Positions 1-56,651 of a stretch of 56,651 bases of DNA are shown here, piece by piece. Each line of letters opens with the position of its first letter. Position 1 is the first letter of the stretch. Under the pieces are notes generated by a model that saw only the letters and a list, made by a program, of their open reading frames with translations, searched no databases and had not been told where the DNA came from. The DNA comes from Acidimicrobiales bacterium. Its GTDB lineage: Bacteria; Actinomycetota; Acidimicrobiia; Acidimicrobiales; UBA8190. The stretch covers positions 1 to 56,651 of the forward strand of contig DATKSK010000017.1 of assembly GCA_035531755.1 (NCBI GenBank), written 5' to 3'. The translations under genes and the position numbers were made by a program.

Positions 1-2
1 TC

Positions 3-98
3 CAGATCGAGCGGATCGAAGAGCTCGGGGAGATGGACGTTTACGACATCCAGACCGAGAGCGGTGAGTACCTGAGCGACAGCTTGCGAGTGCACAAC
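3..98 (+). other. C-terminal end of intein 1 in nrdJ
   Basis: The first 32 codons are not reductase sequence but the end of an intein. Block F is VYDIQTESGEYL and block G is LRVHN, followed by +1 Cys (99-101). That Cys is the conserved redox Cys at the start of CFILSVDDSM, so the intein sits immediately before a catalytic residue. The rest of the intein lies outside the window, so the presence of an endonuclease cannot be judged. Confidence 0.9.
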
Positions 99-3000
99 TG
101 TTTCATCCTGTCGGTCGACGACTCCATGGACTCGATTCTCAACTGGTACCGGGAAGAGGGCATCATCTTCAAGGGTGGCTCCGGTGCCGGTGTGAACCTG
201 TCGAGCATCCGGGCATCGGTTGAGCGTCTGCAGGGAGGCGGCACGGCGTCCGGGCCGGTGTCGTTCATGCGAGGGGCGGATGCCTCGGCGGGGACCATCA
301 AGTCCGGTGGCAAGACGCGGCGGGCCGCCAAGATGGTGATCCTCAACGACGACCACCCCGACGTGGAGGACTTCATCTGGTGCAAGGCGATCGAGGAGCG
401 CAAGGCCCGGGTGCTGCGTGACGCCGGGTTCGACATGGACCTCGACGGATCCGACTCGTTCTCCATCCAGTACCAGAACGCCAACAACTCGGTGCGCGTC
501 ACCGACGAGTTCATGCAGGCTGTCGTCGACAATGCCGACTGGGCCCTGACGGCGCGGACCGACGGTTCCGCCGTCCGCATCGTCAAGGCGCGTGACCTCT
601 TCCGGCAGATCGCCCACGCCGCGTGGGAGTGCGCGGACCCGGGGATGCAGTTCGACACCACGATCAACCGGTGGCACACGGCCCCGAACGCGGGGCGGAT
701 CAACGGCAGTAATCCCTGCTCCGAGTACATGCACATCGACAACAGTGCCTGCAATCTGGCGTCGATCAACCTGCTCAAGTACCTCCAGGACGACGGGGGC
801 TTCGACACGGTGAGCTTCAAGGCCACCGTGGACGTCGTCTTCACGGCGCAGGAGATCCTGGTCGGCAACGCCGACTACCCGACCGAGAAGATCGCCGAGA
901 ACTCGCGCCGGTACCGCGAGCTCGGCCTCGGCTACGCCAACCTCGGGGCGCTCCTCATGGCCCAGGGCCTTCCCTACGACTCCGACGACGGCCGGGCCTG
1001 GGCAGCGTCGATCACCGCCCTCATGACCGGGCACGCCTACGCCGTCTCGGCCCGCACCGCCGCCCGGATGGGGCCGTTCGCCGGCTTCCACGCCGACAGC
1101 GACGCCATGCTGCACGTGCTGCGCATGCACCGTGCCGAGGTCGCCAAGATCGACGAGGAGCTGGTCCCCACGGAGCTGCTCTGCGCGGCGCAGGAGGTCT
1201 GGGACGAGGCCGTCGAGCTGGGCGAGGAGTTCGGCGTGCGCAACTCCCAGGCGAGCGTCCTCGCCCCCACGGGCACCATCGCCCTGATGCTCGACTGCGA
1301 CACCACCGGCGTCGAGCCCGACCTCGGGCTCGTGAAGACCAAGAAGCTGGTCGGCGGCGGGACCATGTCCATCGTCAACCAGACGGTCCCGCGTGCGCTC
1401 ACACAGCTCGGCTACATGCCCGAGCAGGTCGAGGACATCATCGCCTACATCGACGAGCACAAGTCGATCGTGGGTGCCCCGCACCTCAGCGCCGAGCACC
1501 TGGCCGTGTTCGCCTGCTCCATGGGCGACAACACCATCCACTACCTGGGGCACGTCCGCATGATGGGGGCGGTGCAGCCGTTCATCAGCGGAGCCATCAG
1601 CAAGTGCGTGGTCGGCGACACCCTGCTGGCCACCGCCGACGGCCTGGTCCGCATCGGCGGGCTGCACGAGGGCGAGGAGCCCGACAGCTTCCGTGACGAG
1701 ATCATCGCGGTGGCGTCGATCGGTGGCATCCACAAGACCGACGCCTTCTACTACGGCGGCGTCCGGCCCGTCCGGCGGGTAGTGCTCCGTTCCGGTCATG
1801 GCGTGACGGGGACCCCGAACCACCGCCTCCTCACGGCCGGCGCATCGGGCCTGGACTGGAAGCGCCTCGACGAGATCGAGCCCGGCGACTACGTGGCCAC
1901 CAAGTACGGGGACGAACTGTGGTCGGAGCTGCCGGCCCGATTCGACGACTTCACCCCGACCGCGCCCTACGGTTCGCAGAAGCAGGTGTGGATCCCCCCG
2001 GAGATGACCGAACCGCTGGCGTTCCTCCTCGGTGCCTACGCGGCGGAGGGTCACACCATCCGGTCGACGTGGACGGTGGTCATCACCAACTCCGAGGACG
2101 CCGTGCTCGAGGAGATCGCCGAGGCGGTTCGGCAGTGCTTCGACGTCGACGCCAAGATCCGCCGGCCGGCGGACCGGTGCGCGAGCGTGGAGTTCTCCTC
2201 CAAGACGATCGTCGAGTTCCTGGAGTACCTGGGATGCGGCGCCCGTGCTTCTGAGAAGCGGATCCCCGACGCCGTGCTCCGCTCCGCGCGCGAGCTCGTG
2301 ATTTCGTTCCTGCAGGGCCTGGCGCTCGATGCGTACACCACGGCGTCCGGCATGGCGAAGTGGGCGATCTGCCTCGACTCGCCGAAGCTCCTCGACGACC
2401 TGCAGGCGGTCCTGACGAACCTGGGTATCGTCCACGGCCGTATCGGCAAGCGCCACGCGACCAACGGCAAGACGTACGACGAGGTGTACGCGGTCGGGGA
2501 CCAGGCGAGGCGGTTGGTGGAACTCGTGCCGTTCCTGGAGGAGCACAAGTCGGCGGCGGCGGCCCGCATGGCGGCGTGCGCCACGAGCCCGAACCACAAC
2601 ACAGCCGACGTGGTGCCGGGGATCTCCCCGGCGGAGCTCTACGTGCTCGTGCCCTCTGGGCGTCGCAACCGGGATGGCGTGCTCCTGCGGGACGAATTCA
2701 AGTTCCTCGCCGACCGCCGGACCGCCTGCGTCAGCCGATCGACGGTGGAGCGGGTGGCGCGCATCGACGGCATCTCGCTCCCCGAGTGGCTGCAGACGGT
2801 GCTGGACGACGGCCTCCACTTCAGCCCTGTGGCGTCGGTGTCCGACGCCGGTGAGCGCGAGGTGTTCGACGTGTCGGTGCCGTACACGCACGCCTTCGTC
2901 GGGAACGGGGTGGTCAACCACAACACCGTGAACCTGCCCGAGGACGTGACCGTGGAGGACATCGAGCAGCTCCACCTCGACGCCTGGCGGATGGGGATCA

Positions 3001-3869
3001 AGGCGGTCGCCATCTACCGGGACAACTGCAAGGTGGCCCAACCCCTGTCGACGACGAAGAAGGCCGCCGTGGAGGGGGAGGGTGGCGACTTCGCCCCGCC
3101 GGGGTCCGACGCCGAGGCCAAGGACCGGGAGATCGCGGCGAAGATCGCCGAGCTCGAGGCGGCTCTCGCCCACGAGCAGGGCCGGGCCCGGGACACGGTC
3201 GTCGTGGGAGCGGTGCGCGAGCGCCTGCCGCGGCGGCGCAAGTCCAGCACCTTCGCCTTCCGGGTGGCCGACTGCGAGGGGTACGTGACCGTCGGCGAGT
3301 ACGACGACGGCCGACCGGGCGAGGTGTTCATGAAGGTCTCCAAGCAGGGCTCGACCCTGGCGGGGATCATGGACGCCTTCTCGATCTCGGTCAGCCTGGG
3401 CCTGCAGCACGGGGTCCCGCTCGCCACCTACGTCCGCAAGTACAGCAACATGCGGTTCGAGCCGGCCGGGATCACCGACGACGCCGACCTGCGCATCGCC
3501 ACGAGCCTGATGGACTACATCTTCCGTCGGCTCGCCATCGACTACCTGACCCGCCAGGAGCGTGAGGACCTCGGGGTGCTGTCCACCTCGGAACGCATGC
3601 AGCCGACCCTGCCGGGCGTGGAGGAGGCCGCCACCCCCGAGCAGGACCTGGTCGAGGAGACGGGGATGAGCTCGGTGCCCCTCTCGGGGCGCGACGACCG
3701 GGCTTCGGGGACGGCCCGCCCGCCGGCGCAGGCGGGCCCCGAGCCCGCACCGTCGCCGCGTGCCGAGCAGCGTGACGCGCCGCTCTGCTACCAGTGCGGC
3801 ATGGTCATGCAGCGGGCGGGGTCCTGCTATGTGTGCTCGAGCTGCGGGACCACCAGCGGCTGCTCGTAA
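3..3869 (+). CDS. nrdJ: B12-dependent (class II) ribonucleotide reductase, 5'-partial, with two inteins
   Basis: Reduces ribonucleotides to deoxyribonucleotides with adenosylcobalamin in the cytoplasm. The reading frame is open from the window edge, so the gene begins upstream and the first ATG (33) is internal. It opens with the tail of an intein ending VHN at 98. The extein then starts with the redox Cys of CFILSVDDSM. The active-site motif NPCSE has its thiyl Cys at 717-719, and the partner redox Cys is in CNLASINL (750-752). A second intein (1605-2924) interrupts GAISK/TVNLP. After splicing follow a short charged helix (about 3115-3180), a TSCPD domain (about 3250-3540), a Pro/Glu-rich linker and a C-terminal Zn-ribbon with CxxC pairs (CYQC, CYVCSSC) ending SGCS, typical of actinobacterial NrdJ. 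Class II assignment rests on the TSCPD and Zn-ribbon architecture. Confidence 0.95.
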   Translation, partial: QIERIEELGEMDVYDIQTESGEYLSDSLRVHNCFILSVDDSMDSILNWYREEGIIFKGGSGAGVNLSSIRASVERLQGGGTASGPVSFMRGADASAGTIKSGGKTRRAAKMVILNDDHPDVEDFIWCKAIEERKARVLRDAGFDMDLDGSDSFSIQYQNANNSVRVTDEFMQAVVDNADWALTARTDGSAVRIVKARDLFRQIAHAAWECADPGMQFDTTINRWHTAPNAGRINGSNPCSEYMHIDNSACNLASINLLKYLQDDGGFDTVSFKATVDVVFTAQEILVGNADYPTEKIAENSRRYRELGLGYANLGALLMAQGLPYDSDDGRAWAASITALMTGHAYAVSARTAARMGPFAGFHADSDAMLHVLRMHRAEVAKIDEELVPTELLCAAQEVWDEAVELGEEFGVRNSQASVLAPTGTIALMLDCDTTGVEPDLGLVKTKKLVGGGTMSIVNQTVPRALTQLGYMPEQVEDIIAYIDEHKSIVGAPHLSAEHLAVFACSMGDNTIHYLGHVRMMGAVQPFISGAISKCVVGDTLLATADGLVRIGGLHEGEEPDSFRDEIIAVASIGGIHKTDAFYYGGVRPVRRVVLRSGHGVTGTPNHRLLTAGASGLDWKRLDEIEPGDYVATKYGDELWSELPARFDDFTPTAPYGSQKQVWIPPEMTEPLAFLLGAYAAEGHTIRSTWTVVITNSEDAVLEEIAEAVRQCFDVDAKIRRPADRCASVEFSSKTIVEFLEYLGCGARASEKRIPDAVLRSARELVISFLQGLALDAYTTASGMAKWAICLDSPKLLDDLQAVLTNLGIVHGRIGKRHATNGKTYDEVYAVGDQARRLVELVPFLEEHKSAAAARMAACATSPNHNTADVVPGISPAELYVLVPSGRRNRDGVLLRDEFKFLADRRTACVSRSTVERVARIDGISLPEWLQTVLDDGLHFSPVASVSDAGEREVFDVSVPYTHAFVGNGVVNHNTVNLPEDVTVEDIEQLHLDAWRMGIKAVAIYRDNCKVAQPLSTTKKAAVEGEGGDFAPPGSDAEAKDREIAAKIAELEAALAHEQGRARDTVVVGAVRERLPRRRKSSTFAFRVADCEGYVTVGEYDDGRPGEVFMKVSKQGSTLAGIMDAFSISVSLGLQHGVPLATYVRKYSNMRFEPAGITDDADLRIATSLMDYIFRRLAIDYLTRQEREDLGVLSTSERMQPTLPGVEEAATPEQDLVEETGMSSVPLSGRDDRASGTARPPAQAGPEPAPSPRAEQRDAPLCYQCGMVMQRAGSCYVCSSCGTTSGCS
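1605..2924 (+). other. Intein 2 in nrdJ, with LAGLIDADG endonuclease domain (440 aa)
   Basis: The insertion starts with Cys1 (block A, CVVGDTLLATADG) and has block B TPNH (His about intein residue 73). Two LAGLIDADG-type helices follow at about residues 136-150 (LAFLLGAYAAEGH) and 235-245 (FLQGLALDAY). Block F is VFDVSVPYTHAF and it ends in VNHN. The +1 residue is Thr. Removing it joins GAISK to TVNLP, the uninterrupted reductase motif, so the boundaries are secure. Splicing residues are all present, so it should be active. The second endonuclease helix reads LDAY where LDADG is usual, so endonuclease activity is uncertain. Confidence 0.95.
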
Positions 3870-4181
3870 TGCGATGAGATGAGATGAGCGGTGAGGTGGT
3901 GGTCCAGGACTTTGGCCGGGCAATCCCCGGTTTCGGACACGGAATGTCCCATCGAGGACAGCCGGACACTTCCTGAGCCAGAGGTGTGGATCCCTGGAGG
4001 CGTCACACGGATGGCGATACCTCCGCGCTTGCCGTGGCGGAGGTGCCTGCCGCCCTGAGCGACAGCAAAAAGGCCCCCAGAGCCCCTGGTCAGAGCCCTG
4101 CGGTGGCTGCCGCTCGAGTTATCTTGCACGTGTGCTTGCGCATCAGATTGCCTTTTACTTGCGTTGGGATACAATCGAGGT
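3870..4181. other. Intergenic region between nrdJ and the toxin-antitoxin pair
   Basis: No convincing gene is seen in these 312 nt. The region is less GC-rich than its surroundings. It contains short inverted repeats (GGACA/TGTCC near 3935) and an 8-bp perfect stem (4019-4026 with 4037-4044, ACCTCCGC/GCGGAGGT, 10-nt loop) that may serve as a transcription stop or processing site. The promoter for the next gene lies at its right end. Confidence 0.5.
4148..4175 (+). promoter_or_regulatory. Promoter of the RES-pair upstream gene, leaderless
   Basis: A TTGCCT box (4148-4153) and a near-consensus TACAAT box (4170-4175) are 16 nt apart in a locally AT-rich stretch. The ATG at 4182 begins 6 nt after the -10 box, so transcription would start at or very near the start codon. 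Confidence 0.55.
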
Positions 4182-5018
4182 ATGGTCCGGTACGCAGGAC
4201 ATGACCTCGGAGAGGCGTTGCTGGTCGAGAGCGCGGAGGAGTGCGCCAAGTTGCTGGCCGACCACCGCGAGCACTTCGACGTCTTCGCCGCCGCCCTCCC
4301 CCACGCCGTCTTAGGCGAGTGGGCGTCGGTCCAGGCCGTGGTGAACCGCTGGCACGGCTTCGTCGGCGAGCTCCTGGAGGCCGCCGCCGCCCAGCTCCCC
4401 CAGCTCGTGGCCCCCGTCGGGGGCCACCTCGGCATCCTCACTGCCACCCACCACCTGAGCGGGGAGCCCGTCGGCTACCTGGAGCACCTGATCGGCGACG
4501 TCCCCTTCTCGCCCATGCTGACCAGCTTCGGCCGCGATGTCGGTGTGGGGGTGGTGGCCGTCGACGCCTTGCGGGCCCTGCTGCCGGGGTGCCAGCGCCT
4601 GCGCATGGAGGCTTCCGCCGGCTGGCCCGATTGGCCCGGAGGGGCAGACGTGGCGCGCTACCGGCGCCTCGTGGAGGTCGCCCTGCGCCAGATGCAGCCC
4701 CCGCTCGACCAGGTGCGCGCCATGTTCGACCTGACCACCGCCGAGATCGCGGGTCTCTTCGGTGTGCGTCGCCAAGCTGTCGAGCAATGGGAGCGCGCCG
4801 GGGATGTCCCCGGCGCCAGGCGCGAGAAACTGGCCAACCTGTTGGCGGTGGGGGAGATCCTCGAGCGCAAGCTCCGGCCCGGGCGGCTTCCCCTGGCCGC
4901 GCGCCGGCGGGCCGACGCCTACGGCGGACGGACGTTGCTGGAGATGGTCCGCGACGACCACGACGCCAAGCTGCGAGAGATCACCGAACGGGCCTTGGAC
5001 TGGTCGAGCACGGCATGA
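4182..5018 (+). CDS. HTH-containing putative antitoxin, partner of RES protein
   Basis: A 278-residue cytoplasmic protein. The only recognisable element is a helix-turn-helix at about residues 185-225 (TTAEIAGLFGVRRQAVEQWE), resembling the Xre part of MbcA/ParS-type antitoxins. It lies 31 nt upstream of a RES-domain gene, the usual antitoxin-toxin order, so it probably neutralises the RES protein and represses the pair. It is about twice the usual antitoxin length, with an N-terminal 180 residues that I do not recognise. The ATG at 4182 is preferred to an in-frame TTG at 4164 because a -10 box lies 6 nt upstream. It could instead be an ordinary DNA-binding regulator. Confidence 0.65.
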   Translation: MVRYAGHDLGEALLVESAEECAKLLADHREHFDVFAAALPHAVLGEWASVQAVVNRWHGFVGELLEAAAAQLPQLVAPVGGHLGILTATHHLSGEPVGYLEHLIGDVPFSPMLTSFGRDVGVGVVAVDALRALLPGCQRLRMEASAGWPDWPGGADVARYRRLVEVALRQMQPPLDQVRAMFDLTTAEIAGLFGVRRQAVEQWERAGDVPGARREKLANLLAVGEILERKLRPGRLPLAARRRADAYGGRTLLEMVRDDHDAKLREITERALDWSSTA

Positions 5019-5049
5019 GCCCCACGTCTCGCTTGGCGGAGTTCTTCTC

Positions 5050-5598
5050 ATGGAGGTGATCGAGCGCGGCGGCGAGCACTGCCGCGTCGCCGACCCCGAC
5101 TGGGAGGACCTCCTCGACGGGTCGTACTCGATGCGCTTCGGCGGCCGCTGGAACGCACCCGGCAGCTTCCCGGTGATCTACCTCAACGCGGATCTCGACA
5201 CCGCCAGGGCCAATGCCCGGCACCTGCTCACCGAAAGGCTGCGGGGCCAGCCTTTCATGGCCGAGGACCTCGATCCCGCGCAGCTCCCGGTGTTGGTGTG
5301 GGCGGCCGCGCCGGCGCGCCGCTACCTCGATGTCGTGACTCGTGACGGGATCGTCGCCAACGGGCTCCCGACGACGTACCCGCTCGACGAGTCGGGCCAG
5401 GTCGTCCCACGCACTCGCTGTCAACCCATCGGGCAGGGTGCCTGGGAGGGCGGGCTACCCGGTGTCGCCGGCCGCCCGGCGGTGGAGAGCGCGCCGCCCA
5501 CCGGGGAGGAGCTGGCATTCTTCGACCGTCACGAGGTCGAGCTCGAGGTCACGCTGGTCCAACCTTTCGAGCAGTGGTACGGCCCCTTTGATTGGTGA
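5050..5598 (+). CDS. RES-domain protein (putative NAD-degrading toxin)
   Basis: A 182-residue RES-family protein. RES toxins such as MbcT deplete NAD+. The N-terminal pattern HCRVADP (Arg12), then FGGRWNAPG (Arg33) and IYLN (Tyr44) is the family signature, and CQPIGQGAWEGG aligns with its C-terminal block. Where the family usually has Ser in a CRSA-type motif, this protein reads GRPA. The Glu expected after the Tyr block also appears as Asn55, so activity may be altered or lost; this is a judgement by eye. The ATG at 5050 fits the family N-terminus. It is probably co-transcribed with the HTH gene upstream. Confidence 0.75.
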   Translation: MEVIERGGEHCRVADPDWEDLLDGSYSMRFGGRWNAPGSFPVIYLNADLDTARANARHLLTERLRGQPFMAEDLDPAQLPVLVWAAAPARRYLDVVTRDGIVANGLPTTYPLDESGQVVPRTRCQPIGQGAWEGGLPGVAGRPAVESAPPTGEELAFFDRHEVELEVTLVQPFEQWYGPFDW

Positions 5599-5811
5599 GG
5601 ATCTGCGGGTGTGCGCCGCCGAAGGTCGTTGCCGGCCGCAGCGTTCTCCCTCTGGTTGGCGATGATGCAGCGCGCCCTGCGCGGTGATGGAGCCGGGTTC
5701 CGAGGCGATCCGGGTCGTTCTCGCCAAGCGGCCGGGGCCGCGAGGGGTGTCGGCGGTCGCCGGCCGCGGTACCGTCGTCGTGGCCGGTCCGTCCGGCCGG
5801 AGGGAGTAGCC

Positions 5812-6828
5812 ATGCGCGCCGTGGTCCTCGACACCCCGGGTCCGCTCGACGCCGGCGTGCTGCACATCGCTGACGTCGCCGATCCGAGCCCGGGCCCCGG
5901 GCAGATCGTCGTGAAGGTGGCGGCCTGCGGCGTGTGCCGCTCGAACCTGCACATGGTCGAAGGCGACTGGGTCGACTACGGCGTTCCCGCCTTCACGCCG
6001 ATCATCCCGGGGCACGAGGTGGTCGGACGGGTGACCGAGGTCGGGAGCGAGGTCGACTGGCTCCGGCCCGGCGACCGCGTGGGCGTGCAGCCCCTGTGGT
6101 CCACCTGCGGGCACTGCCGGTACTGCCTCACCGGGCGCGACCAGCTGTGCCAGACGAAGCAGATCACGGGCGAGACCGTCAACGGCGGGTACGCCGAGTA
6201 CATGCTGGCCACCGCGGCCCACGCCCACCTGGTCCCCGACGAGCTCGACGACGTGGAGGCCGCCCCGCTGTTCTGCCCGGGCGTGACGGCGTACAACGCC
6301 GTGTCGAAGGCAGCCCCGCATCCCGGCACCACCCTGGCGGTGTTCGGCGTGGGAGGCGTGGGCCACATGGTGATCCAATTCGCCGTGCTCACCGGTGCCG
6401 ACGTCTACGCCGTGGCGCGCGCCCCCGAGCACCTCGACCTGGCCCAGGAGCTCGGGGCCCGACCCGTCGACGCCACCCGCGGTGACGTGGCGGCGGTGCT
6501 CGCGGCCGACGGGGGAGTGGACGCCGCCGTGGTGTTCGCACCCTCCGACGACGTGCTGCGCCAGGCCGTGGCGGCGATCAAACCCGGTGGCACCGTGGTC
6601 CTCGGTGTCCATGCGCAGGTGGGTGCCCTTCCGTTCGCCGACGAGAAGCGAGTCGTCGGATCGGTCATCGGATCGCGCCAGCAGATGCGAGACGTGCTGG
6701 CCCTGGCGGCCGCGGGGAAGGTCCGGGCGCACTGCGACGCCTACCCGCTGGACGAGGCGGTCGAGGTGCTGGGCCGCCTGAAGCGGGGCCAGGTGCGGGC
6801 CCGGGCGGTGCTCGTCCCGGGGGCCTGA
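5812..6828 (+). CDS. Zinc-dependent alcohol dehydrogenase family protein
   Basis: A 338-residue medium-chain dehydrogenase/reductase oxidising an alcohol or reducing an aldehyde with NAD(P). The catalytic zinc site shows ACGVCRSN and GHEVVGRV. The structural zinc lobe has the Cys cluster CGHCRYCLTGRDQLC. The Rossmann fold follows with VFGVGGVGHMV. GGAGGGAG stands 7-14 nt before the ATG, which fixes the start; the frame stays open upstream but without conserved residues. The substrate is not evident. The next gene starts 43 nt downstream and may be co-transcribed. Confidence 0.9.
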   Translation: MRAVVLDTPGPLDAGVLHIADVADPSPGPGQIVVKVAACGVCRSNLHMVEGDWVDYGVPAFTPIIPGHEVVGRVTEVGSEVDWLRPGDRVGVQPLWSTCGHCRYCLTGRDQLCQTKQITGETVNGGYAEYMLATAAHAHLVPDELDDVEAAPLFCPGVTAYNAVSKAAPHPGTTLAVFGVGGVGHMVIQFAVLTGADVYAVARAPEHLDLAQELGARPVDATRGDVAAVLAADGGVDAAVVFAPSDDVLRQAVAAIKPGGTVVLGVHAQVGALPFADEKRVVGSVIGSRQQMRDVLALAAAGKVRAHCDAYPLDEAVEVLGRLKRGQVRARAVLVPGA

Positions 6829-6871
6829 CCCGGCCGTCCCATTGAACCTGAAGCTGAGACTGGAGGATCAG

Positions 6872-7324
6872 ATGGAGAAGGTCTTCGAGATCTACATCCG
6901 CACCACCCCCGAGCGCCTCTGGGAGGCGATCGTCACCCCCGAGATCAGGGCCAAGTACAACTTCGGCGCCCAGGTCCACTCGGAGTGGACGCCCGGGTCG
7001 CGCCTCGAGATGGGCGCGCCGGGTGCGGCGGGGCTCCTCGGCGAGGGCGAGGTCCTCGAGGTCGACCCCCCGCGCCGGCTCGTCCACACCATGGTGGCGC
7101 TCTGGGGCGACGACGTGGAGGCCGAGGGCGCCTCCAGGGTGACGTGGGAGGTCGAGCCCGTCGCCGACTCCTGCCGCCTGACGGTCACCCACGACCAGCT
7201 CCGCGAGGGCGCCGACGCCCAGCTCTACGGCGGTTGGCCGATGATCCTGTCGGGCCTGAAGACGTGGCTCGAGAGCGGCCAGCTGCTCACGACGCCGGGG
7301 TCGCTCCTGTACGGACCGGGCTGA
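6872..7324 (+). CDS. SRPBCC / AHSA1-type domain protein
   Basis: A 150-residue protein of the START/Bet v1-like fold (activator of Hsp90 ATPase-1-like group), which bind hydrophobic ligands in a cavity. Typical elements are EIYIRTTPERLWEAIVTPE at the N-terminus, the central HSEWTPGSRLEMG and the C-terminal MILSGLKTWLESG helix. GGAGG (6862-6866) precedes the ATG at 6872, which is preferred to a TTG 30 nt upstream. In actinobacteria such genes often follow ArsR regulators; none is visible here. Confidence 0.85.
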   Translation: MEKVFEIYIRTTPERLWEAIVTPEIRAKYNFGAQVHSEWTPGSRLEMGAPGAAGLLGEGEVLEVDPPRRLVHTMVALWGDDVEAEGASRVTWEVEPVADSCRLTVTHDQLREGADAQLYGGWPMILSGLKTWLESGQLLTTPGSLLYGPG

Positions 7325-7389
7325 CCGCGCCGCCCCGCCCCGGCGTTGGCGCCGTTGCGCCGTCGCGAGAGCGATCGACGACGGGTTGC

Positions 7390-7872
7390 TCAGAGCTTGG
7401 TCAGGATGTTGGCGCAGGAGCTGACGTCGACACCGGGCGTGGGCTCGACCTCGAGCGACGTGACCACGCCGTCCTCGATGACCGCCGCGTAGCGCTGCGA
7501 CCGCAGGCCCAGGCCGGCGCCCGACCCGTCCCATTCGAGGCCCATGGCCCTGGTGAACTCGGCGTTGCCGTCGGCCAGCATGACGATCTTGTCGCCGACG
7601 CCCTGGGCGTCGCCCCACGCCTTCATGACCCAGGCGTCGTTGACCGACACGCACGCGATGGTCGACACGCCCTTGGCCGTGAGCTCGTCGGCGTTCTCGA
7701 CGTACCCCGGCAGGTGGAACTTCGAGCAGCCGGGGGTGAACGCCCCCGGTAGGGCGAAGAGCACGACCTTCCCCCGACCGAGCACCTCACCGGTCCGGAT
7801 CGGGACGGGTCCCTCGGGCCCCATGGTCTTGATCTCGATGTCAGGGACGGAACTGCCGATCGCGATGGCCAT
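7390..7872 (-). CDS. Peroxiredoxin (Prx5/AhpE-like)
   Basis: A 160-residue cytoplasmic thiol peroxidase. The peroxidatic Cys is in PGAFTPGCS, the PxxxTxxC motif of the Prx5 group, and WVMKAWGDAQGV follows as in that group. A second Cys near the C-terminus (SSCANIL) lies where Prx5 proteins carry the resolving Cys, suggesting an atypical two-Cys mechanism. It reduces H2O2 or alkyl hydroperoxides with a thiol reductant. The gene is single, with its own promoter: a TAGGGT box ends 6 nt before the ATG on the minus strand. Confidence 0.92.
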   Translation of the reverse strand: MAIAIGSSVPDIEIKTMGPEGPVPIRTGEVLGRGKVVLFALPGAFTPGCSKFHLPGYVENADELTAKGVSTIACVSVNDAWVMKAWGDAQGVGDKIVMLADGNAEFTRAMGLEWDGSGAGLGLRSQRYAAVIEDGVVTSLEVEPTPGVDVSSCANILTKL

Positions 7873-7878
7873 GGGCGC

Positions 7879-7884
7879 ACCCTA
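7879..7884 (-). promoter_or_regulatory. -10 box of peroxiredoxin gene (leaderless type)
   Basis: TAGGGT on the minus strand, 6 nt before the ATG at 7872. It fits the TANNNT plus 6-8 nt spacing seen at several other genes in the window. No clear Shine-Dalgarno sequence is present. Confidence 0.45.
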
Positions 7885-7960
7885 TTCGCCGTCGACGCTC
7901 CGTCGGGTCGCGCGCCGAGGTCGATCGCAGTCGCGGCCAGATCGGGCCTGGGATCGCGCC

Positions 7961-8000
7961 CGGTCGACACCGGTCGACAACGGTCGACACCGGTCGACAC
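7961..8000. repeat. Four tandem 10-bp repeats (CGGTCGACAC)
   Basis: Three copies are identical and the second differs at its last base (CGGTCGACAA); a partial fifth (CGGT) follows. Each unit holds the palindrome GTCGAC. The array lies in the divergent region between the peroxiredoxin and the secreted-protein gene, one helical turn per unit. Confidence 0.85.
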
Positions 8001-8123
8001 CGGTAGGGACCCGGGGTCGTCCCGCGCATCGAGCGGCTCCGGGATGCTCGCGCCTAGGGTGGTCGCGGCCGCCGCGGGGGTATCGCCGTGGGCGGTCGGG
8101 CGGGGACGACAGGGGGACGGCAC

Positions 8124-8972
8124 GTGACGAAGCGGACGAAGGTCCTGGCAGCGATCGGCCTGGTGGCGGCGCTCGGCGCCGGGGTCGCCGGAGGCCTCGC
8201 GTCGTCGGCGTCCGCCAGGTCGAGGCCGACGCCGGTGCGGTTCCAGACGGCGGGGGCCCCGGTGACCAGTGTGTCGTTCAGCTTCAGCGTGTCGGTGAGC
8301 GGCCTCACGAAGCACGGCGGCGCCATCACCGTGACGGGCAGCGGCCAGGCCGACTTCGCCAACGATGCCGCCTCGCTGCAGGTCAACCTGCCCGCCGGCG
8401 TGGCCGGCATGATCCCGGGCGCCCCGGCCGGGCCCGAGGTCGTCAACGTCGTGTTGTCGGCGGGCACGGTCTATGCCGAGGTCCCCGCGCTGTCGGGGCT
8501 CGTGGGGGCGCCGTGGGTTTCGGTGGCGCTGCCCTCGAGCGTGACGTCGGGGATACCGGGGGTGTTCAGCACCATCGCCTCCGCCCTCGGCAACGCCAAC
8601 GACATCCTCACCTTCGCCTCGGCCCACCACGGCAGGTCCGGCTCGCTCGGGGCGTCCACCGTCGACGGATCGGCGGCCACGGGGAGCCGGGTCGCCGCCC
8701 GGCTCCCGGGCGGGTCCCGTCTGTCGGCGGCTGTGTGGGTCGACGGGTCGGGCCACCTCGTGCGGGTGACCGGTGGCGTCACCCACGGTGGCGGTCCCCA
8801 CGGAGCGGGCATCACCGGTTCCGTCGACCTCACCGGCTACGGCGCACCGGTGACCGTCACGGTCCCACCGTCGTCCCAGGTGAAGGCGATCCCGTACTCG
8901 CTCGTCGCCCAGTTCCTGGGGAGCGTCCTGAAGGGGGCGCACCTGCCGTTGCGGCTGCCGCTCGCCGCCTGA
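8124..8972 (+). CDS. Secreted protein, possibly LppX/LprG-like fold
   Basis: A 282-residue exported protein of unassigned function. The N-terminus is a Sec signal peptide (VTKRTKVLAAIG, then a hydrophobic Ala/Gly core ending about residue 31, SSASA). No lipobox Cys is present, so it should be released rather than lipidated. The mature part is rich in Val/Ser/Thr/Gly beta strands (VSFSFSVSVSG, GSGQADFANDAASL), a layout reminiscent of the lipid-binding LppX/LprG/LprA family; this is an impression only. The GTG start is chosen because AGGGGGAC lies just upstream; an in-frame GTG at 8088 lacks a ribosome site. Confidence 0.65.
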   Translation: MTKRTKVLAAIGLVAALGAGVAGGLASSASARSRPTPVRFQTAGAPVTSVSFSFSVSVSGLTKHGGAITVTGSGQADFANDAASLQVNLPAGVAGMIPGAPAGPEVVNVVLSAGTVYAEVPALSGLVGAPWVSVALPSSVTSGIPGVFSTIASALGNANDILTFASAHHGRSGSLGASTVDGSAATGSRVAARLPGGSRLSAAVWVDGSGHLVRVTGGVTHGGGPHGAGITGSVDLTGYGAPVTVTVPPSSQVKAIPYSLVAQFLGSVLKGAHLPLRLPLAA

Positions 8973-9045
8973 CGGCCCGCGCCGGCCGGGATCGGTCGGC
9001 ACGCCTTCACGCTTCCTTCACCGTCGGCATGGCAACGTCGCGGAT

Positions 9046-9462
9046 GTGACACCGCCCGAGCGCTCGCGGTCGCAAGGCGAGCCGTTCACCCCACTCGGGC
9101 GGTGCCGCATCGCAACGCCGCAGGGCGTCTTGCTCCTCGAGCCGGCCGCATCGGGAGGAGGGCGCTACTACTTCGTGCCCGGGTGCCTCGGCCCGCTCGA
9201 TGCTCCCGACCTGCCCGAGGGCCTTCGCGGAGAGTGGGCGGACTTCGACTGGGTGCGCTGGGTCGCCGACGAGGACGGGCCGGGATTCCGCATGCGCATC
9301 GGCGTCGGCGATACCGCCGCCGGGCGGACCGAAGTGGTCTCGGGCCCCGTGCGCCGCATCGTGGGTGACTTCACGACCGACGACGCCGTCGTGTGCGGGC
9401 CGTCGACGCGTCCCCGGGCCGCCGCCCGCCTGGGACGCCTGCTTCGTTTCACGCTGCCGTAA
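9046..9462 (+). CDS. Hypothetical protein
   Basis: A 138-residue soluble protein without a family I recognise. It is rich in Trp/Phe/Gly around residues 60-90 (EWADFDWVRWVADEDG) and has a basic C-terminus (RPRAAARLGRLLRF). No signal peptide or membrane segment is seen. The GTG at 9046 has no clear ribosome site; a start further in is possible. It is followed within 25 nt by a gene with its own -10 box. Confidence 0.5.
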   Translation: MTPPERSRSQGEPFTPLGRCRIATPQGVLLLEPAASGGGRYYFVPGCLGPLDAPDLPEGLRGEWADFDWVRWVADEDGPGFRMRIGVGDTAAGRTEVVSGPVRRIVGDFTTDDAVVCGPSTRPRAAARLGRLLRFTLP

Positions 9463-9473
9463 GGTCCGCTCCG

Positions 9474-9479
9474 TAGGGT
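9474..9479 (+). promoter_or_regulatory. -10 box of glycosidase-like gene (leaderless type)
   Basis: TAGGGT followed by 7 nt and then the GTG start at 9487, within the short gap after the previous stop. No Shine-Dalgarno sequence. Confidence 0.45.
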
Positions 9480-9486
9480 CGGTCCC

Positions 9487-10731
9487 GTGCACCAGACCCT
9501 CGTCCGGCCGCGGCCGGCGCCCCCCTCGTCGTCGCGCCCCGGGCCGCGGCGGCCCTGGGTCGCACGCCACAAGGTGGTGAGCGTCCTCGTCCTCGTCGTC
9601 GTGCTGCTCACGCCGGTGTGGTGGTCGTTGGGCTCGGCGCTCTCCGACCCCGCGCTGGGGACGAGCATGTCGGCGCGCCTCGCCGAGTGGGTGCGGGGCC
9701 ACGGCGGTGGGTCCTTCGTGGCGTGGGCCGAGAACACCTGGTACTCCCACCACCCGCCGCCGGTGGGGGGACGGCCGGCCAAGGGCGCCATCCCGGCCCC
9801 GACGTCGCCACGGACGTCCGGTACGGGCACGACCGGTGCCGGCGCCACGAGCGCGCCCGCCGTGACCCACCTGCCGCCGCCGGCGGCCATCGTCCCCATC
9901 GCCAGCCCGGCCATGTCGGGCGAGGGCCAGTGGCACCCCGTGGGCCGCACGGTGGGCGGGCAGCCCGCTGTCTACGAGGCGTTCCTGCGACCCGACGCCG
10001 TGCACACGAGCGTCGTCGTGGGCGTGGCGTACATGGACATGTCACTGCTGTCGGCCACGCTGTACTCGGGCAGCACCATCCCGGGGGGTGGCCCGTGGCA
10101 GCACACGGCGCCGGTGACGTCCCAGGCGGCCACCTCCCTCGTGGCGGCGTTCAACGCAGGCTTCCTCATACCCAACAGCAATGGCGGGTACTACGCCCAG
10201 GGCAAGACCGTCATCCCCCTGCGGACGGGGGCGGCGTCCTTCGTGATCTACCGCGACGGCACCGCCACGGTGGCCCAGTGGGGGCGCGACGCCTCGCTGA
10301 CCCCCGACGTCGTGGCCGTCCGCCAGAACCTCAACCTGATCGTCGACGGGGGACAGCCCGTGCCCGGGTTGAACGCCAACGACACCACGCAGTGGGGCGC
10401 GACCCTCGGCGGCAGCATCTACGTGTGGCGCTCGGGCGTCGGGGTGACCGCCGACGGGGCGCTCGTCTACGTGGGGGGGCCCGACCTCAACATCACCGAC
10501 CTGGCGGCCGTCCTGGTGCGGGCCGGCGCCGTGCGGGCCATGGAGCTCGACATCAACACCGACTGGGTCAACTTCGCCACCTACGCGCCGTCGGGCCCCG
10601 CCGCGCCCGCCTCCCCGGCCAACGGCACCGACCTGCTCCCGTCCATGGTGGGGACGCCCCAGCGCTACTTCGAGCCCTGGTGGTCCCGGGACTTCTTCAC
10701 CATGTCGGCGCGGGCCCGCGCCGGGGGCTGA
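9487..10731 (+). CDS. Membrane-anchored phosphodiester glycosidase (NAGPA/DUF2233) family protein
   Basis: A 414-residue protein. A basic N-terminus (about 28 residues) precedes one membrane segment (VVSVLVLVVVLLTPVWWSLG), so the catalytic part probably lies outside the membrane. A Pro/Thr/Ala-rich linker spans about residues 90-150. The C-terminal domain shows NAGPA-family motifs: AAFNAGF, LNLIVDGG, then GADGALVYVGG-like strands and the acidic AMELDINTDW. The family includes the mannose-6-phosphate uncovering enzyme and bacterial exopolysaccharide proteins. The substrate here is unknown but probably a cell-surface sugar phosphodiester. Confidence 0.8.
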   Translation: MHQTLVRPRPAPPSSSRPGPRRPWVARHKVVSVLVLVVVLLTPVWWSLGSALSDPALGTSMSARLAEWVRGHGGGSFVAWAENTWYSHHPPPVGGRPAKGAIPAPTSPRTSGTGTTGAGATSAPAVTHLPPPAAIVPIASPAMSGEGQWHPVGRTVGGQPAVYEAFLRPDAVHTSVVVGVAYMDMSLLSATLYSGSTIPGGGPWQHTAPVTSQAATSLVAAFNAGFLIPNSNGGYYAQGKTVIPLRTGAASFVIYRDGTATVAQWGRDASLTPDVVAVRQNLNLIVDGGQPVPGLNANDTTQWGATLGGSIYVWRSGVGVTADGALVYVGGPDLNITDLAAVLVRAGAVRAMELDINTDWVNFATYAPSGPAAPASPANGTDLLPSMVGTPQRYFEPWWSRDFFTMSARARAGG

Positions 10732-10844
10732 CCACGTCGCCGTCTCCTGGCTCTGTTCGGTGGTGAGGTAGACCGCCGGCGGTATCGCCGGGCGTGTGGC
10801 GGAGACGAATGCATCCGACCAGCCTTCCTGACAGATGTCCGCGG

Positions 10845-10850
10845 TAGCCT
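10845..10850 (+). promoter_or_regulatory. -10 box of DinB-type gene (leaderless type)
   Basis: TAGCCT, 7 nt before the ATG at 10858. The same hexamer and spacing recur before the MFS gene at 15740. Confidence 0.45.
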
Positions 10851-10857
10851 CCGCCGC

Positions 10858-11619
10858 ATGGACGCGATCATCGGCGATCTCGCCGATCAACACGCCGAGC
10901 TGCGTTCCCTCGTCGAGCGGTGCACCGACGACGACTGGTCGCGCCAGACTCGGTGCGACGGGTGGGACGTCGCCGACGTCCTCCTGCACCTCGTCCAGAC
11001 CGACGAGCTCGCGGTCGCCAGCGCGCGCGGCGATCTCGACGGCTATCTCGACGGGTTCCTCGGAGCCCGCGACGAGACGTCGATGACCGTGGATGGCGCC
11101 GCAGCCGCCCAGGTCGAGCTCGAGCGCGCCATCGGTGGGACGGCCATCGCGGCCCGATGGGAGGAATCGTCGGTGGCATTGCAGGCCGAGCTGCGCGCCG
11201 GCGACCCCCACCGACGCGTCACATGGGTCGCCGGGCAGCTCTCGGTGCGGACCCTCGCCACGACGCGCCTGGCCGAAACGTGGATCCACGCCGGCGACAT
11301 CGCGACCGCGCTCGGCATCGACCTCGCGCCGACCGATCGCCTCTACCACGTGGCGCGGCTGGCCTGGCGCACGCTCCCGTACGCGTTCGCGCACGCCGGC
11401 GTCGCGCTCAGTGGGCCCGTGGCACTCGATCTCGTCGGACCCCACGGGGATCGATGGCTCTTCGCTCCCGATGTCCCCGAGACGACGACGATCCGGGGGA
11501 GCGCCCTGGAGTTCTGTGCGATCGCCGCACGACGAGTGGCGCCATCGCAGACGTCTCTCGTCGGTGAGGGCCCCGACGCCGCCATGGTGCTCCACCTCGT
11601 CCGCACCTACGCGCAGTAG
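10858..11619 (+). CDS. Maleylpyruvate isomerase / mycothiol-dependent DinB family protein
   Basis: A 253-residue cytoplasmic protein with the four-helix DinB-type metal-binding N-terminal domain (WDVADVLLHLVQTDE, His ligand) and a second His in ETWIHAGDIATAL, the pattern of mycothiol-dependent isomerases. Family members use mycothiol as a thiol cofactor in isomerisation or detoxification. The C-terminal part (about 175-253) matches the small domain of this group. It stands alone, separated from the convergent phosphoesterase gene by a hairpin terminator. Confidence 0.85.
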   Translation: MDAIIGDLADQHAELRSLVERCTDDDWSRQTRCDGWDVADVLLHLVQTDELAVASARGDLDGYLDGFLGARDETSMTVDGAAAAQVELERAIGGTAIAARWEESSVALQAELRAGDPHRRVTWVAGQLSVRTLATTRLAETWIHAGDIATALGIDLAPTDRLYHVARLAWRTLPYAFAHAGVALSGPVALDLVGPHGDRWLFAPDVPETTTIRGSALEFCAIAARRVAPSQTSLVGEGPDAAMVLHLVRTYAQ

Positions 11620-11630
11620 CCCCGGTCCCC

Positions 11631-11659
11631 ACCCGGCACCCCGGCCCCGGGTGCCGGGT
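11631..11659. terminator. Bidirectional hairpin terminator
   Basis: A perfect 11-bp stem (11631-11641 with 11649-11659, ACCCGGCACCC/GGGTGCCGGGT) with a 7-nt loop lies between two convergent stop codons. A second copy of the right arm follows at 11656-11666, so alternative pairings exist. There is no U-tract, as is common in high-GC actinobacteria. Confidence 0.65.
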
Positions 11660-11670
11660 GCCGGGTCCGC

Positions 11671-13284
11671 TCAGCCGGCGGCGTCCCCGGTCGCGGCGGC
11701 TGCCGGGAGCCGTGCGGGGGCGGGCGTGCCGGTGAGCGTCGTCCGGGGACGGACCGCCAGCACGACCGGTGGGAGCGGACGCTGGTCGAAGTCGAAGTCG
11801 TCGGTCAGGTTGCCGAGGATCTTCTGGTTCTCGCGCACGTCGGGCCTCGGGTCGGGCCGGCCGTCGGTGGCCGGGTCGAGGCGCTGCCCGTGGAGGAAGT
11901 CGTCCTCGATGAACTTGTCGTAGGCGTCGAAGCTCAATGTCTGGTGGTCGACCGTGCCGCGCTTGGCGTAGGGGCTGATGACGATGCTCGGGACGCGCAG
12001 CCCGTAGCCGTTCTGGTCGACCGTCGGCGGCGGCACATGGTCGTAGAAGCCGCCCCAGTCGTCCCAGGCCAGGAAGATCGCCGTTGAGCCCCAGTCCGGG
12101 CTCCGCATCACCGCGTTGACCAGGCTGGTCACGTAGCTCTGCCCGTAGCTCACGGGGGCGGGCGGGTGCTCGCTCACCGCGCCGGAGGGCACGACCCACG
12201 ACACCGCGGGGAGCGTGCCGCGCCGGGCCGCCGCGTAGAACTGCGACACCGACCGGATGTTGCGCAGCTGGTGGTCGGCCGCCACGGTGTCGAACCACGG
12301 CAGCGGGTTCCAGATCCCCGGGGTGCCGGCGTCCTGCCGGACCGGCGCGCAGGAGACGGCTGCGGGGTTCTCGCAGTCCGGCTCCGTCCCGCTCACGACG
12401 TAGTACCCCCAGCTGACGCGGGCCTTGTGCAGCAGGTAGGTCAGGTCCGTCCAGGCGTAGACGGGCTGACCGCTCACCCTCGGCGTGTTGCCGTGTTTCG
12501 GGTTGCCACCCCCGGTCGTCGGGCCGCGCGCGCCGCCGTAGACGGGGGCGGCCGGCGGCCGCTCGGCCGGCCTGGTCTGCAGGGCGTTGACGCAACTCGA
12601 GGGATTGTCGACCTCGGTGCAGTACGCCGACCACTCCGACACCAGGAAGAGGTGCGAGGGCAGGCTCCACGAGGCGTTCGGTTCGAACATGTGGTCCTGC
12701 AGGACGAAGTCCTTGGCATAGGCCCAGTAGTTGGGGATGTCGCTCTGCGTGTGGTACCCCATCACGTCCGGCGCCGCCGAGTTGGTGCACGCCGGGTTGG
12801 TGGGATCGAGGCAGCCTTTGCGGCCCGACTCGGCCTGGCCGACGAAGCCGTCCATCTTCCCGCCGTCGATGTCGGCCGTCGCGTTGGGGGCCGAGTGGGG
12901 GCCGCCGCCGTTCACATCGGCATGGTCGACGTACGGTGTCACGCACGACCCCGTCGCCGGGTCCGGTTCGCACACCGCGGGCGAGCCGTCGGTCATCGGG
13001 ATGCCGTCCGCGCCGGGGAACGTCCCGAAGTAGGAGTCGAAGGAGCGGTTCTCCTGCTGGATCACGATGACGTGCTTGATCTTGTGGATGCCCGCCGGCA
13101 CGACGTAGGTGCCCGTGGGCCCCCCCGACACCCGCTCCACGCGCGTGGGCGCCGCCGTGCCGCCGCCGCAGGCGCCCAGCACGAGCGCGAGGGGGAGCGT
13201 GAGGGAGAGCGCGAGGGCGGCGCCGCCGCCCCGGTGCAGCCCCGGCGTGCACCCCGCGGCGCTGCTCGCCCTGTGTGGCCGCAC
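11671..13284 (-). CDS. Phospholipase C-type phosphoesterase, lipoprotein
   Basis: A 537-residue exported hydrolase of the phosphoesterase family PF04185 (bacterial non-specific phospholipase C and acid phosphatases). The N-terminus has a hydrophobic signal ending in the lipobox LGAC (about residues 31-34), so it should be anchored to the membrane by a lipid on Cys. Family motifs are [19 protein letters not shown] at the start, [15 protein letters not shown], and [19 protein letters not shown] with the metal-binding acidic cluster, followed by [16 protein letters not shown]. Phosphodiester or phosphomonoester lipids are likely substrates. The GTG at 13284 lies 22 nt after the ABC permease stop and suggests one operon. 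Confidence 0.88.
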
Positions 13285-13306
13285 CGTCGAGAGCGCCTCG
13301 GCCGCC

Positions 13307-14656
13307 CTACAAGGCCTCGGTGGCCAGGACCTGGCGCAGGTGCTGGCGCCCGCCGGTGCGCAGGATCGCCCGCCCGTAGACGGCGGAGGCCACGCGCGCC
13401 ACACCGACGGTGGCGACCAGCATGAGCACCGCCGACAGGGAGAACTGCCACCACGTGGTCTGCCCGGTCGCCACCAGGACGGGCATGGCGAACGGCGCGG
13501 TGGGCGGCACGAAGGCCAGGACGCGCACCAGGGGGGAGGCCGCCCCGTTTCCCAGGGCGGTGAACGAGACGATGTAGCCGAAGAGGATGGGCAGTTGCAG
13601 CGGGAAGGCCAGGCTCTGGACCTGCTCCTGGCGATCGGCCAGCGACCCGGCGGCGGCCCATACCCAGCAGTAGAAGGCGTAGCCGAGGACGACCCACAGC
13701 AGAGACCCCACCACGCTGAGGGCGGCGGCGCCGTGCAGGAGGTCGGAGCCGAGCGCGGCGCCCAGGCCCAGGGCCACGCCCACGATGAGGGCGGCCTGGA
13801 GCATGGCCACGGCGCCGATGCCGATGACCTTGCCGGCGAGGAGCTCTTCCGGCCGCAGCGTCGACAGCAGGACCTCCACGACACGCGAGGACTTCTCCTC
13901 CACCACGCCCATCAGGAGCCACGTGCCGTACGTCGTGAGCAGGACGTAGGTGAGGATCAGGCCGTAGATGGCGGTGGAGCGGGCCGTCTGGTTGTGCTTG
14001 GGCGGCTGGAGGCTGTGCACCGCCAGGGGACGGGGATGGGCGAGCTGCGCGGCCCGCGCCGGCGCCAGGCCGGCCGCCTCGAGCCCCGCCTGCAGGCTGA
14101 TGGTGCTCGCCAGGACGCGCGCCAGCAGGGCCGTGGTGGAGGTGTCGGTGGGGTCGAGCGCCTGGTCCACGAGCAGGCGACGGGCGCCGATCAGGACGAT
14201 GGCGACGCGGCCCGATCGCAGGTCGCGGGTCGCGGCGGCCTGCGAGGGCTCGTCGACCAGCGTCAGCGTGGTGCCCACCGCGGGCCCCGCGGCGACGACC
14301 GTGGCGCGCAGCGGCGCCGACAAGGTGCCCACGACGCCCACCCGGTCGTGGACGTGATTGCCGCGGCGCAACACCGGGATGGTGACCGCGGCGGCCACCG
14401 CCAGGAGGATGACCGCCGTCCCGATGCGGAAGGTCCGGCCCCGCACGCGCTCGCGCACCTCGCGCCGGGCGACCAGCCCGACGTCCCCACCGAACGAGTC
14501 GAGCGCCGCCCCGAGGCGCCCGAGGCGCCGCCTGCCCGCCGCGTCGGGGCCGTCCGTCCCCGCCGACGGACCGGCGGCGCGGGCGCGGGCGCGACGCCGC
14601 CACCACAGGCGCAGGGCCACGAGCACCGCCGCGACGGCGACGTACAGCCACTTCAC
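13307..14656 (-). CDS. ABC-2 type exporter permease
   Basis: A 449-residue membrane protein of the NatB-like ABC-2 permease group. One helix lies at the extreme N-terminus ([12 protein letters not shown]) and another at about 75-95 ([19 protein letters not shown]). An extracytoplasmic domain of about 150 residues follows. The membrane bundle has [22 protein letters not shown], then the conserved [21 protein letters not shown] and four to five further helices. GTG overlaps the ATPase stop by four nucleotides (GTGA), so the two are translationally coupled. Together they form an exporter; the substrate is unknown. Confidence 0.9.
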
Positions 14657-15540
14657 CCCAGGGCCTCCCGGAAGACCTCGGAGAGCCGACGCCGTTCGAA
14701 GCCGAAGTGCTCCACGGTCCCGGCCTGCATGGCGGCGGCGAGGACCCCCTGGGGGTCGGTCCCCTCGTCGAGCACCAGACGCACGGCCCCACCCTCGGTT
14801 CTCGAGATCGTCACGCCGGGAAGGGCCCCGGCCCAGGCACCGGTCCAGTCGCCCGCCACCTTGACCACCAGGCGACGCCGGCCACCGGTGGTCAGCTCCT
14901 CCACCGTCCCCGACGCCACCAGCCGGCCGTGGTCGATGATGGCCACGGACTGGCACAGGTCCTCGACCAGGTCGAGCTGGTGGCTCGAGAACAGCACGCC
15001 GCGGCCGGCGGCGGCCTGCTCGGTCAGCACCCGGCTCACAGTGTCGACGCCGGTCGGGTCGAGCCCCGACAGCGGCTCGTCGAGCACCACGAGCTCCGGC
15101 TCGTGCACGAAGGCGGCGGCCAGCTGGACGCGCTGCTGGTTCCCGAGCGAGAGCGCCTCCACCTTGCTGTCGGCGCGGTCCCCGACACCCAGCCGGTCGA
15201 GCCACTCGCCGGTGGCGCGGCGGGCGTCGGCCGGCGCCATGCCGTGCAGCCGGGCGAGATACGTGATCTGGTCGGCGATGACCATCCCCGGGTACAGGCC
15301 GCGCTCCTCGGGCATGTACCCGAACCGGCGGCGATCGTCGGCCGTCACGGGGCTGCCCTTCCAGCGGACCGTGCCGGCGCCCAGCGCCACCAGGCCGAAC
15401 ACGGCTCGCATGGCGGTCGTCTTGCCCGCCCCGTTGGGCCCCAGGAAGCCGAAGACCTGACCGGGGGGAACGGTGAACGACAGGTGGTCGAGCGCCACCA
15501 CCTCCCCGTAGTGCCGGACCAGGCCGTCGAACTCAAGCAC
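14653..15540 (-). CDS. ABC transporter ATP-binding protein
   Basis: A 295-residue ATPase. It has Walker A FLGPNGAGKTTA, signature LSLGNQQRVQ (a Q-variant of LSGGQ), Walker B LVVLDEPLSGLDP, and the switch His in LFSSHQ. A C-terminal extension of about 80 residues (VVKVAGDWTGAWAG onward, ending [12 protein letters not shown]) is typical of ATPases paired with ABC-2 exporters. The GTG at 15540 (VLEFDGLVRHYG) is chosen because GGGG stretches lie 7-14 nt upstream and the family starts here; the frame stays open much further upstream without conserved sequence. First gene of an ATPase-permease-phosphoesterase operon. Confidence 0.92.
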   Translation of the reverse strand: MLEFDGLVRHYGEVVALDHLSFTVPPGQVFGFLGPNGAGKTTAMRAVFGLVALGAGTVRWKGSPVTADDRRRFGYMPEERGLYPGMVIADQITYLARLHGMAPADARRATGEWLDRLGVGDRADSKVEALSLGNQQRVQLAAAFVHEPELVVLDEPLSGLDPTGVDTVSRVLTEQAAAGRGVLFSSHQLDLVEDLCQSVAIIDHGRLVASGTVEELTTGGRRRLVVKVAGDWTGAWAGALPGVTISRTEGGAVRLVLDEGTDPQGVLAAAMQAGTVEHFGFERRRLSEVFREALG

Positions 15541-15726
15541 GACGACATCCCCGTTCCCCCGGGGCCCGGACCACCGTCGCCGTCCCGCACCCGGCGCGGC
15601 GTCGCCCACCACCGGGGCACCGGGTGCGGGTGCGGGCGCACCGGCACTCCACGCCCACGCCCACGCCCACGTCCAGCGCCATCGACCCTGGCTAGCACAG
15701 CGGCGGGGGCCGGCGCGACCGCGTCG

Positions 15727-15732
15727 TAGCCT
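15727..15732 (+). promoter_or_regulatory. -10 box of MFS gene (leaderless type)
   Basis: TAGCCT, 7 nt before the ATG at 15740; no Shine-Dalgarno sequence. Confidence 0.45.
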
Positions 15733-15739
15733 CGCGACG

Positions 15740-16990
15740 ATGAGCACCGGTCGGTGGCTGGGGCCGCTCTCGGCGCGCGACTTCCGTCTCTTCCTGGCGG
15801 GGCGGGCGACGTCGTTCGTGGGCACGGGCATGCTGCCCGTGGCCCTGGCTTTCGCGGTCTTCGCCCGGCATGGCCCCACCGCCGACGTCGGGTACGTGCT
15901 GGGCGCCGAGACCCTGCCCCTCGTGCTCCTGCTCCTCGTCGGCGGGGTGGCGGCCGACCGCTTCAACCGTCGGATGGTCATGCTGGGCGCCGACCTGCTG
16001 CGGGCCGTCGCCCAGGGCGTGCTGGCGGCGTGGATCCTGGTGGGCCGGCCGCCGTTGTGGGGATTCCTCGCCACGCAGGCGCTCGTCGGCACGGGCACGG
16101 CGTTCTTCACGCCGGCGATGACCGGCCTGATCCCGCAGGTGTCGCCGGCCGGCCAGCTCCAGCAGGCGAACGTCCTCAACGGCATGGCCGAATGGTCGGG
16201 CCGCCTGCTCGGTCCCGCGCTGGCCGGGGTGATCGTGGCGACGGCCGGCGCGGGCTGGGCCGTGGCCGTCGATGCCGCGTCCTACCTCGTGAGCGCGGCG
16301 TGCCTCGCCGGACTGCGGGTGGGCTGGTCGGGGACCGACCACGGGGAGCCGTTCCTGTCGCAACTGCGCACGGGCTGGCAGGCGTTCAGCTCCCGCACGT
16401 GGTTGTGGGCCATCGTGGCCCAGTTCTCCTCGTACGGGTTCTTCGTGTTCGCACCGTTCTTCGTCCTGGGCGCGGTGGTGGCCAGGCAGTCGCTCGGGGG
16501 CGCGGCGGCGTGGGGGACCGTGCTCGCCCTGCAGGGGCTCGGGTCGGTGCTGGCGAGCCTGGTCATGCTGCGCGTCAGGCCGCACCGCCCGCTGCTCGTG
16601 TCGGAGCTCGTCCTGATCACCTACGCGCTCCCCATCCTGATGCTGGCCACCCGCGCCCCGTTGGCGGCGGTGGCGGCGACGGCGTTCGTGTCGGGCGCGG
16701 GCTTCGGCGTGTTCGGGCCTCTGTGGGACACCACCATGCAGCGAGAGCTCCCGCCGGTGGTCCTGTCGCGGGCGAGCGCCTACGACTGGTTCGGGTCCAT
16801 GGTGTTCCTGCCCGTGGGCTACGCCCTCACGGGGACGATGGCGGGGGTCTTCGGGGTCGACGGCTCGCTCTACCTGGCGGCGGGGTGGCTGCTCGTCACC
16901 ATCGCCGTGGTGGTGGCGCTGCCCGGCGTGACGTCGCTCACCGACACCCGTCCCGACCGCGACGGCGCCGCGCCCGCGGCCTCAGCCTGA
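15740..16990 (+). CDS. MFS transporter (EntS/MFS_3-like exporter)
   Basis: A 416-residue integral membrane protein with about 12 helices. The N-terminal block LSARDFRLFLAGRATSFVG and the loop GGVAADRFNRRMVMLGADL (MFS motif A type) are typical of the MFS_3 group that exports siderophores and drugs. QVSPAGQLQQANVLNGMAEW is another signature of this group. The C-terminus is a short charged cytosolic tail. The stop overlaps the convergent nucleosidase-like gene by 9 nt. No siderophore genes are nearby, so the substrate is open. Confidence 0.9.
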   Translation: MSTGRWLGPLSARDFRLFLAGRATSFVGTGMLPVALAFAVFARHGPTADVGYVLGAETLPLVLLLLVGGVAADRFNRRMVMLGADLLRAVAQGVLAAWILVGRPPLWGFLATQALVGTGTAFFTPAMTGLIPQVSPAGQLQQANVLNGMAEWSGRLLGPALAGVIVATAGAGWAVAVDAASYLVSAACLAGLRVGWSGTDHGEPFLSQLRTGWQAFSSRTWLWAIVAQFSSYGFFVFAPFFVLGAVVARQSLGGAAAWGTVLALQGLGSVLASLVMLRVRPHRPLLVSELVLITYALPILMLATRAPLAAVAATAFVSGAGFGVFGPLWDTTMQRELPPVVLSRASAYDWFGSMVFLPVGYALTGTMAGVFGVDGSLYLAAGWLLVTIAVVVALPGVTSLTDTRPDRDGAAPAASA

Positions 16991-17575
16991 CGCCGCCGAC
17001 GGGCCCGGCCACCCGTCGAGGGCGCCGCGCACGCCCCGCAGGGCGACGAGACCCTTGACCAGGCCCACCACGACGTTGCCGGCCGTGTCGGCCACGACGC
17101 GCACGATCACGAGGCGCGTGGCGGCCAGGGCCGCGGCCACCCAGGCCGATTCCATGTCCACCGCCAGTGCACCGCTGCGCGCCAACTCGGCCCGGCGCTC
17201 GCCGTGGACCAGCGTCCGGGACGACACCACGGGGCCGAGGTGCACGCTGCGCCCCCCGGCGCGCAGGGCGCCGGCCACGGCGGCAGCGTCGCCGGCGGGC
17301 AGGGGTGTCTCGTCGCCGTCGGGGCCCCGCACCGAGGTCGCCACCACCAGCTCCCCGGGCCGCAGGCCCGGGTCGAGGCCACCCGAGATCCCCGCCAGGA
17401 CGACGGGGGCGCCCGGCGCCAGGCTCGCAGCCAGCCCCTCGGCGGCGGCGATGGCGCGCCGATGTCCCATGCCGATGCGCACCACGCGCCCGCCGAGCGC
17501 CAGCTTCTCGAGCCGCATGGCGGCGAGCACGGTCGCCGGCCGGCCAGGGTCCGAGGAGTCGCGAGCGCGGTCCAC
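16982..17575 (-). CDS. Nucleoside phosphorylase / nucleosidase family protein
   Basis: A 197-residue protein of the phosphorylase superfamily (MTA/SAH nucleosidase fold). Motifs are GMGHRRA, AGISGGLDPGLRPGELVVAT and the purine/ribose-binding block ALAVDMESAWVA. It is shorter than full MTA/SAH nucleosidases (about 230 aa) and resembles the hopanoid-associated (HpnG-like) subgroup, but no hopanoid genes are visible. The GTG start lies 9 nt after the Lhr stop, so it is the second gene of an lhr operon. Confidence 0.75.
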   Translation of the reverse strand: MDRARDSSDPGRPATVLAAMRLEKLALGGRVVRIGMGHRRAIAAAEGLAASLAPGAPVVLAGISGGLDPGLRPGELVVATSVRGPDGDETPLPAGDAAAVAGALRAGGRSVHLGPVVSSRTLVHGERRAELARSGALAVDMESAWVAAALAATRLVIVRVVADTAGNVVVGLVKGLVALRGVRGALDGWPGPSAASG

Positions 17576-17584
17576 GGCGGCGCC

Positions 17585-22039
<4,455 letters not shown>

Positions 22040-22045
22040 ACCCGG

Positions 22046-22051
22046 AGCGTA
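22046..22051 (-). promoter_or_regulatory. -10 box of lhr (leaderless type)
   Basis: TACGCT on the minus strand followed by 6 nt and an in-frame GTG at 22039. It decides the start chosen for lhr. Confidence 0.4.
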
Positions 22052-22126
22052 CCGGCGCACCGCCCACGCGCCGCCGGCGCCGTGCTGCCCACGCGCCGCC
22101 GGCGCGGCGGCGGTAGACAGAGGAGC

Positions 22127-23008
22127 ATGCAGATCGGCGTGGTCTTCCCCCAGACCGAGATCGGCGGCGACGTGGGCGCCGTGCGGGCCTATGCCCGGGG
22201 CGTGGAGGAGGCGGGGTACGCCCACCTCGTCGCCTACGACCACGTGGTGGGCGCCGACCCGGTCGCCCATCCCGGATGGAACGGCCCCTACGACGTGGAC
22301 TCCACGTTCCACGAGCCCTTCGTGCTGTTCGGGTTCCTGGCCGGCATCACCCGGCTGGAGCTCGTGACCGGGATCGTCATCCTGCCGCAGCGCCAGACCG
22401 CCCTGGTGGCCAAGCAGGCAGCCGAGGTCGACCTGCTCACCGCCGGCCGGTTCCGGCTCGGCGTGGGCCTCGGCTGGAACGCGGTGGAGTACGAGGCGCT
22501 GGGCAAGGACTTCACCGACCGGGGACGGCGGGTCGAGGGCCAGGTCGCGCTGCTCCGGCGGCTGTGGACCGAGCGTGCCGTCACCGTCCACGGCCCCGAC
22601 GAGCAGGTGACCGGCGCCGGCATCGCGCCCTTGCCGGTGCAGCGCCCCATCCCCGTGTGGTTCGGGGCGGCGTCGCCCCCGGCCTATCGCCGGGCCGGTC
22701 GGCTCGGCGACGGCTGGATGCCGCTGGTGCCACCCGGGCCCAAGCTCGACGAGGCGAAGGAGATCCTCGAGCAGGCGGCCCGGGCCGCCGGGCGGGACCC
22801 GGCCGCCCTCGGCATGGAAGGCCGCGTCAACTGGGGGGACGGCGGCGTGGCGCGGGCGCTCGACCATCTCGGCCGGTGGCGCGCGGCGGGGGCCACCCAC
22901 CTGTCGGTGAACACCATGGGGGCCGGCCTGGCGTCGGTGGACGAGCACGTGCGCGTCCTGGCGGAAGTGTCCGAGGCCTTCGGGCTCGGACGGTCCGCGC
23001 CCGGCTGA
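22127..23008 (+). CDS. LLM class flavin/F420-dependent oxidoreductase
   Basis: A 293-residue TIM-barrel oxidoreductase of the luciferase-like family. The N-terminus MQIGVVFPQTEIGGD, then YDHVVGADP, LVTGIVILPQRQTALVAKQ, and the cofactor-binding GRFRLGVGLGWNAVEYEALG are typical of the TIGR03619-like actinobacterial F420 group. AGAGGA precedes the ATG by 2-7 nt. The substrate is unknown; the choice of F420 over FMN is inferred from the family in actinobacteria. Divergent from lhr and possibly co-transcribed with the PAS gene downstream. Confidence 0.88.
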   Translation: MQIGVVFPQTEIGGDVGAVRAYARGVEEAGYAHLVAYDHVVGADPVAHPGWNGPYDVDSTFHEPFVLFGFLAGITRLELVTGIVILPQRQTALVAKQAAEVDLLTAGRFRLGVGLGWNAVEYEALGKDFTDRGRRVEGQVALLRRLWTERAVTVHGPDEQVTGAGIAPLPVQRPIPVWFGAASPPAYRRAGRLGDGWMPLVPPGPKLDEAKEILEQAARAAGRDPAALGMEGRVNWGDGGVARALDHLGRWRAAGATHLSVNTMGAGLASVDEHVRVLAEVSEAFGLGRSAPG

Positions 23009-23134
23009 CGGCGCCGGCCGGGGCGGTCGTCCGCCCCCCGTCCGTTGGTGCACGCGGGCGGCGCAGGCGGGTACCGTCGGGCTCCACCGGGGCCACACGG
23101 GCCCGGGGCCCGCCGAGACCAGGAGCCCGCCGCC

Positions 23135-23545
23135 TTGAGCACCTCCGACATGCCCTCCCTGGAGATCCCCGACGAGGTCCTCGCGGCTGTCCCCGAGTAC
23201 GCGAGCAACGAGCAGGTCGTCGTGATCGTGGACTTCCAGGGGGTCGTCCTCGGGATGAACAAGGCCGCCGAGGCGCTGTTCAAGATGGAGAGCGCCGACA
23301 TCGCCGGCGAGTTCGTCGAGATGCTCGTCCCCTCGGGCAAGCGCTGGGGCCACCAGGCCTACCGGCGCGGCTACCTGGTCGAGCCCCGCGACCGCGAGAT
23401 GGACCCGGGTCTGTACCCCGAGGCCGAGACGGCGGAGGGTGAAATCGTCCCCATCGTGGGCCGGCTCCAACCCGTGCACGTCGACGGCAAGCTCTTCGTG
23501 GCCGCCCACCTGACCGTCGACGACGCCCCCCGTCCCACGGACTGA
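23135..23545 (+). CDS. PAS domain protein
   Basis: A 136-residue stand-alone PAS sensor. The core EQVVVIVDFQGVVLGMNKAA, then ALFKMESADIAGEFVEML and the hydrophobic strand FVAAHLTVDD form a single PAS fold without a kinase, cyclase or DNA-binding domain. It probably binds a small ligand or a partner protein. AGGAG at 23121-23125 supports the TTG at 23135; an ATG 15 nt further in is the alternative. Confidence 0.8.
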   Translation: MSTSDMPSLEIPDEVLAAVPEYASNEQVVVIVDFQGVVLGMNKAAEALFKMESADIAGEFVEMLVPSGKRWGHQAYRRGYLVEPRDREMDPGLYPEAETAEGEIVPIVGRLQPVHVDGKLFVAAHLTVDDAPRPTD

Positions 23546-23603
23546 CGCTCGCCCGGGCCGGCCGTGGGCCGGCCCCGACCTGCCTCCCGTCCCGACCTCG
23601 GCC

Positions 23604-23670
23604 CCGGATCGGCCCCGGCCCTCGGCCCGATCCGGTCCCCCGGCGCCGGATCGGCCCCGGCCCTCGGCCC
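23604..23670. repeat. Two direct copies of a 25-bp repeat upstream of lon
   Basis: Identical 25-bp segments at 23604-23628 and 23646-23670, 42 bp apart start to start, in the gap before lon. The surrounding CCGGCCCC-rich sequence continues to about 23690. It may be low-complexity sequence or a regulator site. Confidence 0.75.
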
Positions 23671-23785
23671 CCGGCCCCCGGCCCCGGTCGATCCGACCGG
23701 GAATCCCGGTACCCTCCGATTGGTTGTGATTGCAACGATTCAGGCGCGCCCTCCCCGGGCGTGGCCGGGCGGGAGAAGGACCGAC

Positions 23786-26200
<2,415 letters not shown>

Positions 26201-26218
26201 GGACGGCCGTCGACCCGA

Positions 26219-26249
26219 CACGGCGCGTCGGCGATGCCGGCGCGCCGTG
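26219..26249 (+). terminator. Hairpin terminator of lon
   Basis: A 14-bp stem (26219-26232 with 26236-26249, one G.U pair) closed by a 3-nt loop, starting 19 nt after the lon stop. No U-tract follows. Confidence 0.6.
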
Positions 26250-26335
26250 CCGTCTGCCTGTCACCGATCGGTCACACGGCGTTCAGCGTGCGCCCGTCCC
26301 CAGGCACGGCGATACCCACACGGCGTGCACCGATA

Positions 26336-26353
26336 ATCCACAGCGTTGTGGAT
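26336..26353. promoter_or_regulatory. Inverted pair of DnaA-box-like heptamers
   Basis: ATCCACA and TGTGGAT form a perfect inverted repeat around a 4-nt centre. With its flanks the left arm reads TAATCCACA, one mismatch from TTATCCACA. It is a possible DnaA or other palindrome-binding protein site; function is unproven. Confidence 0.35.
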
Positions 26354-26586
26354 GTCGTGCGGATATCTCCGGACCCGCGTGCGCGTCGTTCACGCGCGAT
26401 GCCGCCCGGGCGTCGGCCGCGGAAGTGTCCACCCGTGGTGACAACCCGTCGCCACGTCAGGGTGTCACCCGATGTTGACTTGCGGCGGTCCCGGGTCCTC
26501 GCGCCAGCCGGGCGTTTCCGGCCGGAGCCGCCCGGCTGGGCGGGACCGGGCGCCTGGTCGCCGTCGAGAGGCGCGGGGCCGGCGGT

Positions 26587-27816
26587 TCAGCGGAGGTCGA
26601 AGGCCACCTTGATGGCGCCGCTCGTGCCCTGGTCCGCCAGCACCGAGAAGGCCTCGCGCCAGTCCTCGAGCCGGAAGGTGTGGGTGAGCAGGCCCGTCAG
26701 GTCCACACGTCCCTGGGCGGCCAGGTCGAGGAAGTGGGTGATGCCGTGCTTGCGCACGCCGTCGACCTCCTCGACGCCGAAGGCGTTGGAGCCGACCCAG
26801 GTGATCTCCTTGAAGTAGAGCGGTGAGTACTCCCAGCGCGCCGGCGCGTGGACCCCGCTCTTCACGAGCGTCCCCCGGGCCTTCAACAGGCGGACGCCGA
26901 CCTCGAAGGTCTCCGGCTTGCCGATGGTATCGTAGACGACGTCGATGCCGCCGGGGTGTGCCATGGGCAGGCCCTCGCCCACGGGTCGGAGCACGCCACC
27001 GGACCAATCGGCCACCGCCTCGATGAGCGCCTGGCGGGGCTCGGGCGTGAACACCGTCGCCCCCAGGCGCCGGGCCAGCGCCGCCTGCGCCTCGAAGCGC
27101 GCCACCACCGCCACCTCGACGTCGGGGTACAGCGTCCGGAGGATGGCGGTGGCGGTCGTGCCGAGGGCCCCGGCGCCGTAGACGAGGGCGCGGCCGCCGG
27201 GCGCCGGTGGATGGCGCGTCACCGAGTGCAACGAGACCGCGAACGGGTCGGCGAAGACGGCGACCTCGTCGGGGACCCCGTCGGGGACGGGGATGAGCAT
27301 GGAGTGGTGGGCGGGGAAGTACTCGGCGAACCCTCCCGGCGCGTCCTTGCACGTCCCGGTGTGGATGCCCGCCGCCAGGCTCCCCTCGGTGAAGTGCCAA
27401 CAGAGGCTGTAGTCACCGGCCGCGCACGACGGGCACACCGGGTCGATGCCGCGGGGCCCGCACGACAACCACGGGTTGAGGACGACGCGCCGGCCGACCT
27501 CGAGGCTCTCGGCCCCGGGGCCGACCTCGGCCACGTCGGCCACCACCTCGTGGCCGAGGACGGTGGGGAACGTGAAGAGGTTCGACAGCGGGCTGTCCGA
27601 ATTGCCCTCGCCGAAATCCATGAAGACCTGTTTGGCCTCGGAACCGCAGATCCCCGTCATGCGGGTCTTGGCCATGGCCCATCCCGGGCGCTCGGGCCGG
27701 GGCTGCTCGAGGTCGACGAGCTTCATGGGGGTCCGGGCCAGTCCCATGAGCAGCGGGTTGGTGTCGTCGGGCGGCGTCCACGGCTCGGGCCGCACGCCGT
27801 AGAGGAGACCCTTCAC
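26587..27816 (-). CDS. Zinc-binding dehydrogenase (MDR family)
   Basis: A 409-residue medium-chain dehydrogenase. The catalytic zinc Cys and the following region show MTGICGSEAKQV and VLGHEVVADV. The zinc-lobe Cys residues are spread over CGPRGIDPVCPSCAAGDYSLC. The nucleotide site is VYGAGALGTTATAIL. It is longer than the 5812 dehydrogenase because of inserts at about 55-70 and near the end of the nucleotide domain. It starts 3 nt after the PIG-L gene stop and is the last gene of that operon. The alcohol or aldehyde substrate is unknown. Confidence 0.88.
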   Translation of the reverse strand: MKGLLYGVRPEPWTPPDDTNPLLMGLARTPMKLVDLEQPRPERPGWAMAKTRMTGICGSEAKQVFMDFGEGNSDSPLSNLFTFPTVLGHEVVADVAEVGPGAESLEVGRRVVLNPWLSCGPRGIDPVCPSCAAGDYSLCWHFTEGSLAAGIHTGTCKDAPGGFAEYFPAHHSMLIPVPDGVPDEVAVFADPFAVSLHSVTRHPPAPGGRALVYGAGALGTTATAILRTLYPDVEVAVVARFEAQAALARRLGATVFTPEPRQALIEAVADWSGGVLRPVGEGLPMAHPGGIDVVYDTIGKPETFEVGVRLLKARGTLVKSGVHAPARWEYSPLYFKEITWVGSNAFGVEEVDGVRKHGITHFLDLAAQGRVDLTGLLTHTFRLEDWREAFSVLADQGTSGAIKVAFDLR

Positions 27817-27819
27817 CGC

Positions 27820-28611
27820 TCAGACCATGTCCGTGAGCCGTTCCCACCCCGCCGGGGGTGGGGCGAGCCGCCAGAACTGCTCGGGGACGTTCGCATCGAG
27901 CCGCTCCCCCAAGGCGTGATCGCGCTGCAAGGGCGCGACCTGGCTCTTGTAGAACTCGATGGCGGCGCGCTTGCGCGCCATGTCGGGGTCGACGGGCACG
28001 ACCGCCGGTGTGGGCCACAGGCCGCTCAGGAACAGCTTGGCCACCCGCCAGGCGAGGATGCCCGGGATGTGCTTGTAGCCGTGGTCCTCGTACAAGAACC
28101 ACGCCGGCGGCGCCGCCGAACCCGCGAGCGCGGCGCGCGCCAGGAGCCCGGCGTCGTGGGTCAACGCGTGGTCGGGGTTGGCGAGGCCCATGGGGAGGAA
28201 GACCGCCGTGGGGGAGGCGCCGGCGATGGCCTGCTCGAGGGCGGGCGCCACCTGCTCGGGCCGGGGCCGCAGGTCCTTGGCGAGGTACTGGTGGTCGGCG
28301 AATTCGAGCCATACCGGCGTCGCCCCCAGGTACGCCATGGCGGCCCGGTCCTCCTCGCGCCGCATCGCCACCACGTCGTCACCGGCCTCGAAGCCGCCGC
28401 AGGCGTCCCACGAGGTGGGCTCATCGGGGTATGCGGGGGGCCGCCCGCCGAGGACGGTGACGACGGTGGTGCCCGGGTGGCGGTCGATCAGGTGGGCGGC
28501 GCCGAGGACGGCGTCGTCGAAATGGGGCGACACCACCAGGATGCGGGCGAGCACCCCGGGCTCGACGAGACCCCAGGAGACCCCCTGGACGTTGCCCGTG
28601 TCCGACGCCAT
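27820..28611 (-). CDS. PIG-L family deacetylase
   Basis: A 263-residue zinc-dependent N-deacetylase of the LmbE/PIG-L family (MshB, Mca and natural-product deacetylases). The zinc motif is SPHFDDAVLGAAH (PHxDD), with a further ligand in GLANPDHALTHDAG. The family acts on N-acetyl-glucosaminyl or mycothiol-type conjugates; the neighbouring dehydrogenase suggests a small metabolic pathway rather than mycothiol synthesis. The ATG at 28611 has TACGGT exactly 7 nt upstream on the minus strand and so begins a leaderless transcript. Confidence 0.88.
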   Translation of the reverse strand: MASDTGNVQGVSWGLVEPGVLARILVVSPHFDDAVLGAAHLIDRHPGTTVVTVLGGRPPAYPDEPTSWDACGGFEAGDDVVAMRREEDRAAMAYLGATPVWLEFADHQYLAKDLRPRPEQVAPALEQAIAGASPTAVFLPMGLANPDHALTHDAGLLARAALAGSAAPPAWFLYEDHGYKHIPGILAWRVAKLFLSGLWPTPAVVPVDPDMARKRAAIEFYKSQVAPLQRDHALGERLDANVPEQFWRLAPPPAGWERLTDMV

Positions 28612-28618
28612 GGACCGG

Positions 28619-28624
28619 ACCGTA
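28619..28624 (-). promoter_or_regulatory. -10 box of PIG-L gene (leaderless type)
   Basis: TACGGT on the minus strand, 7 nt before the ATG at 28611. The hexamer is the same as in the 29-bp repeats at 36161-36276. Confidence 0.45.
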
Positions 28625-28691
28625 GCGCGCCGCGGTCGGCCCGTGGCGGCCGGTCGGCCGCGGTCAGCTCGTGGCGGCCGGTCGGCCGAGG

Positions 28692-29105
28692 TCAGCTCGA
28701 GAGCGGCCGGTCGCCACCCGGCGATGCACCCGGCGGACGGGGCACGACCGTCCGCCGCTGCAAGCGCCAACCGTCGGCCCCGCGCACGACCACGTCGCGA
28801 TACTCGCCCGAGCGCGTCCGCCCGTCGCCCATGACCACGAGGTACTTGCACCGGACGCGCGCCCGGCCGTCGGCGTCGGCCCGGATGACGACGTTGGTCG
28901 TGAGATGCGACACCGGGTGGTCGAGATTCTCGAAGCAGGCGCGCAGCTGGGCCTCGCCTTTCGCCGTCCCCCGGCCGAAGGCCTGCAGGTCGAACTCGCC
29001 GTCGGCCGCGAACACCTCGCCGAGGCGATCCCAGCCGGCGTCGTCGACGATGTGCCCGTAGAGCGCCAACAGGTCCTGGACGGCGAGCATGTCGGTGGCG
29101 TCCAT
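28692..29105 (-). CDS. NTF2/SnoaL-like protein
   Basis: A 137-residue protein of the NTF2-like fold. MLAVQDLLALYGHIVDDAG, then LGEVFAADGEFDLQAFGRG and VSHLTTNVVIRAD are the usual pattern of the SnoaL_4 group, whose members act as small cyclases, isomerases, dehydratases or ligand binders. The His and Asp residues expected near the pocket (H18, D22) are present. Located 7 nt downstream of a shortened VOC gene and probably co-transcribed. One of three such genes in the window. Confidence 0.8.
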   Translation of the reverse strand: MDATDMLAVQDLLALYGHIVDDAGWDRLGEVFAADGEFDLQAFGRGTAKGEAQLRACFENLDHPVSHLTTNVVIRADADGRARVRCKYLVVMGDGRTRSGEYRDVVVRGADGWRLQRRTVVPRPPGASPGGDRPLSS

Positions 29106-29112
29106 GACGGCG

Positions 29113-29310
29113 TCAACAGCTCCCCGTGTTGCACAGGCAGAATTCGTTGCCCTCCGGGTCGGCCATCACGCTCCAGGTGCAGCCGTGCGAGGACACGACG
29201 TCGGGACTGCGGCGCGTGGTGCCCAGCGCGGCCGCCCAGAACGGCGCCAGCCCGTCGGGGTCGCGACTGTCGAGGACGAGGCCGATGTCCACCGCAGTCG
29301 TCACCGTCAC
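29113..29310 (-). CDS. Shortened VOC/glyoxalase-like protein
   Basis: A 65-residue protein that looks like a glyoxalase-like (VOC) domain with its middle missing. VDIGLVLDSRDPDGLAPFW is the usual start and WSVMADPEGNEFCLC the usual end of a domain of about 115 residues, here joined by only about 20 residues. The frame is intact, so it is an in-frame deletion remnant or a much reduced relative; the full beta-alpha module cannot form. One half could dimerise, but function is doubtful. Confidence 0.6.
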   Translation of the reverse strand: MTVTTAVDIGLVLDSRDPDGLAPFWAAALGTTRRSPDVVSSHGCTWSVMADPEGNEFCLCNTGSC

Positions 29311-29380
29311 CGCGCGCCTCCTGTCCGGGCCGGGGCCCCATCTTGCCCCCGCCCGGGCCGGCGGGTGAGCCGGCGCCGGT

Positions 29381-29427
29381 GGCGCTCAGCGAACGAGGCG
29401 CCGGCGGCGCTCAGCGAACGGGGCGCC
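29381..29427. repeat. Two 25-bp direct repeats
   Basis: GGCGCTCAGCGAACG is repeated at 29381-29395 and 29406-29420 with nearly identical flanks (25-bp period). The right copy contains the stop codon of the 53-residue gene. Confidence 0.7.
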
Positions 29428-29572
29428 GGGCCGCCCCCGCAGCCTGCGAGCGGCGCCGGTCGGGCCCCGGCTGCGGGACGTCCCACCCGGCGTCGGGGGC
29501 GTGTGCAGGCGGCCCGCCGATGGCCTCGTCGATCAGCCTGATGATCTCGTCGCACCGCTGTCCTGGGGTCAT
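29411..29572 (-). CDS. Small hypothetical protein, 53 aa
   Basis: A short open frame starting MTPGQRCDEIIRLIDEAIGG, then a Pro/Ala/Gly/Arg-rich C-terminus. It is supported by a strong ribosome site (AGGAGGCGGCG directly before the ATG at 29572). The first 20 residues look like an amphipathic helix with one Cys. No family recognised. It precedes the VOC/NTF2/PIG-L genes on the same strand. Confidence 0.5.
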   Translation of the reverse strand: MTPGQRCDEIIRLIDEAIGGPPAHAPDAGWDVPQPGPDRRRSQAAGAARRPVR

Positions 29573-29723
29573 CGCCGCCTCCTGATCGCCTGGCCTTGTT
29601 CACCTTGCGCCTGAGGACGTGGCCCGCTCCAGGGCCGTTGGTGCGTCCGGCCCGGGTCTTTCGTCCCGAGCGTGCGGCCGGCCGGCGCCTGACAGCGCAG
29701 GCTCGGTGTGACACCGTGGTCGC

Positions 29724-29948
29724 ATGTGCAGAAGCATCGTGACCCTGCGGGACCCCGAGCCGGCGTCGGACGCGGACGTACGGGCCGCTGCCTTGCAGTA
29801 CGTCAGGAAGGTGAGCGGCTACCGGGCGCCGTCGCGGGCCAACCAGGAGGTCTTCGAGCGTGCCGTCGACGAGATCGCCGGTGCCACCAGGGAACTGCTC
29901 GACGGGCTCGTGTCGAGGGCGTCCGCCCGCCCCGCCCGCCCCGCCTGA
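29724..29948 (+). CDS. DUF2277 family protein
   Basis: A 74-residue conserved small protein. The start MCRSIVTLRDPEPASDADV and the block AAALQYVRKVSGYRAPSRAN followed by VFERAVDEIA are the DUF2277 signature; the family has no assigned function and is common in actinobacteria. Single gene; its stop codon is inside a terminator hairpin shared with the convergent esterase gene. Confidence 0.92.
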   Translation: MCRSIVTLRDPEPASDADVRAAALQYVRKVSGYRAPSRANQEVFERAVDEIAGATRELLDGLVSRASARPARPA

Positions 29949-29965
29949 TTCGCCCGATCAGGCGG
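29941..29965. terminator. Bidirectional hairpin terminator
   Basis: A perfect 9-bp stem (29941-29949 with 29957-29965, CCGCCTGAT/ATCAGGCGG) with a 7-nt loop, placed between and overlapping two convergent stop codons. Confidence 0.6.
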
Positions 29966-29966
29966 A

Positions 29967-30938
29967 TCAGGCGGTGGCGCCCAGCGCGCGCACGAGGGCG
30001 CCGACCTGTTCGTCGAGGGCACGCCGGCCGAGCGCGCTCTGGGGGGCGATGATGTCGAACCCGTGGCAGGCTCCGGGGATGGTGTGCAGCTCCGTGGGAA
30101 CGCCCGCCTGCATGAGCCGGCGGGCGTAGTCGATGCCCTCGTCGCGCAGGGGGTCGAGCTCGGCGGTGAGGACGTACGCCGGCGGCAGGCCCGACAGGTC
30201 GGTCGCCCGGGCCGGGGCGGCGTAGGGGGAGACGTCGCCGCGGGCCGCGTCGTCGCCGAGGTAGTGGTCCCACATGTCCGCGTTGGAGCGGTTGGTCCAC
30301 AGTGGCGTGGTGTCGAAGGCGCGCATGGACGGCGTGTCCATGCGATCGTCGATCACGGGGTAATTGAGGAGCTGGAACGCGAGCGCCGGGCCGCCGGCGT
30401 CGCGTGCCGCCAACGCCACCGCCGCGGCCAGCGCCCCGCCGGCGCTGCTCCCCGCCACCCCGGTGCGGGTGGGGTCGAACCCGAGCTCGCCGGCGTGCGC
30501 CACGGCCCAGCCGAGGGCGGCGACGCAGTCGTCGACGGCGGCCGGGTAAGGGTCCTCGGGCGCCAGGCGGTAGTCCACCGACACCACCACGCACCCGGCG
30601 TCGGCCGCGTAGCGCAGGCAGCGGAGCTCCTCGGTGCGGGTGTCGCCCAGGACGAAGGCGCCCCCGTGGAAGAACACCAGCCCCGGGCGCGGTGTGTCGA
30701 CCGGGCCTACGGGCGTGTACACGCGGACGGGCACGTCGCCGCCACCGGCCGGGCCGGGGACCGGGCGGTCCGTCACCGAGACGCGCTCGTCGGTGGGGAG
30801 CGAACCACCTGTCGCCGCCAGGAGGTCGGTCGTGGAGCGCAGGAGGCGGACGACGTTCATGTCCCGGAGGTGCTCTCCGGGGTCCATGCCGACGGGGAAG
30901 GCGGCCAGGGCCTCGGCGAGCTCGGGGTCGAGCGCCAT
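29967..30938 (-). CDS. Alpha/beta hydrolase (HSL-type esterase)
   Basis: A 323-residue carboxylesterase of the hormone-sensitive lipase group. The oxyanion motif is FFHGGAFVLGD, the nucleophile is in AGSSAGGALA, the Asp is in VLTAELDPLRDEG and the His in PGACHGFD. It hydrolyses short-chain esters. It begins 2 nt after the stop of the LLM oxidoreductase, so the two are one operon and may act on the same compound, for example ester cleavage after a Baeyer-Villiger or hydroxylation step (inference). Confidence 0.92.
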   Translation of the reverse strand: MALDPELAEALAAFPVGMDPGEHLRDMNVVRLLRSTTDLLAATGGSLPTDERVSVTDRPVPGPAGGGDVPVRVYTPVGPVDTPRPGLVFFHGGAFVLGDTRTEELRCLRYAADAGCVVVSVDYRLAPEDPYPAAVDDCVAALGWAVAHAGELGFDPTRTGVAGSSAGGALAAAVALAARDAGGPALAFQLLNYPVIDDRMDTPSMRAFDTTPLWTNRSNADMWDHYLGDDAARGDVSPYAAPARATDLSGLPPAYVLTAELDPLRDEGIDYARRLMQAGVPTELHTIPGACHGFDIIAPQSALGRRALDEQVGALVRALGATA

Positions 30939-30940
30939 CG

Positions 30941-32047
30941 TCAGCGGTGGAAGTGGGGGATGACCTCTTTCCCCATGAGCTCGATGGTCTGCATGACGGC
31001 CTCGTGGGGAACCTTGTACGGGTTCACGAGGCAGAGCAGCAGGTCGATACCGGCCTCCTCGTACAAGGTGCACGTCCGTATGCAGTCCTCGGGCGTGCCG
31101 AGCACGCAGGCGTTGGCCTCCACCAGGTACTCCAGGGTCAACAGGTCGAGGGCTCCCTCGTCGTCGATCCTCTTCATGTCCGCTGCGTAGGAGTAGGAGC
31201 CGAGGTCCTGGTTGCGCTCGCTCATCCAGTCGGTCATCGAGGCGATGTGGCGGGCGCCGGCCTTCGGGTACCACTCAAAGGACTCGCGGGCCATGTCGTA
31301 GGCGGCCGCCTTGTCCGGCGCGCACAGCGCCATGGTGAAGGTGGCCGCCCGGTCGTTCACGAAGGCCCCGATCGGGTCGGTGCAGTTCGCCACGGCCTCG
31401 CGGTAGACGTCGACCTTCGTCTTCACCTCCGCCGGCGAGACGCCCACGGCGAAGGAGCACAGCCCGAGGCCCAGTGCGCCGACCTGGCGGTGCCCGTCCT
31501 CGCTGCTGGTGGCTCCCCAGATGGGCGGGTGGGGGCGCTGCAGCGGCTTCGGGTGCACGCGGCGCTTGGGCATCGACCAGTGCTGGCCGGCGAACTCGTA
31601 CTCGTCGTTGGTCCAGCACCCCACCACGTGGCCGATGGCCTCCTGCCACATGGCGCGGGTCTGGGCGGGGTCGACGCCGAAGCCTTCGAGCTCGGCACGC
31701 GTCGAGGAGCGGCCCGTGCCGAGGTCCACGCGACCGTCGGAGAGCAGGTCGAGCACGGCCACGGACTCCGCCGTGCGGACGGGGTGGTTGTAGGGGCCGG
31801 GCATGAGGCGCACGCCGTAGCCGATGCGGATGCGCTCGGTCATGGCCGCGATGGCGCCGTAGAGGACCTCGGGGTTCGAGCAGTGCGAGAACTCCGAGAG
31901 GAAGTGGTGCTCGACCGTCCAGAAGGCGTCCCACCCGTAGCGCTCACCCGCCAGGGCCTGCTCCAGGACGTTCTTGTAGGCCCGGTGCTCGCTGTCGGGG
32001 CCCCATGGCTGGGGGACCGGGATCTCGTAGAAGAGGGCGAACTGCAC
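30941..32047 (-). CDS. LLM class flavin-dependent oxidoreductase
   Basis: A 368-residue TIM-barrel flavin monooxygenase-like enzyme. ALFYEIPVPQPWG at the start, FWTVEHHFLSEFSHCSNPEV, then RIGYGVRLMPGPYNHPVR and LDLLSDGRVDLGTGRSST are typical of the bacterial luciferase-like group with FMN. The GTG at 32047 is used; an ATG 18 nt upstream is possible. It precedes an esterase in the same operon and diverges from an SDR gene across a region of 20-bp repeats. Confidence 0.88.
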   Translation of the reverse strand: MQFALFYEIPVPQPWGPDSEHRAYKNVLEQALAGERYGWDAFWTVEHHFLSEFSHCSNPEVLYGAIAAMTERIRIGYGVRLMPGPYNHPVRTAESVAVLDLLSDGRVDLGTGRSSTRAELEGFGVDPAQTRAMWQEAIGHVVGCWTNDEYEFAGQHWSMPKRRVHPKPLQRPHPPIWGATSSEDGHRQVGALGLGLCSFAVGVSPAEVKTKVDVYREAVANCTDPIGAFVNDRAATFTMALCAPDKAAAYDMARESFEWYPKAGARHIASMTDWMSERNQDLGSYSYAADMKRIDDEGALDLLTLEYLVEANACVLGTPEDCIRTCTLYEEAGIDLLLCLVNPYKVPHEAVMQTIELMGKEVIPHFHR

Positions 32048-32073
32048 GGGGCAGGGTCCTATCATCCTGCCCA

Positions 32074-32130
32074 CCGGACGACAAACCGCCCGCGGGACCG
32101 ACACACCGCCGGCGGGACCGACACACCAGG
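32074..32130. repeat. 20-bp tandem repeats in a divergent promoter region
   Basis: Two exact 16-bp cores GCGGGACCGACACACC (32092-32107 and 32112-32127), 20 bp apart, plus a degenerate third unit to the left. The spacing is two helical turns. They lie between the divergent LLM and SDR genes, so they are a candidate operator array. Confidence 0.7.
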
Positions 32131-32138
32131 GAGGGCGC

Positions 32139-32957
32139 ATGCGGGGGCTGGCCGGCAAGAACGTGATCGTCACGGGGGCGGCTTCCGGCATCGGCCGGGC
32201 CTGTGCGGCCCGTCTCCTCGAGGAGGGCGCCGGCGTGCTGGGCGCGGACGTGGCGCCCGGGGCCGACGCCCCGTCGGCCGCCGACGGTGGCGCGTGGGCC
32301 TTCACTCCCGTCGACGTCACCGACGAGGCCTCGGTGGTCTCCCTGGTGGAGGAGGCCGCCCGTCTGTTCGGCCGGGTCGACGGCCTCGTCAACGCGGCCG
32401 GGGTGGCCGGTGGCGGGGCGGTCCACATGGTGGACGCCGCCGAGTGGAACCGGGTGGTCGGGGTGAACCTCTTCGGCACGTTCCTGACGGCCAAGCACGC
32501 CATCACCCGCATGCTCGGGCAGGACCCGGTCGACGGGGAGCGGGGGTCGGTCGTCACCATCGCCAGCATCGAGGGCATCGAGGGGACGGCGGGCGGGAGC
32601 GCCTACAGCGCGTCCAAGGGCGGGGTCGTCATCCTCACGAAGAACATGGCCATCGACTACGCGGGACGGGGCATCAGGGTCAACACGATCTGCCCCGGGT
32701 TCATCGACACGCCCATGACCCAGGCCATCTTCGGGATGGAGGGCATGGAGCGGGCGCGGCGGGAGATCACGCGCGAGCACAAGCTCGGCCGCTACGGCCG
32801 ACCCGACGAGATCGCCGCGGCGGCCGCGTTCCTGCTGTCCGCCGACGCCTCGTTCGTCACCGGGCACGCCCTGGTGGTGGACGGTGGCTACACCGCCGGG
32901 CGCGACCACGGCGTCACCGAGATGCTCGGCCTCTCCGATCCCGACGGGCACGCATGA
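32139..32957 (+). CDS. SDR family NAD(P)-dependent oxidoreductase
   Basis: A 272-residue classical short-chain dehydrogenase. Cofactor motif TGAASGIGRA, NAAG, the catalytic Ser in IASIEG, and YSASK with active-site Tyr/Lys, then CPGFIDTPM. The AFLLSADASFVTGHALVVDGGY end is standard. AGGGAGG precedes the ATG by about 5 nt. The substrate is unknown; its divergent arrangement with the LLM/esterase operon suggests joint control. Confidence 0.93.
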   Translation: MRGLAGKNVIVTGAASGIGRACAARLLEEGAGVLGADVAPGADAPSAADGGAWAFTPVDVTDEASVVSLVEEAARLFGRVDGLVNAAGVAGGGAVHMVDAAEWNRVVGVNLFGTFLTAKHAITRMLGQDPVDGERGSVVTIASIEGIEGTAGGSAYSASKGGVVILTKNMAIDYAGRGIRVNTICPGFIDTPMTQAIFGMEGMERARREITREHKLGRYGRPDEIAAAAAFLLSADASFVTGHALVVDGGYTAGRDHGVTEMLGLSDPDGHA

Positions 32958-33305
32958 GCGGAGAAGGTCGTCGATGATCTTCATCGTCGTGAAGTCCAGG
33001 AGAAGGCCCTCGCCATGCAGCCCCCGCTCCTGGCCGGCATCCCGGACGTCGTGAACATGGAGGTCCCGGCAACGGCATGGTCCACGGTGGCGGAGATGTC
33101 CCCGGCGGCCGGCGACCCCGGCTGATCGCCGCCGACACCGGGGGCGGGTCCCGGTCACGACGATGACCTGCACGTCCCGACCGTAGGACCGCTCGGCACC
33201 GGGCCGTCAGGTCTGCGACGATGCAGGGGACGTCCCCGTGCCGCGTGCCCGCGCCGACCGGGGCCGCCCGCCCGGAACCGGCGGGATCGACGCAAGGAGG
33301 CGGCG
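32958..33305. other. Intergenic region between SDR and amidohydrolase
   Basis: 348 nt holding one doubtful small frame (33015-33125) preceded by AGGAGAAGG. The remainder, 33126-33305, shows no gene, strong hairpin or repeat that I can identify; the ribosome site of the next gene (AAGGAGG) is at its end. Confidence 0.4.
33015..33125 (+). CDS. Doubtful small protein, 36 aa
   Basis: A short frame starting MQPPLLAGIPDVVNMEVPA with a good ribosome site (AGGAGAAGG, 8 nt before the ATG). No family recognised. It may be the relic of a longer gene because the frame continues upstream for about 20 codons without a start. Low confidence. Confidence 0.3.
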   Translation: MQPPLLAGIPDVVNMEVPATAWSTVAEMSPAAGDPG

Positions 33306-34973
33306 GTGGACGGCGACATCGTGATCCGTGGGGGCTCGCTCATCGACGGGACCGGCGCACCCGCCCGCCCGGCCGACGTGGCCGTGGCCGGCGGCCGGAT
33401 CGTCGCCGTCGGCGACGGCCTGCGCGGCGAGCGCGAGCTCGACGCCACCGGCCAGGTCGTCGCACCCGGGTTCATCGACATCCACACGCACTACGACGCC
33501 CAGGTGTTCTGGGACCCGTGGCTGACGCCGTCGTCGTACCACGGCGTGACCAGCGTGGTCGCCGGCAACTGCGGCTTCTCGATCGCGCCCATCCGTGCGG
33601 ATCTCGCTCCGTTGCTGGCCCGCACGCTGCAGCACGTCGAGGACATGAGCCTCGACACACTGTCGGTCGGGGTGCCCTGGGACGAGTTCGAGACCTTCCC
33701 CCAGTACCTCGACGCCGTCGAGCGCCGGGGGGCGGCGCTCAATTTCGGGTGCTACGTGGGGCACACGGCGGTGCGCATGTACGTCATGGGCGAGGACTCC
33801 TACGAGCGCGCCGCCACCGACGCCGAGCTCGGGCGTATGCAGGAGGTGGTGGCGGAGTCGATGGCCGCCGGCGCCATGGGGTTCGCCTCGAGCGCCTCGC
33901 CGACCCACAACGGGGACGGCGGCCGCCCCGTGCCGTCGCGCGTGGCCGACCTCGACGAGCTGCGCGCCCTGCTGGCGCCGGTGCGCGACGCCGGCAGGGG
34001 AGTCGTCGCCCTGCTGCCTGGGGGCGTCATCAAGAACCGGGAGGTGTTCGAGCTGCAGCGCTTCGTGGGCCGACCCATCACCTGGACCGCACTGCTCACG
34101 GTCAAGGGGTACCCGTACCACGAGAAGGTCGTGGCCGAGAACGACGCCGCTCGGCTCGACGGCGTCGAGGTGTGGCCGCAGGTGTCGTGCCGGCCACTCG
34201 TGTTCCAGATGAACCTGGCCGAGCCCTTCACCCTCAACGCGCGGCCCAGCTTCGCCAAGCTCATGGGCCTCGACCACGACGCGCGCACGGCCGCGTACCG
34301 CGACCCGGCATGGCGCGCCGCCAGCTGGGAGGAGCTCTCCGGCGCCGGCGGCGGACTTCCGTTCAACTGGCCGTCGGTGTCGGTGGCCGAGTCGCCCTCG
34401 CATCCCGACCTCGTCGACCGGACCGTCGTGGACCTGGCCGACGAGCGCCGGTGCACGCCGCTCGACGTGGTGCTCGACATCTCCCTCGACGACGACCTGA
34501 AGACCCGGTTCTGGTCGGTGCTCGCCAACAACGACCCCGAGGGCATCGCCTGGCTCCTACCCCGGGACAACGTCCTGCTGGGCCTGGCCGACTCGGGCGC
34601 GCACGTCTCGCAGCTGTGCGACGCGTGCTTCGCCACCGACCTCCTCGGCACCTGGGTGCGCGACAGGGGGGTGATGTCGCTCGAGCGGGCGGTGCACAAG
34701 CTGACCGCCGAGCCCGCCGGGGTGTACGGCCTGTCGGACCGGGGCAGCGTCGAGGTGGGCAAGGCCGCCGACCTGTGCGTCTTCGACCCCGCCGTGGTCG
34801 GGCCCGGGCCCTTGCGCCGCGTCGTCGACTTCCCCGCCGACGGCGAGCGGCTCACCGCCGACCGCCCCGTCGGGATGACCCACGTGCTCGTGAACGGCGT
34901 GCCCATCAGGGTCGACGGCGAGCCCGCGCCCGAGGGACTCGACGCCCGCCCCGGCGTCGTGCTGCGGAGCTGA
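33306..34973 (+). CDS. Amidohydrolase family protein (N-acyl-D-amino-acid deacylase-like)
   Basis: A 555-residue metal-dependent hydrolase of the D-aminoacylase branch. It has GFIDIHTHYDAQVFWDP (metal His pair), VAGNCGFSIAP (Cys typical of this branch), and GLADSGAHVSQL with the catalytic Asp. The C-terminal beta-barrel has GSVEVGKAADLCVFDP. AAGGAGG lies just before the GTG start. In actinobacteria such proteins are often annotated as D-aminoacylases, but real substrates may be amides or cyclic compounds. It stands as a single plus-strand gene. Confidence 0.88.
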   Translation: MDGDIVIRGGSLIDGTGAPARPADVAVAGGRIVAVGDGLRGERELDATGQVVAPGFIDIHTHYDAQVFWDPWLTPSSYHGVTSVVAGNCGFSIAPIRADLAPLLARTLQHVEDMSLDTLSVGVPWDEFETFPQYLDAVERRGAALNFGCYVGHTAVRMYVMGEDSYERAATDAELGRMQEVVAESMAAGAMGFASSASPTHNGDGGRPVPSRVADLDELRALLAPVRDAGRGVVALLPGGVIKNREVFELQRFVGRPITWTALLTVKGYPYHEKVVAENDAARLDGVEVWPQVSCRPLVFQMNLAEPFTLNARPSFAKLMGLDHDARTAAYRDPAWRAASWEELSGAGGGLPFNWPSVSVAESPSHPDLVDRTVVDLADERRCTPLDVVLDISLDDDLKTRFWSVLANNDPEGIAWLLPRDNVLLGLADSGAHVSQLCDACFATDLLGTWVRDRGVMSLERAVHKLTAEPAGVYGLSDRGSVEVGKAADLCVFDPAVVGPGPLRRVVDFPADGERLTADRPVGMTHVLVNGVPIRVDGEPAPEGLDARPGVVLRS

Positions 34974-35035
34974 GCAGCGCTGCACCGGTCGCAGGCGCAG
35001 GGCCCGCCGGACATTGCGGTCGACCTCCCCCTCGA

Positions 35036-35575
35036 CTACCCGACCTCTTCGCCGTCGGCCCGGGCGACGGGGCGGCCGTCCTCGAGGTAGACGAAGCCGG
35101 ACGCCCCGATCGACGCCCCGACCCGGCGTCGGAGGGGACCGCTCAGCATGGAGAGCGCCTCCTCGACGGGCACGAGGCGGTACTCGGAGATCTCGTCCGC
35201 CGGGACGACGACGGCCCCGAGCGCCCGGTCGTCGACGACGCCGCAGTCGAACAGGAAGCGCATGCCGCCCGGCTTCCCGGGCCGGGGGCGGAGGAAGTCG
35301 ACGCACACCAGCCGGCCGGCGTCGACGGCGAGGCCGCTCTCCTCTCGCACCTCGCGCCGGCACGCCTCCCACGGTGTCTCGCCGTCGGCCTCCATCTGGC
35401 CGCCGGGCACCGTCCAGGCGCTCTTGTAGGTGGGCTTCAGGACGAGCAGCCGACCGAGACGGTCGAAGACGAGCGCCCCCGCCGAGGCGGGGACGCGGGG
35501 GACCTCGACCGTCGTGTCCCCGGTGGGCGGGCCGGTCACGACGACCGCATGCGCGTCATCAGGCGCCTCCGGCAT
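35036..35575 (-). CDS. NUDIX hydrolase
   Basis: A 179-residue hydrolase of nucleoside diphosphate-linked compounds. The Nudix box Gx5Ex7REUxEExGU is intact (GGQMEADGETPWEACRREV followed by REESGL). VPRVPASAGALVFDRLGRLLV forms the first strands. The ATG at 35575 is chosen at the point where recognisable sequence begins. Divergent from the VOC gene. Confidence 0.9.
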   Translation of the reverse strand: MPEAPDDAHAVVVTGPPTGDTTVEVPRVPASAGALVFDRLGRLLVLKPTYKSAWTVPGGQMEADGETPWEACRREVREESGLAVDAGRLVCVDFLRPRPGKPGGMRFLFDCGVVDDRALGAVVVPADEISEYRLVPVEEALSMLSGPLRRRVGASIGASGFVYLEDGRPVARADGEEVG

Positions 35576-35722
35576 CCACAGGGTGAGACTTCCGTCTCCC
35601 GGCGGGCCCGTCAAGGACCGCGGCCCGTCTCGGGCACCGACCCGAGCCGCCCAACCTGCGGGGAGAGCGAGCGCTGGGCCAAGCTGCACCCACGTGTCGC
35701 CGGACGACAGAAGGGGAACGCC

Positions 35723-36163
35723 GTGGGAGTCACGCTCTCGCACCTGGGGATCTGCGTGTCCGACCTCGACCGGTCGGTCCGGTTCTACTGCGACGGGCTC
35801 GGGTTCGAGCTCGTGCAGTCGCACACCGTGGGTGACGAATTCGGGCGGCTCATGGAGCTCGAGGACGTCGTCCTCCAGTCGCGCTTCGTCCGCCGCGACG
35901 GGGTGAGCGTGGAGCTGCTGCACTTCGACTCGCCCGGGACATCGGGCGAGCCGGTGCGCCGGCCGATGAACCAGCTCGGGATCACCCACCTGTCGCTGCG
36001 GGTCGACGACCTCGACGACGTGGCCGCCACCATCGAGTCCTTCGGGGGGACGGTGCTCACGGGCACCCGCACCACCTTCGGGTCGACCGACGCCTCCCTC
36101 GACTTCGTCTACTGCACCGACCCCGACGGCGTGCGCATCGAGTTGATGCGCCTACCCGGCTGA
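35723..36163 (+). CDS. VOC/glyoxalase family protein
   Basis: A 146-residue complete VOC domain. LSHLGICVSDLDRSVRFYCDGLGFELV is a standard first module (metal His in SHLG), with Glu in SVELLHF and Glu in IELMRLP as the other ligands, and GITHLSLRVDDLDDVAATIE opens the second module. It resembles methylmalonyl-CoA epimerase and dioxygenase-like members, without enough detail to choose. GAAGGGG lies before the GTG at 35723. The stop codon forms the first bases of the 29-bp repeat array. Confidence 0.88.
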   Translation: MGVTLSHLGICVSDLDRSVRFYCDGLGFELVQSHTVGDEFGRLMELEDVVLQSRFVRRDGVSVELLHFDSPGTSGEPVRRPMNQLGITHLSLRVDDLDDVAATIESFGGTVLTGTRTTFGSTDASLDFVYCTDPDGVRIELMRLPG

Positions 36164-36276
36164 CGCCGGCGCGTGGGCTACGGTCCGGCCGACTCCGGCG
36201 CGTGGGCTACGGTCCGGCTGACGCCGGCGCGTGGGCTACGGTCCGGCTGACGCCGGCGCGTGGGCTACGGTCCGGC
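36161..36276. repeat. Four tandem 29-bp repeats carrying a -10 box each
   Basis: Units at 36161-36189, 36190-36218, 36219-36247 and 36248-36276; the third and fourth are identical and the second differs at a few bases. Each includes GGGCTACGGTCCGGC. The array links the stop of the VOC gene to the start of the next gene. Confidence 0.9.
36265..36270 (+). promoter_or_regulatory. -10 box in the last repeat unit, before the NTF2-like gene
   Basis: TACGGT, 8 nt before the ATG at 36279. The same hexamer occurs in the three preceding repeat units (about 36178, 36207 and 36236). Confidence 0.4.
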
Positions 36277-36278
36277 CG

Positions 36279-36746
36279 ATGACCACAGCGGACGACGGAC
36301 AGAGCGCGCGCGTCATCGAGAACCTGATCGCGCGGTACGCCGAGCTCGTGGACGGCGGCGACTTCGGGGGGTTGGGGTCGCTGCTCGCCGATGCCCACTT
36401 CGGGGGGGAGGGCGACAACGTCGTCGCCGGCCGCGAAGCCATCGAGAAGACCTTCCGGGCCATGGTCCGCACGTACGAGGACGGCACACCCCGTACCAAG
36501 CACGTGACCACCAACATCATCGTCGAGGTGGACGACGACGCAGGGTCGGCGACCTCCCGTTCGTACGTCACGGTGTTCCAGGCGCTGCCCGGCCTGCCGC
36601 TCCAGCCCATCGTGGCGGGCCGCTACCGCGACCGGTTCGAGCGTCGCGACGGTCGGTGGCGATTCGTGGAGCGGCGTTTCACCACGGACCTCGTCGGGGA
36701 CGTGAGCCGTCACCTCCGCGTCGGGCCGGAGATCCTCAACAGGTAG
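36279..36746 (+). CDS. NTF2/SnoaL-like protein
   Basis: A 155-residue NTF2-fold protein of the SnoaL_4 group: VIENLIARYAELVDGGDFG, then LADAHFGGEGD, TKHVTTNIIVEVD and YRDRFERRDGRWRFVERR. It could be a small isomerase, dehydratase or ring-hydroxylating beta-subunit-like protein. The ATG at 36279 directly follows the repeat array. In-frame GTG codons in the last two repeats (for example 36231) would add repeat-encoded residues (GYGPADAGAW) and are judged less likely. Confidence 0.82.
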   Translation: MTTADDGQSARVIENLIARYAELVDGGDFGGLGSLLADAHFGGEGDNVVAGREAIEKTFRAMVRTYEDGTPRTKHVTTNIIVEVDDDAGSATSRSYVTVFQALPGLPLQPIVAGRYRDRFERRDGRWRFVERRFTTDLVGDVSRHLRVGPEILNR

Positions 36747-36806
36747 CACATAGTGAGATAGCCACTACGGAATGTGTTTGTGCTTCGCCGGCACCGCCTT
36801 CACTCC

Positions 36807-36812
36807 TACCAT
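36807..36812 (+). promoter_or_regulatory. -10 box of membrane protein gene (leaderless type)
   Basis: TACCAT, 7 nt before the ATG at 36820. Confidence 0.45.
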
Positions 36813-36819
36813 TGACACC

Positions 36820-37794
36820 ATGCAGAGCGTGCGGATCGCTACGGACCGGGGCACGCGTACGGGCGTGAGGCTCGCCAGCGTCTGGGTCGTCGACGGAGAG
36901 CCCGGCGACAAGAGCGAGGCCGTCGGTGCCTTCGACCTCCGGGTGGAGCCGGGGGGCTGGACGCTCACCGACCCGGCGGTGCCCGGTGTCGAGCGCCAAT
37001 GGCCGTGGGACGACATCGGCGGGCTCACGCTGGCGGGCGCGGCCGAGACGCCCGACGGCAGGGGTGGCACGTCCCTGGAAGTCATCGTGAACGGTTGGCC
37101 CGTCCACCTGGTGGTTCCCACCGACGAGTTCCCGGGCCCCGGGGTGCGGTCGCTGGCGGCGCTCGCCCCGCCGGGCCATGTCCTCGACGGGCTCGGTGAC
37201 GACACCGCCGCACCCGACCCCGTCTCCTCCCGACGCGGCTCGCCTTCCCGGGGTGCGGCGCTGTCCATCGCCGTCATGGTCGCCGCCACCGTGGGTGGAG
37301 CGGTGCTGGCGAGCACCTCCGGAGCGGCCCCGGGGCCGTCGGGTGGTGGGAGCACCCAGCCCGCCACACCCGCGGGCACGCCCCGGGTCACGACGCCCAC
37401 GCCCCGGGTCACGACGTCCACGCAACCGTGGATCCCTCGCCCGGCAGGTTCGGCGGACATCGCACCCACGCCGGCACCCACGGCGATCGGATCGAGCCTG
37501 TCCTCCGTGACCGGTCTGGCACGGGACCTGGGCGCACCACGGGCCCCCGACACGACGAGGGCCCACCAGGCCGGCACGGCGCGGGGCGGGGGATCGTCCT
37601 CGCGTGGCGCGTCGTCGGTGCACGGGTCGGCGCGCTCCGCTGTCGCCGACCCGTCGGCCGCACGCCCGGCGTCCGCGCATCCGCCTGCTGTCCCGGGGAC
37701 CACGTCGCCGGCCGGGACCGCGCTCCCGCTCCCGCTGCGCCCGGGCCCCGGCCCCGGCTCCGGCCCCGGAGCCTGGGGTTGGAGGCGCGCCTGA
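36820..37794 (+). CDS. Hypothetical single-pass membrane protein with Pro/Thr/Ser-rich tail
   Basis: A 324-residue protein. Residues 1-125 form a soluble beta-rich domain (WVVDGEPGDKSEAVG, WPWDDIGGLTLAGAAE, PVHLVVPTDEFPGPG) reminiscent of PH-like modules. One membrane segment lies at about 145-165 (GAALSIAVMVAATVGGAVLA). The remaining 155 residues are disordered and Pro/Thr/Ser/Gly-rich with short repeats (TPRVTTPTPRVTTSTQP). The N-terminal domain is probably cytosolic and the tail outside. No family assigned. The ATG at 36820 is preferred to one 48 nt upstream because of the -10 spacing. Confidence 0.6.
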   Translation: MQSVRIATDRGTRTGVRLASVWVVDGEPGDKSEAVGAFDLRVEPGGWTLTDPAVPGVERQWPWDDIGGLTLAGAAETPDGRGGTSLEVIVNGWPVHLVVPTDEFPGPGVRSLAALAPPGHVLDGLGDDTAAPDPVSSRRGSPSRGAALSIAVMVAATVGGAVLASTSGAAPGPSGGGSTQPATPAGTPRVTTPTPRVTTSTQPWIPRPAGSADIAPTPAPTAIGSSLSSVTGLARDLGAPRAPDTTRAHQAGTARGGGSSSRGASSVHGSARSAVADPSAARPASAHPPAVPGTTSPAGTALPLPLRPGPGPGSGPGAWGWRRA

Positions 37795-37819
37795 CCCGTC
37801 GCCCGCTCCTGGCCACTTT

Positions 37820-37835
37820 CTAGAACGTGTTCTAG
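37820..37835. promoter_or_regulatory. Palindromic operator matching the KstR consensus
   Basis: CTAGAACGTGTTCTAG is a perfect 16-bp palindrome and fits the published TnnAACnnGTTnnA site of KstR, the TetR-family repressor of cholesterol catabolism in mycobacteria and rhodococci. A TAGTAT box overlaps its right end (37833-37838), so binding would block transcription of the methyltransferase gene. Confidence 0.7.
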
Positions 37836-37899
37836 TATTGGGCCATCGGACCCGGCCACCTGGTGGGCCGGGTCCCCGGGCGGAGGTGGCCACGGCACC

Positions 37900-38640
37900 G
37901 TGCGCAGGGCGGTCTACGACGGGATCGGCCGGGTCTACGCCCGTCATCGCCGGCCCGACCCGCGCATCGCCGTGCAGATCGCCCGAGCGCTCGGCGACGC
38001 CCGGACCGTCGTAGACGTCGGCGCCGGGACCGGGTCCTACGAGCCGGTCGACGCGCGGGTCGTCGCGGTCGACCCTTCACCGGTGATGGTGGCACAGCGG
38101 ACCGACCGGGCACCGGTGGTGCGAGCCGTGGCCGAGCACCTGCCGTTCGGCGACGGCGCCTTCGACGCGGCCATGGCCGTGCTGACGATCCATCACTGGT
38201 CCGATGTCGCTGGCGGCCTGTGCGAGATGGCCCGCACCGCCCGCCGCGTCGTCGTCCTCACCTTCGACCCGGTGGTGCACTCGTCGTTCTGGTTGTTCAC
38301 CGACTACCTGCCCGAGGTCAACGCGCTGCCCGTGGCTCGCGTCGTGGGCCCCGACGTGGTGGCCGACACGATCGGCGCGGCGCGCGTCGAGGTCGTCCCG
38401 GTCCCCGCCGACTGCGTCGACGGGTTCAACTGGGCCTACTGGCGCCGGCCCGAGGCCTACCTCGACCCCGAGGTGCGCGCCTGCATGTCGGGCCTCGCCC
38501 TTCTCCCTCCGGGCCTGGTGGACGAGCGCATGGCCCGCCTGGCGTCGGACCTCCGCGACGGGTCGTGGCACGAGCGCCACGGCGACCTGCTCGGCCTCGA
38601 CGCCGTCGACGGCGGACTGCGGCTCGTGGTCCGGGACTGA
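37900..38640 (+). CDS. Class I SAM-dependent methyltransferase
   Basis: A 246-residue methyltransferase. Motif I is VVDVGAGTGSY, followed by VVAVDPSPVMVAQR, LPFGDGAFDAAMAVLTIHHW and RTARRVVVLTFDP, the UbiE/Methyltransf_11 pattern. The acceptor is not evident; the C-terminal part (WAYWRRPEAYLDPEVRACMS) is shared with small-molecule methyltransferases. GTG start, no strong ribosome site. A KstR-type palindrome overlaps its likely promoter, suggesting control by a lipid- or steroid-responsive regulator. Confidence 0.85.
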   Translation: MRRAVYDGIGRVYARHRRPDPRIAVQIARALGDARTVVDVGAGTGSYEPVDARVVAVDPSPVMVAQRTDRAPVVRAVAEHLPFGDGAFDAAMAVLTIHHWSDVAGGLCEMARTARRVVVLTFDPVVHSSFWLFTDYLPEVNALPVARVVGPDVVADTIGAARVEVVPVPADCVDGFNWAYWRRPEAYLDPEVRACMSGLALLPPGLVDERMARLASDLRDGSWHERHGDLLGLDAVDGGLRLVVRD

Positions 38641-38855
38641 CCGGGCCCTCGGCGCGGTCAGGGTGTGGTCAGCGTGCTACCACGAACCCGGGAAACGTGC
38701 TGGCCTCCTTGGGCCCCGACCAGGTGGTGGGGCGCGCGTTCGCCACCGACCTGGGTGCCGTGCCGGTCTCCACCGTCCCGGTGGCGGTGATGGCGGCGTT
38801 GGGGGCGGGCGTCGTAGGGGACCGGGTGCCGCGCCCGGCAGCCCGCTGGGCCACC

Positions 38856-39728
38856 ATGGTGCGCGTGCCGAGCGTGCGCGCCATGGAATCGGACGACGTC
38901 GCCGCCTGCGAGTCGCTGTGGCACGACGCCTTCCACGCCATGCGGGTCGCGTACCACCTCCCCGTCGCCGCCATCGGGGACGCCGAGCACGAACAGGCCC
39001 GCCGGCACATGGCCCTGGTGCGCGATACCGACCCGGGCGGATCGTGGGTGGCGCTGCAGCGGGACGAGATCGTCGGCTTCACCCAGGCCCTGCGGCGCGA
39101 CGACCTCTGGGTGCTGTCGCTGTTGGCCGTGGCCCTCGCCCACCAGGGGAGGGGCGTGGCCCGCACACTGCTCGATCGGGCGCTCTCCTACGGCGACCCC
39201 TCGAGCCCCGGGATGATCATGTCGTCGCGGCATCCCGCCGCCCTGCACCGCTACGTACAGGCCGGCTTCGCCCTGCACCCCACGGTGGCCGCCCGCGGCG
39301 TGGTCCGTCGGTCGGGGCTCAAGGCCGGCACCACCGTCCAGGTCGGGGGCCCCGGGGACCTCGAGACCGTCGCCCATGTCGACCGCCGCCTGCGGGGCGC
39401 GTCCCACGGGCCCGAGATGCGACTGATGCTCGACGAGGGTGCGCAGCTCCTCGTGGTGCCCGGCCGCGGTTACGCCCTGGCTCGCCCTGGAGGGGTGCGG
39501 GTCATGGGGGCGGTCGACGACGAGACGGCCGGAGCGCTGTTGGCGGCCGCGCTGGCGGTGTCGCCCGAGGGAACCGTCGTGGACGTCAATTGGATCACGG
39601 GCGCGCAACAGTGGGCGATCCGGGTGTGCTCGGACCTCGGCCTCGAGCTGCACCCGGTGGGGGCCGTCATGGTGCGCGGGCGGCCCGGGCCGCTCGCGCC
39701 CTACCTGCCGAGCGGCGCGTACGGCTGA
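38856..39728 (+). CDS. GNAT family N-acetyltransferase
   Basis: A 290-residue acetyltransferase. The N-terminal GNAT domain shows VRAMESDDVAACESLW and the acetyl-CoA loop ALAHQGRGVARTLLDRAL, then HPAALHRYVQAGFALHP. The C-terminal half (about 160-290) looks like a second, degenerate GNAT-like domain with VMGAVDDETAGALLAAALAV. The start is uncertain: ATG at 38856, with an in-frame GTG at 38826 as an alternative. The last 28 nt overlap the end of the convergent patatin gene. Confidence 0.78.
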   Translation: MVRVPSVRAMESDDVAACESLWHDAFHAMRVAYHLPVAAIGDAEHEQARRHMALVRDTDPGGSWVALQRDEIVGFTQALRRDDLWVLSLLAVALAHQGRGVARTLLDRALSYGDPSSPGMIMSSRHPAALHRYVQAGFALHPTVAARGVVRRSGLKAGTTVQVGGPGDLETVAHVDRRLRGASHGPEMRLMLDEGAQLLVVPGRGYALARPGGVRVMGAVDDETAGALLAAALAVSPEGTVVDVNWITGAQQWAIRVCSDLGLELHPVGAVMVRGRPGPLAPYLPSGAYG

Positions 39729-40855
39729 GCCGCCGGGACCGCCACACCACCGGCGCCGCGGGGCGTGCCCGCGGCGGCCATGCGGCGCAGGACGCTCCAC
39801 GCCTCGTCCCGCCCGGCCCGCATGAACAGGGCCCAGTCCTCGGTCGAGAGGAATTGCCGGTAGAAGCCGAGCCCCATCACCACGTCGTAGGCCACCGGCT
39901 CGATCATGTGGACCTCGGTGCAGGCTGCCAGCCGCGCCAGGTTCTCCCGTGCCAGCTGCGCCTGCTGGCTGGTGCGCACCTGCGCGGCGACGTCCAGGAT
40001 GGACAGGGGCCGGTCGCGCCAGCCGGTCTGGTCCTCGCCCGCGAAGCCGGGCGGGTAGAAGCCGTTGACGGCGATCACGGCGTCGCAGGGGGGCTCGAAG
40101 TCGAGGACGGGGTGGACGGGGAAGATGTCGACGATGCCCCCGTCGCACCACGAGCCCCCGTCGAGGGCCACGGGGTCGAAGAACAAGGGGAGCGACACCG
40201 CCATGCGCACCGCCCGGGCGACCGGCATGTCCGGCTGCGTCCGGGGGCCGATGAACGCCACGCGGTTCTCCTCGACGTTCCAGATGGGTGCGTAGGCGGG
40301 CACGGGCATGTCACCCAGGCGCATGTCGCCCAGCAGGTGGCGGTAGCTCTGCTCGAGGCGCTCTCCTCGCAACAGGCCCGCGAAGCCCCGGGCCGCGGTG
40401 GGCACGAGGGCGGCGAGCTTGCGCCAGTCGACGTCGACGTAGTCCGACGGGCGCAGCGAGCACGAGAAGGCGGCCACGTCGGCGGCCGGGATGCCCGCCG
40501 CCAGCGGGAACCCGAAGAGCGCCGAGCCCGAGCACAGGGAGAAGACGGCGGGGCGCAGCCCGGCCTCCTCGAAGGCGCGGCTGACGCCGACCACCGAGGC
40601 CAGCGCGCCGCTCCCACCGGTGGCCACCAGGCCGATCCGGCGCCGCCCGAGGGCCGGCAGCGGGTGGCGACGGGCGGTCGCGAACGGCCTGGTGTCGACG
40701 GGGCGGGGCCGGTCGACGGGGAGGGGGAGCATCGAGCGCCGGACGAGGTCGAGGAACCCCGTGTCCTCGCGCACCGCCCGCCCCACCTGGCGGACGCGCA
40801 CCAGGACGTCGAAGTACTGCCGGAGCCGGAAGATGTCGACCACGGAGCCGAGCAC
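39701..40855 (-). CDS. Patatin-like phospholipase family protein
   Basis: A 384-residue patatin-fold acyl hydrolase. The oxyanion loop is VATGGSGALASVVGVSRAF, the nucleophile region is SLCSGSALFGFPLAAG and the catalytic Asp is in SWCDGGIVDIFP. The usual GxSxG is replaced by a CSGSA form, so the elbow is atypical. The rest (RMAVSLPLFFDPVALDGG) is standard. It likely hydrolyses membrane or storage lipids. The start is ambiguous: GTG at 40855 or 40843. Divergent from the P450 gene. Confidence 0.82.
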   Translation of the reverse strand: MLGSVVDIFRLRQYFDVLVRVRQVGRAVREDTGFLDLVRRSMLPLPVDRPRPVDTRPFATARRHPLPALGRRRIGLVATGGSGALASVVGVSRAFEEAGLRPAVFSLCSGSALFGFPLAAGIPAADVAAFSCSLRPSDYVDVDWRKLAALVPTAARGFAGLLRGERLEQSYRHLLGDMRLGDMPVPAYAPIWNVEENRVAFIGPRTQPDMPVARAVRMAVSLPLFFDPVALDGGSWCDGGIVDIFPVHPVLDFEPPCDAVIAVNGFYPPGFAGEDQTGWRDRPLSILDVAAQVRTSQQAQLARENLARLAACTEVHMIEPVAYDVVMGLGFYRQFLSTEDWALFMRAGRDEAWSVLRRMAAAGTPRGAGGVAVPAAQPYAPLGR

Positions 40856-40999
40856 CGTTCCATCGTCGCCCCGGTGGCGCCGCCCGGCGAGGGCCGAAGG
40901 ACCCATCCTCGGGCGACCCGGGGTCGGCCCGTCACAGCGGGCGCGGTGTGGTCGAATGTCGGGCGGCCCGCCGCACGGTGCCGGGGAGGTGGGGACGCC

Positions 41000-42367
41000 A
41001 TGGATCTCGGGGATGTCGACCTCACCGACCTCGACCTGTTCACCGGCGGCTTCCCCGACGACGTGTTCGTGCAGCTGCGGCACGAGGCGCCCGTGTGGTG
41101 GCACGAAGCCACGGCCCACACGCCCGACGGCACCGGTTTCTGGGTGGTGAGCCGTCACGGCGACATCCTCGACGTCACCGGCGACGCCGAGACGTTCTCG
41201 TCGGAGCGCGCCCCGGGCGCCGCCGCCGGCGGCACCATCATCGAGGACCTGCCCTACGGGTTCGCCTCCGGCGTGCTCCTCAACATGATGGACGACCCCC
41301 GGCACCACCGGATCCGGCGCCTCGTGACCCCGGCGGTGGCGCCGCGGGCGCTGGCCGCGCTCGAGCCCGAGCTGCGGGCCCGGACGGCCGCCATCCTCGA
41401 CGGTGTGGCCGCACACGGGCGGTGCGACTTCCTGGTCGACGTGGCCGTGGAGCTCCCGCTGCAGGCCATCGCCATGCTGATGGGCGTGCCCGAGCAGGAC
41501 CGCCACGACCTCATGGCATGGACGAACGCCACACTCACCTACGACGACCGCGAGCTCGGTGCCCGCAGCGCTGGCTCGGAGGACGCGGCCGCCGCCATGG
41601 CCGCCTACGGCAGCGCGCTGGTGGCGCGCAAACGGGCCGAGGGCGGTGACGACATCGTCGCCACCGTGGCACGAGCCACCGTCGACGTCGACGTCGACGT
41701 CGACGGCAGCGACGACGGCATCGCCGGTCGCGGTACCCGGTCGGCGCCGTTGTCGGACCTCGAGCTGCTCATGTTCTTCAACCTCCTCATCGCCGCCGGC
41801 AGCGAGACGACGCGCAACGCCATCGCCCTGGGCATGGCGGCGTTGATCGAGCACCCCGACCAGTGGGAGCTGCTCCGATCCGACCCCGCCGCGCTGGCGC
41901 CGGGCGTCGAGGAGATCCTGCGGTGGTCGAGCCCCACCCTCTACAACCGGCGCACGGCCACCCGTGACGTCGAGGTGGCGGGCCGACAGGTCCGTGCCGG
42001 CGACAAGGTGACGCTGTGGTGGGCGTCGGCCAACCGCGACGAGTCGGTGTTCGACGACCCGTTCCGCTTCGACGTCCGGCGCACACCCAACCCCCATCTG
42101 GCCTTCGGCTACCGCAGCCATTTCTGCCTGGGGGCGAACCTGGCCCGCCTCGAGATCCGCATCATGCTCGAGGAGCTGCTGGCGCGTTTCGACCGGCTCT
42201 CGCTCGACGGGCCGGTGGAGCGGTTCCGGACGAACAAGCACGCCGGCGTGAAGCACATGGACGTGGTGCTGCACCCCCGGAGTCCGGGCCCCGCGCCGGC
42301 CACGACGCCGACGACGCCGACGACCGGGACGACATCGACGACGGAAGGGAGGCGGCATGGCCGGTGA
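41000..42367 (+). CDS. Cytochrome P450 (CYP125/CYP142-like)
   Basis: A 455-residue soluble heme monooxygenase. The I-helix is LLIAAGSETTRN, the ExxR motif is in EEILRW and the heme loop is FGYRSHFCLGANLAR with thiolate Cys376. Several blocks match mycobacterial CYP125, the steroid C26 hydroxylase, for example ELPLQAIAMLMGVP, EHPDQWELL and the end KHAGVKHMDVVLHP; substrate is inferred only. Two additions are notable: a VDVDVDVDG insert before the I-helix (six-base repeats at 41681-41704) and a Thr/Pro-rich tail. GAGGTGGGGA precedes the ATG. The stop overlaps the next gene by 11 nt. Confidence 0.93.
   Translation: MDLGDVDLTDLDLFTGGFPDDVFVQLRHEAPVWWHEATAHTPDGTGFWVVSRHGDILDVTGDAETFSSERAPGAAAGGTIIEDLPYGFASGVLLNMMDDPRHHRIRRLVTPAVAPRALAALEPELRARTAAILDGVAAHGRCDFLVDVAVELPLQAIAMLMGVPEQDRHDLMAWTNATLTYDDRELGARSAGSEDAAAAMAAYGSALVARKRAEGGDDIVATVARATVDVDVDVDGSDDGIAGRGTRSAPLSDLELLMFFNLLIAAGSETTRNAIALGMAALIEHPDQWELLRSDPAALAPGVEEILRWSSPTLYNRRTATRDVEVAGRQVRAGDKVTLWWASANRDESVFDDPFRFDVRRTPNPHLAFGYRSHFCLGANLARLEIRIMLEELLARFDRLSLDGPVERFRTNKHAGVKHMDVVLHPRSPGPAPATTPTTPTTGTTSTTEGRRHGR
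41681..41704. repeat. In-frame GTCGAC x4 repeat inside the P450 gene
   Basis: Four exact 6-bp units encode alternating Val-Asp in a loop before the I-helix. Confidence 0.9.
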
Positions 42368-42731
42368 GGGTGGCAGCGTGGTGGAGCGCTACCTGGACCG
42401 TCTGGTGGCGCACGACTGGGCCGCCCTGGCGACGTGCCTGGCCGACGACGTGGTGCGCGTGGGCCCCTTCGGCGACACCTACACACCGAGAGATGCCTAC
42501 GTGGCCTTCCTGTCCGAGCTCATGCCGTCGCTGCCGGGCTACTCCATGCGGGTCGAGCGGGTCGTCACGACCGGGCGCGTGACGGTGGTGGAGCTCTCCG
42601 AGACCGTGGAGATGGCCGGGACGCCGGTCCACACCCCCGAGGCGCTGGTCTTCGACGTCGACGAGGACGGGCGCATCGCCCACATCGCCATCTACATCCA
42701 GCGCCTCGGTGAGGTGCCCCGAGCGCCGTAG
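42357..42731 (+). CDS. NTF2/SnoaL-like protein
   Basis: A 124-residue NTF2-fold protein: VVERYLDRLVAHDWAALATC, DDVVRVGPFGDTYTPRDAYV, a conserved VELSETVEMAGTPVHTPEAL strand pair and IAHIAIYIQRL. It overlaps the P450 gene by 11 nt, so its translation is coupled and it probably acts on, or with, the P450 product. Close relatives of this group work as dehydratases or isomerases in steroid and polyketide metabolism; assignment here is inference. Confidence 0.83.
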   Translation: MAGEGGSVVERYLDRLVAHDWAALATCLADDVVRVGPFGDTYTPRDAYVAFLSELMPSLPGYSMRVERVVTTGRVTVVELSETVEMAGTPVHTPEALVFDVDEDGRIAHIAIYIQRLGEVPRAP

Positions 42732-42751
42732 GGAGCGACGACCGCCCGTCG

Positions 42752-43462
42752 CTACGTGCCGCCCGCCTCGGCCGCCTCGGCGCCGGCCGACCCCGCGGCG
42801 TCGAGGCGGGACGCACGCCGGGCGGTCCGGGGGGCGGTCCGGGGGGCGCCCACGACGCGCAGCCAGAACTGCAGGCCCGGCCCGATGAGCACCCCGGTGA
42901 TGACGGTGCCGACACCGACGTCGCCCCCGAGGGCCCACCCGATGGCGAGCACCGTGGCCTCCATGGTGAGGCGGATGGGCGCGAGCTGGCGGCGCAGCAC
43001 GCGGTGCAGGCCCAGCATCACGGCGTCGTAGGCGGCCACCCCGACGCGGGCCCGGATCATCATGGCCCCGCCCAGGGCCATGGCCCACGTGGCGAGGAGG
43101 ACGATCGTGACGCGCAGCGGCCAGCCCGCCATCGTGGGCACGGAGGGCAGGACGGCGTCGAGCGTGACCCCGCCGATCACGGGGAGCGCCAGTGTCCCGG
43201 GCCCCGGCCACGACCGGAGGCACAGTGCCACCGCCACGAGCATGAAGCCGGTCGCCGCCACCGAGGCGCCGATGGAGATCCCCGTCGAGCGGGCGAAGCC
43301 GTCCTGGAGCACGAACAGAGGACCGAGGCCGATGCCCGCCCGGATGGTCAGTGCGTAGGACAGGGTGGAGATCGTCGACCCCGCCAGCAGCAGGGCCACC
43401 CGGCCCGCGCACGAGCCCGCCCGCACCGTGCCCCGTGCCGGGCCGCCGGCGCTGCGGGCCAC
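42752..43462 (-). CDS. YczE/YitT-family membrane protein
   Basis: A 236-residue membrane protein with five to six helices. The repeated pattern RAGIGLGPLFVLQDGFARSTG and RARVGVAAYDAVMLGLHRVL is the hallmark of the YczE/YyaS group, uncharacterised membrane proteins. The C-terminus is an Ala/Arg-rich tail. GTG start 3 nt after the stop of the binding-protein gene, making it the last gene of the long operon. It might move a substrate of the pathway, but no evidence shows this. Confidence 0.75.
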   Translation of the reverse strand: MARSAGGPARGTVRAGSCAGRVALLLAGSTISTLSYALTIRAGIGLGPLFVLQDGFARSTGISIGASVAATGFMLVAVALCLRSWPGPGTLALPVIGGVTLDAVLPSVPTMAGWPLRVTIVLLATWAMALGGAMMIRARVGVAAYDAVMLGLHRVLRRQLAPIRLTMEATVLAIGWALGGDVGVGTVITGVLIGPGLQFWLRVVGAPRTAPRTARRASRLDAAGSAGAEAAEAGGT

Positions 43463-43465
43463 GCC

Positions 43466-44533
43466 CTACTGCTCCTCGACCTGCACGGTCCTGCCGTCGG
43501 ACCAGCGCCGCAGCACCAGGTACCGGCCCTTCAGCGCCGCGTGGTCGTAGTGGCCGAATCCCATGGTGGTGCCGTCCATGCCGCTCGACGCCGGGAGCTG
43601 CTTCACCCGTTCGAGCCCGTCCTTGATCCCCTGGCGGGTGAGGTGGGCGGCGCGGGCCACGGCCTCGCCGATCAGCCTGCCCATGTCGTAGGCGGCCACG
43701 CCGATCGGGCCGGCCGCGCTGCGCGGCGACCGTTCGCGCAGCGCCGCCCGGGCGGCGTTGTCGTCGGACACGCTGTCGACGTACACCCACCCCTCCCAGC
43801 CGGCGCGCCAGTCGCGCCGGGCGTAGCCGAACATGAGCGCCGAGTTGGCGACCACGGGCACGTCCCAGCCGTCGCTTACCACCCCCAGCGCCACCGCACG
43901 GGCCGCCACACCCAGGCCGAGGTAGGTGAGGACCTCGGGGCCGCCTGCCCGCAGCCGGCGCACGGTGGGCGAGACGTCCTGCGCCAGCGGCGACACCGCC
44001 GCCACGCCGGTGATGTCGATGCCGAGGGCGCCGCAGGCCTCGGCGAAGAACTCGGCGTAGCGCCGGCCCACCGGCGAGTGGTCATGGGCCACGGCCACGC
44101 TGCCGTGCCCGGCGCGCACCAGGTGGCGGGCGAGGACGGCGGGCTCCTCTTCGAGCGATCCCACCTGGTAGTGGTACATGAACTCCCCGCGCGTGCGCTC
44201 GCCGCCGGTGTAGTTGATGCACGGCACGCCGCGGGCGTCGGCGAGGGGGCCCACGATCAGCCCGTTGTCGCTGATCGACGGCCCGAGCACGGCCAGCACG
44301 CCCGTGTCGACGAGCTCGGCGAAGGCGCGCTCCACGTCGTGGGCCGTCCCCGCCGGCAGGCCCCGGGCGTGGCGGGCCACCAGCTCGACGGGGCGGTCGA
44401 GGCGGCCGGTGGCGGCCACCTCGTCGAGGCCGACGCGTACGGCGTCCTCGAAGAGCGCCCCCCCGTCGGCCTGGGGGAAGTCGTAGAGCACGCCGACCAG
44501 GATCGGTGCCGTGGTGCCTGCCTCGTCGGCCAT
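43466..44533 (-). CDS. Leu/Ile/Val-binding-type ABC substrate-binding protein without signal peptide
   Basis: A 355-residue periplasmic-binding fold type I protein: ILVGVLYDFPQADGG, VLAVLGPSISDNGLIVGPLA, PCINYTGGERTRGEFMYHY and MGRLIGEAVARAA are typical of LIV-BP-like proteins. Unlike transport partners it starts MADEAGTTAPILVGV and has no signal peptide or lipobox, so it should stay in the cytoplasm. GGAGGGG before the ATG at 44533 fixes the start. No permease or ATPase genes are near. It may act as an intracellular ligand sensor for the operon's substrates (inference). Confidence 0.85.
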   Translation of the reverse strand: MADEAGTTAPILVGVLYDFPQADGGALFEDAVRVGLDEVAATGRLDRPVELVARHARGLPAGTAHDVERAFAELVDTGVLAVLGPSISDNGLIVGPLADARGVPCINYTGGERTRGEFMYHYQVGSLEEEPAVLARHLVRAGHGSVAVAHDHSPVGRRYAEFFAEACGALGIDITGVAAVSPLAQDVSPTVRRLRAGGPEVLTYLGLGVAARAVALGVVSDGWDVPVVANSALMFGYARRDWRAGWEGWVYVDSVSDDNAARAALRERSPRSAAGPIGVAAYDMGRLIGEAVARAAHLTRQGIKDGLERVKQLPASSGMDGTTMGFGHYDHAALKGRYLVLRRWSDGRTVQVEEQ

Positions 44534-44592
44534 GGGATCCCCTCCGGGTGTCTGGTGTCGAGTGCCGGGTGTCGATGGTTCGGATGCGACGG

Positions 44593-45726
44593 TCAGCGCG
44601 ACAGGACGACCACGCCGGCGTTGGCGCCCCGGCCCACGGTGTGGGCGAGGGCGACGCGCGCCCCCGGCACCTGGTTGGCGCCGGCGTCGCCGCGCAGCTG
44701 GTGGACGAGCTCGACGACCTGTCCGAGCGCCGAGGCCCCCAGGGGCTCGCCCTTCGACAGCAGGCCGCCGCTCGGGTTCACCGGGAGCCGCCCGCCGAGC
44801 ACGGTGGCGCCCTCGTCGACCATGGCGGCCGCGCCGCCCGGCGCGCACAGTCCCAGCTCCTCGTACGAGAGCAGCTCGCGCGCCGCGTCGGTGTCCTGGC
44901 ACTCCACCACGTCGAGGTCCTCGGGCCCGAGGCCCGCCTCCTCGAAGGCCGCCGTGGCGGCCAGGGTGGTGGCGGCGGGCGCACCGTCGTCGGCGAGGCC
45001 CGACATCGGGGTGGACTCGCTCAGCACCGGCCCGGGCACGTGCGAGCGGAGCACGGCCGCGTCGAGGCGCACCCGCCCCCGCGTGTCGTCGGGGCGGGTG
45101 AGCACGACGGCGGCGGCGCCCTCGTTGGGGGTGCAGAGCATCCACAGGTGCAGGGGCTCGCACACGACGCGTGACCCGAGGACGGCGGCGGCCTCCACCT
45201 CCGAGCGGAACATGGCGTTGGGGTTGGTCGTGCCGTGGCGCCGGTTCTTCACCACCACTGCCGCCAGGTGGTCCTTGGTGACCCCGGACGTCTGCATCAG
45301 CCGCTGCGCCCGCAGGGCGAAGTACGCGGGCGTGGCGCCGAGCCCGGCCTCCTCCTGCCACGGCTCGAAGAACGACGACCGGATCATGCCCCTGGGCATC
45401 TTCTCGACGCCGAAGACGAGCACGGTGTCGTAGGCGCCGGCCCGGATCGCCCCGGCGGCGAGCATCAGCGCCGCGCTCCCGCTGGCGCAGCCGGCCTCGA
45501 CGTCCACGATGGGCATGCCGGTCATGCCCAGGCGCGACAGGACCTTGTGGCCCGAGGCCACACCGCCGTAGGCGGTGCCGCAGAACGCCGCTTGGAACCC
45601 GCCCTTGCCCACGCCGGCGTCGCGCAGGGCGTCGCGCACCGCGGCCACGCCCATGTCGGTGATCGACGTCCCGTCGAACCGACCGAACGGATGGATGCCC
45701 ACCCCGGCGACGTCGACGGCGGTCAT
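44593..45726 (-). CDS. Thiolase-fold protein A (SCP-x type, Cys retained)
   Basis: A 377-residue thiolase-superfamily protein. The nucleophile is present: VDVEAGCASGSAALM with Cys80. The two later catalytic positions differ from active thiolases: VVECQDTDA has Gln where His is usual, and LSKGEPLGASALG has Glu in place of the His of GHP. It may still cleave or form a C-C bond on a CoA ester, or act as a non-thiolase. ATG overlaps the stop of the DUF35 gene (ATGA), so the two form a complex-encoding pair; DUF35 partners supply an OB fold for acyl-CoA binding. Confidence 0.88.
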   Translation of the reverse strand: MTAVDVAGVGIHPFGRFDGTSITDMGVAAVRDALRDAGVGKGGFQAAFCGTAYGGVASGHKVLSRLGMTGMPIVDVEAGCASGSAALMLAAGAIRAGAYDTVLVFGVEKMPRGMIRSSFFEPWQEEAGLGATPAYFALRAQRLMQTSGVTKDHLAAVVVKNRRHGTTNPNAMFRSEVEAAAVLGSRVVCEPLHLWMLCTPNEGAAAVVLTRPDDTRGRVRLDAAVLRSHVPGPVLSESTPMSGLADDGAPAATTLAATAAFEEAGLGPEDLDVVECQDTDAARELLSYEELGLCAPGGAAAMVDEGATVLGGRLPVNPSGGLLSKGEPLGASALGQVVELVHQLRGDAGANQVPGARVALAHTVGRGANAGVVVLSR

Positions 45727-46139
45727 GACGTGCCCACCGGCGCGAAGGCGTAGGTCACGACCGGCGCGCCGTCGTCGGCGGTGCGCACGGTGGCGAGGAC
45801 GAGCACCATCTCCTGACCGGCGCGCAGCCGGGTGGGGTCGGCCTCGGTCAGGCGGCCGATCACGCGCAGCCCCTCGGGCAGCTCGACCACCCCGAACCCG
45901 TAGGGGACCTCGCCGACATAGCCCGGCGGAGCGGCCGTCACGGCCGTCCACGCCCACAGGCGCCCGGTGCCCGACAGCTCCACGGCGGCGACGCCGTCGG
46001 CGGCGCAGTACGGGCACGTGTCGTGCCGGGGGAAGCTGTGGTTCCCGCACGCCGCGCAGCGCCCCCCGAGCAGGCGCGGCTGGTCCCCGGCGCTGAACAG
46101 GCCGTCGGTGACGGGGACGGCGGCCGCGGTCGCTCCCAT
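45723..46139 (-). CDS. DUF35 OB-fold / Zn-ribbon protein (partner of thiolase A)
   Basis: A 138-residue acyl-CoA-associated protein. The rubredoxin-like Zn ribbon has CAACGNHSFPRHDTCPYC and the OB fold follows with GTGRLWAWTAVTAAPPGY, PYGFGVVELPEGLRVIGRL. ATG at 46139 with GGCGGAG upstream. Order here is DUF35 first, thiolase second, opposite to the other two pairs. Confidence 0.9.
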   Translation of the reverse strand: MGATAAAVPVTDGLFSAGDQPRLLGGRCAACGNHSFPRHDTCPYCAADGVAAVELSGTGRLWAWTAVTAAPPGYVGEVPYGFGVVELPEGLRVIGRLTEADPTRLRAGQEMVLVLATVRTADDGAPVVTYAFAPVGTS

Positions 46140-46180
46140 GGCGGGCTCCGCCTTCTGTCGGGGCACTGCGTACGGCGCGA

Positions 46181-46750
46181 TCAGGAGGCTTCGGTCGGCA
46201 TCGTCTGCGCGCAGACGATCTGCCGGAGCTCCTCCACGGCGCGGCACAACGCATCGACCTTGTCGTTGAGCGCCGCCAGCCCGGCCGCGTCCGGCGCGGC
46301 GGCGCCGTGGCGCGCCGCCAGGCGCTCGTAGCAGCACCGCAGCAACCGGGCGGTGTCGAACTCCTCGGCGACGTAGCGCCCGAGCAGCTCACCCGTGCGG
46401 ATGTCGATGGAGTGGTCCGCGAACACGCCGTCGAAGCCGCGCAGGGTCTCGTCGAGGCGGTCCAGGCCGAAGAACCGCATCTTCTCGAGGTCGCTCTTGT
46501 CGGACCCCGCCACGGCGAGTTGCTCGTCGACCGAGGGGTCGTGCTTCTCGCGCACCTCGAAGCCGAGCTCGTTGACGCGCTTGGCGAAGCTCATGCCGTG
46601 CTCGCCCTCGCGCCATGCCACGGCGCGCAGCACGGCGGCGACGTCAGGGTCGCCGGTGGTCCCGATCCACACCGACAGGTAGCGCTGGGCCCGGGCCTCG
46701 TTGACGGCGATGGCGTTCAGCAGCCCCAGGTAGCTGGGCTTGTCCGACAT
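46181..46750 (-). CDS. Ferritin-like/rubrerythrin-type protein
   Basis: A 189-residue helical protein. AIAVNEARAQRYLSVW (Glu), AWREGEHGMSF (an ExxH pair) and a later YVAEEFDTARLL helix with two Glu give a ferritin-like di-iron pattern; the ligand set is a judgement from sequence alone. It lies within the thiolase/DUF35 operon, so a di-iron oxidase or hydroxylase role is possible. GAGGAG precedes the ATG at 46750. If the ligands are wrong, it is a helical protein of unknown function. Confidence 0.6.
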   Translation of the reverse strand: MSDKPSYLGLLNAIAVNEARAQRYLSVWIGTTGDPDVAAVLRAVAWREGEHGMSFAKRVNELGFEVREKHDPSVDEQLAVAGSDKSDLEKMRFFGLDRLDETLRGFDGVFADHSIDIRTGELLGRYVAEEFDTARLLRCCYERLAARHGAAAPDAAGLAALNDKVDALCRAVEELRQIVCAQTMPTEAS

Positions 46751-46866
46751 GGTGGCTCCTCTCACCGCGCCTGGGGCGACGGCCCGTCGGGCCGGTCGAA
46801 CGGGTCAGGGCCCGCCGCCCCCGCGGGGCCTTCCGAACGATCCCATGCCCACACCCGGCGGGCAAG

Positions 46867-46947
46867 CCCCCGACGGCCCCGACGGCCCCGACGGCCCCGA
46901 CGGCCCCGGACACCCCGACGGCCCCGGACACCCCGACGGCCCCGGCG
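46867..46947. repeat. 9-bp/18-bp minisatellite inside the operon
   Basis: About nine short units of CCCCGACGG, two of them lengthened to a CCCCGGACACCCCGACGG form, directly after the DUF35 stop codon and before the ferritin-like gene. The 210-nt gap (46751-46960) contains nothing else recognised. Confidence 0.85.
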
Positions 46948-46960
46948 CATCGCCGTCGTC

Positions 46961-47401
46961 TCATTCGGCGGGGGCGAAGAGCGCGATGCCGGCGTCGTCG
47001 GAGACCGCCTCGAAGGTGGCCCGGACCGCCATGCCGACCGACACCGCCTCGGGTGGGCAGCCCACGATGTTCGTCATCAGGCGCGGGCCCTCCTCGAGGT
47101 CGACGAGGGCGACCACGTAGGGGGTCCAGTCTCGGAAGGGGCGGGAGTAGTTCTGGCGGATCACGGTGAAGCTGTACACCGTGCCCCGGCCGCTCGCCTC
47201 GACCCAGGCGACGGGGCCGCGGCACGCCAGGCACCGGTCGCGGGCGTAGAGCTGGTGGGCGCCGCAGCGCTCGCACCGCTGGACGACGAGCCGCCCGTCG
47301 TGGGCGGCCGCCCAGTACGGCGCCGAGTCGGCATCGGGCGTGGGGGCGGGGCGGGGCTTGGGGGGTCGCTCGTCGGCCGGCGGCGCGGCGCGGTCGGTCA
47401 T
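46961..47401 (-). CDS. DUF35 OB-fold / Zn-ribbon protein (partner of thiolase B)
   Basis: A 146-residue acyl-CoA-binding partner. PYWAAAHDGRLVVQRCERCG and CLAC give the Zn ribbon; GRGTVYSFTVIRQNYSRPF and DWTPYVVALVDLEEGPRLM form the OB fold. The Arg/Pro-rich first 25 residues are probably disordered. ATG overlaps the stop of thiolase B (ATGA). Confidence 0.9.
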   Translation of the reverse strand: MTDRAAPPADERPPKPRPAPTPDADSAPYWAAAHDGRLVVQRCERCGAHQLYARDRCLACRGPVAWVEASGRGTVYSFTVIRQNYSRPFRDWTPYVVALVDLEEGPRLMTNIVGCPPEAVSVGMAVRATFEAVSDDAGIALFAPAE

Positions 47402-48570
47402 GGCGTGTCCCGGCCGAGCACGAGGGTGGCGCCCGTCGAGAGCATGCCGCCGGTCCCGTGGGCCACGGCCACGCCGGCGCCGGGTACCTGCGTGGGGCCG
47501 CACTCGCCGCGCAGTTGACGCACGGCCTCGACGATGAGGAACATGCCCCGCATGCCCGGGTGGCAGGCCGAGAGGCCGCCGCCGTCGGTGTTGGTCGGCA
47601 ACCGGCCGCCGACGCCGAGCCCGCCGTCCTCCACGAAGGCCCCTCCTTCCCCCTTGGCGCAGAACCCGAGGTCCTCGACGGTGAGCACCACGGTGATGGT
47701 GAACGAGTCGTACAGCTGGGCCACGTCGACGTCGGCCGGGGTGATCCCCGCCCGGGCGAAGGCCACCGGCCCGCATTGCGCCGCCGGGGTGACAGTCAGG
47801 TCGGGCATGGCCGACATGTTGAGGTGGTGGGTGGTGGCGTGGGCCGCGCCGAGCACGTACACCGGCGGACGGGCGAGGTCGGCGGCGCGCTCGGCCGTGG
47901 TGACGACGCAGGCCGCGCCGCCGTCGGAGATGACGCAGCAGTCGAGTTTGTGCAGGGGGTCGGCCACCAGGCGCGACGACACCACGTCGGCCACGGTGAT
48001 GGGCTCGCGCTCCTGGGCCTGGGGGTTGGTGGCAGCGTGCTGGCGCATCGTCACCGCCACGGCGGCCAGCTGCTCGGGCGTGGTGCCGAACTCGTGCATG
48101 TGGCGACGGGCCGCCAGCGCGTAGTTTCCCACGAGCGTGTTGCCCCACAAGGCGTCGTAGATGGCCGGCCCCGGCGCGAAGTTCGCGCCGCCGCCGCCCC
48201 CGGTTCCGAGCCGCCTCCCCATCTGCGAGAGCTGCACGCTGCCGTAGGTCACGAGCACGACCTCGGCCGCACCTGCTTCCACGGCGTAGGCGGCGTGCTC
48301 GACCAGTACCTCGAACGACGAGCCGCCCGAGTTCGTCTCGTCGAAGTAGATCGGGTGGAGGCCGAGGTACTCGGCCACGCCCGTGGCGTACATGGGGAAG
48401 AAGCCGGTGGTGGCGAGCCCGTCGACGTCGGCGAAGGTGAGCCCGGCGTCGGCCAGGGCGCGGTCGGCGGCCTGGCCGTGCACGGCGTGCTCGGACAGGT
48501 GGGGGAGCAGGGGGTAGTCGGAGGTCGCCACCCCGGCGATCACCGCCCGCCGGGCGCGCCGCCCGTTCAC
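47398..48570 (-). CDS. Thiolase-fold protein B (Ltp2-like aldolase candidate, no nucleophilic Cys)
   Basis: A 390-residue thiolase-superfamily protein of the non-condensing SCP-x branch. At the nucleophile position it reads NSGGSSFEVLVEHAA, with Gly instead of Cys. QLYDSFTITVVL has Tyr where thiolases have His, and SACHPGMRG keeps His. Ltp2 retro-aldolases of steroid side-chain degradation also lack the Cys and use Tyr residues, so retro-aldol cleavage of a CoA ester is a reasonable guess. The rest of the fold is normal (LEDLGFC-like VEDLGFCAKGEGG). GTG start 13 nt after the DUF35 C stop. Confidence 0.85.
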   Translation of the reverse strand: MNGRRARRAVIAGVATSDYPLLPHLSEHAVHGQAADRALADAGLTFADVDGLATTGFFPMYATGVAEYLGLHPIYFDETNSGGSSFEVLVEHAAYAVEAGAAEVVLVTYGSVQLSQMGRRLGTGGGGGANFAPGPAIYDALWGNTLVGNYALAARRHMHEFGTTPEQLAAVAVTMRQHAATNPQAQEREPITVADVVSSRLVADPLHKLDCCVISDGGAACVVTTAERAADLARPPVYVLGAAHATTHHLNMSAMPDLTVTPAAQCGPVAFARAGITPADVDVAQLYDSFTITVVLTVEDLGFCAKGEGGAFVEDGGLGVGGRLPTNTDGGGLSACHPGMRGMFLIVEAVRQLRGECGPTQVPGAGVAVAHGTGGMLSTGATLVLGRDTP

Positions 48571-48583
48571 CGCCGGCCCCCGT

Positions 48584-49042
48584 TCACCGCCGGCCTCCGG
48601 GCCCGGCGCCGGGCACGGCCGCGCGGCGAAAGCGCGGCAGGGCGAGCTCGGGGCCCATGTCCTCCCACGCCACCTCGACGGGCATGCCGACCGCCACGTC
48701 GGACGGGTCGGTGTCGACGAGGTCGGACACGAGGCGGGCCCCGCCGGCGCCGTCGAGCTCGACGGCGACGACCACGTAGGGGACGGTGTCCCCGAGCGCG
48801 GGGATGAAGGCCTGGTGCACGACGGTGTAGGTGTACACCGTCCCGGTGCCCGGCAGCGGCATCCACTCGGACGCGAAGCTCCGGCATGTCGGGCACAGGG
48901 GCCCGGGCGGGTGGCGCGTGGTGCCGCACGCCGTGCAGCGCTGCACCACGAGGCGGTGGTCGGCCGCCGCCTCCCACCACCCGACGGTCTCCGCGCTCGC
49001 CGCCGGCGTGGGCATCTCGTCGGGGAACCAGCGCTCGCTCAC
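48584..49042 (-). CDS. DUF35 OB-fold / Zn-ribbon protein (partner of thiolase C)
   Basis: A 152-residue DUF35 protein: TVGWWEAAADHRLVVQRCTA (start of Zn ribbon, CTAC, then CPTC), GTGTVYTYTVVHQAFIPALG and VPYVVVAVELDG. It lies 13 nt after thiolase C. GTG start with AGGAGG about 8 nt upstream. It probably forms a heteromer with thiolase C as in Ltp2/ChsH2 complexes. Confidence 0.9.
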   Translation of the reverse strand: MSERWFPDEMPTPAASAETVGWWEAAADHRLVVQRCTACGTTRHPPGPLCPTCRSFASEWMPLPGTGTVYTYTVVHQAFIPALGDTVPYVVVAVELDGAGGARLVSDLVDTDPSDVAVGMPVEVAWEDMGPELALPRFRRAAVPGAGPGGRR

Positions 49043-49055
49043 CGGCCTGCCCTCC

Positions 49056-50321
49056 TCACCAGCGCCCGAGGACGAGGGCGCTCGTGGGCACGCCCGCGGC
49101 GCTCGTGACGAGGCAGGTCTCGGCCCCTTCGACCTGGCACGTCGACTCCCCCCGCAGCTGACGCACACCCTCCACCACGTGGTTGAGCCCGTGGATGTAG
49201 GCCTCCGACAGGCTGCCGCCGTGCGTGTTGACGGGGAGCGCACCGTCCGGCCAGGCCAACGCCCCGGAAGCGGCGAAGGGCCCACCCTCGCCGCGCTCGC
49301 AGAACCCGAAGTCCTCCAGGCTGAGCAGCACGAGCCCGGTGAAGTGGTCGTAGACCTGGGCGACGTCGACGTCTCCGGGCCCGATGCCCGCGCGCGCCCA
49401 CAGGCGGCGGGCCACGCCCCGCGCCCCTGCGCTGGCGTAGTCGTCGTCGGGCATGGAGACGTTGGAGTACTGCCCGTGGCCGAAACCCCGCAGTGCCCCC
49501 TGGGCGCCGGCGAGCACCGTCACCGGCGCCGTGGCCGTGTCGGCGGCGCGCTCGGCGGTGGTGACGACCACGGCGCAGGCGCCGTCGTTCTCGAGGCAGC
49601 AGTCGAAGAGGCGGAACGGGTCGGACACCATGCGCGACGCCAGGTAGTCCTCCATCGTCATCGGCCGGCCGCCCATCACGGCCCGGGGGTTGCGCGCCGC
49701 GTGGGCCCTCGTCGTCACCGCCACGTGCCCCATCTGCTCGACGGTGGTGCCGAAGCGGTGCATGTGACGGCGGAGGACCATGGCATAGGCGATGGGAGGG
49801 CTGAACATGCCGAAGGGCATGGTGAAGGCCACGTGAGCTTCGAGGATGCTGCGGGCGCGCCGGACGTGCGGCACGCGGCCCGGCCCGGCCGCGGGCGCAT
49901 TGCCCGGCGCGGGCGTATTGCCCGGCGCGGGCGCGTTTCCCGGCCCGCGGCCGAAGCGCCGGAACTGGCCCTGGCACAGTGACCGGTACACGACGACCAC
50001 CTCGGCCGTGCCGCTCTCGACCGCAGCGGCGGCGTTGGCGACGGCCGCGCAGGCCCCGCCCCCGCCCGGCAACCACGACAGCCCGGCGTAGCGCAGCTCG
50101 GGCAGACCGAGGTCGGCGGCCACGAAGGTGGCGTCGTTGCGGTCCCCGGCGAACGAGGCCAACCCGTCGACGTCGTCGGCGCTGAGCCCGGCGTCCGCCA
50201 GCGCGGCGAGGATCGCCTGGATCGACAGCTGGTACTCGGTGGCGTCGGTGATGCCGCCCCACTTGGCGTAGGGCGTCTCGCCCACGCCGACGACGCAGGC
50301 CGTGCGCCCGGCGGCGCTCAC
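49056..50321 (-). CDS. Thiolase-fold protein C (Ltp2-like, two catalytic Tyr candidates)
   Basis: A 421-residue thiolase-superfamily protein. The nucleophile is missing: SWLPGGGGACAAVANAA has Gly at the Cys position. It has Tyr at both later positions, VAQVYDHFTGLVLLSLEDFG and SLSEAYIHGLNHVVEG, the arrangement of steroid retro-aldolase Ltp2 (Tyr pair). An in-frame 18-bp repeat (49891-49944) adds a Pro/Gly/Ala/Asn loop. GTG overlaps the stop of the upstream CoA-transferase (GTGA). Retro-aldol cleavage of a CoA ester is inferred; substrate unknown. Confidence 0.87.
   Translation of the reverse strand: MSAAGRTACVVGVGETPYAKWGGITDATEYQLSIQAILAALADAGLSADDVDGLASFAGDRNDATFVAADLGLPELRYAGLSWLPGGGGACAAVANAAAAVESGTAEVVVVYRSLCQGQFRRFGRGPGNAPAPGNTPAPGNAPAAGPGRVPHVRRARSILEAHVAFTMPFGMFSPPIAYAMVLRRHMHRFGTTVEQMGHVAVTTRAHAARNPRAVMGGRPMTMEDYLASRMVSDPFRLFDCCLENDGACAVVVTTAERAADTATAPVTVLAGAQGALRGFGHGQYSNVSMPDDDYASAGARGVARRLWARAGIGPGDVDVAQVYDHFTGLVLLSLEDFGFCERGEGGPFAASGALAWPDGALPVNTHGGSLSEAYIHGLNHVVEGVRQLRGESTCQVEGAETCLVTSAAGVPTSALVLGRW
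49891..49944. repeat. In-frame 18-bp tandem repeats inside thiolase C
   Basis: Three 18-bp units (49891-49908, 49909-49926, 49927-49944) encode a repeated Pro/Gly/Asn/Ala hexapeptide loop. Confidence 0.9.
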
Positions 50322-51559
50322 CGTGCCCGCCCGGCGTCGCCGTCGCCAGCTGCCCCCGCCCTCCCCGGTGCCCCCGCCGCCGGTGTCCCCGCCGCCGGTG
50401 TCCCTGCCGACCACTGTGCCCGGACCTCGTCGGTGTGCTCGCCGAGCAGCGGCGGCCGGCGCTCCATCACCCACGGCGAGCCGTGCGCCACGAACGGCGC
50501 ACCGCAGTAGGTGACCGACCGGCCGAGCTCGGGGTGCTCGAGCTCGACGAAGTGGCCCCGTGCCCGGAGGTGCCGGTCGTCGAGGACCTCCTCGGGGGAC
50601 CGGATCACACCCCAGGGCAGCCCCGCCCCCTGGCCCAGCCGGTAGAGCGTCTCGCCGTCGTGCCTGGCCGCCAGCCGCTTGAGCGCCCGCCACACCTCGC
50701 GGTAGTTGCCGGCGCGGTGCACAGGGTCGGCGAACGCCGGGTCCGACAGCTCGCCGGCGACACCTTCGTCCTCCAGCATCCGCAGCATCCCCGCGAAGAC
50801 GTGGGGGCCGAGGAAGTCCGGGTTGAGTGCGGCCACCTGGCGCCCGTCGGCGGCGGTGAGCGTGGGGTGCGGCCCGCGCCGGTGCACGCCGCCCGAGCAC
50901 AGGTAGGTCATCAGGTGCCACTCGGTCATGCTGGCCGAGCACTCGTGGGCCGACACGTCGATGAGCTGGCCCTGGCCCGACTCGGCCCGCCAGGCCAGCG
51001 CCCCCAGCACGGCGATGGCGGCGTAGGTCGACGCCGTGCGCCACGCCTGGTCCCCGTGGCTGGCGAGCGGCGGTGTGTCGTACACGCCGCCGCCGCCCGG
51101 CCCGTAGCCGCATGCCGCCATCGATCCGCCCAGCGCCATGAGCACGAGATCGTCGGCCAGGTAGTCGGCCCAGGGGCCGTCCTGGCCGAACGGCGTCACC
51201 GCGCACACGACGAGACCCGGGGCGCGCTCGTGCAGCGCGTCGACGTCCAGGCCCCGCGCCGCGGCCTGCGCCGGGCGCAGCGTGTGCACCACCACGTCGG
51301 CGGCCGCGCAGAGCGCCACGACGTCGGTGTCGTCGAGCGCCACGACCGATCGCTTCCCGACGTTGTCGGCCCAGAAGGCGAGGCTGCGGTCCGGGCCGGG
51401 CTCGTCGTCGAGGAACGGCCCGATGTGACGCGACGGAGCGCCCTCGGCCGGCTCGACCTTGACCACGTCGGCGCCGAGGCCGGCGAGGAGCCGGCCGCAG
51501 TACTCCGCCGACTCGTCGGTGAGCTCCAGGACGCGCACCCCGTCCAGCGGGGCCGTCAC
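50318..51559 (-). CDS. CaiB/BaiF CoA-transferase family III protein
   Basis: A 413-residue class III CoA-transferase transferring CoA between carboxylic acids. LDGVRVLELTDESAEYCGRL, LLAGLGADVVKVEP, VGKRSVVAL and GQLIDVSAHE are family blocks; the candidate catalytic Asp is in SHGDQAW. The C-terminal 30 residues are a repeated Gly/Thr/Pro/Ala tail. GTG start overlaps the preceding CoA-transferase stop (GTGA). It is probably one half of a heterodimer with the gene upstream. Confidence 0.9.
   Translation of the reverse strand: MTAPLDGVRVLELTDESAEYCGRLLAGLGADVVKVEPAEGAPSRHIGPFLDDEPGPDRSLAFWADNVGKRSVVALDDTDVVALCAAADVVVHTLRPAQAAARGLDVDALHERAPGLVVCAVTPFGQDGPWADYLADDLVLMALGGSMAACGYGPGGGGVYDTPPLASHGDQAWRTASTYAAIAVLGALAWRAESGQGQLIDVSAHECSASMTEWHLMTYLCSGGVHRRGPHPTLTAADGRQVAALNPDFLGPHVFAGMLRMLEDEGVAGELSDPAFADPVHRAGNYREVWRALKRLAARHDGETLYRLGQGAGLPWGVIRSPEEVLDDRHLRARGHFVELEHPELGRSVTYCGAPFVAHGSPWVMERRPPLLGEHTDEVRAQWSAGTPAAGTPAAGAPGRAGAAGDGDAGRAR
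50367..50411. repeat. In-frame 15-bp tandem repeats inside a CaiB/BaiF gene
   Basis: Three 15-bp units (50367-50381, 50382-50396, 50397-50411) encode a Gly-Thr-Pro-Ala-Ala type tail near the C-terminus of the CoA-transferase. Confidence 0.85.
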
Positions 51560-52851
51560 GACAGCACCCCCTCGACCCGCAATGCCGCCACCTGGTCGGT
51601 GCTCATCCCGAGCACCTCCCCGAGCACCGCCTCGGTGTCCTCGCCGAGGCACGGCGGGCCGCGCCGCAGGGCGCCGCCCGTGTGCGGCGGCGTGGCCGTC
51701 ATGCGGAAGGGCACACCTTCGAGAGGGAGCGCGTCCACCTCGTCGTTGCCCAGGTCGGTGTAGTGCCCGCGTGCCGCCAGCTGGGGGTCGCGCTCCAGGC
51801 GGTCGGCGGCGTCCTGCACCGCGCCGGCGGGCACGCCCACCGACTGCAGCAGGTCCATGACCTCGTAGCGGTCGCGCCCCCGGGTCCACGACTCGACATG
51901 GGCGTCGAGGTCGTCGGCGTGCTCGACGCGTCCCACCAGGGTGGCGAAGCGCGGGTCCGCCGCCCACGCCGGGGCTCCCATGGCGCCGACGAGCGCCGAC
52001 CACTGCTCGTCGGTGCGGCACGACACCACCACCCACCGGTCGTCCCCCGTGCACCGGTAGGCGCCCGACGGCGCCGCCGGGGGATGGGCGCGGCGGTTGC
52101 CACTCGGGAAGCCGGGCCGGCGGCTCGGCCGGCCGTTCAGCATGGCGTCGAGGAGCAGCGCCCCCGACAGCGCCGTGGCCGGCTCGAGCTGCGACACGTC
52201 GATGTGCTGCCCCTCGCCCGTTCGCCGGCGGTGGATGACACCGGCCAGGATGGCGATGGCGCCGAGGTAGCCGCCCACGTGGTCGAGGTACGAGAACGAC
52301 CAGCCCGCCGGCGGCCGGTCGGGCAGGCCCACCATGAAGGTGAGGCCGGTGAGCGCCTGGGCCGTCGGGCCCATGGTGACGTGGGAGGTGTCGGGCCCCT
52401 CGTGGCCGAACCCGCACATGGACACGTAGACCAGGTCGGGCCGCAGCTCCCGCATGACCTCGAGGGGCAGGCCCCAGCGCGCCAGCGTGCCTGCCGCGAA
52501 GCTCTCGGCGACGACGTCGGACTCGGCGACGAGGTCCTTCAGCAGCGCCAGTCCCTTCGGGTGGCGCGCGTCCACGGTGATGCTGCGCTTCCCGCCGGTG
52601 TTGTACTTGTAGAAGATCCCCCCGCGGTTGGCGCTCGGCGCCCCCGTGGCGTTGGCCAGCGTGGCGGCGCCGAACGCCTCGCCCCGCTCGCCGGGCTCGG
52701 GGACGAACGGCGGCATCACCCGGATGGCGTCGGGGAACCGGGTGCTCTCCACCCGGATGACCTCGGCACCCAGGCAGCCGCAGATCAAGGTGGCCTGGGC
52801 GCCGAAGCCCAGGCGCGTGAAGTCGAGGATGCGCAGGCCCTCGAGTGCCAT
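51556..52851 (-). CDS. CaiB/BaiF CoA-transferase family III protein
   Basis: A 431-residue class III CoA-transferase. LEGLRILDFTRLGFGAQATL, CLGAEVIRVES, NTGGKRSITVDARHPKGLALL and GEGQHIDVSQLE are family blocks; the candidate catalytic Asp is in SYLDHVGGYL. First gene of the 11-gene operon, with a likely promoter at 52895-52924. With the next gene it probably charges a carboxylic acid substrate with CoA, feeding the thiolase/DUF35 enzymes. ATG at 52851; the upstream GGGGCGGGG may serve as ribosome site. Confidence 0.9.
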   Translation of the reverse strand: MALEGLRILDFTRLGFGAQATLICGCLGAEVIRVESTRFPDAIRVMPPFVPEPGERGEAFGAATLANATGAPSANRGGIFYKYNTGGKRSITVDARHPKGLALLKDLVAESDVVAESFAAGTLARWGLPLEVMRELRPDLVYVSMCGFGHEGPDTSHVTMGPTAQALTGLTFMVGLPDRPPAGWSFSYLDHVGGYLGAIAILAGVIHRRRTGEGQHIDVSQLEPATALSGALLLDAMLNGRPSRRPGFPSGNRRAHPPAAPSGAYRCTGDDRWVVVSCRTDEQWSALVGAMGAPAWAADPRFATLVGRVEHADDLDAHVESWTRGRDRYEVMDLLQSVGVPAGAVQDAADRLERDPQLAARGHYTDLGNDEVDALPLEGVPFRMTATPPHTGGALRRGPPCLGEDTEAVLGEVLGMSTDQVAALRVEGVLS

Positions 52852-52894
52852 GGCCGCCCCGCCCCGCCCCCGCCCCTGTGGCGTCACGGCGCCG

Positions 52895-52924
52895 ACGATA
52901 GTGTGATCCCCGACACGCGTGTCA
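52895..52924 (-). promoter_or_regulatory. Promoter of the 11-gene operon
   Basis: On the minus strand a TGACAC box (52919-52924) and a TATCGT box (52895-52900) are 18 nt apart. The -35 box lies inside the palindrome at 52908-52927. Confidence 0.5.
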
Positions 52925-52927
52925 GGG
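52908..52927. promoter_or_regulatory. Palindromic operator between divergent genes
   Basis: A 20-bp inverted repeat built on the perfect core GACACGCGTGTC (52912-52923), with CCC/GGG outer arms and one mismatched pair. Size and position fit a TetR-family operator controlling both the operon and the amidohydrolase. No regulator gene is adjacent. Confidence 0.65.
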
Positions 52928-52985
52928 AACGCGGTGGCGGCCCCGGCCCCGCCACCGGCGCCACCGGGCGGATCGGGGAGGGCAC

Positions 52986-54266
52986 ATGCAGCTCGAGGAC
53001 CTGGTGCTCGTCAGTGTCGACGACCACGTGGTCGAGCCGTCGGACATGTTCGAGGGCCGCCTCCCGGCGCGCTTCGCCGACGAGGCGCCCCGTGTGGACG
53101 TGCGCGACGACGGCACCGAGATCTGGCGCTTCGACGGCAAGGAGGCCACCAACATCGGCCTCAACGCCGTGGCCGGGCGGCCGGTCGAGGAGTACGGCAT
53201 CGAGCCGACGTCGTTCGCCGAGATCCGCTCGGGCTGCTACGACATCCACGACCGGGTGCGCGACATGGACGCCAACGGCGTGATCGCCTCCATGTGCTTC
53301 CCGTCGTTCCCGCAGTTGTGCGGGCAGCTCTTCGCCAAGGCGTCGGACCCCGATCTCGGGCTGGCCGTGCTCCGGGCCTACAACGACTGGCACATCGACG
53401 ACTGGTGCGGCACCTACCCGGGCCGGTTCATCCCCCTCGCCCTGCCGCCGATCTGGGACCCCGCCGCCATGGCCGACGAGGTCCGCCGGGTGGCCACCAA
53501 GGGCTGCCATGCCGTGTCGTTCTCCGAGAACCCGGCGAAGCTGAAGCTCCCGAGCTTCCACAGCGACCACTGGGACCCGTTCTGGGCGGCGTGTTCGGAC
53601 GAGGGGACCATGGTGTGCCTGCACATCGGCTCGTCGTCGTCACTGGTGGTGACCGCCCCCGACGCCCCCATCGACGTCCTCATCGGCCTGCAGCCGGTCA
53701 ACATCGTGCAGGCCGCCGCCGACCTGCTGTGGTCGCCGGTGCTGCGCACGTTCCCGTCGTTGCGCGTGGCGCTGTCCGAGGGCGGCATCGGCTGGATCCC
53801 ATACTTCCTCGACCGCATGGACTGGATCTACACGCGCCACCACCGGTGGACCGGGCAGGACTTCGGGGACAAGCTGCCGAGCGACGTGTTCGCCGAAAGC
53901 GTGGTCACGTGCTTCATCGACGACCCCGCCGGCATCGAGCTGCGCCACCGGGTCGGCGTCGACAGCATGTGCTGGGAGTCCGACTACCCGCACTCCGACT
54001 CCACCTGGCCCCTGTCGCCGGAGACCCTGATGAAGTCCCTCGACGGCGTGCCCGACGACGACATCGAGAAGATGACCCATCGCAACGCCATGCGCCACTA
54101 CCGCTTCGATCCCTTCGCGCACCGCCCCAAGGAGCAGTGCACGGTCGGCGCCCTGCGGGCGACGGCGACCGACGTCGACGTGACGCCCAGACCGGGGGGG
54201 CGCCCGCCGGCGCCGAAGATGACCAAGGCGAGCGACCTCACGCGCCACCCCGGCACCAACCGGTAG
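52986..54266 (+). CDS. Amidohydrolase family protein (PF04909 type)
   Basis: A 426-residue metal-dependent hydrolase or decarboxylase-like TIM-barrel protein. The N-terminal SVDDHVVEP holds the first metal ligands (DxHxxEP), and WESDYPHSDSTWP carries the conserved catalytic Asp. YNDWHIDDWCGTYPGRF and EGGIGWIPYFLDRMDW are typical of this family in actinobacteria. GGGGAGGGCAC precedes the ATG. It diverges from the CoA-ester operon over a shared palindrome, so it probably acts in the same pathway (inference), for example as a ring or side-chain hydrolase. Confidence 0.88.
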   Translation: MQLEDLVLVSVDDHVVEPSDMFEGRLPARFADEAPRVDVRDDGTEIWRFDGKEATNIGLNAVAGRPVEEYGIEPTSFAEIRSGCYDIHDRVRDMDANGVIASMCFPSFPQLCGQLFAKASDPDLGLAVLRAYNDWHIDDWCGTYPGRFIPLALPPIWDPAAMADEVRRVATKGCHAVSFSENPAKLKLPSFHSDHWDPFWAACSDEGTMVCLHIGSSSSLVVTAPDAPIDVLIGLQPVNIVQAAADLLWSPVLRTFPSLRVALSEGGIGWIPYFLDRMDWIYTRHHRWTGQDFGDKLPSDVFAESVVTCFIDDPAGIELRHRVGVDSMCWESDYPHSDSTWPLSPETLMKSLDGVPDDDIEKMTHRNAMRHYRFDPFAHRPKEQCTVGALRATATDVDVTPRPGGRPPAPKMTKASDLTRHPGTNR

Positions 54267-54292
54267 CGCGCGCCGGCTGGCCGCCGGGCGCC

Positions 54293-54975
54293 TCAGCGCA
54301 TCCACGCCTCGCGGATGCTGCCCGCCTCCGGCGTGGACAGCCTCCTGCGTTGTTCCCACATCTCGGCACAGCTCTCGGCGCAGAACAGCAGCTCCCGGCG
54401 GTCCCCGTCGTGCCGGCGGGCCACGGCCGTGGCGTGGGTGAGCGGGATCCGGCACACCGGGTCGGGGTGGGTGTCGGGCCGGCGACGGGGAGGCCCAGGC
54501 GCACCACGTCGATGGGCTGCTCGAGGCCGCGCACGGCGATCTCGTCGGCCGCCTCGACCGTGGCCCACGGCGGGATCTCGGGGACGACGGACGGGACCGC
54601 CAGCACTTCGTGGCCCACGGCGAGGTCGCACAGCCGCGCCGCCACGTTCACGGCATGGCCCACGTAGTCGTCGCCCTCCAGCAGGATCACCGCGCCCGTG
54701 GTCACCCCGCACCGCAGGGTGATGGGCTCGGGGGCGGCGTCGATGGAGGACTTCGTCTCCAGCGCGGCGGCCACCAGCGGCATGGTCTCCACGCTCACGA
54801 GCATGGCGCCGTCGCCGAGCCACTTGGCGATCCGCACGCCCCGGCGCGAGCAGATGTCGCGCAGCGCGGCCCGGAACACGGCCAGGACGGCCACGGCCCG
54901 CTCGTCGCCCTCGGACTCGGTCAGCGCCGTGAAGCCGGACAGGTCGAGGAAGGCGAACGTCCGGCGCACCCGCAT
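54293..54975 (-). CDS. Class III adenylate/guanylate cyclase domain protein with frameshifted YHS-like tail
   Basis: Residues 1 to about 165 form a complete class III nucleotide cyclase domain: FAFLDLSGFTALTESEGD (metal Asp), KWLGDGAMLVS (second metal Asp) and VGHAVNVAARLCDLA (Asn/Arg). Near 54476-54480 the frame breaks: in the next frame the sequence continues DPVCRIPLTHATAVARR and LLFCAESCAEMWEQRRR, a YHS-like metal-binding module, ending at 54293. Unshifted, it runs to 54238 with unrelated residues (245 aa). One missing C in a CCC run would restore the fusion. ATG at 54975. Confidence 0.8.
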
Positions 54976-55022
54976 CCGTCGATGATCGCACCGGGCCGGG
55001 GGCGGGGCGAGCCCGGCCGCGG

Positions 55023-55475
55023 TCAGCGCTCGCGCTCGTCGGCCTCGATCGCCGCCACCTCGGCCAGGCGCTCGACGTGGCGGCCGCCCTCGAACCCCGT
55101 CGCCATGAACACGTCGACGATGGCGAGAGCGAGGTCGGGGCCCAGGATGCGGGCCCCCAGCGACAGGACGTTGGCGTCGTTGTGGAGGCGGGCCAGGCGC
55201 GCCGTCGTCTCGTCGTGGCACAACGCGGCGCGTGCCCCGCGGACCTTGTTGGCCGCCATGGCCTCGCCCTGGCCGCTGCCGCCGAGGACGATGCCCCGGT
55301 CCGCCGACCCGCTCACCACGGCCCGGGCGGCGGTGGCGCACGGCCACGGATAGTTCACCGGCTCCTCGGAGAACGACCCGATGTCCTCCACGTCGTGGCC
55401 GCCGGCGCGCAGATGGGCGGCCACCACCTGCTTGAGGCGGAACCCGGCATGGTCCGAGGCGAGGACGACCCGCAT
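55023..55475 (-). CDS. rpiB: Ribose-5-phosphate isomerase B (RpiB/LacAB family)
   Basis: A 150-residue sugar-phosphate isomerase. RVVLASDHAGFRLKQ, ADRGIVLGGSGQGEAMAANKV, ARAALCHDETTARLARLHND and NVLSLGARI are family signatures. The Glu in GQGEAMAAN sits where mycobacterial RpiB has its catalytic base, instead of the Cys of enterobacterial RpiB. It connects ribose-5-P and ribulose-5-P. ATG at 55475. Confidence 0.93.
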   Translation of the reverse strand: MRVVLASDHAGFRLKQVVAAHLRAGGHDVEDIGSFSEEPVNYPWPCATAARAVVSGSADRGIVLGGSGQGEAMAANKVRGARAALCHDETTARLARLHNDANVLSLGARILGPDLALAIVDVFMATGFEGGRHVERLAEVAAIEADERER

Positions 55476-55544
55476 GGGCCGTAGCCAAACACCGGCGCCC
55501 GCCCGGGGCAACCGGGCAGCCGACGGCAGCTAGAACTGTCGGCT

Positions 55545-56156
55545 GTGGACGCCTCGCGCCGATCGCCGGTGCCCGCCCCCGGCGACGTCGACCGGTGCGG
55601 GTGGGCCGGCACCGACCCGATCATGCGCGCCTACCACGACGAGGAATGGGGCGTGCCCGTGCGCGCCGACCGCCGGCTGTTCGAGCGCCTGACCCTCGAA
55701 GGCGCCCAGGCCGGCCTGTCGTGGTCGATCATCCTCGCCAAGCGCGCCGGGTACCGGCGCCTGTTCGCCGCGTTCGACCCGGGGGCCGTGGCCCGGTTCG
55801 GCGCCCCCGACGTCGACCGGTTGATGGCCGACCCCTCCATCGTCCGCAACCGGCTGAAGATCGAGTCCACCGTGGCCAACGCCCGCGTGATCGACGCCAT
55901 GCACGCCGCCGGCGAGACGCTGGCCGAGCTGCTGTGGTCGTTCGTCGACGACGTCCCCCGTCACGGCGGGTGGGCGCGTCAGGGCGAGGTGCCTGCCCAG
56001 GACCGGTCGTCGAAGGCCATGAGCGCCGAGCTGCGTCGCCGAGGCTTTCGCTTCGTGGGGCCGGTCACCTGCTACGCCACCATGCAGGCGGCGGGGCTCG
56101 TGAACGACCACCTGGTGTCGTGCTTCCGGTGGTCGCAGCTCGAGGGAGGGTCCTGA
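55545..56156 (+). CDS. tag: DNA-3-methyladenine glycosylase I
   Basis: A 203-residue base-excision repair enzyme removing 3-methyladenine. DRCGWAGTDPIMRAYHDEEWG carries the first zinc Cys and His, LEGAQAGLSWSIILAKR the catalytic-pocket Glu and helix, RNRLKIESTVANAR the DNA-binding region, and NDHLVSCFR the remaining zinc His and Cys. GTG at 55545; the first ~17 residues are a short extension. Confidence 0.95.
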   Translation: MDASRRSPVPAPGDVDRCGWAGTDPIMRAYHDEEWGVPVRADRRLFERLTLEGAQAGLSWSIILAKRAGYRRLFAAFDPGAVARFGAPDVDRLMADPSIVRNRLKIESTVANARVIDAMHAAGETLAELLWSFVDDVPRHGGWARQGEVPAQDRSSKAMSAELRRRGFRFVGPVTCYATMQAAGLVNDHLVSCFRWSQLEGGS

Positions 56157-56231
56157 GCGCGCCGGCCCCGGGGACCGGCCTCCTCCTCGCGAGCGGGCCC
56201 TGCTGCTCGAATGGGCGGCATCCCTGGCGGG

Positions 56232-56237
56232 TATCGT
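56232..56237 (+). promoter_or_regulatory. -10 box of small protein gene (leaderless type)
   Basis: TATCGT, 7 nt before the GTG at 56245; no Shine-Dalgarno sequence. Confidence 0.45.
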
Positions 56238-56244
56238 CGGGACG

Positions 56245-56403
56245 GTGACGCCGCGTCCCACCACGCGTTCCCCCGACGGCCCGACGTTGCCGCCATCTCG
56301 CGAACACGGCAGCGAAGAGGAGATCGATGAGGCGGGGGCCGAGTCGTTCCCCGCGAGCGACCCGCCGCAGTGGTGGTCGGGCGGGCCCGACGCCGACCGG
56401 TAG
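56245..56403 (+). CDS. Small conserved protein with SFPASDPP motif, 52 aa
   Basis: A short Pro/Glu/Asp-rich protein. The block EEIDEAGAESFPASDPPQWW matches a motif seen in many short proteobacterial and actinobacterial proteins of unknown role. It is probably disordered and soluble. A -10 box lies 7 nt before the GTG, which supports expression as a leaderless message. No function known. Confidence 0.6.
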   Translation: MTPRPTTRSPDGPTLPPSREHGSEEEIDEAGAESFPASDPPQWWSGGPDADR

Positions 56404-56426
56404 CCGACGACCGCCCTCCGTCGCCC

Positions 56427-56651
56427 GTGCGCATCGGCGTCACCGCCTTCCTGACCGACCGGTCCATGGCTGCGGACGACCTCGCCCGCGCCGTGGAGGC
56501 ACGCGGCTACGACTCGCTCTACCTGCCGGAGCACACGCACCTGCCGGTGGCCCTCGCCGTTCCGCCGGCACTGGTGGAGGGGGTCCACCTCGACGACTAC
56601 AAGCGCAGTGTCGACCCCCTCGTGTCGCTGGCGGCCGCGGCGGCGGTGACC
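56427..56651 (+). CDS. LLM class flavin/F420-dependent oxidoreductase, 3'-partial
   Basis: The first 75 residues of a luciferase-like oxidoreductase, cut by the window end. RIGVTAFLTDRSMAADDLAR, ARGYDSLYLPEHTHLP and DDYKRSVDPLVSLAAAAAV are the usual N-terminal strands, with the acidic-aromatic loop typical of the TIGR03619 F420 group. GTG start at 56427, 23 nt after the previous stop. Confidence 0.85.
   Translation, partial: MRIGVTAFLTDRSMAADDLARAVEARGYDSLYLPEHTHLPVALAVPPALVEGVHLDDYKRSVDPLVSLAAAAAVT

Follow-up and report, generated by a model that had tools for sequence, protein, structure and literature searches.

A four-copy 29-bp tandem repeat with a probable leaderless promoter box upstream of a SnoaL-like gene in an Acidimicrobiales genome

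The 29-bp array between the VOC and SnoaL_4 genes

The window of 56,651 nt analyzed here is one entire contig of a metagenome-assembled Acidimicrobiales genome (3.28 Mb, 77 contigs, 73% G+C). On its forward strand, a gene of the VOC/glyoxalase superfamily is followed by a gene for an NTF2-like protein with a SnoaL_4 domain. The VOC gene starts with GTG and has the purine-rich sequence AAGGGGA ahead of it. No Shine-Dalgarno-like match was present before the ATG of the SnoaL_4 gene, the best match being 3 nt long. A scan of positions 35600-36900 revealed neither classical sigma-70 promoters nor terminators, and no terminator-like site separates the two genes. The features of the locus are as follows.

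35723-36163, + strand: VOC/glyoxalase-superfamily gene, upstream (PF00903, 6.1e-19)
36156-36163, + strand: left flank microhomology CCGGCTGA, the end of the VOC gene including its stop
36161-36189, + strand: repeat unit 1, opening with the VOC gene's TGA stop; TACGGT at 36179-36184
36190-36218, + strand: repeat unit 2, with two differences in its first five bases; TACGGT at 36208-36213
36192, + strand: predicted transcription start of unit 1, derived from the N7 spacing; 87-nt leader
36219-36247, + strand: repeat unit 3, containing the sole in-frame GTG (36231); TACGGT at 36237-36242
36221, + strand: predicted transcription start of unit 2; 58-nt leader
36248-36276, + strand: repeat unit 4; TACGGT at 36266-36271, N7 to ATG, spaced as in a leaderless promoter
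36250, + strand: predicted transcription start of unit 3; 29-nt leader
36272-36279, + strand: right flank microhomology CCGGCCGA, extending into the ATG
36279-36746, + strand: SnoaL_4 (NTF2-like) gene, 155 aa, predicted to be leaderless (PF13577, 4.6e-22)

The first-pass annotation had described four tandem 29-bp repeats at 36161-36276 with TACGGT at the same position in each, and both statements were confirmed by Tandem Repeats Finder and by comparison of the units. The program reported an array at 36156-36276 (period 29, 4.2 copies, 95% matches, score 228), which is the top-scoring tandem repeat in the window and ranks 13th when all repeats with a period between 15 and 100 are compared across the 2.56 Mb of genome sequence that was read. 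The four units stand head to tail on the + strand, and the repeated unit is the intergenic spacer from the stop of the VOC gene to the start of the SnoaL_4 gene. Units 1, 3, and 4 are identical, while unit 2 departs from them at two of the first five positions (cgact vs. tgacg). TACGGT occurs exactly once per unit (starting at 36179, 36208, 36237, and 36266), giving four occurrences in the array versus an expectation for TANNNT of about 0.03 per 116 nt in the window. The last copy had been placed 8 nt before the ATG; the distance is 7 nt from the end of the last TACGGT (36271) and 2 nt from the end of the array. An assembly artefact would be compatible with the window being one contig of a 77-contig assembly. 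However, a typical read is longer than the 121-bp array, and unit 2 has differences of its own that would not arise from a false expansion. We consider an artefact extremely unlikely.

The repeats might also act at the level of translation, by extending the protein or by encoding short peptides coupled to the gene. GTG codons do occur in the array, as had been noted before, and the one at 36231 opens an in-frame extension of 16 residues, while the frame of the GTG at 36202 ends in a TGA that overlaps the ATG. However, of the four GTG codons only the one at 36231 shares the reading frame of the gene, and it lacks a Shine-Dalgarno sequence; the period of 29 is not a multiple of 3, so that the frame shifts with each unit, and the SnoaL_4 domain lies entirely inside the 155-aa form. 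The earlier suggestion that the protein could be extended through GTG codons did not hold up against these observations, and a translational device is hardly credible.

TACGGT as the -10 box of a leaderless promoter

In actinobacteria, a TANNNT motif located some 12 bp upstream of the start codon is the typical signature of leaderless genes (PMC3160421; PMC3898074). Without relying on gene calls, we scanned both strands of 2.56 Mb (78% of the genome) and counted every TANNNT that had a start codon 0-30 nt after it. At N6, N7, and N8, there were 84, 93, and 64 cases ahead of ATG (background 16, sd 5.6) and 116, 118, and 73 ahead of GTG (background 40, sd 6.8). The signal was strong before both codons, and no peak was seen before TTG, CTG, or ACG in the same count. 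The lack of a peak before TTG suggests that leaderless genes of this Acidimicrobiales genome do not start with TTG.

The sequence before the SnoaL_4 gene has the same properties: TACGGT-N7-ATG (36266-36281), no Shine-Dalgarno sequence, and a box that is kept in orthologues. An A is found at N7 after TACGGT in every unit, and the A of unit 4 is the A of the ATG. The statement of the first-pass annotation that each repeat carries a promoter -10 box is backed by the genome-wide peak at N6-N8 before ATG and GTG and by the box at N7 in the orthologues. The promoter reading is well supported, and it is very probable that TACGGT represents a true -10 box. The locus resembles known actinobacterial leaderless genes in the position of its TANNNT, about 12 bp ahead of the start, in the lack of a Shine-Dalgarno sequence, and in needing no -35 region; it differs from them in carrying four tandem boxes.

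Single boxes in relatives and origin of the four copies

The VOC and SnoaL genes are adjacent in three genomes of the same family, and each has one box only. A fourth orthologue also has a single box, and in all four the box stands at N7 before the start.

G011/L010: single box, TGAgcgtccggcTACGGTcacggagGTG
G005/L009 (reversed): single box, TGAggggagggcTACGGTcacgaccGTG
G002/L011: single box, gTACCGTcggcgccATG
G004/L012: single box, TACGGTcggggtgGTG; VOC gene not found adjoining

Parsimony makes the single copy ancestral and the four copies a derived feature of this lineage. That the units are nearly identical is consistent with a recent expansion. A single-copy spacer would read CCGGCTGAcgccggcgcgtgggcTACGGTCCGGCCGATG, flanked by CCGGCTGA and CCGGCCGA. 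Mispairing of these near-identical octamers could lead to duplication of exactly 29 bp. CCGGCCGA is still present where unit 1 meets unit 2, which would be expected if the first duplication went through the right-hand octamer. From these sequence features, we infer that the array probably originated by replication slippage. In the reading that we favor as probable, the SnoaL/NTF2-like gene has an ordinary leaderless promoter (-10 only), the stop-to-start unit of which was amplified to four copies by slippage.

We found 168 distinct arrays with a score of at least 100 in 2.56 Mb of the genome, and the periods of 119 of them were divisible by 3, as expected within genes. Two of the 168 arrays contained the TANNNT of a promoter-start site, versus a mean of 2.9 after random placement. 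Overlap of arrays and promoters was at the chance level in this array-rich genome, and the location of the 29-bp array therefore needs no selection. In the same 2.56 Mb, it was the only array found in which the TANNNT box itself is repeated beside a start. Other strong tandem arrays of the genome are located at L150:12483-12642 (54 bp, 3 copies), L179:14535-14684 (27 bp, 5.6 copies), and L177:15818-16092 (18 bp, 15 copies).

A search of plasmid DNA returned only SnoaL-like genes with 60-80% identity and no array. In the L027:1911 region (G018, reverse strand), the sequence ccctacggtccggccGTG, which is close to the 29-bp unit, lies just before a SnoaL-like gene, with TACGGT at N6. This gene is more distant and belongs to another family of the order.

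Possible effects of the additional copies

What we infer about the activity of each copy and its effect on expression is as follows. Unit 4 would drive a leaderless mRNA beginning at the A of the ATG. Units 1-3 share its -10 box, probably initiate some mRNAs with leaders of 87, 58, and 29 nt that lack a Shine-Dalgarno sequence, and may slightly raise transcription. A point against the favored reading is that these three boxes, repeated every 29 bp, might be just as functional as the last one. The predicted fold of the array transcript is somewhat more stable than those of shuffled sequences (z -2.64). Since the mRNAs from units 1-3 would combine this stable fold with the lack of a Shine-Dalgarno sequence, the extra transcripts may add little protein. 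More RNA from the extra copies is plausible; more protein is less certain. Each added unit would fall downstream of the VOC stop and upstream of the SnoaL promoter and start; as both proteins would remain unchanged, the copy number could drift almost neutrally.

Tandem repeats in promoters are known from Mycobacterium tuberculosis, where repeats (VNTRs) of 54-58 bp by lpdA-glpD2, cysG-efpA, and dop vary in copy number (PMC12817950). These are the closest known counterparts: they also consist of near-identical head-to-tail copies in a high-GC actinobacterium and lie no more than about 30 bp from the gene start, those of lpdA and cysG beside leaderless promoters (PMC12817950). The copies described here likewise stand in tandem at or within a promoter. 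The array is real and mostly ordinary, and its arrangement is of an already known sort. Differences are seen in the unit, which measures 29 bp instead of 54-58 bp and includes the -10 box, reaching from stop to start, whereas the lpdA and cysG repeats are described as upstream of the leaderless promoter. The genes are unrelated, and variation in copy number was shown for the M. tuberculosis repeats, while here the array of one genome was read. No report of such an array outside mycobacteria was found in the literature searched.

In line with the phase- or level-setting device suggested by the first-pass annotation, the number of promoters could vary in the population and set the expression of the SnoaL-like gene, as has been proposed for the M. 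tuberculosis repeats. Every unit holds an identical -10 box with an A at the predicted start, and in M. tuberculosis a second lpdA copy raised biofilm formation (PMC12817950). However, one copy suffices in relatives, chance alone would let arrays coincide with promoters in this genome, and the mRNAs from units 1-3 may add little protein, as described above. We regard such a control by copy number as unlikely, though worth considering. More doubtful still is the specific version in which the stop-to-start leaderless promoter expands in 29-bp steps as a heritable and reversible rheostat, yielding one leaderless and n leadered mRNAs with mixed translation modes. If copy number does set the output, promoter-repeat phase variation would extend from mycobacteria to uncultured Acidimicrobiales, and leaderless promoters would be small enough for amplification as a whole. 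As it stands, the array mainly illustrates how easily -10-only promoters can be duplicated by slippage while the neighboring proteins remain undamaged.

The array might instead multiply the binding site of a putative dimeric repressor, given the imperfect 25-bp palindrome formed by the unit (GCCGGcgCGTgGgCtACGgtCCGGC, 9 of 12 pairs). A near-copy at C53:1586, with 3 of 25 positions changed, forms a better dyad (10 of 12 pairs, counted by eye) and shows the same TACGGT-N7-ATG. However, this is the only other site with at most four differences in 2.19 Mb, and by our own estimate a 9/12 dyad is not rare in DNA of 73% G+C (about 5% per unit). The dyad is not kept in the orthologues, and conservation of the palindrome was found neither across the orthologous promoters nor in a regulon. 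A regulon/operator motif was rejected because matches in 98 relatives were no commoner than with the reversed control pattern. An operator array is therefore very improbable; the dyad symmetry of the unit and the near-copy leave room for a possible regulator site.

Elsewhere in the genome the array unit was absent; the search yielded one near-copy, the one at C53, and a match in coding sequence at C65 that is attributed to chance. The near-copy (L138:1586-1615, C53 of G000) reads GCCGGACCGTGGGCTACGGTCCTGCGGATG, with 22 of 25 bases as in the unit, and is present once. It precedes a CrtI/phytoene-desaturase-like gene, which has orthologues in the family.
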